Made by a program: the position numbers and the translations under genes. A DNA stretch of 43,066 nucleotides from Lachnospiraceae bacterium (GTDB taxonomy: Bacteria; Bacillota; Clostridia; Lachnospirales; Lachnospiraceae): NCBI GenBank assembly GCA_015057515.1, contig SVED01000010.1, forward strand, positions 1-43,066, written 5' to 3'. Shown here piece after piece: positions 1 through 43,066 of this stretch (position 1 is its first letter; each line of letters opens with the position of its first letter). Below the pieces are notes generated by a model. It saw only the letters and a list, made by a program, of their open reading frames with translations, made no database searches and was not told the DNA's origin.

Positions 1-247
1 AACTATCATGCTTTTCAGCAGTAACATTTGTCATAGGTTGGAACCAATGGGTATAGTGAGTTGCTCCATTTTCAATAGCCCACTCCTTCATAGCAACAGC
101 TACAGAGTTTGCCACATCAAGTTGGAGGTGTGTCTCGTTTTGAATTGTCTTTCTAAGAGCCTTATAAACATCCTTTGGAAGCTTATAACGCATTATCTTA
201 TCGTTAAATACGTGACACCCATATAATTCTGGTATGTTTGATTCCAT
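1..247 (-). CDS. glnN: Glutamine synthetase type III, N-terminal part (runs off the window)
   Basis: GSIII makes glutamine from glutamate, ammonia and ATP in the cytoplasm. The 82 visible codons include VFNDKIMRYKLPKDVYKAL and the motif THYTHWFQPMTNVTAEKHD, which is diagnostic of the long (about 700 residue) GlnN family and absent from GSI. The ATG at 245-247 follows an AGGAGG site by seven bases, so the start is secure. The rest of the gene lies beyond base 1. A good promoter sits upstream at 332-359. It is transcribed separately from the signalling operon behind it. Identification is sure; only the N-terminus can be inspected. Confidence 0.93.
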   Translation of the reverse strand, partial: MESNIPELYGCHVFNDKIMRYKLPKDVYKALRKTIQNETHLQLDVANSVAVAMKEWAIENGATHYTHWFQPMTNVTAEKHDS

Positions 248-331
248 TGTAGGTTCCTCCTGATTTCAATAAAATATATAGCGATATACACAAATCCATA
301 AACACTCTATGAATATTTTGCCACTTATGTA

Positions 332-359
332 AGTATACTCGATTTTTTAAAATTTACAA
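332..359 (-). promoter_or_regulatory. Promoter of glnN
   Basis: On the minus strand TTGTAA (354-359) and TATACT (332-337) are separated by 16 bases, a good vegetative promoter. It gives a leader of roughly 80 bases before the glnN ATG. No T-box or glutamine riboswitch was recognised in the leader. Confidence 0.6.
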
Positions 360-407
360 TATTTTTTTATTCAAAGACTTTTTATGTTAAACATTTAACA
401 CATTTGA

Positions 408-2315
408 TTAATTCAAAGTACTATGAATAATCTCTTTCAGTGCCAGTGGCAAGAATGGTTTGGTCAAATAATCATCAACACCATACTTGGATGCCCTCTC
501 AATTGTTTCGATATTTCTGTCTCCAGTCATAAATACAATTGGCATATCATACTTTTCTCTAATCAGCGAAATTATTTCAAATCCATCCATTTCTGGCATC
601 ATAACATCAAGAAGCACCATATCAACTTGTTGTTCTTCAAGCTTTTCTATGGCCTCGTTACCACTTGTTGCACCAAGCACCTCATACATAGGAGAATCTT
701 TTAAAATAATACTAACCATTTTGATATTCATAGGTTCATCATCAACAACCAATATTTTCTTTTGATGAGAATTGCTTTCTTTCAATGCATAATCTTTGTC
801 TTCATCAATCATTTTAAGCATAATGTCCGCTATCTCGGGATCAAATTGGACACTCTTCCCTTTTTCAATTTCGTTTCTGATAACATTCTGTGGCAATGCT
901 TTTCTATAGCTTCTGTTACTAGCCATTGCATCGTAGGCGTCTGCCACACCAATAATTCTTGCTATTTCTGGGATATTTTCCCCTTTAAGGCCATTTGGAT
1001 AACCTGTTCCATCGTATCTTTCGTGATGGAATTTTGCACCATTTTTTACTTTTACATCATCAAAAATATCCTTTAGGATATGGTAACTTGTAACCGGGTG
1101 AATCTTAATCTGCTCGTACTCTTCATCAGTAAGTTTTCCCGGCTTATTTATTACATCTACAGGAATACGTATTTTACCAACATCGTGCAAAAGACCTGCA
1201 TAGTATATTGTTTCCTGTTCCTTTTCCGTTTTGTTCATCCGTCTGGCAATTTCCTTAGAATATTCTGCAACTCTAAGAGAATGCCCATTAGTGTATCTAT
1301 CTTTTGCATCTATTGTTCTAACCAGCGCACGAATAATCTTTTTATTCATGTCCTCTACTTTTTCGTTACTTTGTTTTTCTAACTTAATTGATTCATTTGT
1401 CTTTACAAATGCAAAGGAAAACATAGAAACAATAAGTATAGAAATCACCAAAGACACAACAATATCGCGGCGAAGAATCTTTGTAGCATCTGCGAACAGC
1501 TCAGCATCCTTAATAAACAACACGACTGTCCATGAATCCATGACCCTATCTGTAAAAACAGTATAGGACTCACCCTTCATTTTGGTTCTAAAACAATTAT
1601 CAGTTGTTTCACAGACATCAAGCAATAATGCATTCATCTCTTCATTATCAATGGAATAATTCTCATCTGCCTCTTCTGGCATACCAGCAGCTACAACCAT
1701 TCCATTTTCGTCTATCACAATTCCATATCCCATGCCGTCTATAGCTATATTATCAGCTATTTCCTGAACAGCATCCATTTCAATATCTAAAGAAATAATA
1801 CTCTCCCCATCAGAAAGACTTTTACTCATAGACATCATAACATTTCCTGTCTGCGCATCTACATAAGGAGAGACCAAAATCGGCTGTCCATTTGCTTCCA
1901 CAGCTTCTTTGTACCAGTTTCTTGTTGTAGGGTCATAATTTTCATCTGGAACCCAACCTGCACCATCAATATAAACTCCATAAAAAACTCCGTAAATTCC
2001 TGTAAAATTGTCATCAATTTCCTCTACATATCTTTCTGATTCGTAGGACAAAAATTTACCAATATCCTCTAATGATGCATTATTCTCCATCATAAATTCT
2101 ACTGATGACGCAGTAGTTCTAAGAACTTCAACTCGTCTCACAAAATATCCATCTAATTGTTCTTTACTATGTGCCAGACTACTAGTCCCCAACTCTTCAA
2201 GACTTGTTTCAAGACTTGATTTGAACACCTTATAGTTATATGCAACCATAACAAAGAGAGCTACTATAGTACACAAAATAAATATCATGTACCATTTTCT
2301 ATTTATTTTCTTCAA
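408..2315 (-). CDS. Membrane Cache sensor with HD-GYP phosphodiesterase and C-terminal receiver domain
   Basis: Predicted c-di-GMP phosphodiesterase, 635 residues. Order: TM helix (about 9-27), extracellular dCache/PDC domain (35-275, with the RNWYKEA and PYVDAQTG signatures), TM helix (284-304), HD-GYP domain (325-505; H377-D378 in HDVGKIRIP, HHERYDGTGYP at 430-440) and a receiver domain (519-633; acidic D525/D526, phospho-acceptor D570 in LLDVMMPEMDG, K619). Catalytic residues look complete. REC is usually N-terminal of HD-GYP in response regulators, so this order is unusual. The start is TTG at 2313-2315, seven bases after AGGTG; no ATG fits the ribosome site. It is the last gene of the BMP/kinase operon, 35 bases after the hybrid kinase, and the likely output of that phosphorelay. 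Confidence 0.88.
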   Translation of the reverse strand: MKKINRKWYMIFILCTIVALFVMVAYNYKVFKSSLETSLEELGTSSLAHSKEQLDGYFVRRVEVLRTTASSVEFMMENNASLEDIGKFLSYESERYVEEIDDNFTGIYGVFYGVYIDGAGWVPDENYDPTTRNWYKEAVEANGQPILVSPYVDAQTGNVMMSMSKSLSDGESIISLDIEMDAVQEIADNIAIDGMGYGIVIDENGMVVAAGMPEEADENYSIDNEEMNALLLDVCETTDNCFRTKMKGESYTVFTDRVMDSWTVVLFIKDAELFADATKILRRDIVVSLVISILIVSMFSFAFVKTNESIKLEKQSNEKVEDMNKKIIRALVRTIDAKDRYTNGHSLRVAEYSKEIARRMNKTEKEQETIYYAGLLHDVGKIRIPVDVINKPGKLTDEEYEQIKIHPVTSYHILKDIFDDVKVKNGAKFHHERYDGTGYPNGLKGENIPEIARIIGVADAYDAMASNRSYRKALPQNVIRNEIEKGKSVQFDPEIADIMLKMIDEDKDYALKESNSHQKKILVVDDEPMNIKMVSIILKDSPMYEVLGATSGNEAIEKLEEQQVDMVLLDVMMPEMDGFEIISLIREKYDMPIVFMTGDRNIETIERASKYGVDDYLTKPFLPLALKEIIHSTLN

Positions 2316-2350
2316 AGATATTCACCTCTCTCCAATACCATAACACACTG

Positions 2351-4852
2351 CTACAAAGACTTCATAAGCTTTATCGCTTCTTCCATCGTGGCATCGTATA
2401 TTCTCATAAGTTCATTATGATTTTCCTTAACAAAGGTTATTGCATTTTCATCTCCAGCCAAGTACTCTTTGCCATATTTCTCTATGTCTGCTGCTATTTT
2501 GCTTAAATTTACACCACCAATATTAAGAGATGTAGACTTAACTGAATGAACATATGTAACATAATCCTTCCAGTTGTTTGTTGAATAGCTATCTTCAACC
2601 TGACATTTCTTTTCAACACCATATTCACAATAAACTTCAAGGAAAGACTTGTACATTTCTGTACTCTGAGCACTATATTTCATTCCAACCTTTTGATCAA
2701 TATATTCCTGACGAAAAACATTTTCCTTATTGTTTTCCTCTTCAACATCTATTGTATTATTTTGTTTAACCCTTGTAACCTTATTTTCAGGAATATAGCG
2801 TTGAAGCATCTTTTCCATCTTCCTAGTATCAATAGGCTTACTCAAATAGTCATCAAAGCCATTTGAAAGATACATTTCCTTGACTCCAACAATAGCGTTA
2901 GCTGTCAATGCAATAAAAGTTGTTTCCCGTTTTAGATCCTTATCAATTATCGTTTGCAAGGTTTCAATGCCATCCATTTCAGGCATCATATGGTCTAATA
3001 AAACTACATCATAGGTTTCTTTTATAATATGGTCAATACACTCTTCACCGCTTGTACAGGTAGTCACCTGTATCTTTGTTGACTTGAGCAAATTCTTTAT
3101 TACAAGCAAATTCATTTCATGGTCATCAACAACAAGCACCTTTGCTTCTGGAGCCACAAATCTCTCAGTATACTTTGCATCATTTCCCAAGTCATAACTA
3201 GCATTAAATTCACCTATACATTTTGCATCAGCAATGCCCTGAGATATGAGAATAGTAAACGTAGTTCCCTTCCCATATTCACTGGCAACTTTAATTTCAC
3301 CACCCATATTTAGAAGTAATTTGTGAACTATGGCAAGTCCAAGACCCGTACCTTCAATATTACGATTTTCCTCATAATCAACTCTCTCAAAATCAATAAA
3401 AAGTTTATTTAGGTTAGCCTCTTTTATTCCAATTCCTGTGTCTTTTACTTGAATATTCAAATTCACCCTGTCGTTACATACATTACCATTCACAATCAAG
3501 GAAATACTTCCTTGCTTTGTGTACTTAACTGCATTGTTTAAAATGTTAATCATAATCTGACGAACTTTACCAACATCTCCAATCAATACACTAGGTAACT
3601 TTTCATCAATCCGAAGCAAAAACTCTAATTTTTTTTCCTTTGTCATAGGCTGGATTATGTTGTTTAAATCGGCCAGCAAGCCTCCCAAAGAATATTCATG
3701 TTGCTCTATCTCAACTTTTCCTGCCTCAACCTTAGAAAAATCCAAAATACCATTTATTATTTCTAAAAGGTTTTCGCTGGCACTTTTAATATTGTTTGCA
3801 TATACACGGATATCTTCATCCTTAGCCTCACGTAAAACCATTTCATTCATGCCCATAATAGCGTGAATAGGTGTTCTTATCTCATGAGACATATTGGCCA
3901 AAAATTGACTTTTTGCTCTGTTGGCATTTTCTGCTTCTTCTTTTGCTTCTCTTAACTCATCTCTATCCTTTGCTTTTTCAGCCGTAATAAATAAATATGT
4001 TGCACCAATTATAAAAAGGATAAGTAACAAACCAAACACCCACAAAACTAAGGTTGTGATATATGTTATCCCCTCTGACAAGGCTTTCTCAGGTACAACA
4101 CCGACCGCAAATATTCCATACTGAGCAACTTCTGATACAAACAAGAAATTTCTTCCACTATGCGATTTTACATATGTACTTGCACAGGTAGATACATTCA
4201 TCTTCTTCTTTATATCTTCAAATCCTTTTTTAACATCCTCCGACTCAAGAAATGCCATATCATATTCTTCTGTTGCAAAAGGGATAACAACATTAAAATC
4301 CTCATCTGCCCAGAGTACCTGTCCCTCGCCCTTATAACAATCTATACCAAAAGTATCAACCAAAACATCCTTTTCATATATCTTGTACAGTACATATTTT
4401 ACATTTTCGCCATTGTAAATAGGAACTGAAAACATTACACCGCCATCTTCAGAATAAGATACTGCTTCCTCACCACGAAAAGAATCTCTTATCCCCTCAT
4501 ACTTAGAGGAATCAATTTCTTGTCCTAAAACGACTTTACCATCAAGGGACATTACACCTACTATAATACCCTCCTGCTCCTGTTTCACTATCTGTAACAC
4601 TCTTTCAGATGAATCAATATTATTTGTAACTGCATTTGCAATATTGTTAAGCTGCTCAAACTGTATAACAATAACCTGCTCCATCTGTTCTGAAATGAGA
4701 TAGCCTTGTTCAGCAACCTGATTTTCCATATGCTCAATCAACAGCTGATTCATTTTCATTCCCAGAAGACTGCCAACAACCAGCATAATACCAACTAAAG
4801 CTGCGACACCTAACACAGTTCTTATATTGTTCTTAGCTTTCCTATTCTTCAT
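2351..4852 (-). CDS. Hybrid sensor histidine kinase (HisKA-HATPase-REC-Hpt)
   Basis: Multi-step phosphorelay kinase of 833 residues. TM helix (about 13-32), extracellular sensory region (40-262) without an obvious family signature, TM helix (265-290), coiled-coil linker, HisKA with His323 in SHEIRTPIHAI, HATPase with the N box (ILNNAVKYT), DTGIGI and GTGLGLAIV, REC with Asp620 in LLDHMMPEMDG, and C-terminal Hpt with His769 in HSVKSTSLNIGG. All phosphotransfer residues are present. Chosen start is ATG at 4852, preceded by AAGG; a GTG four codons upstream is possible. It overlaps the preceding BMP gene by 11 bases, so the two are translationally coupled. The BMP proteins may present ligand to its outer domain, and the REC of the HD-GYP protein is the obvious receiver of Hpt phosphate. 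Confidence 0.9.
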   Translation of the reverse strand: MKNRKAKNNIRTVLGVAALVGIMLVVGSLLGMKMNQLLIEHMENQVAEQGYLISEQMEQVIVIQFEQLNNIANAVTNNIDSSERVLQIVKQEQEGIIVGVMSLDGKVVLGQEIDSSKYEGIRDSFRGEEAVSYSEDGGVMFSVPIYNGENVKYVLYKIYEKDVLVDTFGIDCYKGEGQVLWADEDFNVVIPFATEEYDMAFLESEDVKKGFEDIKKKMNVSTCASTYVKSHSGRNFLFVSEVAQYGIFAVGVVPEKALSEGITYITTLVLWVFGLLLILFIIGATYLFITAEKAKDRDELREAKEEAENANRAKSQFLANMSHEIRTPIHAIMGMNEMVLREAKDEDIRVYANNIKSASENLLEIINGILDFSKVEAGKVEIEQHEYSLGGLLADLNNIIQPMTKEKKLEFLLRIDEKLPSVLIGDVGKVRQIMINILNNAVKYTKQGSISLIVNGNVCNDRVNLNIQVKDTGIGIKEANLNKLFIDFERVDYEENRNIEGTGLGLAIVHKLLLNMGGEIKVASEYGKGTTFTILISQGIADAKCIGEFNASYDLGNDAKYTERFVAPEAKVLVVDDHEMNLLVIKNLLKSTKIQVTTCTSGEECIDHIIKETYDVVLLDHMMPEMDGIETLQTIIDKDLKRETTFIALTANAIVGVKEMYLSNGFDDYLSKPIDTRKMEKMLQRYIPENKVTRVKQNNTIDVEEENNKENVFRQEYIDQKVGMKYSAQSTEMYKSFLEVYCEYGVEKKCQVEDSYSTNNWKDYVTYVHSVKSTSLNIGGVNLSKIAADIEKYGKEYLAGDENAITFVKENHNELMRIYDATMEEAIKLMKSL

Positions 4853-5942
4853 AGAATTCCACACCTTCTACATACCAATCCATACTTTTCATAAGTATAT
4901 CATCACTAATAGCTTCACCATAATTACATCTAATTTTTCCTTCTGTATCATATATAACTCCAGAAAATATTGCCATACCATTAATTATATCCTGCTTTGC
5001 ACTTTCTACCCGAGATAACGTATCTTGAGTTACAACTGCTGATATATCTGATAATCCTATTGCATCTTTATCCAAACCAAACCAGTAAGAATTCACCTCA
5101 TTCGACTTACCTTTTTTATAGTCTAATATCAATTCTTTGTATGTGAAATCCCAATGAAACTCCACTGTAGCTAAATACTTTTCCGAAACTCCTTCAGGCA
5201 TTTCATGATATCCAATAGAGTATACGTTATTACTCTCTGCCACTTCCACCACATTTGGCTGATTCTGGTGATATGTAAGAACATCCACATCACACCCGTC
5301 TATTAGCGCTTGTGCTAATCTTTTTTCCTCCTCAGCATCATCCCAAGAATTGCTCCAAGCCACAATTACTCTTGCATTAGGATTCACACTTTGAACTCCC
5401 AACGTAAAAGCATTTATACCACGATTAACCTCGCTGTTTGGCATAGCTGCAACATATCCAATAATACCTGTCTCTGATTGCATACCAGCTATAATACCAG
5501 ACAAATATCTTGCCTGATATATTCTCGCAAAATAACAATTCAGATTGTCTCCATAATATTCAAAGTTTTCGGAGTAAAAAGTAATATCCGGATATTCTTC
5601 TACAACATCTACTACCTCCTCAGCATATCCATAACTGGACAAAATAGTAATATCTATATCTTCTTCTGCGAGTTCGCGTATAGCTATCTCACACTGACCA
5701 GAATTTTCTTTCACATTCTCTTTTACAATTAATTCTACTTCTAATTCCTTACAAGCGGCATCTATTCCCTGATAATGCAGACCATTCCAACCTTGCTCAT
5801 CAGTACTTCCCGACATAATAAAGCCTACTTTTAATTTATCTGCCTTCTTTTCACCTGTAAATACAAACATACTTACCATCGTAGATATGATAATAAGCAT
5901 AACTATCAGCAGGGAAAAACCCAAAAACTTCTTACTCTTCAT
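4842..5942 (-). CDS. BMP/PnrA-family binding protein with uncleaved membrane anchor (second copy)
   Basis: Member of the basic membrane protein family (Med, TmpC, PnrA), which binds nucleosides or other small solutes outside the cell; 366 residues from ATG 5942. Residues 8-28 form a hydrophobic anchor with no lipobox cysteine, unlike typical BMP lipoproteins. Family features: KVGFIMSGSTDEQGWN, RYLSGIIAGMQSETG and EVNRGINAFTLGVQSVNP. A longer frame reaches 6014, but those 24 codons lie inside the preceding gene and the GGAGGG site fits 5942. Clear paralogue of the gene upstream; both end in a WYVEGV..YEE tail. No permease or ATPase gene is adjacent, so a sensory rather than transport role is inferred. 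Ligand unknown. Confidence 0.85.
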   Translation of the reverse strand: MKSKKFLGFSLLIVMLIIISTMVSMFVFTGEKKADKLKVGFIMSGSTDEQGWNGLHYQGIDAACKELEVELIVKENVKENSGQCEIAIRELAEEDIDITILSSYGYAEEVVDVVEEYPDITFYSENFEYYGDNLNCYFARIYQARYLSGIIAGMQSETGIIGYVAAMPNSEVNRGINAFTLGVQSVNPNARVIVAWSNSWDDAEEEKRLAQALIDGCDVDVLTYHQNQPNVVEVAESNNVYSIGYHEMPEGVSEKYLATVEFHWDFTYKELILDYKKGKSNEVNSYWFGLDKDAIGLSDISAVVTQDTLSRVESAKQDIINGMAIFSGVIYDTEGKIRCNYGEAISDDILMKSMDWYVEGVEFYEE

Positions 5943-7029
5943 ATATGCATACGCCCTCCACATACCAGTCAAAAGAATTAAGCATAACTTCATCAGGCAT
6001 ATTTTCACCCTCACCGATTCTTAAGTTTCCTTCTGTATCAACGATGGGGCCATAAAACACATCAAAAGTACCTTCGTCCAACATGGTTCTTTTCTCAGCC
6101 ACAACATCTCCAATACCAGCCTTTACATTATCAGTTAAAGGAGATAAATTGACTAATCCTGTCTCAGAACCTTCCCAGTAATTTCCAGAGTGATACTTCC
6201 CCTGTAAATATTTAGTTATCTCATGAATATAAAAAGTATCCCAATCCCAAACAGCAGCTGTCAAAAAGCTATTTGGATATAAATCGCTATTGTCCATATT
6301 ATATCCTATAGACCATATGCCACTTTCCTCTGCCACATCTAATGGAGCCACGCTATCACAATGCATAGCCAGAATATCAACATCACATTCATCAACTAAA
6401 GTTTGTGCAGCCTGTCTATTTACCTCGTAATCTGTCCACGATTCACTCCAAACTACATAAACAGTAGCATCAGGATTCACAGATTTAACACCAATTGTAA
6501 ATGCATTTATGCCACGATTCACCTCAGATATAGGATATGCAGCTACATATCCTATAGAATCTGTCTCAGTCTGCATTCCGGCTACTATACCACTTAAATA
6601 TCTCATCTGATACATTCTCCCAAAATATGTAGTGATATTGTTTCCCTCTTCTGTACCTGTAGCATGCAAAAACACTATCTCTGGATTTCGTTCCGCAACC
6701 TGCACCATCCACTCACCATAATTAAAAGAATTACATATAATTATCTCGCAACCATCATCAATCATTGTCTGCATAATATCCATACAGTTTTTATCAAAAG
6801 GTACATTTTCCTCATATATTATTTGGAGATTAAGTTCTTCCGCCGTAATGGAAATACCCTCATAGTGAGACTGTCCCCAACCCTTATCATCTATCTCACC
6901 ATTGTAAATAAAACCTACCTTTGTAGTCTTATCTGTTATATCTGTATCAGACTTATTTCCAGTTATAAAGAAAATTCCTATAATTATGATAGTCAATATA
7001 CTGACAGTGATAATAATCAGTTTCTTCAT
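5932..7029 (-). CDS. BMP/PnrA-family binding protein with uncleaved membrane anchor (first copy)
   Basis: First gene of the signalling operon; 365 residues. N-terminal hydrophobic helix (about 3-23) without a cysteine, then a periplasmic-binding-protein fold of the BMP family: KVGFIYNGEIDDKGWGQSHY, RYLSGIVAGMQTETDSIGY and EVNRGINAFTIGVKSVNPD. The ATG at 7029 is preferred over the ATG two codons upstream because AGAGGG stands seven bases before it but only one base before the other. It overlaps the second BMP gene by 11 bases. The anchored form and the absence of ABC transporter genes suggest it captures a ligand for the kinase downstream. What it binds cannot be read from sequence; nucleosides are the commonest family ligand. 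Confidence 0.85.
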   Translation of the reverse strand: MKKLIIITVSILTIIIIGIFFITGNKSDTDITDKTTKVGFIYNGEIDDKGWGQSHYEGISITAEELNLQIIYEENVPFDKNCMDIMQTMIDDGCEIIICNSFNYGEWMVQVAERNPEIVFLHATGTEEGNNITTYFGRMYQMRYLSGIVAGMQTETDSIGYVAAYPISEVNRGINAFTIGVKSVNPDATVYVVWSESWTDYEVNRQAAQTLVDECDVDILAMHCDSVAPLDVAEESGIWSIGYNMDNSDLYPNSFLTAAVWDWDTFYIHEITKYLQGKYHSGNYWEGSETGLVNLSPLTDNVKAGIGDVVAEKRTMLDEGTFDVFYGPIVDTEGNLRIGEGENMPDEVMLNSFDWYVEGVCIYEE

Positions 7030-7068
7030 ACTCATACCCTCTTAATGAAAAATAATCATAAATAATGT

Positions 7069-7104
7069 ATAGACACTTTACCATATCAAAGGAAAAGTGT
7101 CTAT
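7069..7104. promoter_or_regulatory. Inverted repeat upstream of the BMP/kinase operon
   Basis: ATAGACACTTT (7069-7079) is repeated inverted as AAAGTGTCTAT (7094-7104) with a 14-base loop. It lies between the end of the EAL gene and the start of the first BMP gene. No clean T tract follows on the minus strand, so it could be a weak terminator of the EAL gene or an operator of the signalling operon. A TTGATA hexamer lies in the loop (7084-7089), which favours an operator/promoter role. Confidence 0.45.
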
Positions 7105-7149
7105 TTTGTAAATATTTTTTCTGTTATGTCTCCTGAAAACATATCGCAT

Positions 7150-9084
7150 CTATGCCCTATTATGCTTTAATACAAATGCAATAAAATCATCCCTTGGAAT
7201 AGGCTTTGAAAAGTAATATCCCTGTATATATTCACATTGCATATCAGCGAATTTGTTAAGAAGCTGTTCTGTTTCAATACCTTCAGCCACAATCTCCATC
7301 TCCATGTCCTTAAGCATCTTAATAGTATTCTCTAAGACTATAAACATCTTAGGATTATCCTCAGCGTTAACAAAGGTTCTATCAAGCTTTACAATCTTAA
7401 GAGGGAGAGTAGAAACTCTCTGGATATTTGAATAGCCTGTTCCATAATCATCCAATGAAAATTCAATTCCTGCATCATTCAGTTTACCTATATTTTCAGC
7501 CATAATATTCTGAGAATATGACGCCGCCGTCTCAGTTATCTCAAGATTAATCTTATCAGGCGATACATCATAACGCTTAAGTGTTTCTAAAACGAGCTCT
7601 GGTAATTCTTTATGCATACATTGCGCTACGGAAAGATTAATCTCAATATAATCTATTCCCAGCTTGCCAAACCCATCACTTGCAATAAAGCTACAAACCT
7701 CGTCCAACACATATGCACCAATCTTGTGAATGGCACCACTTTTTTCCGCCGCCGGAATAAATATGTCAGGTGAAATAAATCCAAACTTATCATCTACAAG
7801 TCTAAGCAGAGCCTCTGCAGAATTAAATCTCTGCTCTTTAATTGAATAAATCGGCTGATAGTACACGTGAAACTTTTTGTTTGTTATAGCATTTTCTATG
7901 ATTCCATCCAGATTACTATGTAAGTCGTACTGTTCCTTTTTAAATATATATTTGGCATAAACTATCTCACCAGTATAATCATTGTCAACAGAAAAACGTT
8001 CGCCAAAGTACATAAGCGTTTCATAATTATCAAAATCTTCCGGGCATCTGGCTATACATATGTGGGCAATAAGATTTACATCCATATGTTTGATGTTTAC
8101 ACCCCTCTTTAATGCTTTATTAATAACAGACGCTGTTGCTTCTATGTCATTGGCATAATAGGAATCAATAACAAACCTAAAACGTCCTTTATCTAAGTAA
8201 TAAAGATCTGCGTGTAACTTATTTTTCTTGTTTAACTCAGCAAGCTTACCAGCAATCAAACGTAGTAAATCATTAGTTGTGTCAAAACCTAACATATCCC
8301 TTATTGAATTGAAATTAGCTATGTTTATAAGTATGATGTGAACGTGTTTTCCATTTGAAAAGCCCTTTTTTATATCTGCTGTATATCCAGTAAGCTTGTG
8401 AAGACCAGTTATTATATCAACATTTTCCTCAGGACGTTGAATAAGCATAGTTATAAAAAGAAGCCCTACTGTTGTAGCAAACATTTCTACCGGATACCGA
8501 GGATAAAACATCTGAAACACTGTTGCCAATGTCACAAGTCCAAAAACGGACATAAGGGCCCAAAAACGACTTTTTCTAAATAGTTTTTTGTAGTAACAAA
8601 TGTATGAAATACCATAAACGGCGTACATAAATCCCGCTACATAAACCAGCGGAAACCATTCACCTCTTGTGTACACAAAGTTATCATTAAGATAAAATGT
8701 CTTATGATTAAATGCATTTATAACAATCAACACACTTATTATAATGAGTGGTAATGGTAAAACAATAGTATTAAATAAATGATTTCTAATAACATGCCAT
8801 GTATCGGTAAGTGCTACTAAATATGTTATGTATAATGGGATTGTAAGGCTATGAAAGAACAGATATCCACTATGAACAATGTATTTTAGTGTTTCATTGT
8901 GCGCTGAAAGGTTATCTAAAGTAATAGCCCATATATCAAAGATAATTGTCAGAAATGTAATAATAACAGTTGCGAGATAATAGCGATTGACCCTTCCATG
9001 TGTCATTCTACGAGAAATAACAGACGCAAGAATAAGGATACATATAACCAAAGCACAATAGTCAAAATATGCAACTTTTTCCAT
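7150..9084 (-). CDS. Membrane GGDEF-EAL protein, predicted c-di-GMP phosphodiesterase with degenerate GGDEF
   Basis: 644 residues. Six to seven hydrophobic helices fill residues 8-218. The GGDEF domain (about 222-375) has lost its signature: DKGRF stands where GGDEF is expected, so cyclase activity is unlikely, though GTP binding as a regulator is possible. The EAL domain (393-640) keeps EALLRL (from 424), EINLS, LEITET, DDYGTGYSN (from 545), KLDRTF, VAEGIET and QGYYFSKP, hence probably active. A start at 9114 is open, but ATG 9084 has GGGGAGG seven bases upstream and is preferred. It sits just downstream of the lipoprotein gene and upstream of the BMP operon, with its own likely promoter at 9124-9152. 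Confidence 0.88.
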   Translation of the reverse strand: MEKVAYFDYCALVICILILASVISRRMTHGRVNRYYLATVIITFLTIIFDIWAITLDNLSAHNETLKYIVHSGYLFFHSLTIPLYITYLVALTDTWHVIRNHLFNTIVLPLPLIIISVLIVINAFNHKTFYLNDNFVYTRGEWFPLVYVAGFMYAVYGISYICYYKKLFRKSRFWALMSVFGLVTLATVFQMFYPRYPVEMFATTVGLLFITMLIQRPEENVDIITGLHKLTGYTADIKKGFSNGKHVHIILINIANFNSIRDMLGFDTTNDLLRLIAGKLAELNKKNKLHADLYYLDKGRFRFVIDSYYANDIEATASVINKALKRGVNIKHMDVNLIAHICIARCPEDFDNYETLMYFGERFSVDNDYTGEIVYAKYIFKKEQYDLHSNLDGIIENAITNKKFHVYYQPIYSIKEQRFNSAEALLRLVDDKFGFISPDIFIPAAEKSGAIHKIGAYVLDEVCSFIASDGFGKLGIDYIEINLSVAQCMHKELPELVLETLKRYDVSPDKINLEITETAASYSQNIMAENIGKLNDAGIEFSLDDYGTGYSNIQRVSTLPLKIVKLDRTFVNAEDNPKMFIVLENTIKMLKDMEMEIVAEGIETEQLLNKFADMQCEYIQGYYFSKPIPRDDFIAFVLKHNRA

Positions 9085-9123
9085 GCAACAGCCTCCCCTC
9101 GCTAAAAATCCCATATATATTAT

Positions 9124-9152
9124 ATTATGTCACATTTTACAAGTATTTACAA
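9124..9152 (-). promoter_or_regulatory. Promoter of the GGDEF-EAL gene
   Basis: TTGTAA (9147-9152) and CATAAT (9124-9129) on the minus strand are 17 bases apart. The -35 box lies inside one arm of the 9142-9189 inverted repeat, so a protein bound to that repeat, or the folded DNA, would interfere with initiation. Confidence 0.5.
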
Positions 9153-9189
9153 GCAAAACTCCTATCAAAAGTTTTTGCTTGTAAATACT
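9142..9189. repeat. Long inverted repeat, terminator or operator
   Basis: AGTATTTACAAGCAAAACT (9142-9160) recurs inverted at 9170-9189 with one extra T, giving a stem of about 19 bp with a loop of about nine. It directly follows the stop of the lipoprotein gene. A run of T is missing after the stem on the minus strand, so it is not a textbook rho-independent terminator; overlap with the EAL promoter suggests a regulatory role as well. Confidence 0.55.
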
Positions 9190-9202
9190 ATAACACTCCC
9201 AC

Positions 9203-10564
9203 CTAATCATCATATGTATGTGATAATATTACACGTTCACCTATATCAGCGGCCTCTCCACGAACACCACAGAGCTTACAAAACTGCACTTCCTGGGTTA
9301 TTTCATACTCGATACGTTCTCCTTCTCCATCTCCGGCGCAGTTAGCCCAGCCGTGACAGCACGCATAAAAATCAACTTCTCCAGTATAGTCAGGCGATAC
9401 TGATGTAACTCCATTCGAGCCATCATTCAAGTACACCATACCATGAACATTTGGAATATCCATATGAACTCGAAGTTCTTCATAGGTATCAAAATACCAT
9501 CCACTATGACAGCAAAAGTCTTCATCAGGAGTACACTCTACACCAGTATTAGTTTGAACAACGATTTTCCAGTCATGGGTGTGTGGTGCTCCACAAAGCA
9601 TACAATTGATTTCACCATATCCATATGCATGACTACATGTAGATTGTGTCCCCTCTGAATCAGATGGCACCGTATAATCAGATGGGGTATATGTTTCATT
9701 AACCCCAGTATCCACTTGTGATATTTCCATACCAGTTTCTGATGTTGTAACTGTTTCAGTAACAGGCGCTTCATTTGAGGCCTGGTTAGATTCTTCATTA
9801 ACCCCAAATGAAGAAACATCAGTATTATTACTTACAATTACTTCTACCTCTTCCGAGTCTACTACAATAAACAAATCTTCTTCTGTGCGATAAAAGTTTA
9901 ATATTTCTTCGTGTTCTTCAGGTAACTCACCATTCTCTAATAAGTCTGGTGTACCAAGAAATCCATCAATGCAAATTAGTATTGCCGAACCATCATCTAA
10001 CGAATAGTATAATGCATGCAATGTAGTTTTAGAACCGCCATCATAAACCGCATCAACTTTATATTCAACAATACCATTGTCCAAATTTTCAGGTTCGCTT
10101 ACATCATAGTACCAACCATCTTGCCACTCCATACACCAATTAATGAAATAATATTCACCATTATCCATTTCATATGTAACAACTGCTCCTGAATCAGCAG
10201 AAAGATTAGTAATTAAACGATTTTGTGTAGTATAAACTTCAGAGTTCGATACACCACCCGTATGCACTACTTCAGGATAAAAACTTGTAAGTGGTGCAAT
10301 TTTTACATAAACCTGTCTTCCATCATCTAAGCTAAGAGGATAATCCACGTAGTATTCCTCTGCGGATAATTCAATAATTTCTTTTTCAGGCTCTATTGCT
10401 TCTGTAGACTCCGTTGTAAGTTCTTCAGTAGTTTCAGTATCAGAAACAATTTCTTCTGTTGTGGTAGTTTCCTTTTTACTTCCACATCCGCCAAATGTTA
10501 AAAGTGTTATAAGCATCATAATTAGAAAAGTATATCTTTTTTTATTAAGTATATTCTTTCTCAT
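9203..10564 (-). CDS. Lipoprotein of unknown function with cysteine-rich C-terminal half
   Basis: 453 residues. Residues 11-26 are hydrophobic and end in FGGC, giving a lipoprotein with Cys27 at the new N-terminus. A Thr/Glu-rich linker follows (about 30-65), then a mixed domain (70-230), a second low-complexity linker, and a C-terminal section with CSHAYGYG, CMLCGAPHTHDW, CCHSGWYF, CCHGWANC and CKLCGVRG. The paired CxxC and His-rich pieces suggest metal binding or disulfides. The family is not recognised. GTG 10573 is open, but ATG 10564 lies six bases after GAGGTG. It begins 28 bases after the sigma factor gene stops, so the two are probably one operon and the lipoprotein may be its target, partner or ligand. 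Confidence 0.75.
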   Translation of the reverse strand: MRKNILNKKRYTFLIMMLITLLTFGGCGSKKETTTTEEIVSDTETTEELTTESTEAIEPEKEIIELSAEEYYVDYPLSLDDGRQVYVKIAPLTSFYPEVVHTGGVSNSEVYTTQNRLITNLSADSGAVVTYEMDNGEYYFINWCMEWQDGWYYDVSEPENLDNGIVEYKVDAVYDGGSKTTLHALYYSLDDGSAILICIDGFLGTPDLLENGELPEEHEEILNFYRTEEDLFIVVDSEEVEVIVSNNTDVSSFGVNEESNQASNEAPVTETVTTSETGMEISQVDTGVNETYTPSDYTVPSDSEGTQSTCSHAYGYGEINCMLCGAPHTHDWKIVVQTNTGVECTPDEDFCCHSGWYFDTYEELRVHMDIPNVHGMVYLNDGSNGVTSVSPDYTGEVDFYACCHGWANCAGDGEGERIEYEITQEVQFCKLCGVRGEAADIGERVILSHTYDD

Positions 10565-10592
10565 ATTGTTCACCTCGTATTATTCTTTAATA

Positions 10593-13436
10593 TTATTGGT
10601 TAACCACTGTTGACATATCTATGAACTGGATATCAAGTGGTTTGCTACCTCCTGTAAGTTCAGAGATTTTTGCTTCTAATTCGGCATTGTCATAAAAAAT
10701 CACATCGGAGACCATATAGTTTTCATCAACTATTTCCTCGTAATATATAGTTCCATCTCCGTCCTTATCATATAAAGCAAGATATTCACTCTCAGTCTCA
10801 CTGTCCATTCCATAAGGAGATTGATACCAACTTATACTCCAATTATCATTACAATTCCAAATAAACTCACTTTCACCTGATACAGCATCCCACTTTCTTA
10901 TTCCAATACCATCATAGTTGAATATATAATATCCATTTTCATAAAATTCTATGGCATTTACAGTGGTAACCTCTGCTGTCCAGCTATATTCTTCCTTAAC
11001 CTGCATATTGTTACTATCATACTCATAAATCTTTATGTATGCACCATATCTTATTATCAATTCCTCAACACCATCTCCATCCATATCACAGATGGCATAA
11101 TCGTAGGTTTCACTCCAGCCTTGACGTTCCTGATGCTCATAGTAGTTCCCAAATGGGTCAGTTTGATACAGATAAAAATCTTCTACAATCTTCATATACT
11201 GGGCATTATCAACATCTGCAATATCTATATTTTCTGCAACAGTACTGATATCAACAAACTCTAATTCTATCTTCTTACCACCTAATACAACCTGATTAAT
11301 CTTTGCCTCTAATTCTGCATTGTCATAAAATGCCACAGCATTTCGTTCATAATTTTCATTGTACTCAACCTCAATCCAAATCAAACCATCTTTATCCGTA
11401 TCATAGGTATTCAACAACTCTTCTTCCTGGGCTATGTATTCAGGATTATTTATATTTTCCAAATAGGCATATCCACCTACTTCCCCATACACATAGTATT
11501 TGAGTCCTATACAACTCCAAATAACTGTGTCCTTATTATATACATCACTAGTTTCGTCCCTTTTGATTACGTCAGTAATGTTAAGATATTCCTGCACTAT
11601 AAATCCACTGTCGTAGTATCCGCATACACCGAAAAATGTACCTCCTGCACATCTATACTCTTCAACAACTACCTGAGTATCCGGATTATAGCCATATGCT
11701 ATCTCGCCCTGTGTTCCCTGGTTTAGTCTCACAATTAATTCAACTAAACCATCACCATCTATGTCACAAATAGCATATTCTGTAGCTTCTACTGTTGTTT
11801 CCTCCGCATAATTACCTACATACTCAAGTTTATTACCAAATGGGTCTTTACCATAAAGATAGAAATTTTGTAAAACCCCCATAAAATACTCTCGTACAAG
11901 TTCATTTTTTGCGTCCAACTCAGCCTGAATAGCTGTAGCTTCCGCTATTAATTCAGCCAGTTTTTCTTCATATGCAATATGATATTTCTCATAAATCTCT
12001 TTTGCATTTTTTGGTGTCTCACAGTCGCCTGTAATAGTGATTGTCGTGATGTTTTCTTCTTCATCATACTTTACTTCTACATCATTCACATGAAGTACGA
12101 ATTTTTCACCATCTATGGTAAATTCTATTTTTTTATCAAAAACGGCATCTACATCTTCACCTTCTGCATTCACTGCATTATCATACTCTCCTTGGTGAAT
12201 TTCCTCTAATTCAGGAGATAATGTCTCATGTGAATCGTACCCATATTGGTATATCTCACTATCAAATCCAACAGTTATCTCTTCATCGTTATATGTGACA
12301 TTTATATATTCATAAGAAAATCTGTCATCCGGATTATCTATTGTTTCATAATTAGGTGTTGACTCCATATTAACAACCATAGGTGTTGTTTTTGGCATAT
12401 CATCTTTTGTAACAGCATTGTGAATTGCCACTCCACCAGCCACTATCAAGCCTGTAGACAAAAGTCCTGCCGCTATCTTACCACCCAAGGTTGCTCCCAC
12501 TTTTCCCAGAATACCTTTTCCAACTCCTGCTGCCACTGCATTTCCTGCAGATGAGACACCACTTACTGCAGCATCTTTACTTATCTCAGCAGACATTCCC
12601 ATAGGTGACATTCCTTCGCTAGCATTTTCTAATACAGATCCGAGCATTAAAGAAGCTCCTTCGTCAAAAGCTGTAGCTCCCACCATAGCGGTAGCTCCTT
12701 CACCTACACCTGCTGTGGTTGCTGCAGTTCCTACCATAGTCGTTCCAACAGCTGTTGCTCCTACAAACATAAACTCTTCCACTGCATATCTAAATACAAT
12801 ATGGAATAATGGAATAGCGCTCAAGCTGTAGAGTCTTGTGCCCTTATTCTCAGCTAAGTCAACAACTGCAGCCTTTATGGCTTTTCTAGCGTAATTAAGG
12901 CGGCTCATAACTGTTCCTCTTGAGCACTCCATAACCTCAGCTATATCAGTTACCGACATTTCTTCATAGTAGAAATACTGCACTGTAATCTTCTGCTCTA
13001 CAGATAATCCATCTACTATCTCTGCAATAAGACGTTGTTTTTCTCTGTCCATTAAAATATTTTCTGGTATAAACTCCTCGTTATCCTGAGTTGCAACCTC
13101 GAATGCAAATTCGGCTGCACCATCCTCAGAATCAAGCATGAGTAATTCTCTATTATTTTTCTGAATATAACGCAATGTAAGGTTAGTGGCTATTCTACCT
13201 GCCCAGGAATAAAACTTAGTTACATCCTGTAACCCATTGATTTTGTTATAAATAGTAAGATATGTTTCCTGAACCAAATCCTCTGTTGTATGATAATCCT
13301 TAACTATGTCGTATACTATCTTGTATATGTACTTTATTGACAGGTCATACATAACATAGTAGCTGCCCATATCACCTGCCATAAGATTAGCAACAGCGTT
13401 GAATAATTTTTGGTCTTCTTCGTAATAGCGATTCAT
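10593..13436 (-). CDS. ECF-type sigma factor fused to a membrane helix and a duplicated extracellular domain
   Basis: 947 residues, against about 180 for an ordinary ECF sigma factor. Residues 20-95 match sigma region 2 (YKIVYDIVKDYHTTEDLVQE) and 135-190 match region 4 (LSVEQKITVQYFYYEEMS, then a helix-turn-helix with CSRGTVMSRL). A Gly/Ala/Met-rich stretch (225-315) leads to one TM helix (about 318-340). Outside follow a domain (350-480), a helical spacer (480-515) and two related units (about 515-735 and 740-947), each with a DPFGN motif, a YAICDxDGDG loop, a second D-K-DG loop and the closing FYDNAELEAKI. The four DxDxDG loops look like calcium sites. ATG 13436 is eight bases after GGAGG; the ATG at 13451 overlaps that site. 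No separate anti-sigma gene is seen, so control by the fused domain is inferred. Confidence 0.87.
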   Translation of the reverse strand: MNRYYEEDQKLFNAVANLMAGDMGSYYVMYDLSIKYIYKIVYDIVKDYHTTEDLVQETYLTIYNKINGLQDVTKFYSWAGRIATNLTLRYIQKNNRELLMLDSEDGAAEFAFEVATQDNEEFIPENILMDREKQRLIAEIVDGLSVEQKITVQYFYYEEMSVTDIAEVMECSRGTVMSRLNYARKAIKAAVVDLAENKGTRLYSLSAIPLFHIVFRYAVEEFMFVGATAVGTTMVGTAATTAGVGEGATAMVGATAFDEGASLMLGSVLENASEGMSPMGMSAEISKDAAVSGVSSAGNAVAAGVGKGILGKVGATLGGKIAAGLLSTGLIVAGGVAIHNAVTKDDMPKTTPMVVNMESTPNYETIDNPDDRFSYEYINVTYNDEEITVGFDSEIYQYGYDSHETLSPELEEIHQGEYDNAVNAEGEDVDAVFDKKIEFTIDGEKFVLHVNDVEVKYDEEENITTITITGDCETPKNAKEIYEKYHIAYEEKLAELIAEATAIQAELDAKNELVREYFMGVLQNFYLYGKDPFGNKLEYVGNYAEETTVEATEYAICDIDGDGLVELIVRLNQGTQGEIAYGYNPDTQVVVEEYRCAGGTFFGVCGYYDSGFIVQEYLNITDVIKRDETSDVYNKDTVIWSCIGLKYYVYGEVGGYAYLENINNPEYIAQEEELLNTYDTDKDGLIWIEVEYNENYERNAVAFYDNAELEAKINQVVLGGKKIELEFVDISTVAENIDIADVDNAQYMKIVEDFYLYQTDPFGNYYEHQERQGWSETYDYAICDMDGDGVEELIIRYGAYIKIYEYDSNNMQVKEEYSWTAEVTTVNAIEFYENGYYIFNYDGIGIRKWDAVSGESEFIWNCNDNWSISWYQSPYGMDSETESEYLALYDKDGDGTIYYEEIVDENYMVSDVIFYDNAELEAKISELTGGSKPLDIQFIDMSTVVNQ

Positions 13437-13462
13437 TCTCTCATCCTCCATATGATTATAAA

Positions 13463-13621
13463 TTAGTAATTGTTATTCTTTTCATCAATTTTTTCTTTTA
13501 TTCGTAATTTTATTCGTTCAATAATTTTAGTAGGGATAAATATATACCCTGTTTCATGCCTAAACACCTGCCACAAAATTGGGATCTTTTCATTATTTTT
13601 TTCTTCGAGCTCATTTATCAT
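13463..13621 (-). CDS. Small hypothetical protein, 52 residues
   Basis: Short basic protein with a Glu/Lys-rich N-terminus, a central ILWQVFRHETGYIFIP segment and a charged C-terminal helix. ATG 13621 has AAAGGA about 11 bases upstream; the frame is also open from 13660 but without a ribosome site. The stop lies 26 bases before the sigma factor start, consistent with co-transcription as a leader gene. No family is recognised and no signal peptide or membrane segment is visible. It could be a chance frame. Confidence 0.4.
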   Translation of the reverse strand: MINELEEKNNEKIPILWQVFRHETGYIFIPTKIIERIKLRIKEKIDEKNNNY

Positions 13622-13698
13622 ATATCCACATCCTTTTTTTATTTTACTATATAAATGCAATTTTGGAGCATTTAACTTTATCTATTTTAATTTTTTTA

Positions 13699-14598
13699 TT
13701 ATGCTTCCAACTGATTAATCTTTCTTCTCACTTCTTTTGCTCTTCGCTCTGTTCCATTTATATCAACATGAAAATAGCCAACTTCTTTTTTACGTGCTCC
13801 TTCTAAGCCTCTTTCTAATCTTTTAAGCTCATTTTTATATTTGTTAATATCAGAAGATTTCTTATTAACCACTTTTGGCTGTTTTACTCCTCTATCCAAA
13901 ACATTTTGAACACCAGCTAAAGGTGTCGAAACCATTCCACCAAAAGGTAAAATAATTTTCATTGCACCAAATATAACAATAAGAACACCTACAAACAACG
14001 CTACCTTTACCAGGTAAACAATAATCTGGATTAACATCAAATAAATAGGTAATCCAATTACATGAGTTCCAAATACCTTAAGAGGTTCCTTTATACTATT
14101 ATACTCATTATCTATTGATGACATTTTTGTCAATTCACTAAATACAAAAATCAAACCTGATATAACTGCTATAGGCAGACACACTAATTTAACTAAACCA
14201 AAAATACCTACAGCAATATTTCTAGCCTCAAAACTAACTAGACATATAATATTTACAACAACTGCAAACATCAATCTCTTTACCTTGCCATTTCTATTTT
14301 CCTTTTGAAATCTGTCCATAGCATTAAGCACTGCAGAAACAATAAATATCCACATAATTACTTTTAATGGAAATGTTCTATACATAGTATCAGTTGTATA
14401 GTCAAATTTACTTGTAAAAAATCCAATCACACCTATAATAGCTGTAATTAAAGATATTGTAACTGATATCATCTCCAATGAACACACCAGCTTCATATAT
14501 TTACTTTTTTCTGTTCCATTCCCGGTTAATTTACTGTTTAACTTAAATGCTCCAAATCCCTTTTTATAAATTTCTCCAATAAATTTTAATGTTTTCAT
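13699..14598 (-). CDS. Multi-pass membrane protein of unknown function
   Basis: 299 residues with about six hydrophobic helices: roughly 43-63, 78-95, 108-150 (two), 180-203 and 205-228. It ends in a positively charged, predicted coiled-coil tail (about 245-299) rich in Lys, Arg and Glu. No catalytic or transport motif was recognised. Start ATG 14598 follows a GGAAGGAAG site. It precedes the small ORF and the sigma factor on the same strand with short gaps (77 and 26 bases), so an operon is possible. The charged tail could contact a cytoplasmic partner, but this is only inference from composition. Confidence 0.7.
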   Translation of the reverse strand: MKTLKFIGEIYKKGFGAFKLNSKLTGNGTEKSKYMKLVCSLEMISVTISLITAIIGVIGFFTSKFDYTTDTMYRTFPLKVIMWIFIVSAVLNAMDRFQKENRNGKVKRLMFAVVVNIICLVSFEARNIAVGIFGLVKLVCLPIAVISGLIFVFSELTKMSSIDNEYNSIKEPLKVFGTHVIGLPIYLMLIQIIVYLVKVALFVGVLIVIFGAMKIILPFGGMVSTPLAGVQNVLDRGVKQPKVVNKKSSDINKYKNELKRLERGLEGARKKEVGYFHVDINGTERRAKEVRRKINQLEA

Positions 14599-14781
14599 AT
14601 ATTTCTTCCTTCCTTCATCTTAAATATTTTTTTACTTATTACACTATGCAACGAATAGTCTTTTTCTTTTTGCCATTTTATCTTCCAAACAAATCACTTC
14701 CTTTCGACTTATACTATATAGATACAAGTTTTTTGGATTTGATTTTATAAATTTTAAATTTTTTTAAATTTTTTTAAAAAT

Positions 14782-14823
14782 AAAAAAAGCACTCTACTTA
14801 TTTCCTAAGTAAAGTGCTTTTTT
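14782..14823. terminator. Rho-independent terminator of the pyridoxamine kinase gene
   Basis: The arms AAAAAAAGCACTCTACTTA (14782-14800) and TAAGTAAAGTGCTTTTTT (14806-14823) form a strong stem with one bulge. A T-rich run follows on the minus strand, immediately after the kinase stop at 14838. It is A/T-flanked on both sides and would work in both directions. Confidence 0.85.
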
Positions 14824-14837
14824 ATCGCTTGCTTATT

Positions 14838-15668
14838 CTATTTACACATATCAAGAAGATATGGTATAGCAGTTTCAAAGTTTACTCCGTACCAGCAACC
14901 ATTCTCATCTTCCATAGTAATACGGATACACTCAGCAGTATAATCAGCCGCAACCTTAAGAGCATCCTTCCAGCTCTTACCTCTCATAAGACCACCTACA
15001 AATGTGCTTGCAAATACATCGCCTGTTCCATGGTAGCTCTTTGCATGCTTCTTATGTGAATAGTAGAAATATTCATCATTTTCCTTGTCATAGCCCATAA
15101 CACCAGTTGTTCCCTCTTCAAAACTTACGCCTGTAAGAACCGCTATCTTTGCACCAAGACCAGCTAACTTCTGAAGCATTTCTTTTACATAGGCCTCATC
15201 ATATACTTCCTTATACTCCATTCCTGTCATAAAAGATGCTTCTGTTATATTTGGAAGAATAACATCTGCCTTTGCACAAAGTGTTGCCATCTTGGCTGCA
15301 AAAGCCTCGTCAAATGCTGGATAAAGCTTACCATTGTCAGCCATAACAGGGTCAACAACTGTAACATTATCATCGGTTTTAAACTCGTCAAACATATTTG
15401 CAATAATATCTATCTGCTCAAAGGAACCAAGATATCCGGTATAGATAGCATCAAAGCCTAACTTCTCATCCTTCCAGTGCTTAGTTATAGGAACTATCTC
15501 ATCTGTTAAATCCTTACAAGTAAAATTAGAAAACATAGTATGAGTTGACAAAACTGCTGTTGGTATAATGGCAGTCTCAACGCCCATAGCTGATATAATT
15601 GGTAATGCTACTGTAAGAGAGCACTTACCTACACATGATATATCCTGAACTGTTACTATTCTTTTCAT
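14838..15668 (-). CDS. pdxY: Pyridoxamine/pyridoxal kinase (vitamin B6 salvage)
   Basis: Phosphorylates pyridoxal, pyridoxamine or pyridoxine with ATP to feed the pyridoxal phosphate pool. 276 residues, the usual length for the PfkB-fold PdxK/PdxY family. Motifs: VQDISCVGKCSLTVALP at the N-terminus, VVDPVMADNGKLY (from 104), LPNITEASFMTG (from 138) and the anion-hole GTGDVFAS (214-221). The ATG follows AGGAGG. It is divergent from a MocR/PdxR-type regulator gene across 123 bases containing an inverted repeat, the classical arrangement for pyridoxal-phosphate-responsive control. The symbol could equally be pdxK; the two families are hard to separate by eye. Confidence 0.9.
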   Translation of the reverse strand: MKRIVTVQDISCVGKCSLTVALPIISAMGVETAIIPTAVLSTHTMFSNFTCKDLTDEIVPITKHWKDEKLGFDAIYTGYLGSFEQIDIIANMFDEFKTDDNVTVVDPVMADNGKLYPAFDEAFAAKMATLCAKADVILPNITEASFMTGMEYKEVYDEAYVKEMLQKLAGLGAKIAVLTGVSFEEGTTGVMGYDKENDEYFYYSHKKHAKSYHGTGDVFASTFVGGLMRGKSWKDALKVAADYTAECIRITMEDENGCWYGVNFETAIPYLLDMCK

Positions 15669-15735
15669 AATAATTCCTCCTAAAACACAATATCAATCCT
15701 GTTTACAAATCTTATCAAACATATTATACTTATTT

Positions 15736-15779
15736 TGACCATATCAAAATACCCAAAATAAACTTTATAAATATGGTCA
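15736..15779. promoter_or_regulatory. Inverted repeat, likely operator of the MocR-type regulator
   Basis: TGACCATAT (15736-15744) and ATATGGTCA (15771-15779) form a 9-base inverted repeat with centres 35 bases apart, inside the divergent pdxY/MocR intergenic region. MocR/PdxR dimers commonly bind spaced repeated half-sites. On the pdxY side a TATAAT (complement at about 15724-15729) lies downstream of the first half-site and lacks a good -35 box, as expected of an activated promoter. Confidence 0.55.
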
Positions 15780-15791
15780 GATTGGAGTTTT

Positions 15792-17189
15792 ATGCTAACA
15801 TATTCTTTTGAAAACAAAGGGTCAGATAGCTTATATGAGTATTTATATAAGCAGATCAAAAATGATATACTTTCATTTAATCTATCCTCTGGGGAAAAGT
15901 TACCTTCCAAACGTGCTTTGGCAAAGCATCTTAATATCAGCACCATCACTGTTGAGAATGCTTACGCACAGCTTATGGCAGAGGGATATATATATTCTGT
16001 TCCAAAAAGTGGGTTTTATGTCAGCGATATCACCAACAGAAAAACCGAAAGCTCAGTTCCACGCTCAAAGAAAGAATCTAAAGATAGCTCCAAGCCTACA
16101 TACTTCGCAGATTTTGTAAACAACTCCACCAAAAAAGAGAACTTTCCTTTTTCCACTTGGAACAAGCTTATGAGGGAAATAATGTCAGATTACTCTGAAA
16201 AGCTTATGGTCAGATCTCCTTCCTCAGGAGTTATAGAGCTAAGAGAAGCAATTTCCGATTATCTATATCAGTTTCGTGGCATTGATGTGGAACCGGAACA
16301 GATTATAGTGGGAGCTGGAACAGAATACCTTTACGGATTAATCATTCAATTGCTAGGTAGAGATAAGGTATATGCCATAGAAGAACCTGGTTATCAGAAG
16401 ATTTCTAAGATATATGATGCAAATAGGATTTCATCTGTTCATATTGGATTGGACAATTCTGGTATAGATGTTTATGCTCTGGAAAAGTCGGGTGCAGATA
16501 TTCTTCACATATCACCATCCCATCATTTTCCAACAGGTATCGTAACCCCTATAAGTCGTCGTTACGAATTACTTTCCTGGGCAGCAAAATCACAGGATAG
16601 ATATATAATCGAAGATGATTATGATAGTGAATTCAGACTTTTAGGAAAACCTATTCCATCTCTACAAAGTATTGATGCGTTAGACAAGGTTATATATATG
16701 AACACTTTTTCTAAAAGCCTTACATCAACTATCCGAATCAGCTATATGGTTTTACCAAAAACCTTAATACAAAAATATAACAGAGAATTGAATTTTTATT
16801 CATGTACAGTTTCTAATTTTGAGCAATACACATTAGCAAAATTTATTCAATCCGGATATCTTGAAAAGCATATTAACCGCATGAGAAATTATTATCGTAC
16901 TCAACGTGACACAGTTCTTGGTTGCATAAAGGCACAACCAGATTTTTCAAAAACCACAATTAAAGAAGAAAACTCTGGTTTACATTTCCTGTTAGAGGTT
17001 AAAACCAACCTATCAGACCAAATCTTGATTGAAAACGCTAAGAAAAATGGCATACATATATCCTGTCTTAGCGAGTATTATTATCACAAGGAATATGCAA
17101 AGGAACACACTATAATAATAAATTACTCAGGTCTTGATAAAGAGGATATCCCCAAAGCCATATCAAGACTATATAGCAGTCTTTGGTAA
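15792..17189 (+). CDS. pdxR: MocR/PdxR-type regulator (GntR DNA-binding domain fused to aminotransferase-like domain)
   Basis: 465 residues, typical for the family. Residues 10-78 are a GntR winged helix (SLYEYLYKQIKNDILSFNLS, GEKLPSKRALAKHLNIS). The rest is a fold-type I aminotransferase-like domain with SPSHHFPTG (241-249), EDDYDSEFR (274-282) and the PLP-binding Lys308 in NTFSKSL. Such proteins sense pyridoxal phosphate or an amino acid and usually regulate neighbouring B6 genes. ATG 15792 has GGAG close upstream. The divergent pyridoxamine kinase and the inverted repeat between them support the PdxR role; the symbol is assigned by context and remains tentative. A bidirectional terminator follows. 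Confidence 0.86.
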   Translation: MLTYSFENKGSDSLYEYLYKQIKNDILSFNLSSGEKLPSKRALAKHLNISTITVENAYAQLMAEGYIYSVPKSGFYVSDITNRKTESSVPRSKKESKDSSKPTYFADFVNNSTKKENFPFSTWNKLMREIMSDYSEKLMVRSPSSGVIELREAISDYLYQFRGIDVEPEQIIVGAGTEYLYGLIIQLLGRDKVYAIEEPGYQKISKIYDANRISSVHIGLDNSGIDVYALEKSGADILHISPSHHFPTGIVTPISRRYELLSWAAKSQDRYIIEDDYDSEFRLLGKPIPSLQSIDALDKVIYMNTFSKSLTSTIRISYMVLPKTLIQKYNRELNFYSCTVSNFEQYTLAKFIQSGYLEKHINRMRNYYRTQRDTVLGCIKAQPDFSKTTIKEENSGLHFLLEVKTNLSDQILIENAKKNGIHISCLSEYYYHKEYAKEHTIIINYSGLDKEDIPKAISRLYSSLW

Positions 17190-17217
17190 TTAAAAAACCT
17201 ATAATATGCATAAACAC

Positions 17218-17255
17218 AAAAAGAGATTAGCCAACCTAATGACTAATCTCTTTTT
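17218..17255. terminator. Bidirectional terminator between the MocR gene and the pqqD-like gene
   Basis: AGAGATTAG (17222-17230) pairs with CTAATCTCT (17243-17251) across a 12-base loop. T runs flank it on both strands, so it can end both converging transcripts. The right T run overlaps the stop codon of the pqqD-like gene. Confidence 0.8.
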
Positions 17256-17256
17256 T

Positions 17257-17604
17257 TTATTTCCAAACTATAAAATTGTAGCTTTCTAAAATCTGAAAAT
17301 ATTTAGCTAATCTCTCGTAAAGAGGTTCTGCTTTTTCTCCAAAATGCTCTTTCACCAGCTCGCCCAAAGCAACAATGTCCTTGTCTCCATTTAAGTGTGG
17401 CCATAGGAAGCTTCCTATTTCCTCCATATAAACGTGACTCACTTCAGGTTTCTTGAAGAGCTTCTGGGCAATCTTATTCATAACACCCTTGTTTTTAATG
17501 TGGAGTGTTACAGCTCCTTCTTCGTCTGAAGTCCAGTCTATATCCGGATTGCGAAGAGGGATTTGCTCTAAGTAATTTTTAGAAATAACATTTTTCTTTT
17601 TCAT
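17257..17604 (-). CDS. PqqD-like small protein
   Basis: 115 residues resembling the PqqD fold, a small winged-helix-like domain that normally delivers a peptide to a radical SAM enzyme. Seen: a beta-rich start (NPDIDWTSDEEGAVTLHIKN), the EEIGSFLWPHLNGDKDIVAL segment typical of the family, then helices ending in FQILESYNFIVWK. No radical SAM enzyme or precursor peptide is nearby; instead the gene follows the OPT transporter by 18 bases and must be co-transcribed with it. Its role is therefore unclear: a peptide chaperone for imported peptides, or simply a PqqD-fold accessory. Family call is by pattern only. Confidence 0.65.
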   Translation of the reverse strand: MKKKNVISKNYLEQIPLRNPDIDWTSDEEGAVTLHIKNKGVMNKIAQKLFKKPEVSHVYMEEIGSFLWPHLNGDKDIVALGELVKEHFGEKAEPLYERLAKYFQILESYNFIVWK

Positions 17605-17622
17605 ACTATATCTCTTTATAAA

Positions 17623-19590
17623 TTACTCAGGCTTCTTTTCTCTCTTCTTCCAAAGTGTAAACTTAAGAAGTGTGAGAATAATAAGACCAAATACTACTAA
17701 GCTACCTACATTAGCAACTGTCTCTGAAAGGCCAAGCTTTCCTGATATGTCAATAACCTCGCCAACGCCGAATACAGCAAGTACAGCAAGTACAATACCA
17801 ACTAAACCTTCACCTGCAATCATACCTGAACAGAAAAGGATACCATCGTTAACGATAGCTTTCTTTTTCTCCTCATCCTTCTTCATCTTATCGAAGAAGA
17901 GTCTTATGATACCACCTACCATAATACATGCATTGAGCTGTACAGGAAGGTATACACCGATTGCAAATGGAAGAACAGGAATTCCTAAAATCTCAACGAT
18001 AACTGCAATAACCGCACCAACTGCAACAAGTGACCATGGAAGCTTACTATCCATAACTCCCTCGATAATCATCTTCATAAGAGTTGCCTGTGGAGCACCA
18101 AGTTCCTTTGAACCAAAGCCCCAAGCTGAATCGAGAAGATAAAGTGTACCACCAATAGCAAATGCTGATGCAACAACACCAATAACCTCACCAATCTGCT
18201 GTTTCTTAGGAGTAGAACCAAGAAGATAACCAGTCTTTAAATCCTGTGATGTATCACCTGAAATAGCTGCTACGATACATATGATAGAACCTATTGCTAT
18301 GGCTCCCTGCATACCAGAAACGCCATCATCACCAGTAAGCTTAAGAATAACAGTTGTGAATAAAAGTGTTGCAATAGCCATACCTGATACCGGGTTATTA
18401 CTACTTCCAACAAGACCAACCATTCTAGATGAAACAGTTGCGAAGAAGAAACCAAATACAACTACGATAACTGCTCCAAGCGGTGAAACCGGAACTGCAG
18501 GCACTAACCATATAAGGAGTGTAAGTACGATAATAGCTCCTATAACTAACTTCATACTAAGATCCTGCGCTGTACGTGGAAGTTTCATCTTCTTAGCATC
18601 CTTTTCGTCAGCCTCGAAAATCATACCCGCTGAATCAACAACTGCTCCGCCCTTCATACCCTTTATAGCATCTCTGAATGTTGTAACAATAAGAGGAAGT
18701 GACTTAACAAGGCTTATAACGCCTCCTGCAGCAAGAGCTCCTGCTCCAATATAACGGATATATGAACCCCAGATACCACTAGCACCCTCAGCTGCAAATA
18801 TTGCGCCGATAGTCTCTGTACCAGGATTTAAAATTGTGTCTGCACCAAGGAGTACAAAAAGTGGAATAAGAACCATCCAGCTAAGTACACCACCAGCGAA
18901 CATATATGAAGAAATACGTGGACCACAGATATAACCAACACTCATTACAGCTGGATAAATCTGAGTACCAATTTCTCCTGCAAAATTCTTAAACTTAAGT
19001 GATACTTCACTTGGAACTGCCTTAAGACCATCAATGATGAACTTAAATATTGCAGCAAATCCCATACCTGCAAATACAGTACCTGCATTTGCTCCACCTT
19101 CTTCACCAGCAAGAAGTACCTCTGCACAAGCAGTTCCTTCTGGATAAGGAAGAGTGTTGTGCTCCTTAACAATAAGAGCATTACGAAGTGGAACCATAAA
19201 AAATACACCAAGCAAACCACCCAAAAGTGCAATAAGTGTAATCTCAATAATACCTGGCTTGTCCATAACTCCATCCTTTGCCCAAAGGAAAAGTGCAGGA
19301 ATTGTAAAGATTGCACCTGCAGCAAGGGACTCACCTGCTGAACCAATGGTCTGAACAATATTACTCTCTAATATTGAATTCTTACGCATAATAACACGTA
19401 TAACACCCATAGAAATAACAGCTGCCGGAATTGAAGCTGAAACTGTCATACCAACACGAAGTCCAAGGTATGCGTTTGCAGCACCAAATATTACAGCGAG
19501 CATGATACCCATGATAATGGATGTAACAGTAATCTCAGGGGTAACCTTATCCGCTGGAATATAAGGTTTAAACTCTTTGTTGTCGTTCAT
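17623..19590 (-). CDS. OPT-family oligopeptide transporter
   Basis: 655-residue integral membrane protein of the OPT superfamily, proton-coupled importers of oligopeptides or metal chelates. About 14-16 hydrophobic helices. Family signatures: TVTSIIMGIMLAVIFGAANAYLGLRVGMT near the N-terminus is spread over residues 20-50, followed by NIVQTIGSAGES, the LPYPEGTACAEVL motif, SSRMVGLVGSSNNPVSGM and GDTSQDLKTGYLLGSTP. Start ATG 19590 follows AAGGAG by seven bases; the open frame to 19647 adds an unlikely basic extension. It forms a two-gene operon with the pqqD-like gene. Substrate cannot be told from sequence. Confidence 0.9.
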   Translation of the reverse strand: MNDNKEFKPYIPADKVTPEITVTSIIMGIMLAVIFGAANAYLGLRVGMTVSASIPAAVISMGVIRVIMRKNSILESNIVQTIGSAGESLAAGAIFTIPALFLWAKDGVMDKPGIIEITLIALLGGLLGVFFMVPLRNALIVKEHNTLPYPEGTACAEVLLAGEEGGANAGTVFAGMGFAAIFKFIIDGLKAVPSEVSLKFKNFAGEIGTQIYPAVMSVGYICGPRISSYMFAGGVLSWMVLIPLFVLLGADTILNPGTETIGAIFAAEGASGIWGSYIRYIGAGALAAGGVISLVKSLPLIVTTFRDAIKGMKGGAVVDSAGMIFEADEKDAKKMKLPRTAQDLSMKLVIGAIIVLTLLIWLVPAVPVSPLGAVIVVVFGFFFATVSSRMVGLVGSSNNPVSGMAIATLLFTTVILKLTGDDGVSGMQGAIAIGSIICIVAAISGDTSQDLKTGYLLGSTPKKQQIGEVIGVVASAFAIGGTLYLLDSAWGFGSKELGAPQATLMKMIIEGVMDSKLPWSLVAVGAVIAVIVEILGIPVLPFAIGVYLPVQLNACIMVGGIIRLFFDKMKKDEEKKKAIVNDGILFCSGMIAGEGLVGIVLAVLAVFGVGEVIDISGKLGLSETVANVGSLVVFGLIILTLLKFTLWKKREKKPE

Positions 19591-19753
19591 AAAATATCTC
19601 CTTTTTTGTATTTCACATCTTTTTAATAATATACGATAATTCGCCATAATGCAAGGAAATCTGGCATTTTTCTAGGTTTTTCTATACAATTTATACAATT
19701 TTTTAATTTTTCATCATAAAAATGGTTTTGAGGCAATAAATTTTTGTCCAATA

Positions 19754-19798
19754 ATAAAAAAGTATATCCACAAATCTATACAAATTTGCAGATATACT
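19754..19798 (-). terminator. Terminator of the lipid kinase gene
   Basis: On the minus strand the arms at 19784-19798 and 19761-19775 pair over 15 positions, two of them G-U, with an 8-base loop, followed by six T. The two G-U pairs exist only in the minus-strand RNA, which fixes the direction. It begins seven bases after the stop of the gene. Confidence 0.8.
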
Positions 19799-19804
19799 CA
19801 ATCT

Positions 19805-20725
19805 TTATACTATTAAATTTAATTTTTCCGGAACACACTCATACATTATGTCAACTACATCTCCGCAATATTCTCCGTCGGCGTGCATTACCACCGGTTC
19901 ACTTATTTTCATATGACATTTCTTGCAATTAACTATGTCAAATCCCTTAATATTCTCATGTTTTGCAGCAACTAAAAATGGCAAACAGAAAAAGGTTCTC
20001 CACTTTGGTATACTATGAACCATACATACAGAAAGTAATCCATCTCGTGCATCTGCTCTAGGAGCCATAGGCACTCCTCCACCTTCTGCTCTAAAATTCA
20101 TAGCCGCCACAAATATCACCTTGCTAAGTTCTCTTTTTTCACCATCTATCCAAGCTTCAATATCTGCTGTGGTCATACTAAATAGTGTCTCCACAGTTAA
20201 AATAATATAGGTGAGCTTTCCAAGATGTAACTTATTTAAGAAAGTTTTTAACTTAGAAGTAAGTGCCTTCTTACAAACTATGGCATCAAGACCTACACCA
20301 GAGCTTATAGCAAAATATCTAGGAGTGGCTTCCCCTGCAATTTCTGCCTTTCCTATATCAATAGCTTCAGTGCGCTGGCTATCTACTATGGTTTTTAACT
20401 GTTCTATAGGATTACCCTTAATCCCTAAGCCTCTGGCAAAATCATTTCCCGAACCTGTTGGTATAATGCCAAAATTAATCTTAGAGAAATCCGTTATACC
20501 ATTTATAACCTCATTGATAGTTCCATCTCCACCTATAACAACTAAATTAATCTTGCTCTGTGGCAAAGTACAAAGCTCTTCTGCAAGCTCTGTGGCATGT
20601 CCTTCATACTTGGTATCCACAGCCTTGAATGGAATATTATGTTCTTTTAAATATTGTTTTACACTTTTCCAAATCTCTAAACCCTTGCCTGTTCTAGAGG
20701 TTGGATTGACTATAAAATATAACAT
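19805..20725 (-). CDS. Diacylglycerol kinase-family lipid kinase
   Basis: Cytoplasmic/peripheral membrane enzyme that phosphorylates a lipid diacylglycerol-type substrate using ATP. 306 residues, the usual length of the YegS/DagK/BmrU family. Seen: N-terminal IVNPTSRTGKG, the nucleotide-binding VVIGGDGTINEVINGI (from about 62), IIPTGSGNDFARGLGI (from about 86), and C-terminal MHADGEYCGDV. ATG 20725 follows AAGGG by seven bases. It starts 60 bases after the intrinsic-factor-like gene with no terminator seen between, so some read-through from the riboswitch-controlled transcript is likely. Whether it is the DgkB of lipoteichoic acid recycling cannot be decided. Confidence 0.87.
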   Translation of the reverse strand: MLYFIVNPTSRTGKGLEIWKSVKQYLKEHNIPFKAVDTKYEGHATELAEELCTLPQSKINLVVIGGDGTINEVINGITDFSKINFGIIPTGSGNDFARGLGIKGNPIEQLKTIVDSQRTEAIDIGKAEIAGEATPRYFAISSGVGLDAIVCKKALTSKLKTFLNKLHLGKLTYIILTVETLFSMTTADIEAWIDGEKRELSKVIFVAAMNFRAEGGGVPMAPRADARDGLLSVCMVHSIPKWRTFFCLPFLVAAKHENIKGFDIVNCKKCHMKISEPVVMHADGEYCGDVVDIMYECVPEKLNLIV

Positions 20726-20785
20726 ACCGTATCCCTTTAAATTTATCTGTTGTCTGCTACCTATACAGTATATCAGTTATATATA

Positions 20786-22651
20786 TTACTTTTCAATGGT
20801 AATTCTCTCTTTTTTTCTTAAGCATATAATGCCAATCATGCACATAATAGCAAGTCCTGATACTGGAACTAATGGCATATTATCTCCTGTCTTCACACTA
20901 TCATCCAGATTTGCATCCAAAATATCTACCATTTTGCTGAAATCCCAATATGATGTTCCATCAGTCTTAAAAAGCTTGTATGCGTTTAATGCCTGCATTA
21001 TCTGAATTGTTGCGAGGTTATTTACCTTTTCACCATATTTGTAGGCAAATCCATTTGCACCGGCTACAGAAAAAGTATCAATTCGTTTTATCATATTGGC
21101 ACTTGCATCACCAAAACCATTTGCTGCTACAGTAGGATCAATTCCTAAAATAGAAAGTGCCATAAGTACCTGGGCAGTTGAGTTACTATTATTGTCAAAA
21201 GCATACTCTGATGACATTGAATTTTTAAGATAATTAACTCCATTTTCCATAGCTGTAGCTACTGCCGGGTTACTGGACTTGTAAGGTGCAAGAGCCTGAA
21301 GCGCCATAGCTGTTACATCTACACTCGTTGTCACATTATCAAAAAGACCGAAACCTCCATTAGTTGTGTTTTGCATAGCAAGGAGCTTGTTTACAATAGC
21401 ATCTCTTGTCCATTTAGCATCTGCCGGAATCTCAATATCTCTTGCATCAAGAGCAAGCAACGCATAAATGAGCTCATTTGATCCACTATCGAGAGATGGA
21501 TGATTGTATAGCATAGCTGCAAGGTTCACGCCACCAACGTCTGTAATATCCTGTCCCATAGCAGAAAGTGCAAGAGCAACTCGAGCAATCTCAGTAGGTT
21601 TCTCGTCTGTTGTCCAGTTCTTTACTTCTTCTACTACTGAGTCATAATAGTTTTCTAAAGTTACTCCACCAAGCTCTTTTCCTGCTCTAAGCATATTAAT
21701 CACATACCACTCATAGCCATACACCAGCTCGTCACCAAAAGTTCCTTCAAGATAGGCAGCACCACTGTCAATACCAGTTGCTACAATATCATCCACACTG
21801 TCTGTTGATAGAGCAGGTGCTACAGGAGTTGGTTCTGGAATTGGCTCCGGAGTTGGCTCTGGAATTGGCTCCGGAGTTGGCTCTGGGGTTGGTTCAGTCT
21901 GTGCATCTGACACTGTAATTACACACTGAGCTGCTGTTATAGCTGTTTTTCCAGCATTGTTTGTCTTTTTTGCTGTTATAACATATTCTCCTGCAGCATC
22001 AAAAGTAAGGGATACCTTTCCTTCTGCATCTGTCACTTTTCCATCTGCAAGAGTGCCATTTATATAAATATTGGCTCCCTCATATCCTGTGGCTATAGGA
22101 TTCCAGCTTGCATCATATGTATAGTAATTTAAGGTCAAAGCTGTTTCCTCGTTTACTTCACTTGTAACATTATACTCTGAGAAAAATACATATGTATCTG
22201 AGTAATCAGAATTTCCATAAACAAAGGCGTGTATCATGTCACCATCTTCAACAGTATCCTCAAGCGACCAGGCGGAAGCATTGTTAACATAATACCCGAA
22301 CAAACCAGACACATCTCCCCAAAGCTTTGTAAGGCTAAGCCCATATGACCCATATGCATCTCCATACCCCGATTCACCATCTGGATGAAGATCCTTGTGA
22401 GCCTGTCTCAATGCATCAGAAATATAATATTCATCTCCAGCCTCACCAGACTTTCCTGACAAAGTTACTTCTACATAATCAACCTTATCTCCATTCTTGT
22501 CCGTAACAAAGTCTCCATTATAGCTTATGGCAACCAATACTGTAATATCTTTAGCCTCAGCCTTCGCAATATTGGCTGGCATAAAAGTAAGGCATAATAC
22601 AAGACACATAAGCACAGCAAAAATTCTTTGTCTTAATTTTCTTTGTTTCAT
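20786..22651 (-). CDS. Exported intrinsic-factor/transcobalamin-like protein, predicted surface corrinoid-binding protein
   Basis: 621 residues. Signal peptide (about 1-32, ending ANIAKAEA), DUF4430 domain (about 35-147; GLFGYYVNNASAWSLEDTVE then DGDMIHAF), a beta-sandwich domain (165-248), a Pro/Glu linker (253-276), an alpha/alpha-toroid domain (280-575; ALALSAMGQDI, YALLALDARDI, NGGFGLFDN, TAMALQALAPYK) and a C-terminal VKTGDN, hydrophobic helix and basic tail for envelope anchoring. DUF4430 and the toroid are the two halves of animal intrinsic factor and transcobalamin, here in reversed order. It sits behind a cobalamin riboswitch and after the ECF genes, so surface capture of B12 is the inferred role. 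Strong AAGGAGG site. Binding itself is not shown by sequence. Confidence 0.82.
   Translation of the reverse strand: MKQRKLRQRIFAVLMCLVLCLTFMPANIAKAEAKDITVLVAISYNGDFVTDKNGDKVDYVEVTLSGKSGEAGDEYYISDALRQAHKDLHPDGESGYGDAYGSYGLSLTKLWGDVSGLFGYYVNNASAWSLEDTVEDGDMIHAFVYGNSDYSDTYVFFSEYNVTSEVNEETALTLNYYTYDASWNPIATGYEGANIYINGTLADGKVTDAEGKVSLTFDAAGEYVITAKKTNNAGKTAITAAQCVITVSDAQTEPTPEPTPEPIPEPTPEPIPEPTPVAPALSTDSVDDIVATGIDSGAAYLEGTFGDELVYGYEWYVINMLRAGKELGGVTLENYYDSVVEEVKNWTTDEKPTEIARVALALSAMGQDITDVGGVNLAAMLYNHPSLDSGSNELIYALLALDARDIEIPADAKWTRDAIVNKLLAMQNTTNGGFGLFDNVTTSVDVTAMALQALAPYKSSNPAVATAMENGVNYLKNSMSSEYAFDNNSNSTAQVLMALSILGIDPTVAANGFGDASANMIKRIDTFSVAGANGFAYKYGEKVNNLATIQIMQALNAYKLFKTDGTSYWDFSKMVDILDANLDDSVKTGDNMPLVPVSGLAIMCMIGIICLRKKERITIEK
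21824..21895 (-). repeat. In-frame repeat coding for a Pro-Glu linker
   Basis: Three imperfect 24-base units encode EPTPEPIP-type octapeptides within the intrinsic-factor-like gene. The rigid linker separates the beta domains from the toroid domain. Such repeats vary in copy number between strains by slippage. Confidence 0.85.
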
Positions 22652-22722
22652 CTTTTTATCCTCCTTATTTGTTTAACTACAATTTATCTGCATATTATTT
22701 ATTCATAAAATTTTCTACGAAT

Positions 22723-22754
22723 AAAAAAACCGCAACAGAAAAAATCTGTCGCGG
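22723..22754 (-). terminator. Riboswitch expression-platform terminator before the intrinsic-factor-like gene
   Basis: CCGCGACAG and CTGTTGCGG (minus strand, 22746-22754 and 22730-22738) pair with one G-U, followed by seven T. It lies between the cobalamin aptamer and the gene start at 22651, so binding of cobalamin is expected to favour this stem and stop transcription. Confidence 0.85.
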
Positions 22755-22835
22755 CCATATTTTCACGTCCAGTCACACACAAATAAACAAGCATATAATC
22801 GCCTTATTATACGCTTATCAATGTGATTATGCTCT

Positions 22836-23040
22836 TGCATCATAGGTCTTCCGACTTATGCAATGTGTGACTTAAGTCACGCGTTTGCCCCTCAGCCTTC
22901 TCAGGTATTCACCCAATGACCGACTCACGTCACGAAGGACATCCTCTTGCACATACGGCAACTGGCTATGTTCCGGACTCCCACCGGATTCTCTCATCCC
23001 CGAGCCTGCCAAGGCAGTCTTAACTCGGAGTCACGATGCA
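22836..23040 (-). promoter_or_regulatory. Cobalamin riboswitch aptamer (intrinsic-factor-like gene)
   Basis: Minus strand: P1 is formed by TGCATCGT and ATGATGCA at the two ends. Conserved core pieces are ATCCGGTGGGAGTCCGGAAC, AGCCAGTTGCC, GAAGGCTGAGGGGCAAACGC and the B12 box variant AAGTCGGAAGACC. These are the hallmarks of the adenosylcobalamin aptamer class. Its own promoter lies at 23064-23092 and a terminator at 22723-22754, giving a complete transcription-attenuation unit. The leader from start site to gene is about 400 bases and holds nothing else recognised. Confidence 0.88.
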
Positions 23041-23063
23041 GTTTATGTAGTTTTATGAAACAT

Positions 23064-23092
23064 ATTCTAACTTCGCGCATACATTTTGTCAA
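23064..23092 (-). promoter_or_regulatory. Promoter of the second cobalamin riboswitch, inside the end of the ecfT-like gene
   Basis: TTGACA (23087-23092) and TAGAAT (23064-23069) on the minus strand are exactly 17 bases apart, close to consensus. The -10 box overlaps the TAG stop codon of the preceding T-protein gene. It allows the intrinsic-factor-like gene to be transcribed separately from the ECF operon. Confidence 0.7.
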
Positions 23093-23936
23093 GATAAGTA
23101 TGTAACCCAGCTGGCAAAAAAACCAATCCCCCATAAGCCATCACAAACAACACATCCAACCAGCCCAAATTCTCAATTATTATCTCTGGGTCATAGAGTA
23201 TCTTTGTATATCCAAGTTCTGCTGCCACAACAGTAATCATAATAAGAGCGGTCATAACAAGCAGCACTAATCTATCTCTATTATCAAATCTGTATGTTGA
23301 AAAAGCTGTTCTGCCTTTTAATGAATAGCCTCTCGCTTTCATTGACGCAGAACTATCTATATAGCTATCCAAGGTAGCTGTCGTAACAATTGACGCCACA
23401 GAAAATCTATTTTTTACGCGACGTAATATATTTCCATCTGATTTACCTCTTCCTATACCTTGCCTTCCAAGAGATACTTCCCTTTCTCTTTCACCAATAA
23501 GAGGAACACTTCTAAATAGTATTGACACATAAAGAGAAAGCTTTGGAGATATTCTCCCCAACAAATAAACTACCTTATCTATGGACATAACCTCTAACAC
23601 GCAAGCAAAAAGCACAATCAAAGTAGCACCCTTAATGCCTAACACACCACCATAAACTATAGCCTCTGTAGTCATATTATTTCCAATGCTATTCTGCCAT
23701 AATACTGTAACTCCAAAATGATTGTATGACGCATAAATCATTACATAAAATATAACAAAAGGAATTAGAACAAGGTTAAATGCAAGTCCTTTTTTCCCTT
23801 TTAAAATGCTATAAAAAGCAAATCCACCCACATACGAAATCAAAACATATATAGGGTGATTTACGCAAAATACAAATATTATTGTAACAAAAAAATATAT
23901 GAAGTTTATAAAAGGATGAAAACTTCCAAATCCCAT
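23067..23936 (-). CDS. ECF transporter T component (CbiQ/EcfT family), second copy
   Basis: Transmembrane scaffold that couples the ATPases to the substrate-binding S protein; 289 residues. Five to six hydrophobic helices. The cytoplasmic coupling motifs are LGRQGIGRGKSD (about 151-162) and SMKARGYSLKGRTAFSTY (about 201-218), the Ala-Arg-Gly pattern of the family. ATG 23936 is chosen over GTG 23948 because GAGG lies just upstream; it is one base after the S gene stop. Last gene of the first B12 operon. A second, different T gene is present at 26288, which is unusual for one cassette. Confidence 0.84.
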   Translation of the reverse strand: MGFGSFHPFINFIYFFVTIIFVFCVNHPIYVLISYVGGFAFYSILKGKKGLAFNLVLIPFVIFYVMIYASYNHFGVTVLWQNSIGNNMTTEAIVYGGVLGIKGATLIVLFACVLEVMSIDKVVYLLGRISPKLSLYVSILFRSVPLIGEREREVSLGRQGIGRGKSDGNILRRVKNRFSVASIVTTATLDSYIDSSASMKARGYSLKGRTAFSTYRFDNRDRLVLLVMTALIMITVVAAELGYTKILYDPEIIIENLGWLDVLFVMAYGGLVFLPAGLHTYLDKMYARS

Positions 23937-23937
23937 A

Positions 23938-24669
23938 TTATTCCTCACTCATTACTCCATACTTTACCTTAATTCTATCCAGCTTCTCACACATAGGCTT
24001 TGCCAATAAAAATAGCGTAATAGTCGTTGCCACAGCATGAACAGCGTTGAGAGGCAAGCCATACATATAAGTAGTTTTTACAAAATCCATGTTTATCTCT
24101 ATACCCATAGTAAACAAGGAACTAGTATCCAGTATTGGCCCTACCAGACAAAGTATCACCAATCCTCCAACTATTGCCACCGGAATTCTTTTTCCTGGCT
24201 TTAACACTCCCGTTTTTCCTAAAAACCCTATTACAAATCCTCCTATGCCGTAGGCAAACATCTGCCAAGGTGTCCAGACACCCTGCATAAATACAAAGTT
24301 GCTGACAAAGGCACTTATTGCCCCTGTAAAAAAACCAACCTCTGAACCAAAAGCAAGTCCTGCAATCATTATAATTCCTGCCATAGGTTTAAAATGGGGA
24401 ACCATTATAAATGCCACTCTAGATATAACAGCTATAGCGCAAAGTACAGCCAAAGTAACAAGTTCTCTTGCCTGAGGTTTTCTTTTTTCAAATCTTAAGA
24501 AAAAAGGCACCATAGATAATATTATTAAAATCACGCTTGTAATATAATACTTCTTGCTATCCAAGCGCCATGTTAAATACAAAAGAACTGGAATTATTAT
24601 AAACACAACTAGAAAAGTTATCATTTTTTTTAAAAATGCACTCTTTGCCTTTACTGATTTTTCTTGCAT
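23938..24669 (-). CDS. ECF transporter S component, predicted corrinoid-specific
   Basis: 243 residues with six or more helices. Order: a helical hairpin (about 15-60) not found in short S proteins, then the S core from ELVTLAVLCAIAVISRVAFI, containing VPHFKPMAGIIMIAGLAFG, FFTGAISAFVSNFVFMQG, TPWQMFAYGIGGFVIGFLGK and a C-terminal LNAVHAVATTITLFL. This resembles the CbrT-type/uncharacterised ECF S proteins. Substrate is inferred from the upstream cobalamin riboswitch and the adenosyltransferase gene, not from residues. It overlaps the ATPase gene by 19 bases and abuts the second T gene, so translation is coupled. Confidence 0.82.
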   Translation of the reverse strand: MQEKSVKAKSAFLKKMITFLVVFIIIPVLLYLTWRLDSKKYYITSVILIILSMVPFFLRFEKRKPQARELVTLAVLCAIAVISRVAFIMVPHFKPMAGIIMIAGLAFGSEVGFFTGAISAFVSNFVFMQGVWTPWQMFAYGIGGFVIGFLGKTGVLKPGKRIPVAIVGGLVILCLVGPILDTSSLFTMGIEINMDFVKTTYMYGLPLNAVHAVATTITLFLLAKPMCEKLDRIKVKYGVMSEE

Positions 24670-26315
24670 AATTCAATCACATCCTCATTTGTTATCGCAT
24701 TACTAAACACTTCTCGACTCATTCTATTGGCTGCTGTTGTATAAAAGTTATTATGCGAGAAGAAACGATGAGTCGTGTTAGTAGTCACAACACCGCCGTC
24801 GAAAAACATACTCACATAATCCGCATATTTTGCACAAAACTCCACATCGTGAGAAACCATCACAACAGTTACTCCCTGATGTTTCAGTTTTTCTAATATG
24901 TTACCAAACTGTTTTTTGAAAAAGTTATCCATGCCCTTTGTGGGTTCATCCAATAAAAGTATCTTAGGATTGGTGAGCAGAACCTTTGCAAGGGCTGTTC
25001 TTTGCTGTTCTCCCCCCGATAAATCGTATGGATGACTTTCAAAAAGCTCCTCTATCTCACATAACTTTGCAACCTCTGAAAGTCTTGCATCGTCCACCTT
25101 GCCATCAAACATTTCTTCCAATTCCTCTTTAACAGTCTTTTTCACAAAAAGACTCTGAGGATCCTGCGGAAGCATTACCAACAAATTCTTAAACAACTCA
25201 CCATTCTTATACTTAGTTACATTCTTTCCGTTTACATATACCTTTCCTCTGTAAGGTTTACATATGTTACATATAGCCTTGAGTGTGGTTGACTTTCCAG
25301 TTCCATTACCACCTACTATGGCATATATAGAGCCTGACGGAACCTTGAGAGATGTCCCTCTTAAAACATCAGGGTTATTCTTTTCGTATCTAAACCAAAC
25401 TTCCTTTAAAGAAATTGCAGGTTCATCTATGTCTTCTATATCATAGTTTTCCTCTTCAACTGTTGTAATTACTGGAATACTATCCACAAACTTATTCATA
25501 AGCCAGTCTCTGCCCTGTCTTACCGTCAGAGGACAAGTCTTATCATCTCCTACACCATAATACACCTGAACCGGAGTTGGAAGTGCCTCACACATAGGAC
25601 TAGATATGTTGTAAAGATATGCACCTATATTTTCTGGCTTATCATCAGCTATAATTTTACCTGACTCCATAACAATAACTCTATCTGATGCACTAAATAT
25701 ATCCTCTAATCTATGTTCAGTAATTATTATAGTAGTACCCAATTCCCTGTTAATCTTCTTCATTGTATTTAAAAAATCAGCCGCCGCTATAGGATCTAGC
25801 TGACTTGTAGGCTCATCTAATATAAGTACTTTGGGTTGCATAGCCATAATGGATGCCAAATTGAGGAGTTGCTTCTGTCCTCCAGAAAGCTCTGACACCT
25901 CCCTATGAAACCAATCCTGAATTCCAAAATAGCTTGCCATTTCCGCCACTCGAAGTCTCATTACCTTTTGGTCTGTGCCAAGACTTTCTAACCCAAAGGC
26001 AAGTTCATGCCAAACCTTATCTGTGACAATCTGACTATCTGGATTTTGCATTACATATCCAATCTTAGAGGACTGTAACCTAAGGTCAGCATCCTGAAGA
26101 GGCCTACCCATGAAAAATATGTCTCCCGACTTGACACCATGAGGAGTAAGTACGGATTTCAAATGCTTAAGTAAGGTGGTTTTTCCACTTCCACTTCTAC
26201 CACAAAGAGTTATAAACTCTCCCTGGTCTATAGTAAGATTTATAGAGTCCAGCACTCGCTTATCCTTTTTTGTAGGATAGACAAAGCTTAAATTTTGGAT
26301 TTTGAAAAGTTCCAT
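24651..26315 (-). CDS. ECF transporter ATPase, two ABC domains fused in one chain
   Basis: 554 residues made of two ATP-binding cassettes, corresponding to EcfA1 and EcfA2 (CbiO-like). First: Walker A GRSGSGKTT (about 38-46), signature LSGGQKQL, Walker B VLILDEPTSQLDP. Second (from about 295): Walker A GGNGTGKSTT, signature LSGGEQQR, Walker B ILLLDEPTKGMD. Both halves look catalytically complete. The ATG at 26315 has GGAGG seven bases upstream and overlaps the preceding T gene by 28 bases. Together with the S protein and one or both T proteins it forms the importer; regulation is by the riboswitch at 28729-28906. Confidence 0.92.
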   Translation of the reverse strand: MELFKIQNLSFVYPTKKDKRVLDSINLTIDQGEFITLCGRSGSGKTTLLKHLKSVLTPHGVKSGDIFFMGRPLQDADLRLQSSKIGYVMQNPDSQIVTDKVWHELAFGLESLGTDQKVMRLRVAEMASYFGIQDWFHREVSELSGGQKQLLNLASIMAMQPKVLILDEPTSQLDPIAAADFLNTMKKINRELGTTIIITEHRLEDIFSASDRVIVMESGKIIADDKPENIGAYLYNISSPMCEALPTPVQVYYGVGDDKTCPLTVRQGRDWLMNKFVDSIPVITTVEEENYDIEDIDEPAISLKEVWFRYEKNNPDVLRGTSLKVPSGSIYAIVGGNGTGKSTTLKAICNICKPYRGKVYVNGKNVTKYKNGELFKNLLVMLPQDPQSLFVKKTVKEELEEMFDGKVDDARLSEVAKLCEIEELFESHPYDLSGGEQQRTALAKVLLTNPKILLLDEPTKGMDNFFKKQFGNILEKLKHQGVTVVMVSHDVEFCAKYADYVSMFFDGGVVTTNTTHRFFSHNNFYTTAANRMSREVFSNAITNEDVIELCKKNQ

Positions 26316-27190
26316 ACAATATCCTCCGTAACATTAAGTATCGTTGGCACAAAAAGCATTGTACCGTATAAAAGAGCACCTGCAAAAGTATAGCTATTCC
26401 ACTGCAAGGAAACCTGAGGAATAAAGCTTGCATCCATTCCGCCTTTAATTCCGCATCCCGCTAATAAAATTATAATTAGTATAAAAACGACAATGAAAAT
26501 AACATCTCTCTTTTTAATGGTGTATAGTGAAAAGCTTTTACGTTCTCCACTGCCAAAGCCCCTGCTTTTCATACTATCAGCTGTAACTATACCATTTTCC
26601 AAGGCTTGAGAGGTAAGGGCAGAAATCTCTGTAAGACCATTAGCAATCCTCTCCTTCTTTTTTCCACTGTCCTTAGATTTGCCTATGCACTGCCTTGCTG
26701 TGCTTATTCCTCTAAGCTTTCTTTTGTAAGTGGGTAAAAATCTAAGCACCATGGTAAATACCATTGATATATTAGGTATCCAAGCTCCAAATAAATATAT
26801 GAGCTTATCGCTAGTCATTATATAATTAAATGTGGCAAACCATATGACAACTGCCCCAAAGGTTGCTCCACCAATTGCCCCATATATAATTGCCTCCAAA
26901 GTATAAGGTCTATCCCACAAATAAAAAAGTACTGTATTTCCTCCTGTGCTAAAAATAGGATTTATACAGGCTATAAGAATAACTAGAGGAAACATTAAGA
27001 ATATAAGCTTGAAAGCCTTTTTCTGTTGTATGGTTAGATAGTAGGATGTAGCTCCCAAAAAGGAAATCGCAAGAAAAAGAGGGTGCATATATATCATACT
27101 ATATACCAACGCCCCCAGATAAAAAATCAAGTTCACTATAGGATTATACTCTGAAAATCTATCTCTTTTATCCATACTTTTATCTTTCAT
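26288..27190 (-). CDS. ECF transporter T component (CbiQ/EcfT family), first copy
   Basis: 300 residues, about six hydrophobic helices. Coupling motifs ISTARQCIGKSKDSGKKKE (about 168-186) and SMKSRGFGSGERKSFSLY match the two Ala-Arg-Gly regions of EcfT/CbiQ. It shares layout and N-terminal FSEYNPIVNLIFYLGALVYS-like region with the second T protein, indicating duplication followed by marked divergence. It lies 14 bases after the DUF4430 gene and overlaps the ATPase gene. The ribosome site is weak and ATG 27175 is an alternative start. Confidence 0.84.
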   Translation of the reverse strand: MKDKSMDKRDRFSEYNPIVNLIFYLGALVYSMIYMHPLFLAISFLGATSYYLTIQQKKAFKLIFLMFPLVILIACINPIFSTGGNTVLFYLWDRPYTLEAIIYGAIGGATFGAVVIWFATFNYIMTSDKLIYLFGAWIPNISMVFTMVLRFLPTYKRKLRGISTARQCIGKSKDSGKKKERIANGLTEISALTSQALENGIVTADSMKSRGFGSGERKSFSLYTIKKRDVIFIVVFILIIILLAGCGIKGGMDASFIPQVSLQWNSYTFAGALLYGTMLFVPTILNVTEDIVWNFSKSKI

Positions 27191-27204
27191 CTAAAACAGT
27201 TTCA

Positions 27205-28008
27205 CTATTCACAGTAGTAGTACCATACTATACTATCATTTTCATTTACTATGTAATCTGAGCATCCCACATTAGGAGATGTGCCATTTACACTGTATTT
27301 CCATCCAGATGTGCCCCCACAATCAAACTCGTACAATTGATTAATACCCTCAATATAATAAGTTCCATACATTGGCGTGTAAGCATATTCTATCTGTATA
27401 CCATAGCTAGAACAAGCTCGTGTAAGTACATCAAAAACTGTTTCTCCATCAGTGTAAGTCATTGTGGTCGAGAGAATATATCCACTTGAAGGCACATAAC
27501 TCTCTTTACCCTCTTTTAACTTGTCCATGTTATCAAGTATTGAAGTACACTGAATTGTTATCGTACAAGATTTACCAGCCTCTGTTGGCTGTTCTGTAGT
27601 AGCCTCTGTGGAAGATAATTCTGTTGTATCAAGCTCTGTAGTAGTTTCTGTTGTAGTGCTCTCATTTTCCTCAAGGGAAGCTTCATTCTCCGTAGTTGAA
27701 ATTGAATTATCTGGTTCAGTTGTCTCAAACTCAGTATCCTCTTCTACGTAGTCTTCCGTTACATCCAAATCTTCTATTGCAGCTTGATTGGATATTTCCT
27801 CCTCTGCTTCACTATCAGTTGCAACCTCCACTTGTCCATCTGTATCTGACGCTATAATCTCAATAGCAGTATCCTCAGCACCACTTCCTTCATCCTTTTC
27901 AAACCATCCCTTATGCTCGCCAATTATCACTATGGCTACAACAGCCATAATAACAATAGCAACCAACATCGCAATATTTAAAACCCTCTTTTTAGTCTTC
28001 TCTCTCAT
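27205..28008 (-). CDS. Membrane-anchored DUF4430 protein, predicted corrinoid-handling
   Basis: 267 residues. One N-terminal TM helix (about 12-30, no lipobox), a long acidic Thr/Glu/Ser linker (38-145, many TTE repeats), then a DUF4430 domain (147-267; VFDVLTRACSSYGIQIEYAY, CGGTSGWKYSVNGTSPNVGC, NENDSIVWYYY). DUF4430 is the fold of the C-terminal domain of intrinsic factor/transcobalamin. Two cysteines frame the WKYSVNG loop and may form a disulfide outside the cell. The gene starts 8 bases after the adenosyltransferase stop and is controlled by the same riboswitch. Possible role: passing corrinoid to the S protein. Direct evidence of binding is lacking. Confidence 0.8.
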   Translation of the reverse strand: MREKTKKRVLNIAMLVAIVIMAVVAIVIIGEHKGWFEKDEGSGAEDTAIEIIASDTDGQVEVATDSEAEEEISNQAAIEDLDVTEDYVEEDTEFETTEPDNSISTTENEASLEENESTTTETTTELDTTELSSTEATTEQPTEAGKSCTITIQCTSILDNMDKLKEGKESYVPSSGYILSTTMTYTDGETVFDVLTRACSSYGIQIEYAYTPMYGTYYIEGINQLYEFDCGGTSGWKYSVNGTSPNVGCSDYIVNENDSIVWYYYCE

Positions 28009-28016
28009 AGCAAAAT

Positions 28017-28538
28017 CTAGAATTCTATTCCCTTTCTAGCCTCCACTCCCATATCAAATGGGTGCTTCACCTTTTTTATCTCAGTTATATAATCCCCTCG
28101 TGTAACAAGTTCTTCAGAAGGATTTGTACCTGTCAACACTATTTCACAAGTTTCTGAGTATTCATCTAAAAACTCACACAGCATATCCTGGGATAAAAGT
28201 GAGTTATTTACTGCGTGCAGAACTTCATCAAGAACAATCAGCAATTTCTTGCTTGCATTCTCCTTAGCATACTCTTCCACCCTTTTTAATAGCTTTTCGT
28301 TTGCATCCTTTTGAAGTAACTTTTCTTCTTCTGACATCTCCCAAACAAAACCATAAAACTCATCCGCGTGAAATATCTTGACATGCTCAAGTTCCCTCAA
28401 AACAACAAACTCCGACGAAATATCATCTTTCAAAAACTGAGAGAATATAATATCAATTCCACTCCCCATAGCCCTTATAGCAAGGCCTAATGCTGCTGTA
28501 GTTTTTCCTTTTCCATCTCCATGATATATATGTATCAT
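28017..28538 (-). CDS. cobO: Cob(I)yrinic acid a,c-diamide / cob(I)alamin adenosyltransferase, CobO/BtuR type
   Basis: Cytoplasmic enzyme that transfers the adenosyl group of ATP to reduced corrinoids, giving the coenzyme form. 173 residues, usual length. P-loop IYHGDGKGKTTAALGLAIRA at the very N-terminus, then FSQFLK, LLIVLDEVLHAVNN (Walker B-like) and VLTGTNPSEELV, all typical of CobA/CobO/BtuR. ATG 28538 follows AGGGAGA. First gene of the ECF operon directly after the cobalamin riboswitch and its terminator. No de novo corrin synthesis genes are present in the window, so salvage is the likely use. Confidence 0.92.
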   Translation of the reverse strand: MIHIYHGDGKGKTTAALGLAIRAMGSGIDIIFSQFLKDDISSEFVVLRELEHVKIFHADEFYGFVWEMSEEEKLLQKDANEKLLKRVEEYAKENASKKLLIVLDEVLHAVNNSLLSQDMLCEFLDEYSETCEIVLTGTNPSEELVTRGDYITEIKKVKHPFDMGVEARKGIEF

Positions 28539-28597
28539 ACTGTTCTCCCTAAATCTAATTCTAATGTAACTTATGTCCTATTAATAATCGCGAAATT

Positions 28598-28627
28598 AAA
28601 AAACACCACTACCTGAGGCAATGGTGG
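28598..28627 (-). terminator. Riboswitch expression-platform terminator before cobO
   Basis: On the minus strand CACCATTGCC and GGTAGTGGTG pair over ten positions (including G-U) around a TCA loop, followed by six T. It stands 60 bases before the cobO start and about 100 after the aptamer. Cobalamin binding should favour it. Confidence 0.85.
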
Positions 28628-28728
28628 TAATCAGCAAAACAAATAGTACAGCTACAAATATACCTGCCCTATCTATAAAAACTACTACTCTCTAACTATT
28701 TCGCCTCAACAAAACAAACTATATAATC

Positions 28729-28906
28729 TGTGGCAGGTCTCCTGGCTTACAGACTTCATAGCTTGCGCCTTCTCAGATTACTCCAATGACGTTGTATGCA
28801 CCACGATACAAAAATAAGCTATGAATATGTCTAATTACAGTAGTAGAGGCTGCTACGGATTTACACCGTATTCCCTTTTCACTTTCCACTACGAAAGCAC
28901 CACAAG
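28729..28906 (-). promoter_or_regulatory. Cobalamin riboswitch aptamer (cobO-ECF operon)
   Basis: Textbook adenosylcobalamin aptamer on the minus strand: TTTCGTAG, AAGGGAATACGGTGTAAATC, CGTAGCAGCC, CTACTGTAA, GAGAAGGCGC and the B12 box AAGCCAGGAGACCTGCC. The ends TGTGG and CCACA close P1. It is closer to consensus than the second riboswitch at 22836-23040. The stretch 28539-28988 holds only this promoter, aptamer, terminator and the corA terminator. Confidence 0.95.
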
Positions 28907-28909
28907 GGT

Positions 28910-28938
28910 AGTTTAGCATTTTTAAATATTTCTGTAAA
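28910..28938 (-). promoter_or_regulatory. Promoter of the cobO-ECF operon
   Basis: TTTACA (28933-28938) and TAAACT (28910-28915) on the minus strand are 17 bases apart. The predicted start of transcription falls at the beginning of the riboswitch aptamer. Confidence 0.6.
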
Positions 28939-28954
28939 TATTTAAAGACAAAAA

Positions 28955-28982
28955 GAAAACCGCCATCAATAGAATGGCGGTT
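28955..28982 (-). terminator. Terminator of the corA-like gene
   Basis: AACCGCCAT (28958-28966) pairs perfectly with ATGGCGGTT (28974-28982) around a seven-base loop, followed on the minus strand by TTTTC TTTTTG. It starts six bases after the corA stop. Confidence 0.85.
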
Positions 28983-28988
28983 AAAATC

Positions 28989-29930
28989 CTAAAGCATCTT
29001 TTTCTTTTTAAGAATAAATATAACAACAATACAAACTAAAAGTGTGATACCACATATAATTGCAAAACCATATGGGGTCTGGGCAAAAGGCATCCACTCT
29101 GGGCTAACATTCATACCAAAAAGTCCTGATATGATGGTTGGTATAGCCATGATAATAGTGATACCAGCAAGAAGCTTCATGATGTTATTCAAACGGTTAT
29201 CAATAACTGTAGACATAAGCTCTCTAGTACCTTTTAAGATGTCACGATATATCTGGGTCATCTCAATAGCCTGCAAATTCTCGACTATAACATCATCTAA
29301 AAGTTCCTGATCCTCAGGAAATTTTCTAATACCGCTGTATCTGGTAAGTCTATCAACAATCATGCGGTTTGCACGAAGTGATGTATCAAAGTAAACCAAG
29401 TTAGACTCCAATTCATGAAGATTAATTATATCTGAATTCTCTGTTGCACCACCCATACGCTCTTCCATCTCAAGACGTTTTCTATCGATAATACGCAGAT
29501 ATGACTGATACAGTGCACAGGTTCTATAAAGAATCTGATAAGTAAAACGCACTTGCTTTTTGGTAGTAAAATCCTTTAGATGACCACCCAAAAAATATTT
29601 TAATACAGGCGTCTCTACTGAACATATGGTAATAATGGCTTCATCAGTCCATATAACGCCAAGAGGAATAGTTGTATACGCCTCTTGGTTATGACGAATC
29701 TCAACTGTAGGTATATCGAAAATAACCATTACATAATCGTCCTGAACGTCAACTCGAGATGCCTCCTCATCATCCAAGGCAGCACGAACATCTGCAATAT
29801 CGATGTTGTATCTGTTGGCAATCTCCAAACTTTCATCTTGGCTCGGGGCAGTCAGATTAATCCATATTCCCTGCATATATTCGTCAACTTCTCTTAATTT
29901 ACCGTTATCGGTGATATACTTGCTAATCAT
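28989..29930 (-). CDS. corA: CorA-family divalent cation (magnesium) transporter
   Basis: 313-residue CorA-type channel for Mg2+ (some relatives carry Co2+ or Ni2+). Large N-terminal cytoplasmic domain (about 1-250), then the pore helix with the essential GMN motif in SGLFGMNVSPEW (about 268-279), and a second helix GFAIICGITLLVCIVVIFIL ending in a basic KKKKML tail; all are family hallmarks. ATG 29930 follows AAAGGA by eight bases; the open frame to 29975 is ignored. Single gene, own terminator at 28955-28982. Proximity to the B12 operon is probably incidental, although a cobalt role cannot be excluded. Confidence 0.9.
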   Translation of the reverse strand: MISKYITDNGKLREVDEYMQGIWINLTAPSQDESLEIANRYNIDIADVRAALDDEEASRVDVQDDYVMVIFDIPTVEIRHNQEAYTTIPLGVIWTDEAIITICSVETPVLKYFLGGHLKDFTTKKQVRFTYQILYRTCALYQSYLRIIDRKRLEMEERMGGATENSDIINLHELESNLVYFDTSLRANRMIVDRLTRYSGIRKFPEDQELLDDVIVENLQAIEMTQIYRDILKGTRELMSTVIDNRLNNIMKLLAGITIIMAIPTIISGLFGMNVSPEWMPFAQTPYGFAIICGITLLVCIVVIFILKKKKML

Positions 29931-30023
29931 GACTTTCTTCCTTTCCCCTAATATTTTACTTTTTGAGTATATCACATAAAATAAATAAAAAAAACATTTT
30001 TAAATATTTTACGTAAAGTACTC

Positions 30024-30788
30024 TTATATATACTGCTGGAGATATATGTACATTCTGCCTTTTCTAGTCTCTCCACCACTGGACAAATACTTATATTTGC
30101 CAAAGCCCCTTATTGAAAAAATATCATTTTCCTTAAGGATAGTACTATTTTTCTCACAAAGTCTTCCGTTTAATGTAACCTTTTTAGCCTTAAACAAAGA
30201 TGCTGCCTCATTTCGAGAAAGCTTTGCTACACCAGCAACTATGGCATCAAATCTAGGTGCTGAAACTATTAGGCTAATATCCTTGAGTGTGGGTGCCAGT
30301 TCAGACAACTCCTCCTGTGACGAAATTAGACTACACATCACAGTGGTGTGTTTTATTTTGGTTAAGCTTTCCAAAATATAATCACTTATGCTATCCAGAC
30401 AAAATATATATGCCCGCTTATTGTCCTTTACTAAAATATCCCCCACTACGTCTCTTTCTATGCCAAGATTCATAATGGTTCCCAGAAAATCTCTGTGATT
30501 TAAGGCATCGGAAAACTTCTCTATCAATGGTTCCACCTTAATTATGCTAATGGGGAATGTAGGCGGATATCCAAACATTTCTTCATTTCCAAAGCATACA
30601 ATCTGTCTTTCACAGTTCTCATTTCCACCAAATATACTATAACCCACATATGAAAGCTCCTGCCTAAGCTCATCAACTATACCAAGCATGGCAGGAGTCA
30701 TAAAATTACTGAATGTGTATGCATTCTGTTTGTAAGCCCGTTCAGCCAAATCCTTGATACGGGATCTTATAATCTGTTCTTCATTCAT
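30024..30788 (-). CDS. ylmH: YlmH-like RNA-binding protein with S4 domain
   Basis: 254 residues. The N-terminal two thirds are the YlmH-specific domain (RSRIKDLAERAYKQNAYTFS, FGGNENCERQIVCFGNEE, NLGIERDVVGDI) and the C-terminal part is an S4 RNA-binding domain (about 180-245; LSRNEAASLFKAKKVTLNGR, LKENDIFSIRGFGKYKY). Relatives act on the 50S subunit in ribosome-associated quality control. In other Firmicutes ylmH lies in the division cluster near sepF and divIVA; here it stands alone after the diguanylate cyclase gene, only 11 bases downstream. GGGAG lies before the ATG. Confidence 0.88.
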   Translation of the reverse strand: MNEEQIIRSRIKDLAERAYKQNAYTFSNFMTPAMLGIVDELRQELSYVGYSIFGGNENCERQIVCFGNEEMFGYPPTFPISIIKVEPLIEKFSDALNHRDFLGTIMNLGIERDVVGDILVKDNKRAYIFCLDSISDYILESLTKIKHTTVMCSLISSQEELSELAPTLKDISLIVSAPRFDAIVAGVAKLSRNEAASLFKAKKVTLNGRLCEKNSTILKENDIFSIRGFGKYKYLSSGGETRKGRMYIYLQQYI

Positions 30789-30799
30789 AGTTATACTCC

Positions 30800-31897
30800 C
30801 TATATCTGGCTAATAACAAACTGATTACGGCCTCGTCTCTTAGCCTCATATAAAGCCTTATCAGCAGTTGAAAATAGTTGCTCGTATCGCACTGATGCAT
30901 CAGCACAATAAGCAGCTCCAATACTACCTGTAAGCTTAACTCTTACGCCATTGTATGTATATACGTCTGCAAGCTTGTCCACCGCAAATCTAAGCTTATC
31001 TAAAAGGGTCTCCAATGGTATATCTTTTACAAATATACAAAACTCATCCCCACCGAATCTAGATACCAAATCACAGTTAGCAAAAATAACCTGTAACTTG
31101 ATAGCAGTGTTTTTAATAACCTGATCGCCCATATTATGTCCAAGACTGTCATTGATGTTTTTGAAGAAATCCATATCCACAAAAATGAAGGCTGAGCTTA
31201 CAGCGGTGTTAGCCATTATATATTTTACTGTTTCCTCTTCAAAGGTCTGTTTATTCAAAAGACCTGTCAACCCATCTGTTCTTGACTGAAGCTGAAGTTG
31301 CATTTTTTCCTTAATTGAGCTATCTACATCTACAATCTTTCCAACTATGGACGCAACATTGTTTGAATCATCCAAAACGGGGAAGTATATTACATTACAC
31401 CATATGTATGTTCCATCCATTTTACCCAAACGAATAAGTATTTCCTTACTACTCTTATCTGCCACAAGCCCTTCTGTTGAACTATAAAACAAATCTTCAT
31501 CATCAGGATGAACGTGGAGAATTTCACTTAATTTTCTGATAGAGAGATTGTCTACTCGTTTAGGGATAAACCAACCGAATTTCTCCATAATCTTGTCTGA
31601 AGATATGCAGGCATCTCCCTGCATACTAATCTCATATAACATCTCATCAGAGTTATCAATAATCATCTGATAGCGTTTCTGTTGAAGAACCATTATACGT
31701 TCCTCTTGTTGTCTAATAACATTGTATTTTTTCTTGAAACTTCTTACTGCCATAACAGCGACAACTACCACAATAGCAACAACAATAACCAGCGCTAAAA
31801 TAAGCTCTAGCTTATACATATCTAAAAAGTCCCAAAAAGTATGGTTACACTCATAAATATCTTCTTTAATTGTAGAATCAATTTCCATATTTTCCAT
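30800..31897 (-). CDS. Membrane PAS-GGDEF diguanylate cyclase
   Basis: Predicted c-di-GMP synthase, 365 residues. TM helix (about 31-52), coiled coil (55-75), PAS domain (77-195; WFIPKR, HVHPDDEDLF, GTYIWCNVIYFPV), then GGDEF (200-365) with DGLTGLLNKQTF, DMDFFKNINDSLGH and an intact RFGGDEF at 280-286. The RxxD inhibitory site is not kept: ANCD stands at 273-276 where it belongs, so product inhibition may be weak. ATG 31897 lies seven bases after GAGGGAG. It is followed directly by ylmH. It is the only likely cyclase in the window, against two phosphodiesterases. Confidence 0.9.
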   Translation of the reverse strand: MENMEIDSTIKEDIYECNHTFWDFLDMYKLELILALVIVVAIVVVVAVMAVRSFKKKYNVIRQQEERIMVLQQKRYQMIIDNSDEMLYEISMQGDACISSDKIMEKFGWFIPKRVDNLSIRKLSEILHVHPDDEDLFYSSTEGLVADKSSKEILIRLGKMDGTYIWCNVIYFPVLDDSNNVASIVGKIVDVDSSIKEKMQLQLQSRTDGLTGLLNKQTFEEETVKYIMANTAVSSAFIFVDMDFFKNINDSLGHNMGDQVIKNTAIKLQVIFANCDLVSRFGGDEFCIFVKDIPLETLLDKLRFAVDKLADVYTYNGVRVKLTGSIGAAYCADASVRYEQLFSTADKALYEAKRRGRNQFVISQI

Positions 31898-31976
31898 AGT
31901 AATACTCCCTCGCTTACGCGTATTAGAAAATAAAAACCTACACCTATGTAAATTTTAACATATATTGTCGAAAAGT

Positions 31977-32006
31977 AAAAGGAGGAACTTTTCAGTTCCT
32001 CCTTTT
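31977..32006 (-). terminator. Terminator of copA
   Basis: AAAAGGAGGAACT (31977-31989) pairs perfectly with AGTTCCTCCTTTT (31994-32006) around a four-base loop. It lies 11 bases after the copA stop, ends in T-rich sequence on both strands, and separates copA from the diguanylate cyclase gene. Confidence 0.88.
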
Positions 32007-32017
32007 GTTATCAGCAA

Positions 32018-32227
32018 TTAGACTACCTCAACCACCTTGTAATCCTGGTCTTCTATAATCTTCTTTAACTCATCATTAGTAATATCAGCATTAAGCTTTA
32101 ATACTGCCGTTCCTTCAACATGGCTTACTATTGCTTCATCCACCTGTGGAAGTGCCTCGAGTACTTTCTTTACTCTAGCTTCACAATGTCCACACATCAT
32201 TCCTTCAATCTTCATTGTCTTTTCCAT
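32018..32227 (-). other. copZ: Possible internal translation start giving a free CopZ-like copper chaperone
   Basis: Met790 of copA (ATG 32225-32227) is preceded by AAAGGAG with an eight-base gap, as good as any gene start in the window. The product would be 69 residues, exactly a free CopZ: MEKTMKIEGMMCGHCEARVK then a full beta-alpha-beta-beta-alpha-beta domain. It is in frame with copA and shares its stop codon. Either one gene makes two proteins, or a formerly separate copZ became fused. Use of the start is inferred. Confidence 0.55.
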
Positions 32228-34594
32228 AGCATTATCTCCTTTAATTTCTATTATATTGTTATCTGTGTTTTCCTGGTTAGAACTATTAACTTGCCCCTTT
32301 GTCTTAAAGTAGTTAAGCCTTAAAGCGTTAGTTACAACGCAGAAGCTTGATAAACTCATAGCCGCTGCACCAAACATAGGATTAAGCTGCCAGCCAAACA
32401 GTGGAATCCAAACACCTGCCGCCAGAGGAATTCCAATCACATTATAACAAAATGCCCAAAACAGGTTCTGATGAATATTTTTTAAAACCGCCCTGCTGAG
32501 TGCTACCGCCACTGCTACATCCTTAATGCTGTTCTTCATAAGTACAACATCTGCTGCATCTATTGCTACATCTGTGCCTGCTCCTATGGCTATACCTATA
32601 TCTGCCCTTGTGAGAGCTGGCGCGTCATTTATACCATCTCCCACCATGGCAACCAATTTATATTTACTCTTTAACTGTCCTATGGCTTCTTCCTTGCCAT
32701 CGGGCTTAACACCGGCAATAATCTGGTCAACCTTAACCTGCTCACCGATTGCTTTTGCAGTCTGCTCATTGTCACCAGTTAACATAACTACATGAATACC
32801 CATATTTTTTAGAAGTTCTATGGCTTCTATGCTATCTGGTTTTATAACGTCTGCCACAGCAATAAGTCCAAGTAATTCCCCATCACGTGCAAAAAGCAAA
32901 GGGGTCTTTCCATTTAAGGAAAGCTCTTTAGCCTGCTTCTTTACTACATCTGTAACATCAGTCTTAGATATTATGAATTCAAGATTGCCACCTATAATCT
33001 GCTTTCCATCTATTGTACCTATGAGTCCATTGCCAGGAAGCACCTGAAAGTCCTCCACACCGTAACTGGAAATCTGCTCCGCATTACAAGATTTTTCTAT
33101 ATTCTCTTTATGTTCATTCCAATATTCTACAATTGCTTTTCCTAAAGGGTGCTCACTTTGTTTCTCAATGCCGTACGCCCAGGCAATAAGTGCTTCTTTA
33201 GAAATATCTCCCACTGGAATAATATCTGTCACCACAGGCTTACCCATGGTTATGGTACCGGTCTTATCAAGAGCTATTGCATTTACTTTTCCTGTAGCTT
33301 CCAAGGACGCCGCAGTCTTAAATAGTATGCCTTTCTTTGCTCCAACACCGTTTCCCACCATAATGGCAACTGGTGTAGCAAGTCCTAAGGCACAAGGACA
33401 GCTTATAACTAAAACTGAAATAGCTCTCGCAAGGGCAAAGCCCAGTTCTTTGCCAACTAACATCCACACCGCACAGGTTATAAGGGCTAGTAAAATGACT
33501 ATTGGTACAAATACTCCTGACACCTTATCTGCTACCTTGGCAATAGGTGCCTTAGTGGTTGCCGCATCCTTTACCATTTGTATAATCTGCGAAAGGGTGG
33601 TATCCTGACCCACATGGGTGGCACGACATTTTATATATCCGGACTGATTGATAGTTGCAGCGTATACACTTGCTCCAGCTTCTTTATCTACTGGAATACT
33701 CTCCCCAGTCAATGCGGATTCATCTATGGCACTGTGTCCTTCAATCACCACTCCATCTACCGGTATGCTTTCTCCCGGCTTAACCACAAAAATATCATTT
33801 ATAACTACCTGCTCAATGCTAAGTTGTTGCTCAACCCCATCTCGAATAACTGTGGCACTCTTTGGAGCAAGCTTCATCAGCCCCTTTAAAGCATCTGTAG
33901 TTTTGCCTTTAGAATAGGCCTCTAGTGTTTTGCCTAATGTAATAAGGGCAAGTATCATAGCCGCAGACTCAAAATACAGGTCATGTAAATGACTGTGCGC
34001 AAGGTCCAGGTTGCCCTCTAACACCGCATCTGATATAGCAAATAATCCATATACACTGTATATAAATGATGCACCCGAACCCAAGGCTACTAAAGTGTCC
34101 ATATTGGGTGCTCCGTGCATAACTCCTCGCACACCGCTAACAAAAAACTTTTGGTTGATTATCATAATTATGATAGTAAAGAGTAGCTGTATAAGAGCAA
34201 TAGATATTGGGCTATCCTCTACAAATGCTGGCAAGGGCCAGCTCCACATGATATGTCCCATAGAAACATACATAAGTGGCAGAAGAAATATTATGGACAA
34301 TATAAATCTTTTTATAAGCTTTGGAGTTTCTGTATCCCTAAGCTCATCTTCAACGATATTTACTTCATCAAATAAACCCCTTGTATTTTTTGTTAAACCT
34401 TTTATAGAAGCACCATAACCTGCCTCTGTAACAGCGGCCATAATACTTTCCGGGGTTGCCTCACCCTCAACTATCATGGAATTAGTGAGAAGGCTTACCG
34501 AAACATTATCTACACCAGAAATCCTGCCAACTGCCTTTTCCACTCTTGCACTACAGGCAGCACAGCTCATTCCCGTTACATTATACTGTTGCAT
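32018..34594 (-). CDS. copA: Copper-translocating P-type ATPase with a C-terminal CopZ-like metal-binding domain
   Basis: P1B ATPase that exports Cu(I); 858 residues, longer than the usual 740-820 because of an extra C-terminal domain. N-terminal HMA domain (1-68; GMSCAACSAR, Cys11 and Cys14), actuator TGES (296-299), the CPC transport motif in SCPCALGLATP (398-408), phosphorylation DKTGT (443-447), HP (482-483), GDGINDAPAL (652-661), then a linker (760-789) and a second HMA domain (790-858; GMMCGHCEAR, Cys801 and Cys804). Start ATG follows AGAGGTG. The linker encodes a ribosome site in front of Met790, described separately. No CsoR or CopY gene is adjacent. Confidence 0.93.
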   Translation of the reverse strand: MQQYNVTGMSCAACSARVEKAVGRISGVDNVSVSLLTNSMIVEGEATPESIMAAVTEAGYGASIKGLTKNTRGLFDEVNIVEDELRDTETPKLIKRFILSIIFLLPLMYVSMGHIMWSWPLPAFVEDSPISIALIQLLFTIIIMIINQKFFVSGVRGVMHGAPNMDTLVALGSGASFIYSVYGLFAISDAVLEGNLDLAHSHLHDLYFESAAMILALITLGKTLEAYSKGKTTDALKGLMKLAPKSATVIRDGVEQQLSIEQVVINDIFVVKPGESIPVDGVVIEGHSAIDESALTGESIPVDKEAGASVYAATINQSGYIKCRATHVGQDTTLSQIIQMVKDAATTKAPIAKVADKVSGVFVPIVILLALITCAVWMLVGKELGFALARAISVLVISCPCALGLATPVAIMVGNGVGAKKGILFKTAASLEATGKVNAIALDKTGTITMGKPVVTDIIPVGDISKEALIAWAYGIEKQSEHPLGKAIVEYWNEHKENIEKSCNAEQISSYGVEDFQVLPGNGLIGTIDGKQIIGGNLEFIISKTDVTDVVKKQAKELSLNGKTPLLFARDGELLGLIAVADVIKPDSIEAIELLKNMGIHVVMLTGDNEQTAKAIGEQVKVDQIIAGVKPDGKEEAIGQLKSKYKLVAMVGDGINDAPALTRADIGIAIGAGTDVAIDAADVVLMKNSIKDVAVAVALSRAVLKNIHQNLFWAFCYNVIGIPLAAGVWIPLFGWQLNPMFGAAAMSLSSFCVVTNALRLNYFKTKGQVNSSNQENTDNNIIEIKGDNAMEKTMKIEGMMCGHCEARVKKVLEALPQVDEAIVSHVEGTAVLKLNADITNDELKKIIEDQDYKVVEVV

Positions 34595-34708
34595 TTATAT
34601 CACCTCTATTCAACTATAACCTTAAACATAGGTTTTTTGCAATAGTTCTTATTGATAGTTTCTGTCATTTTGTACGACTTTTTTCCTTTGATTGCTTACT
34701 TATTCCAC

Positions 34709-34737
34709 TTGAAAAAAAACTAATAAAGTGATAATCT
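34709..34737 (+). promoter_or_regulatory. Promoter of the DUF1846 gene
   Basis: TTGAAA (34709-34714) and TAATCT (34732-34737) are 17 bases apart, 50 bases before the DUF1846 start. The intergenic region 34595-34786 is shared with divergent copA; no clear CopY or CsoR box was recognised in it. Confidence 0.5.
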
Positions 34738-34786
34738 TATATAGTTATAACTAACTTTGATTTTATTTATTATAGGGGATAAGCAT

Positions 34787-36271
34787 ATGGACAAAATAGG
34801 ATTTGACAATGACCTTTATATGCAAAAGCAGAAGCAACATATTCTTGAGCGTATCGAGAGTGCACAGGGTAAACTTTACCTTGAGTTTGGTGGCAAGCTT
34901 TTCGATGATTATCATGCTGCCAGAGTACTTCCAGGTTTTGACGTAAATGCCAAGATTAAATTGCTTTACGAATTAAAGGAACAGGCTGAGATTATATTCG
35001 TTATATCTGCAGGAGACATTGAGAAAACTAAAATGCGTGCAGACCTAGGCATCACTTATGATATGGATGTCCTACGACTAATAGATACCATTACTAATCT
35101 GGGTATTGAGGTCAATAGTGTTGTCATTACAAAGTATACTGGACAACCAGCTGCGGATGCCTTTATGTCCAAGCTTACTATGCGCGGAGTTAAAAACTAT
35201 GCACACAAACCTATAAAAGGATATCCAACTGAAATTGATTATATATGTAGCGCGGAGGGCTTCGGCTCAAACCCATATATTGAGACTACCAAACCACTTG
35301 TAGTTGTTACAGCACCTGGTCCAGGCAGCGGCAAGCTTGCCACCTGTCTTTCACAGGTATACCACGAAACTTTGCGTGGAATTCCTGCTGGTTATGCAAA
35401 GTTTGAGACATTTCCTATATGGAACATCCCTCTCAAGCACCCAGTTAATCTGGCTTATGAAGCAGCCACTGCAGACCTAAACGACGTAAATATGATTGAC
35501 CCATTCCATTTAGAGGCATATGGGGAGACAACTGTAAACTACAATCGTGATGTAGAAGCTTTTCCTATTGTACAAAGTACTCTTGCCCGCATTAGCAATG
35601 GTGCCTTTGACTACAAGAGCCCAACCGATATGGGTGTAAATATGGTTGGTTATGCTATTTTCGATGATGATGCAGTAAAGGAAGCCAGCTGTCAGGAAAT
35701 CATCAGACGTTTCTTCGCGGCCAAGTGTGACTTCAGAAATGGCAAGGGTGATCAGGATGCTGTAGATAAAATTAAACTTATTATGAGACACCTCAACATT
35801 ACCCCAGACATAAGACCTGTTGTTCAACCTGCTCTGGATAAATCATCAAGTGTAGGCGTTCCTGTGGCAGCCATTGAGCTACACGATGGCAGGGTCATTA
35901 CAGGAAAAGCAAGCACGCTTTTAAGTGCCAGCTCTACAGCAGTTCTAAATGCTATTAAGGCATTAACAAATATTGACGATGACCTTAAGCTTCTAAGTCC
36001 TATTATTTTAGAGCCTATTGTGGAGCTTAAAACTAAGATATTAAACAGTCACAGTACACTTCTTAACTTAGAAGATGTGCTTACAGCCCTCTCTATATCC
36101 GGGGCAACCAATACCCTTACCGCCAAAGCTATGCGAGCATTACCTCAACTTAGGGACTGTGAGTATCACTCAACTCAAATGCTTACACCTGGTGATGAAG
36201 ACACTCTGCGAAAGCTTGGTCTTCGTATTACATGCGAGCCAATATATCCAGGTAAGGAATTGTATTTCTAA
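34787..36271 (+). CDS. DUF1846 family protein
   Basis: 494 residues, the usual length of this family, which is widespread in Firmicutes and of unsettled function. Seen: GFDNDLYMQKQKQHILERIE at the N-terminus, LYLEFGGKLFDDYHAARVLP, a nucleotide-binding-like VVTAPGPGSGKLATCLSQVY (about residues 175-194), and DMGVNMVGYAIFDDD. No signal peptide or membrane segment, so cytoplasmic. ATG 34787 follows AGGGG by eight bases; the frame is open to 34757 but without a site. Single gene with its own promoter and terminator. The P-loop-like segment suggests a nucleotide-dependent step; nothing more can be said. Confidence 0.88.
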   Translation: MDKIGFDNDLYMQKQKQHILERIESAQGKLYLEFGGKLFDDYHAARVLPGFDVNAKIKLLYELKEQAEIIFVISAGDIEKTKMRADLGITYDMDVLRLIDTITNLGIEVNSVVITKYTGQPAADAFMSKLTMRGVKNYAHKPIKGYPTEIDYICSAEGFGSNPYIETTKPLVVVTAPGPGSGKLATCLSQVYHETLRGIPAGYAKFETFPIWNIPLKHPVNLAYEAATADLNDVNMIDPFHLEAYGETTVNYNRDVEAFPIVQSTLARISNGAFDYKSPTDMGVNMVGYAIFDDDAVKEASCQEIIRRFFAAKCDFRNGKGDQDAVDKIKLIMRHLNITPDIRPVVQPALDKSSSVGVPVAAIELHDGRVITGKASTLLSASSTAVLNAIKALTNIDDDLKLLSPIILEPIVELKTKILNSHSTLLNLEDVLTALSISGATNTLTAKAMRALPQLRDCEYHSTQMLTPGDEDTLRKLGLRITCEPIYPGKELYF

Positions 36272-36336
36272 GCTAATGTTTTTTACTAAGCCAGTATGCT
36301 TTCATTTAACAATATAGCTACAGTACATTATCATAT

Positions 36337-36384
36337 AAAAAAGGGTAATCCCATACTTTTCAGTTATGGATTTACCCTTTTTTT
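36337..36384. terminator. Terminator after the DUF1846 gene
   Basis: AAAAAAGGGTAATCCCAT pairs with ATGGATTTACCCTTTTTTT (36366-36384), with a one-base irregularity and a loop of about 12, followed by a T run on the plus strand. A matching T run on the other strand makes it symmetrical. Confidence 0.8.
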
Positions 36385-36436
36385 ATTATACTTTATGATT
36401 AATTACATTGTATTCTTATTTTCACAATTTAACCAT

Positions 36437-36465
36437 TTTCAAGAAGTAGTGTAATATGGTATAAT
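36437..36465 (+). promoter_or_regulatory. Promoter of the FNT channel gene
   Basis: TATAAT at 36460-36465 matches the -10 consensus exactly. The -35 candidate TTTCAA (36437-36442) at 17 bases is weak, so activation by a regulator is possible. Confidence 0.5.
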
Positions 36466-36501
36466 TTTGTTATTATGTATATGGAGGAGGTACATCTAAT
36501 C

Positions 36502-37344
36502 ATGCACTCACCTTTAGAAATTGCCAAAAATTACGTGGACATTGGTATCCACAAAACCAGGCTTTCAGCCTTTAAAATGATTCTATTAGGTTTCTTTGCT
36601 GGTATGTTTATTTCTTTTGCCGGCGTGGCTGCAAGTACTGCATCCACTACTCTCGGACAGACTTCCCCTGGAAGACTTATAGCCGCTATTATTTTCCCTG
36701 CGGGTATGGCCATGGTGCTTATTGCAGGTAGCGAGCTTTTTACAGGAAATATCTTAATTGTCATATCCGTTTTAGAAAAAAAAGTTTCTGTTCTTAAGAT
36801 GTTAAAAAACTGGCTATGCGTTTACATAGGTAATTTTTTAGGCGCTCTCTTTGTTTCAGTTTTAGTTACATACGGTCATGTTCCTAATCTTTTTGGAGGT
36901 GACCTTGCCTATGGTATTGTAAATTCTGGAGTTACCCGAACCGACCTTACTTTTGGCGACAGTTTTGCCAAAGGTATTTTATGTAATATCCTTGTTTGTT
37001 TAGCTGTGTGGATGGCTTTTGCCTCCAAGCAGGTTTCCGGCAAGGTTATGATTAGTTTCTGGCCAGTTATGATTTTTGTTCTCTGTGGCTTTGAACACTG
37101 TATCGCAGATATGTATTATTGTCTCTGTGGTATCTTTACTGCAGCAGAATATGGTATTGAGGCAGGTTCTCTTACTTTCAGCAACTTTATCACCCACAAC
37201 CTGATACCAGTTACTCTGGGCAACTTAATCGGTGGACTAATTGTGGGGGTAGGATATTGGCTAGCATATCTTGCCCACACACCATACTACAAATACAACG
37301 TGGAGCAAGAACAGCAAGATATCGATATTTCAGAGGAATACTAA
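36502..37344 (+). CDS. FNT-family formate/nitrite channel (FocA-like)
   Basis: 280 residues with six TM helices, the usual size of the family, which passes formate, nitrite or hydrosulfide across the membrane. Signatures: FFAGMFISFAGVAAST after the first loop, PAGMAMVLIAGSELFTGN, KNWLCVYIGNFLGALFVS, GILCNILVCLAVWMAF and FEHCIADMYY. ATG 36502 is chosen for its position after GGAGGAGG; ATG 36475 or 36481 would place the ribosome site inside the gene. Formate export fits a mixed-acid fermenter, but no pyruvate formate-lyase gene is nearby. The inverted-repeat block follows directly. Confidence 0.88.
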   Translation: MHSPLEIAKNYVDIGIHKTRLSAFKMILLGFFAGMFISFAGVAASTASTTLGQTSPGRLIAAIIFPAGMAMVLIAGSELFTGNILIVISVLEKKVSVLKMLKNWLCVYIGNFLGALFVSVLVTYGHVPNLFGGDLAYGIVNSGVTRTDLTFGDSFAKGILCNILVCLAVWMAFASKQVSGKVMISFWPVMIFVLCGFEHCIADMYYCLCGIFTAAEYGIEAGSLTFSNFITHNLIPVTLGNLIGGLIVGVGYWLAYLAHTPYYKYNVEQEQQDIDISEEY

Positions 37345-37348
37345 GCTA

Positions 37349-37802
37349 ATTATCTTACATATTAGCTCTTGGCTTAGGGCACTACCTGGCAAAATATTTG
37401 TGACTTTTAAGAGATTTTGAAATATCTATTAGAGAATACTTGCGATATTTTATAAGCCCCGTGTTTTAGAAACTCGCAATCACAAACAAAATGGACTATG
37501 ACTTGTTTTCGGATTAATCCGAACAAGTCATAGTCCATTTTCCTTGTCTTGCTCAAACATCTAAAACAGCGGGGCGTTATCGCAAGTATATCTCTAATGA
37601 TATTTCAGTAAAATCTCTTAAAAATCGACTAAAAAACTTCCTTATATGATTTTATATCCCATTCAGCATCGAGTTTGTACCAAGCGGTGTTAATCATACA
37701 TCGAAAGTGCAAGGCAATAGATATTACAAAATCTCTTAATCGGAATAAATATTATGTCAGATAGTGCCCTAAGCCAAGAGCTGGTATTGTAAGATAATCT
37801 GC
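37349..37802. repeat. Nested inverted-repeat element, MITE-like, no coding potential
   Basis: This gene-free block of 450 bases lies between two convergent genes. Its ends are inverted copies: AGCTCTTGGCTTAGGGCACTA (from 37364) and its complement at 37760-37782; with mismatches the match extends outward (ATTATCTTACA) and inward (AAGAGATTTTG, AATATCTATT) to about 75 bases per arm. Inside are further nested pairs: ATACTTGCGATA (37436-37447) with TATCGCAAGTAT (37578-37589), and GTTTTAGA with TCTAAAAC. The centre is a long hairpin (37488-37541). No open frame of useful length is present. It may be a non-autonomous mobile element or a very large folded RNA/terminator. Confidence 0.75.
37488..37541. 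repeat. Central hairpin of the inverted-repeat element
   Basis: The left arm begins AAAATGGACTATGACTTGTT and the right arm ends AACAAGTCATAGTCCATTTT, a perfect 20-bp stem. A further CGGATT/AATCCG pairing continues to the centre after a two-base bulge, giving about 26 paired positions with almost no loop. Confidence 0.9.
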
Positions 37803-38468
37803 TTATGTATTCTCAGTATAGCGACATACAGGGAAGTTTGTGCATCCCCAGAACATGCCGTAACGACCGTTGCGGAGGAGAAGTTCGCTGGCACAATTTG
37901 GGCACTTCTTTGTTGGAGTAAGCTCTGGCTCATCTTGCATGTATTCGAAACATAACTGATTCATAACACAATCCTGCAATGCTCTATGGGCACCTGAAGT
38001 ATCAATATCATAATAGGCGGCGATATCCACCAGTCTGTGGTGGGCTAACTGAGGTAAACGTTTTCTGGACATAGGTAATGTATCTATGTAGTCGTTAGAT
38101 ATAGTCTGTCCAAAAGTTTCCTCCGCTGCTTTCCATATAAACTTCATATCGAAACAATGAATGTTATGTCCTACGAGAATGTAATCTCCTACAAAGTCAT
38201 TGAACTGTGGCAATACTACGTCTAAAGTTGGTTTATCCTTAACCATATCATCAGTTATTCCATTTACAGCTGTAGCCCCTGGAGATATAGGCTTCATAGG
38301 GTTGACTAAGGTTGAAAAAGTATCTACCACCTTTCCGTCAACCACCTTTAGGGCTGATATTTCTATTATAGCTTCAGCCTTTGGACTAGTGCCTGTTGTC
38401 TCAAGGTCAAACACTACATAGTTTGACACATAATCTCTTAACTTTCTTCCTCTATTTGCTCCGAACAT
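37803..38468 (-). CDS. DnaQ-like 3'-5' exonuclease with C-terminal zinc finger
   Basis: 221 residues. DEDDh exonuclease domain (about 15-175): VVFDLETTGTSPKAEAIIEI (Asp21, Glu23), VNGITDDMV, VGHNIHCFDMKF and GAHRALQDCVMNQ. The C-terminal 35 residues form a topoisomerase-type zinc finger: CPNC, then GRYGMFWGCTNFPVC, four cysteines. It probably removes nucleotides from DNA or RNA ends; resemblance to DNA polymerase III epsilon is at family level, since PolC of Firmicutes carries its own exonuclease. ATG 38468 has GGAG six bases upstream; GTG 38480 is less likely. The gene converges on the FNT gene across the inverted-repeat block. Confidence 0.86.
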   Translation of the reverse strand: MFGANRGRKLRDYVSNYVVFDLETTGTSPKAEAIIEISALKVVDGKVVDTFSTLVNPMKPISPGATAVNGITDDMVKDKPTLDVVLPQFNDFVGDYILVGHNIHCFDMKFIWKAAEETFGQTISNDYIDTLPMSRKRLPQLAHHRLVDIAAYYDIDTSGAHRALQDCVMNQLCFEYMQDEPELTPTKKCPNCASELLLRNGRYGMFWGCTNFPVCRYTENT

Positions 38469-38502
38469 AATTATCTCCACTCACTTGCATATTAGTTTTG
38501 GA

Positions 38503-38979
38503 TTAGTTGTAAGTACACTGACATTGTATTCCTTGAATATAGTCTAAAGGTAATTGAGTTTTTTCGGCAACCTCCTCCTCAGTCATTCCCTTAGCTAAAT
38601 ATCTTCTTGCCACTCCATCTAAGGACTCACCAACTTCAATAAGGTGTCCATCCGGGTCGAAGAATCGAACCACCTTCTGTCCCCAGCTGTGTTCCATTAA
38701 CTCATTCAAATATGTGATAGTACCTTGGTATTTGTTTACTCTTGCCAAAAATCCATCCATATCATTTTCTTCAAAAAATAACTCTGCATCACAGCTTCCC
38801 TTATTGGATTTTTCCCCAATAAGTTTTTCCCATATATGTTTTTCCTGTAATACAAGACCCTCGGTCAGTATTACATTTCCACCAAAATCTGTAACCACAG
38901 TAAGTCCAAACAAATCCTTGTAAAATGCTTTTGAACGTTCTATATCTTCAACTACTATTAAAATGTTTTTTAGTTTCAT
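38503..38979 (-). CDS. VOC-superfamily (glyoxalase/bleomycin resistance-like) protein
   Basis: 158 residues. The N-terminal 120 residues follow the vicinal oxygen chelate pattern: LKNILIVVEDIERSKAFYKD, LFGLTVVTDFGGN, and the metal-binding-side HSWGQKVVRFFDPDGHLIEV. The last 35 residues (YLAKGMTEEEVAEKTQLPLD) look like a small helix-turn-helix-like extension, uncommon in the family. Substrate unknown: the superfamily covers glyoxalase, dioxygenases and drug-binding proteins. AGGAG precedes the ATG. It lies 9 bases after the phosphoesterase gene and 34 before the exonuclease gene, so the three are likely one operon. Confidence 0.83.
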   Translation of the reverse strand: MKLKNILIVVEDIERSKAFYKDLFGLTVVTDFGGNVILTEGLVLQEKHIWEKLIGEKSNKGSCDAELFFEENDMDGFLARVNKYQGTITYLNELMEHSWGQKVVRFFDPDGHLIEVGESLDGVARRYLAKGMTEEEVAEKTQLPLDYIQGIQCQCTYN

Positions 38980-38988
38980 ATTGTTCTC

Positions 38989-39837
38989 CTACTCTAGCTC
39001 AATTATAACAAGCTCGGGACGATTGAATATTCTAGGTGCTGGAGTGCTTTCTCTTGCTAATCCCCTGCTAACAATCATTGTGCCACTAGCATAATCATAT
39101 CTTCCCCCTGCATAATCCGGAAATATACCTTGATGTGGAGAATACAAACCATTTAATATACCTGGTATTCTCCACTGTCCTCCATGGGCATGACCACATA
39201 ACACAAGATCAAAATCGTATTTTTTATATGTATCTATAATCTCTGGTCTATGAGATAACAAAATAGTATAATTGTTAAAATTAACCTTCTCCCCCAGTTC
39301 CTTTATCTGGGTTTCAGTTGACTTACTTCCCGAAACATAGGTATCTACGTCCACATCATCTACTCCACATATATTTATCACTTGACCATTTATTAAAACT
39401 ACTTCACAATCTCCTGACAGTATTGTAATGCCGTAGGACTCAACTATACTTAGAATGTTATCAATATCCTTCCCCCAGTATTCGTGATTACCTGTCACAT
39501 AATAGCAGTCGTATTTTACTGCAATCTCACGTAAAAACGTTTCTGTGTTTTTATAGCTTTTCTCATCATCAAATATATCTCCACCTAATAGGACAATATC
39601 AGGTTTTGCCTCATCTATTGCCTCTACAAGTGTTTTTTGATTCTTTCCATACCAGTCTGAATGAAGATCTGTTATCAAGGCTATGGTAACTGGCGAGTTT
39701 ATCTTTTCACTGTCAAGTTTATAATATACTGTTTTAAGCCTCATATCGAAGGAAATAAGCAAAAATATTACCACAAGGGTAATAATTATCCACTTTTTCA
39801 CTTTTTTGTTTTTTAAGGCTAATTTAAATTTTCCCAC
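38989..39837 (-). CDS. Membrane-anchored metallophosphoesterase (YkuE-like)
   Basis: 282 residues from GTG 39837. One N-terminal TM helix (about 15-33), then a calcineurin-like phosphoesterase domain outside the membrane with all metal-site motifs: ALITDLHSDW, LLGGDIFDD, VTGNHEYWG, LSHRPEI and CGHAHGGQWRIP. Relatives act on phospholipid or cell-wall-linked phosphate esters. The frame is open to ATG 39864, but that codon has no ribosome site, while AGGAG stands nine bases before the GTG; the GTG start is preferred and is the uncertain part. First gene of the phosphoesterase/VOC/exonuclease operon. Confidence 0.85.
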   Translation of the reverse strand: MGKFKLALKNKKVKKWIIITLVVIFLLISFDMRLKTVYYKLDSEKINSPVTIALITDLHSDWYGKNQKTLVEAIDEAKPDIVLLGGDIFDDEKSYKNTETFLREIAVKYDCYYVTGNHEYWGKDIDNILSIVESYGITILSGDCEVVLINGQVINICGVDDVDVDTYVSGSKSTETQIKELGEKVNFNNYTILLSHRPEIIDTYKKYDFDLVLCGHAHGGQWRIPGILNGLYSPHQGIFPDYAGGRYDYASGTMIVSRGLARESTPAPRIFNRPELVIIELE

Positions 39838-39963
39838 AAGTAATATCTCCTGTTTTGTTTTCATACTATTTAGTTTTTATTATATTACATCATCAAATGA
39901 ATCATTTCAATATTCAAAACATATTATCTAATATGTAAAATCTATTGAACAATAAATTTTCTT

Positions 39964-39996
39964 ACAAAAAAATAGGTGCACCAAAGTGCACCTACT
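39964..39996 (-). terminator. Terminator of the alpha ribosomal operon
   Basis: AGGTGCAC (39974-39981) and GTGCACCT (39986-39993) pair perfectly with a four-base loop, and seven T follow on the minus strand. It stands about 100 bases after the rplQ stop; the bases between hold no gene. Confidence 0.85.
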
Positions 39997-40096
39997 CTTT
40001 TTAAAAAACCTTTATCTTTATATGTAGAACTATACTCACATCGACCATAAGAAAAAAACTTATTGGTTTCTATGGGTATGTTCCATCTAAGCTGGA

Positions 40097-40632
40097 TTAT
40101 ACTAACTCAAGGATAACCTTCATAGCACCGTCACCACGACGCTCGCCAATCTTAACGATTCTAGTGTATCCACCCTTACGGTTAGCATACTTTGTACCAT
40201 ACTCATCAAATAACTTTGCAGTTAAGTCAACCTTCTTAGTGCCTGCCTTCTTACCAGCTGCCTCAGTTGGAACCTCAACTACAGGATATAATACCTTAAG
40301 CATCTGTCTTCTAGCGTGAAGTCTTGAAGGCTGATCCTTCTTAACTTTCTTCTCAATCTCATCGTATACAGTAACCTTCTTACCGTCTACAGTCTCCTTA
40401 ACACGCTTGCCATCTTTGTCCTTTTTTGCAACCTTAGCTGTTACAGTAACCTCTTCGAAGTTATCCTTTTCCTTAACTGCTAAAGTGATAGATGCTCAGC
40501 AATCTTACGAACTTCCTTAGCTCTTGCCTCAGTAGTCTCAATCTTTCCGTGATAAAGTAACTGAGTTACCTGATTACGAAGTAATGCCTTTCTTTGGTCT
40601 GCTTTCTTTCCAAGCTTTCTATACATTGCCAT
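40097..40632 (-). CDS. rplQ: 50S ribosomal protein L17, with an apparent one-base frameshift
   Basis: Large-subunit protein at the exit-tunnel side. The frame from ATG 40632 (AAGGAGG eight bases upstream) reads [20 protein letters not shown] and [12 protein letters not shown], then stops at 40480-40482. Restoring one missing base near 40489-40491 continues into [16 protein letters not shown], a Lys-rich insertion (about residues 60-105), [13 protein letters not shown] and [19 protein letters not shown] to the stop at 40097. The repaired protein has 178 residues. The Lys-rich insertion is the form I associate with Lachnospiraceae. Since L17 is normally essential, a sequencing or assembly error is the likeliest cause; a true mutation or programmed shift cannot be excluded. 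Confidence 0.9.
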
Positions 40633-40700
40633 TATAATTTCCTCCTTACCCTTGCGGGTCTTCACTGTGCTTACTATTATTCAGCGTGAGTGGTGTTAGC

Positions 40701-41672
40701 TTACTCGTCTCCTGACTTTAGTGATAAGCCTAATTCTTTTAACTTTGCTAAAACTTCCTCCAAAGACTTACGACCAAGATTACGAACCTTCATCATATCC
40801 TCTGAAGTCTTGTTTGTTAACTCTTCAACTGTATTGATACCAGCTCTCTTTAAACAGTTGTATGAACGAACTGAAAGCTCAAGCTCATCAATGTTCATCT
40901 CGAGAACCTTCTCCTTCTCATCATTTGTCTTCTCTACCATAACCTCTGCTGAGTTTGCAATCTCTGACAAATCAATGAAAAGACTTAAATGCTCACTTAA
41001 AACCTTAGCTGCAAGGCTTACAGCCTCATCTGGAGCTAATGTACCATTTGTAAATACATCAAGTGTGAGCTTGTCATAATCTGTAATCTGACCAACACGT
41101 GTATTCTCTACTGTAAGATTAACACGCTCTACTGGTGTATAGATTGAATCAATAGCTATAGTATCAATAGATGCATTCTCATCCTTGTTCTTGTCAGAAC
41201 CCACATAACCTCTACCATTAGAGATTGTAAGCTCCATCTCAAGCTTTGCATCTGCGCCACTAAGGTTTGCGATAACAAGCTCTGGATTGAGAATCTCAAG
41301 ATCTCCATCTAACTGTATATCGCCAGCTGTAACAACACAATCTCCAGAAGCATCAATATAAGCTGTTGTCTTAGCCTCTTTGAAAGCTCCCTTAGAAGCT
41401 CCATTGTTTTTGATACATATATCTTTTATGTTCATTACTATCTCAGTTACATCTTCCTTTACTCCAGGAATTGAACTGAACTCATGTAAAACACCCTTAA
41501 TCTTTATGGCACTTACTGCAGTACCTGGTAATGATGACAACATAATTCTTCTAAGAGAATTACCAAGTGTTGTACCATAACCTCTAACTAAAGGCTCTAC
41601 TACAAATCTACCGTACTTGTTGTCCTCAGAAATCTCTGCGATCTCTATTCTAGGTATTTCAAAATCAAACAC
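40701..41672 (-). CDS. rpoA: DNA-directed RNA polymerase alpha subunit
   Basis: 323 residues, standard length. N-terminal assembly domain (about 1-230; [53 protein letters not shown]) and C-terminal DNA/activator-binding domain (250-315; [33 protein letters not shown]). The start is GTG at 41670-41672 after GGAGGG. It lies between rpsD and rplQ as in other Firmicutes; a hairpin stands in the 91-base gap upstream. No anomalies seen. Confidence 0.98.
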
Positions 41673-41728
41673 TACTGACCCTCCTTTATGGATAACCGGT
41701 GTACAAAGTTACTTCTTATTAGAAAATC

Positions 41729-41752
41729 CACCGCGTCCGCAAGAACGCGGTG
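41729..41752 (-). terminator. Hairpin between rpsD and rpoA, possible attenuator
   Basis: CACCGCG (41729-41735) and CGCGGTG (41746-41752) form a GC-rich stem with a ten-base loop; GATTTTC follows on the minus strand. The T run is too short for efficient termination, so partial attenuation or an RNA processing/stability site is more likely. Confidence 0.5.
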
Positions 41753-41763
41753 ATTATTTTATC

Positions 41764-42357
41764 TTACTTTGAATATAACTCGACGATAAGTGTTTCGTTA
41801 ACAGGTACGTCAATCTGCTCTCTAAGTGGCTTCTCAACTACAGAACCGCTTAAAGACTCTAAACTAGCATCAAGCCATGATGGTGCTGTATAGCCTGCAT
41901 TTGCCTCAACGATATCCTTATATCTCTGAAGAGACTTGCTCTTCTCTCTAATTTCAATCTTGTCACCAGGATTAACTCTGTATGAAGGAATGTTTACACA
42001 CTTGCCATTTACAAGAACATGCTTATGATCTACGATCTGTCTAGCCTCTCTTCTTGTTCTAGCAAATCCCATACGGAAAATGATGTTATCAAGTCTTAAC
42101 TCTAATAATACCATAAGGTTAGGACCTGTAAGACCTGGCATTCTCTCAGCCTTCTCATATAAGTTACGGAAAGGCTTCTCAAGCATACCATAAATGAACT
42201 TAGCCTTCTGCTTCTCACGAAGCTGTAAGCCGTACTCACTTACCTTTCTGTTTGCTCTATTTAACTTTCTATTTGACTTCTTATTTACACCGAGATACAT
42301 TGGCTCCATACCCAAAGATCTGCATCTCTTAAGAATTGGGGTTCTATCTACTGCCAT
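41764..42357 (-). CDS. rpsD: 30S ribosomal protein S4
   Basis: 197 residues, the short non-zinc form: [20 protein letters not shown] has one Cys only, so the CxxC...C knuckle of the zinc form is missing. Core features: [40 protein letters not shown] and the S4 RNA-binding motif [21 protein letters not shown]4 binds 16S rRNA early in 30S assembly and in some bacteria represses its own operon. ATG 42357 follows AGGAGG by ten bases; the longer frame to 42405 overlaps rpsK and is rejected. Confidence 0.97.
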
Positions 42358-42374
42358 TATTCTTGTACCTCCTA

Positions 42375-42773
42375 TTAGACTCTTCTTCTCTTTGGTGGAC
42401 GACATCCATTATGTGGAACTGGAGTAACATCCTTAATACTAACTACTTCAAGACCACAAGCAGCAAGGGCACGAATAGCAGCCTCTCTACCTGAACCTGG
42501 TCCCTTAACCATAACTTCAACTCTCTTTAAGCCATATGGTAAAGCAGCCTTTGTAGCAGTCTCCGCTGCCATCTGTGCTGCGTAAGGTGTAGACTTTCTA
42601 GAACCTCTGAAGCCTAATCCACCTGCACTTGCCCAAGATAATGCATTACCCTCGGCATCTGTTAATGTAACAATTGTATTGTTAAAAGATGACTGAATAT
42701 GTGCCTGTCCGTTCTCGACGTTCTTTCTGACACGCTTCTTTGTCACTTTTTTAGTAGTAACTTTCTTAGCCAT
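42375..42773 (-). CDS. rpsK: 30S ribosomal protein S11
   Basis: 132 residues, usual length. Family signatures: [67 protein letters not shown] and the C-terminal [16 protein letters not shown]11 sits on the platform of the small subunit next to the mRNA. It lies 27 bases after rpsM and 17 before rpsD in the same operon. Confidence 0.98.
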
Positions 42774-42800
42774 TAACCTAAACCTCCCTGGTTATTCTAA

Positions 42801-43066
42801 TTACTTCTTCTTATTAGCTACTGTCTTCTTAGGACCCTTACGAGTTCTAGCGTTTGTCTTAGTTTTCTGTCCACGAACAGGGAGACCCTTTCTGTGACGG
42901 ATACCACGGTAACAACCGATTTCCTGTAAACGCTTAATGTTAAGAGCTATTTCTCTACGTAAATCACCCTCTACAACCTGAGTCTCGTTGATGATTTCAC
43001 TGAGTCTCTTTACTTCGTCGTCAGTTAAATCACGTACTCTTGTATCAGGATCTACTTTTGCTTCTT
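42801..43066 (-). CDS. rpsM: 30S ribosomal protein S13, C-terminal part (runs off the window)
   Basis: The visible 88 codons read [18 protein letters not shown] at the window edge, then [40 protein letters not shown] and [12 protein letters not shown] before TAA at 42801-42803. This is the S13 C-terminus, including the basic tail that reaches tRNA and 16S rRNA. The N-terminal third lies beyond base 43066. First visible gene of the alpha operon; its promoter is outside the window. Confidence 0.97.

Follow-up and report, generated by a model that had tools for sequence, protein, structure and literature searches.

The stretch of DNA analysed here (the window; 43,066 nucleotides) comes from a Lachnospiraceae bacterium (GCA_015057515.1, contig SVED01000010.1, positions 1-43,066). 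A gene on its minus strand (10593-13436) encodes a 947-aa protein in which an ECF sigma core, a predicted transmembrane helix, and a large, probably external part are joined in a single chain. The open reading frame spans 10593-13451 on the minus strand in the ORF list of the window. The start at 13436 is preferred over 13451 because GGAGG sits just 5' of that ATG. The features of the locus are as follows.

14717..14749, minus strand: predicted ECF-type promoter of the operon, TATAAAATCA-N14-GTATCTATA, upstream of the first gene (score 14.0)
13699..14598, minus strand: 299-aa protein, probably of the membrane to judge by its sequence; its gene is predicted to open the operon
13463..13621, minus strand: gene for a 52-aa protein, directly upstream of the sigma gene and conserved with the orthologue
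12852..13436, minus strand: ECF sigma core with regions 2 and 4 (residues 1-195), from Pfam, the SigW match, and pN/pS
12765..12839, minus strand: short hydrophobic segment of the LYSxxxxP type after sigma region 4 (residues 200-224)
12522..12764, minus strand: linker of variable length, rich in Gly, Ala, Met, Ser, and Thr (residues 225-305)
12420..12476, minus strand: predicted transmembrane helix (residues 321-339), from hydropathy and charge
11898..12419, minus strand: predicted outer spacer and a region without an assigned fold (residues 340-513)
11208..11897, minus strand: predicted outer unit 1 with loops DIDGDG and DTDKDG (residues 514-743)
10596..11207, minus strand: predicted outer unit 2 with loops DMDGDG and DKDGDG (residues 744-947)
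9203..10573, minus strand: predicted lipoprotein of 456 aa or slightly shorter, downstream of the sigma gene

The sigma core and its tether

The N-terminal part of the protein is an ECF (group 4 sigma-70) factor, that is, it has regions 2 and 4 without a region 3 domain. Sigma70_r2 matched residues 40-101 (E 1.4e-10) and Sigma70_r4_2 matched residues 140-192 (E 2e-8), both over nearly the full Pfam profile, and no match to sigma region 3 was found in the protein at E up to 1. By sequence, SigW (5wuq; E 9.3e-17) is the closest among solved structures. An orthologue in another genome (G345, locus L236) is fused over its whole length and is 63% identical. Comparison with this orthologue gave a pN/pS of 0.14 for the sigma core, the most constrained part of the protein. 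The corresponding values were 0.31 for the helix, 0.32-0.33 for the outer units, 0.44 for the segment after region 4, and 0.51 for the linker, all of them rough, as synonymous changes approach saturation (dS 1.1-2.4; undefined in the linker).

Region 4 is followed by the short hydrophobic segment. In the family alignment of 96 rows, at least 90% retain its residues L202 and P209, and a regular expression detected the LYSxxxxP-type motif in 67/111 fused relatives. It is possible that residues 200-224 contact the sigma core or the membrane surface. The segment could even act as a hidden anti-sigma element by folding back onto the core, a brake that the outer domain would relieve. The conservation of L202 and P209 would suit such a role, and the extensions of ECF41 sigma factors are described as inhibiting through contact with the sigma factor in the cited part of PMC8999054. 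However, the segment has changed more quickly than the sigma core, and its motif matches only a part of the relatives, so that we regard a fold-back brake as improbable. It could coexist with proteolysis.

The linker that comes next is at least 15 residues long in 85/111 relatives, with a median of 49 and a maximum of 155 among those 85. It aligns poorly even with the orthologue (39 of the 77 residues at 229-305), and the protein has no cysteine in residues 196-345. Hydropathy and charge then indicate a transmembrane helix between the sigma core and the outer domain. The helix has a mean hydropathy of 1.80, and the next separate segment reached 1.29; the family median is higher, at 2.38. K320, directly before the helix, is found in at least 90% of alignment rows. 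Hydropathy places a helix at 215-410 in 100/111 fused relatives. The other 11 lack one at the threshold used; seven of these come from a single genome (G252) and the rest are L139 and L231-L233. One of the seven proteins of G252 (L225) has a helix beginning at 206. In the helix-bearing relatives the net charge averages +2.84 before the helix and -0.64 after it, and the charge before exceeds the charge after in 94/100. This bias fits a topology in which the sigma core is inside and the tail is outside. An outside location of the outer domain is also supported by the occurrence of the same unit in apparent lipoproteins, described below. A preliminary description of this DNA had named the start at 13436, sigma regions 2 and 4, and one transmembrane helix; the analysis bears out all three, with the helix at 321-339 where 318-340 had been claimed.

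Outer units and the exchange of tails across the family

The approximately 600 residues beyond the helix contain, as first described, a duplicated unit bearing four DxDxDG loops. Residues 340-513 gave no Pfam match, and residues 344-505 are 50% identical to the orthologue. The two units after them (514-743 and 744-947) form a tandem duplication with 35% identity over 222 columns (E 6e-31). The loops start at residues 558, 679, 784, and 890; in 5000 shuffles of residues 344-947, DxDxDG occurred 0.03 times on average and at most once. Against solved structures, a profile of the unit matched cartilage acidic protein 1 (9etn; E 1.6e-6) and YesW (E 5e-6), in both cases over a short stretch around the first loop of the unit. 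We take both to be propellers with FG-GAP-type loops. Calmodulins were matched weakly around the second loop. In Pfam, the window protein scored 23.3 bits for FG-GAP_3 (cut-off 26.9) and 19.9 bits for EF-hand_1 (cut-off 25.4). The outer units therefore probably bind calcium.

The unit is not confined to this protein. It is also found on other fused sigma factors, including a paralogue on contig C28 of the same genome, in at least eight proteins (L071, L249-L255) whose N-termini carry a signal peptide and a lipobox as judged by eye, and in other membrane proteins. In total, the unit profile had matches in 31/117 genomes at E up to 0.001. A gene at 6542-7546 of locus L070, beside a fused sigma gene, has a similar Gly/Ala-rich stretch, a helix, and the calcium-loop unit without a sigma core.

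Is the fusion a genuine gene? The preliminary description had placed sensor and sigma factor on a single chain and had named, as findings that would refute it, homologues with separate genes and an assembly artefact. The homologue search found the orthologue and 111 other relatives likewise fused, which rejects the artefact, and the one-chain arrangement proved to be conserved across relatives. These 111 were kept from 114 ORFs of at least 330 residues that matched the sigma profile. The genome of the window itself, a draft that is 85% complete, encodes two further fused paralogues (contigs C28 and C8), along with sigma matches of ordinary ECF size. Open frames of at least 400 residues with a sigma match occurred in 17/24 genomes of the same genus, counted from the matches listed, and in at least 39 others among 299 evenly drawn family genomes. 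The 39 were counted among the matches listed, which are part of the candidates scored, and three of them (G138, G154, and G260) show no helix. Named genomes were scanned with a 7-row alignment from another family branch; the close relatives there were mostly Lachnospiraceae, several of them sampled from the gut of deer or sheep, while a few belonged to Saccharofermentans, Ruminococcus, Erysipelotrichaceae, and Thomasclavelia.

What follows the helix differs greatly among relatives. In a set of 113 tails, which includes those of the window protein and the orthologue, eight matched BspA-type leucine-rich repeats (E up to 0.001) and four matched FG-GAP. WG repeats, DUF285, and a DUF3108-like domain were found in three tails each and a lipocalin-like domain in two, and other families, for example SH3-like and F5/8-type, in one each. 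At most 39/113 tails matched any family at E up to 0.001. Judging from these matches, the outer part is exchanged across the family while the rest of the protein is kept. Because the calcium-loop unit is one of many family tails, calcium would more likely be structural than a general signal.

In a tree of 161 sigma domains, 49 ordinary ECFs grouped together with 6/112 fused rows, and the fused or ordinary label changed 3 times compared with a mean of 42.1 in shuffles. The fork between fused and ordinary ECFs had an SH-aLRT support of 92. In a first tree (158 rows, 6 changes), the six exceptions were both Thomasclavelia rows, L229, and L231-L233. A single main origin of the fused class is favoured but not proven, since many internal branches have weak support and the tree includes a sample of ordinary ECFs.

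The operon and its promoter-like site

Two neighbours of the sigma gene have counterparts at the orthologue's locus. The 52-aa protein shares 55% identity over 49 aa with the protein encoded upstream of the orthologue, and the lipoprotein gene has a 70% identical counterpart downstream of it. Across 37 genus genomes, the 52-aa protein reached E below 1e-10 in two, and its best match elsewhere was 0.09. The lipoprotein likewise had a strong match in 2/37, and 14 more genomes gave short, weak matches (E 1.7e-7 or worse). In fact, the outer part, the 52-aa protein, and the lipoprotein have their strong matches in the same 2/37 genomes. No other neighbours pair up between the two loci; the 299-aa protein is dissimilar to the product of the first gene of the orthologue's operon. 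The lipoprotein, which matched no Pfam family, is predicted to be a linked partner or target of the sigma-receptor. More generally, genes with a lipobox were enriched beside fused sigma genes (21/122 vs 12/313, p 1e-5, by a simple lipobox rule).

Several genes lie further out in the window. A GGDEF-EAL protein is encoded on the same strand directly downstream of the lipoprotein gene (7150-9114). A gene for a B6 ABC binding protein-like product, whose match is far below the model cut-off, a pyridoxamine kinase gene, and a PdxR-type regulator gene flank the operon (5932-7035 and 14838-17189). The flanking genes possibly form a vitamin B6 salvage cluster, and those of the orthologue differ from these B6-type neighbours.

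Upstream regions of the family share an ECF-like bipartite element of about AAnCCAACCT-N14-nCGTCTATA. In the training set of the promoter model, 49/103 family regions scored at least 11, compared with 1.5 when shuffled. When the model was trained on other genera, 17/44 upstream regions of the genus passed at 11 (shuffled 0.2), and 9/58 regions passed in the reverse training direction (shuffled 1.0). Upstream regions of other genes also passed at 11, namely 41/586 and, in the reverse test, 27/586.

The sites of the window, the orthologue, and the nearest paralogue (L040) are outside the sites on which the model was trained. Within 400 bases upstream of the window sigma gene there was no site (best score 4.5). 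A promoter directly before this gene was therefore rejected, as the site lies only upstream of the operon's first gene (14717-14749). This site is the best on the minus strand of the window and the fifth over both strands; it is outscored by four sites on the plus strand, the best of which (18.6) lies within the sigma gene at 11362. At the orthologue's operon, the upstream site is the only minus-strand site of at least 11 in a 14-kb locus, and at L040 the site is directly upstream of the paralogue and the best of its locus. All three sites share the form ATAAAAYCA-N14-GTATCTATA, preceded by an A/T-rich stretch. Among 334 loci this exact form turned up nowhere else, the three places being covered by 7 overlapping loci. 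Shortened by its first two bases, the form had exactly one match in the draft genome of the window. A degenerate regulon search of the same genome with up to 2 mismatches returned 16 sites vs 19 for a reversed-pattern control, that is, no excess. The simplest reading of these patterns is autoregulation of the operon, in which this sigma factor would recognize the site upstream of the first gene. In addition, a TAAAACCT-N14-CGTCTAGG promoter variant was seen in L193, L196, L205, and L210, which are 4/6 rows of one sigma subclade. This suggests covariation of promoter and sigma clade.

The promoter-like sites also bear on a reading in which the outer part mainly serves adhesion or structure, the sigma core being a degenerate passenger with no regulatory role. 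Such a reading draws on the eight BspA-type tails and the single SH3-like and F5/8-type tails, but a passenger would hardly be the most constrained part of the protein, nor would sites of this kind be expected before about half of the family genes, a proportion that comes from the training set and was cross-checked in the two tests above. We consider it highly improbable.

Possible ways of holding and releasing the sigma factor

The control of ECF sigma factors is usually explained by a separate anti-sigma protein. What holds the sigma core back when none is at hand? A fused zinc-finger anti-sigma domain was rejected, as the motif H-x3-C-x2-C was found in 0/111 fused relatives and Pfam gave no zinc-finger match in the window protein. 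At E up to 1, Pfam also gave no hit in this protein to a FecR-type anti-sigma domain, which we take to be the kind fused in IutY. A separate anti-sigma gene next door was rejected as well, because no anti-sigma family was matched in the window protein or in the six neighbouring genes scanned. Across the family, 109 neighbouring proteins were scanned (2 window genes and 107/151 eligible neighbours), and no anti-sigma family was among the 25 of 112 matched families listed. With no anti-sigma domain in these scans, the likely brake is either the membrane tether or the hydrophobic segment behind region 4.

We lean towards a model of a one-component transmembrane ECF sigma factor that is released by proteolysis and transcribes its own operon. 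The sigma core would be cytoplasmic, tethered by the flexible linker and one helix, and the two calcium-loop units outside would be a probable sensor or interaction surface. We infer that a signal at the outer domain would trigger a first cut outside the membrane, after which an RseP-type protease would cut within it. The freed core would then transcribe the operon of the membrane protein, the 52-aa protein, the sigma-receptor, and the lipoprotein. Computed features that speak for the model are the fusion itself, the helix and its charge bias, the unit in apparent lipoproteins, the grouping of fused sigma domains in the tree, the linked genes, and the shared promoter-like site. The architecture also follows the logic of ECF52, of IutY, which offers a precedent for release by proteolysis (PMC8999054), and of the RsgI sensors with their several paralogues (PMC12203970). 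A gene for an M50 site-2 protease is present, which says little because one was found in 14/14 control genomes. An exposed AA tag in the helix, as for RsgI, was rejected, since AA dipeptides were hardly more frequent than expected (69/100 helices vs 62.3 in shuffles). Counted against the model are the less hydrophobic helix of the window protein, the 11/111 relatives without a helix at 215-410, and the 6/112 fused rows that fall among ordinary ECFs. On the promoter side, the four better plus-strand sites, the lack of excess in the degenerate search, the upstream regions of other genes that pass, and the low yield of the reverse test count against it as well. Furthermore, the proteolysis reading is weakened because no anti-sigma-like domain is recognizable, unlike in the proteolysis-activated fusions described in the cited part of PMC8999054.

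The main rival is that the sigma factor acts while anchored. In other words, the outer domain would switch it by conformational change or clustering, and the flexible linker would give it the reach to RNA polymerase, as in membrane-bound one-component regulators. The low complexity and variable length of the linker suit this idea, as does the failure to recognize an anti-sigma domain, and the enrichment of lipobox genes beside fused sigma genes would suit expression near the membrane. However, a sigma factor must move with polymerase for a short time at least. In addition, the one characterized fused membrane ECF described in the cited part of PMC8999054, IutY, is freed by proteolysis. We think anchored action unlikely, though it is the strongest alternative to proteolytic release.

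Fused membrane sigma factors are already known (ECF52, IutY; PMC8999054, PMC5826349). ECF52 (SCO4117 of Streptomyces), ECF48, and ECF53 are like the window protein in that a sigma core, a transmembrane part, and an outer domain form one chain, and proteolytic release has been proposed for them (PMC5826349, PMC8999054). As described in the cited parts of these sources, however, they are actinobacterial and carry a zinc-finger domain, whereas the 111 relatives have no such motif and have other outer domains. ECF52 also has a carbohydrate-binding outer module; no such module was found by Pfam in the window protein, and the relatives of that protein come from Lachnospiraceae-type genomes. IutY of Pseudomonas putida (ECF243) is likewise a sigma factor fused with a membrane-bound regulator and is freed by Prc and RseP. 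As far as described in the cited part of PMC8999054, that regulator is an anti-sigma factor belonging to a siderophore system, and none was detected in the window protein. The SigI/RsgI paralogues of Clostridium thermocellum resemble the present family in having several paralogues with one shared signalling part and differing outer sensors, and their signalling involves an RseP step. In the account of PMC12203970 drawn on here, however, sigma factor and sensor are separate proteins and the sensor is the anti-sigma factor, whereas here they are one chain. Among the literature matches listed, none described this lineage, in which outer domains are swapped and an anti-sigma domain is missing; that absence carries little weight.

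Ruminococcus albus and Blautia producta, which we take to be gut Firmicutes, are represented in two numbered ECF groups. These groups, ECF262 and ECF288, respectively, have regulatory extensions and are listed as unstudied in mechanism (PMC8999054, Table 2). Because they are among the extension-bearing groups in that part of the source, a numbered group may already exist for the family. The extensions of ECF288 are described there as cysteine-rich, in contrast to the cysteine-free stretch of the window protein noted above, a comparison made by description.

A broader proposal, which we advance tentatively and rate as rather doubtful, is that the family is a Lachnospiraceae-wide class of receptor sigma factors. 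In such a class the tether alone would be the off switch, outer sensors would be swapped on a shared sigma chassis, and each member would feed itself from a nearly private promoter. One-chain receptors with swappable outer domains would offer a direct system in which to ask whether anchoring alone keeps a sigma factor off. They also suggest a compact and modular coupling of many outside signals to transcription in gut bacteria, and the family supplies a sequence-based promoter prediction that is open to immediate test.

Some minor observations concern the surroundings of fused sigma genes. A zinc-ribbon family was the commonest Pfam match among their neighbours (5/109, among the matches listed). 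Contig C16 of genome G252 (L223) has five fused sigma genes close together, and their tails give the impression of being repeat-rich. Lastly, a small ORF of ~75-110 aa lies just upstream of fused sigma genes at L223 and L224 (both G252), L198, L200, and L209. The encoded proteins, from several genera, are 29-70% identical in the pairs listed and give the impression of a small beta-rich fold.
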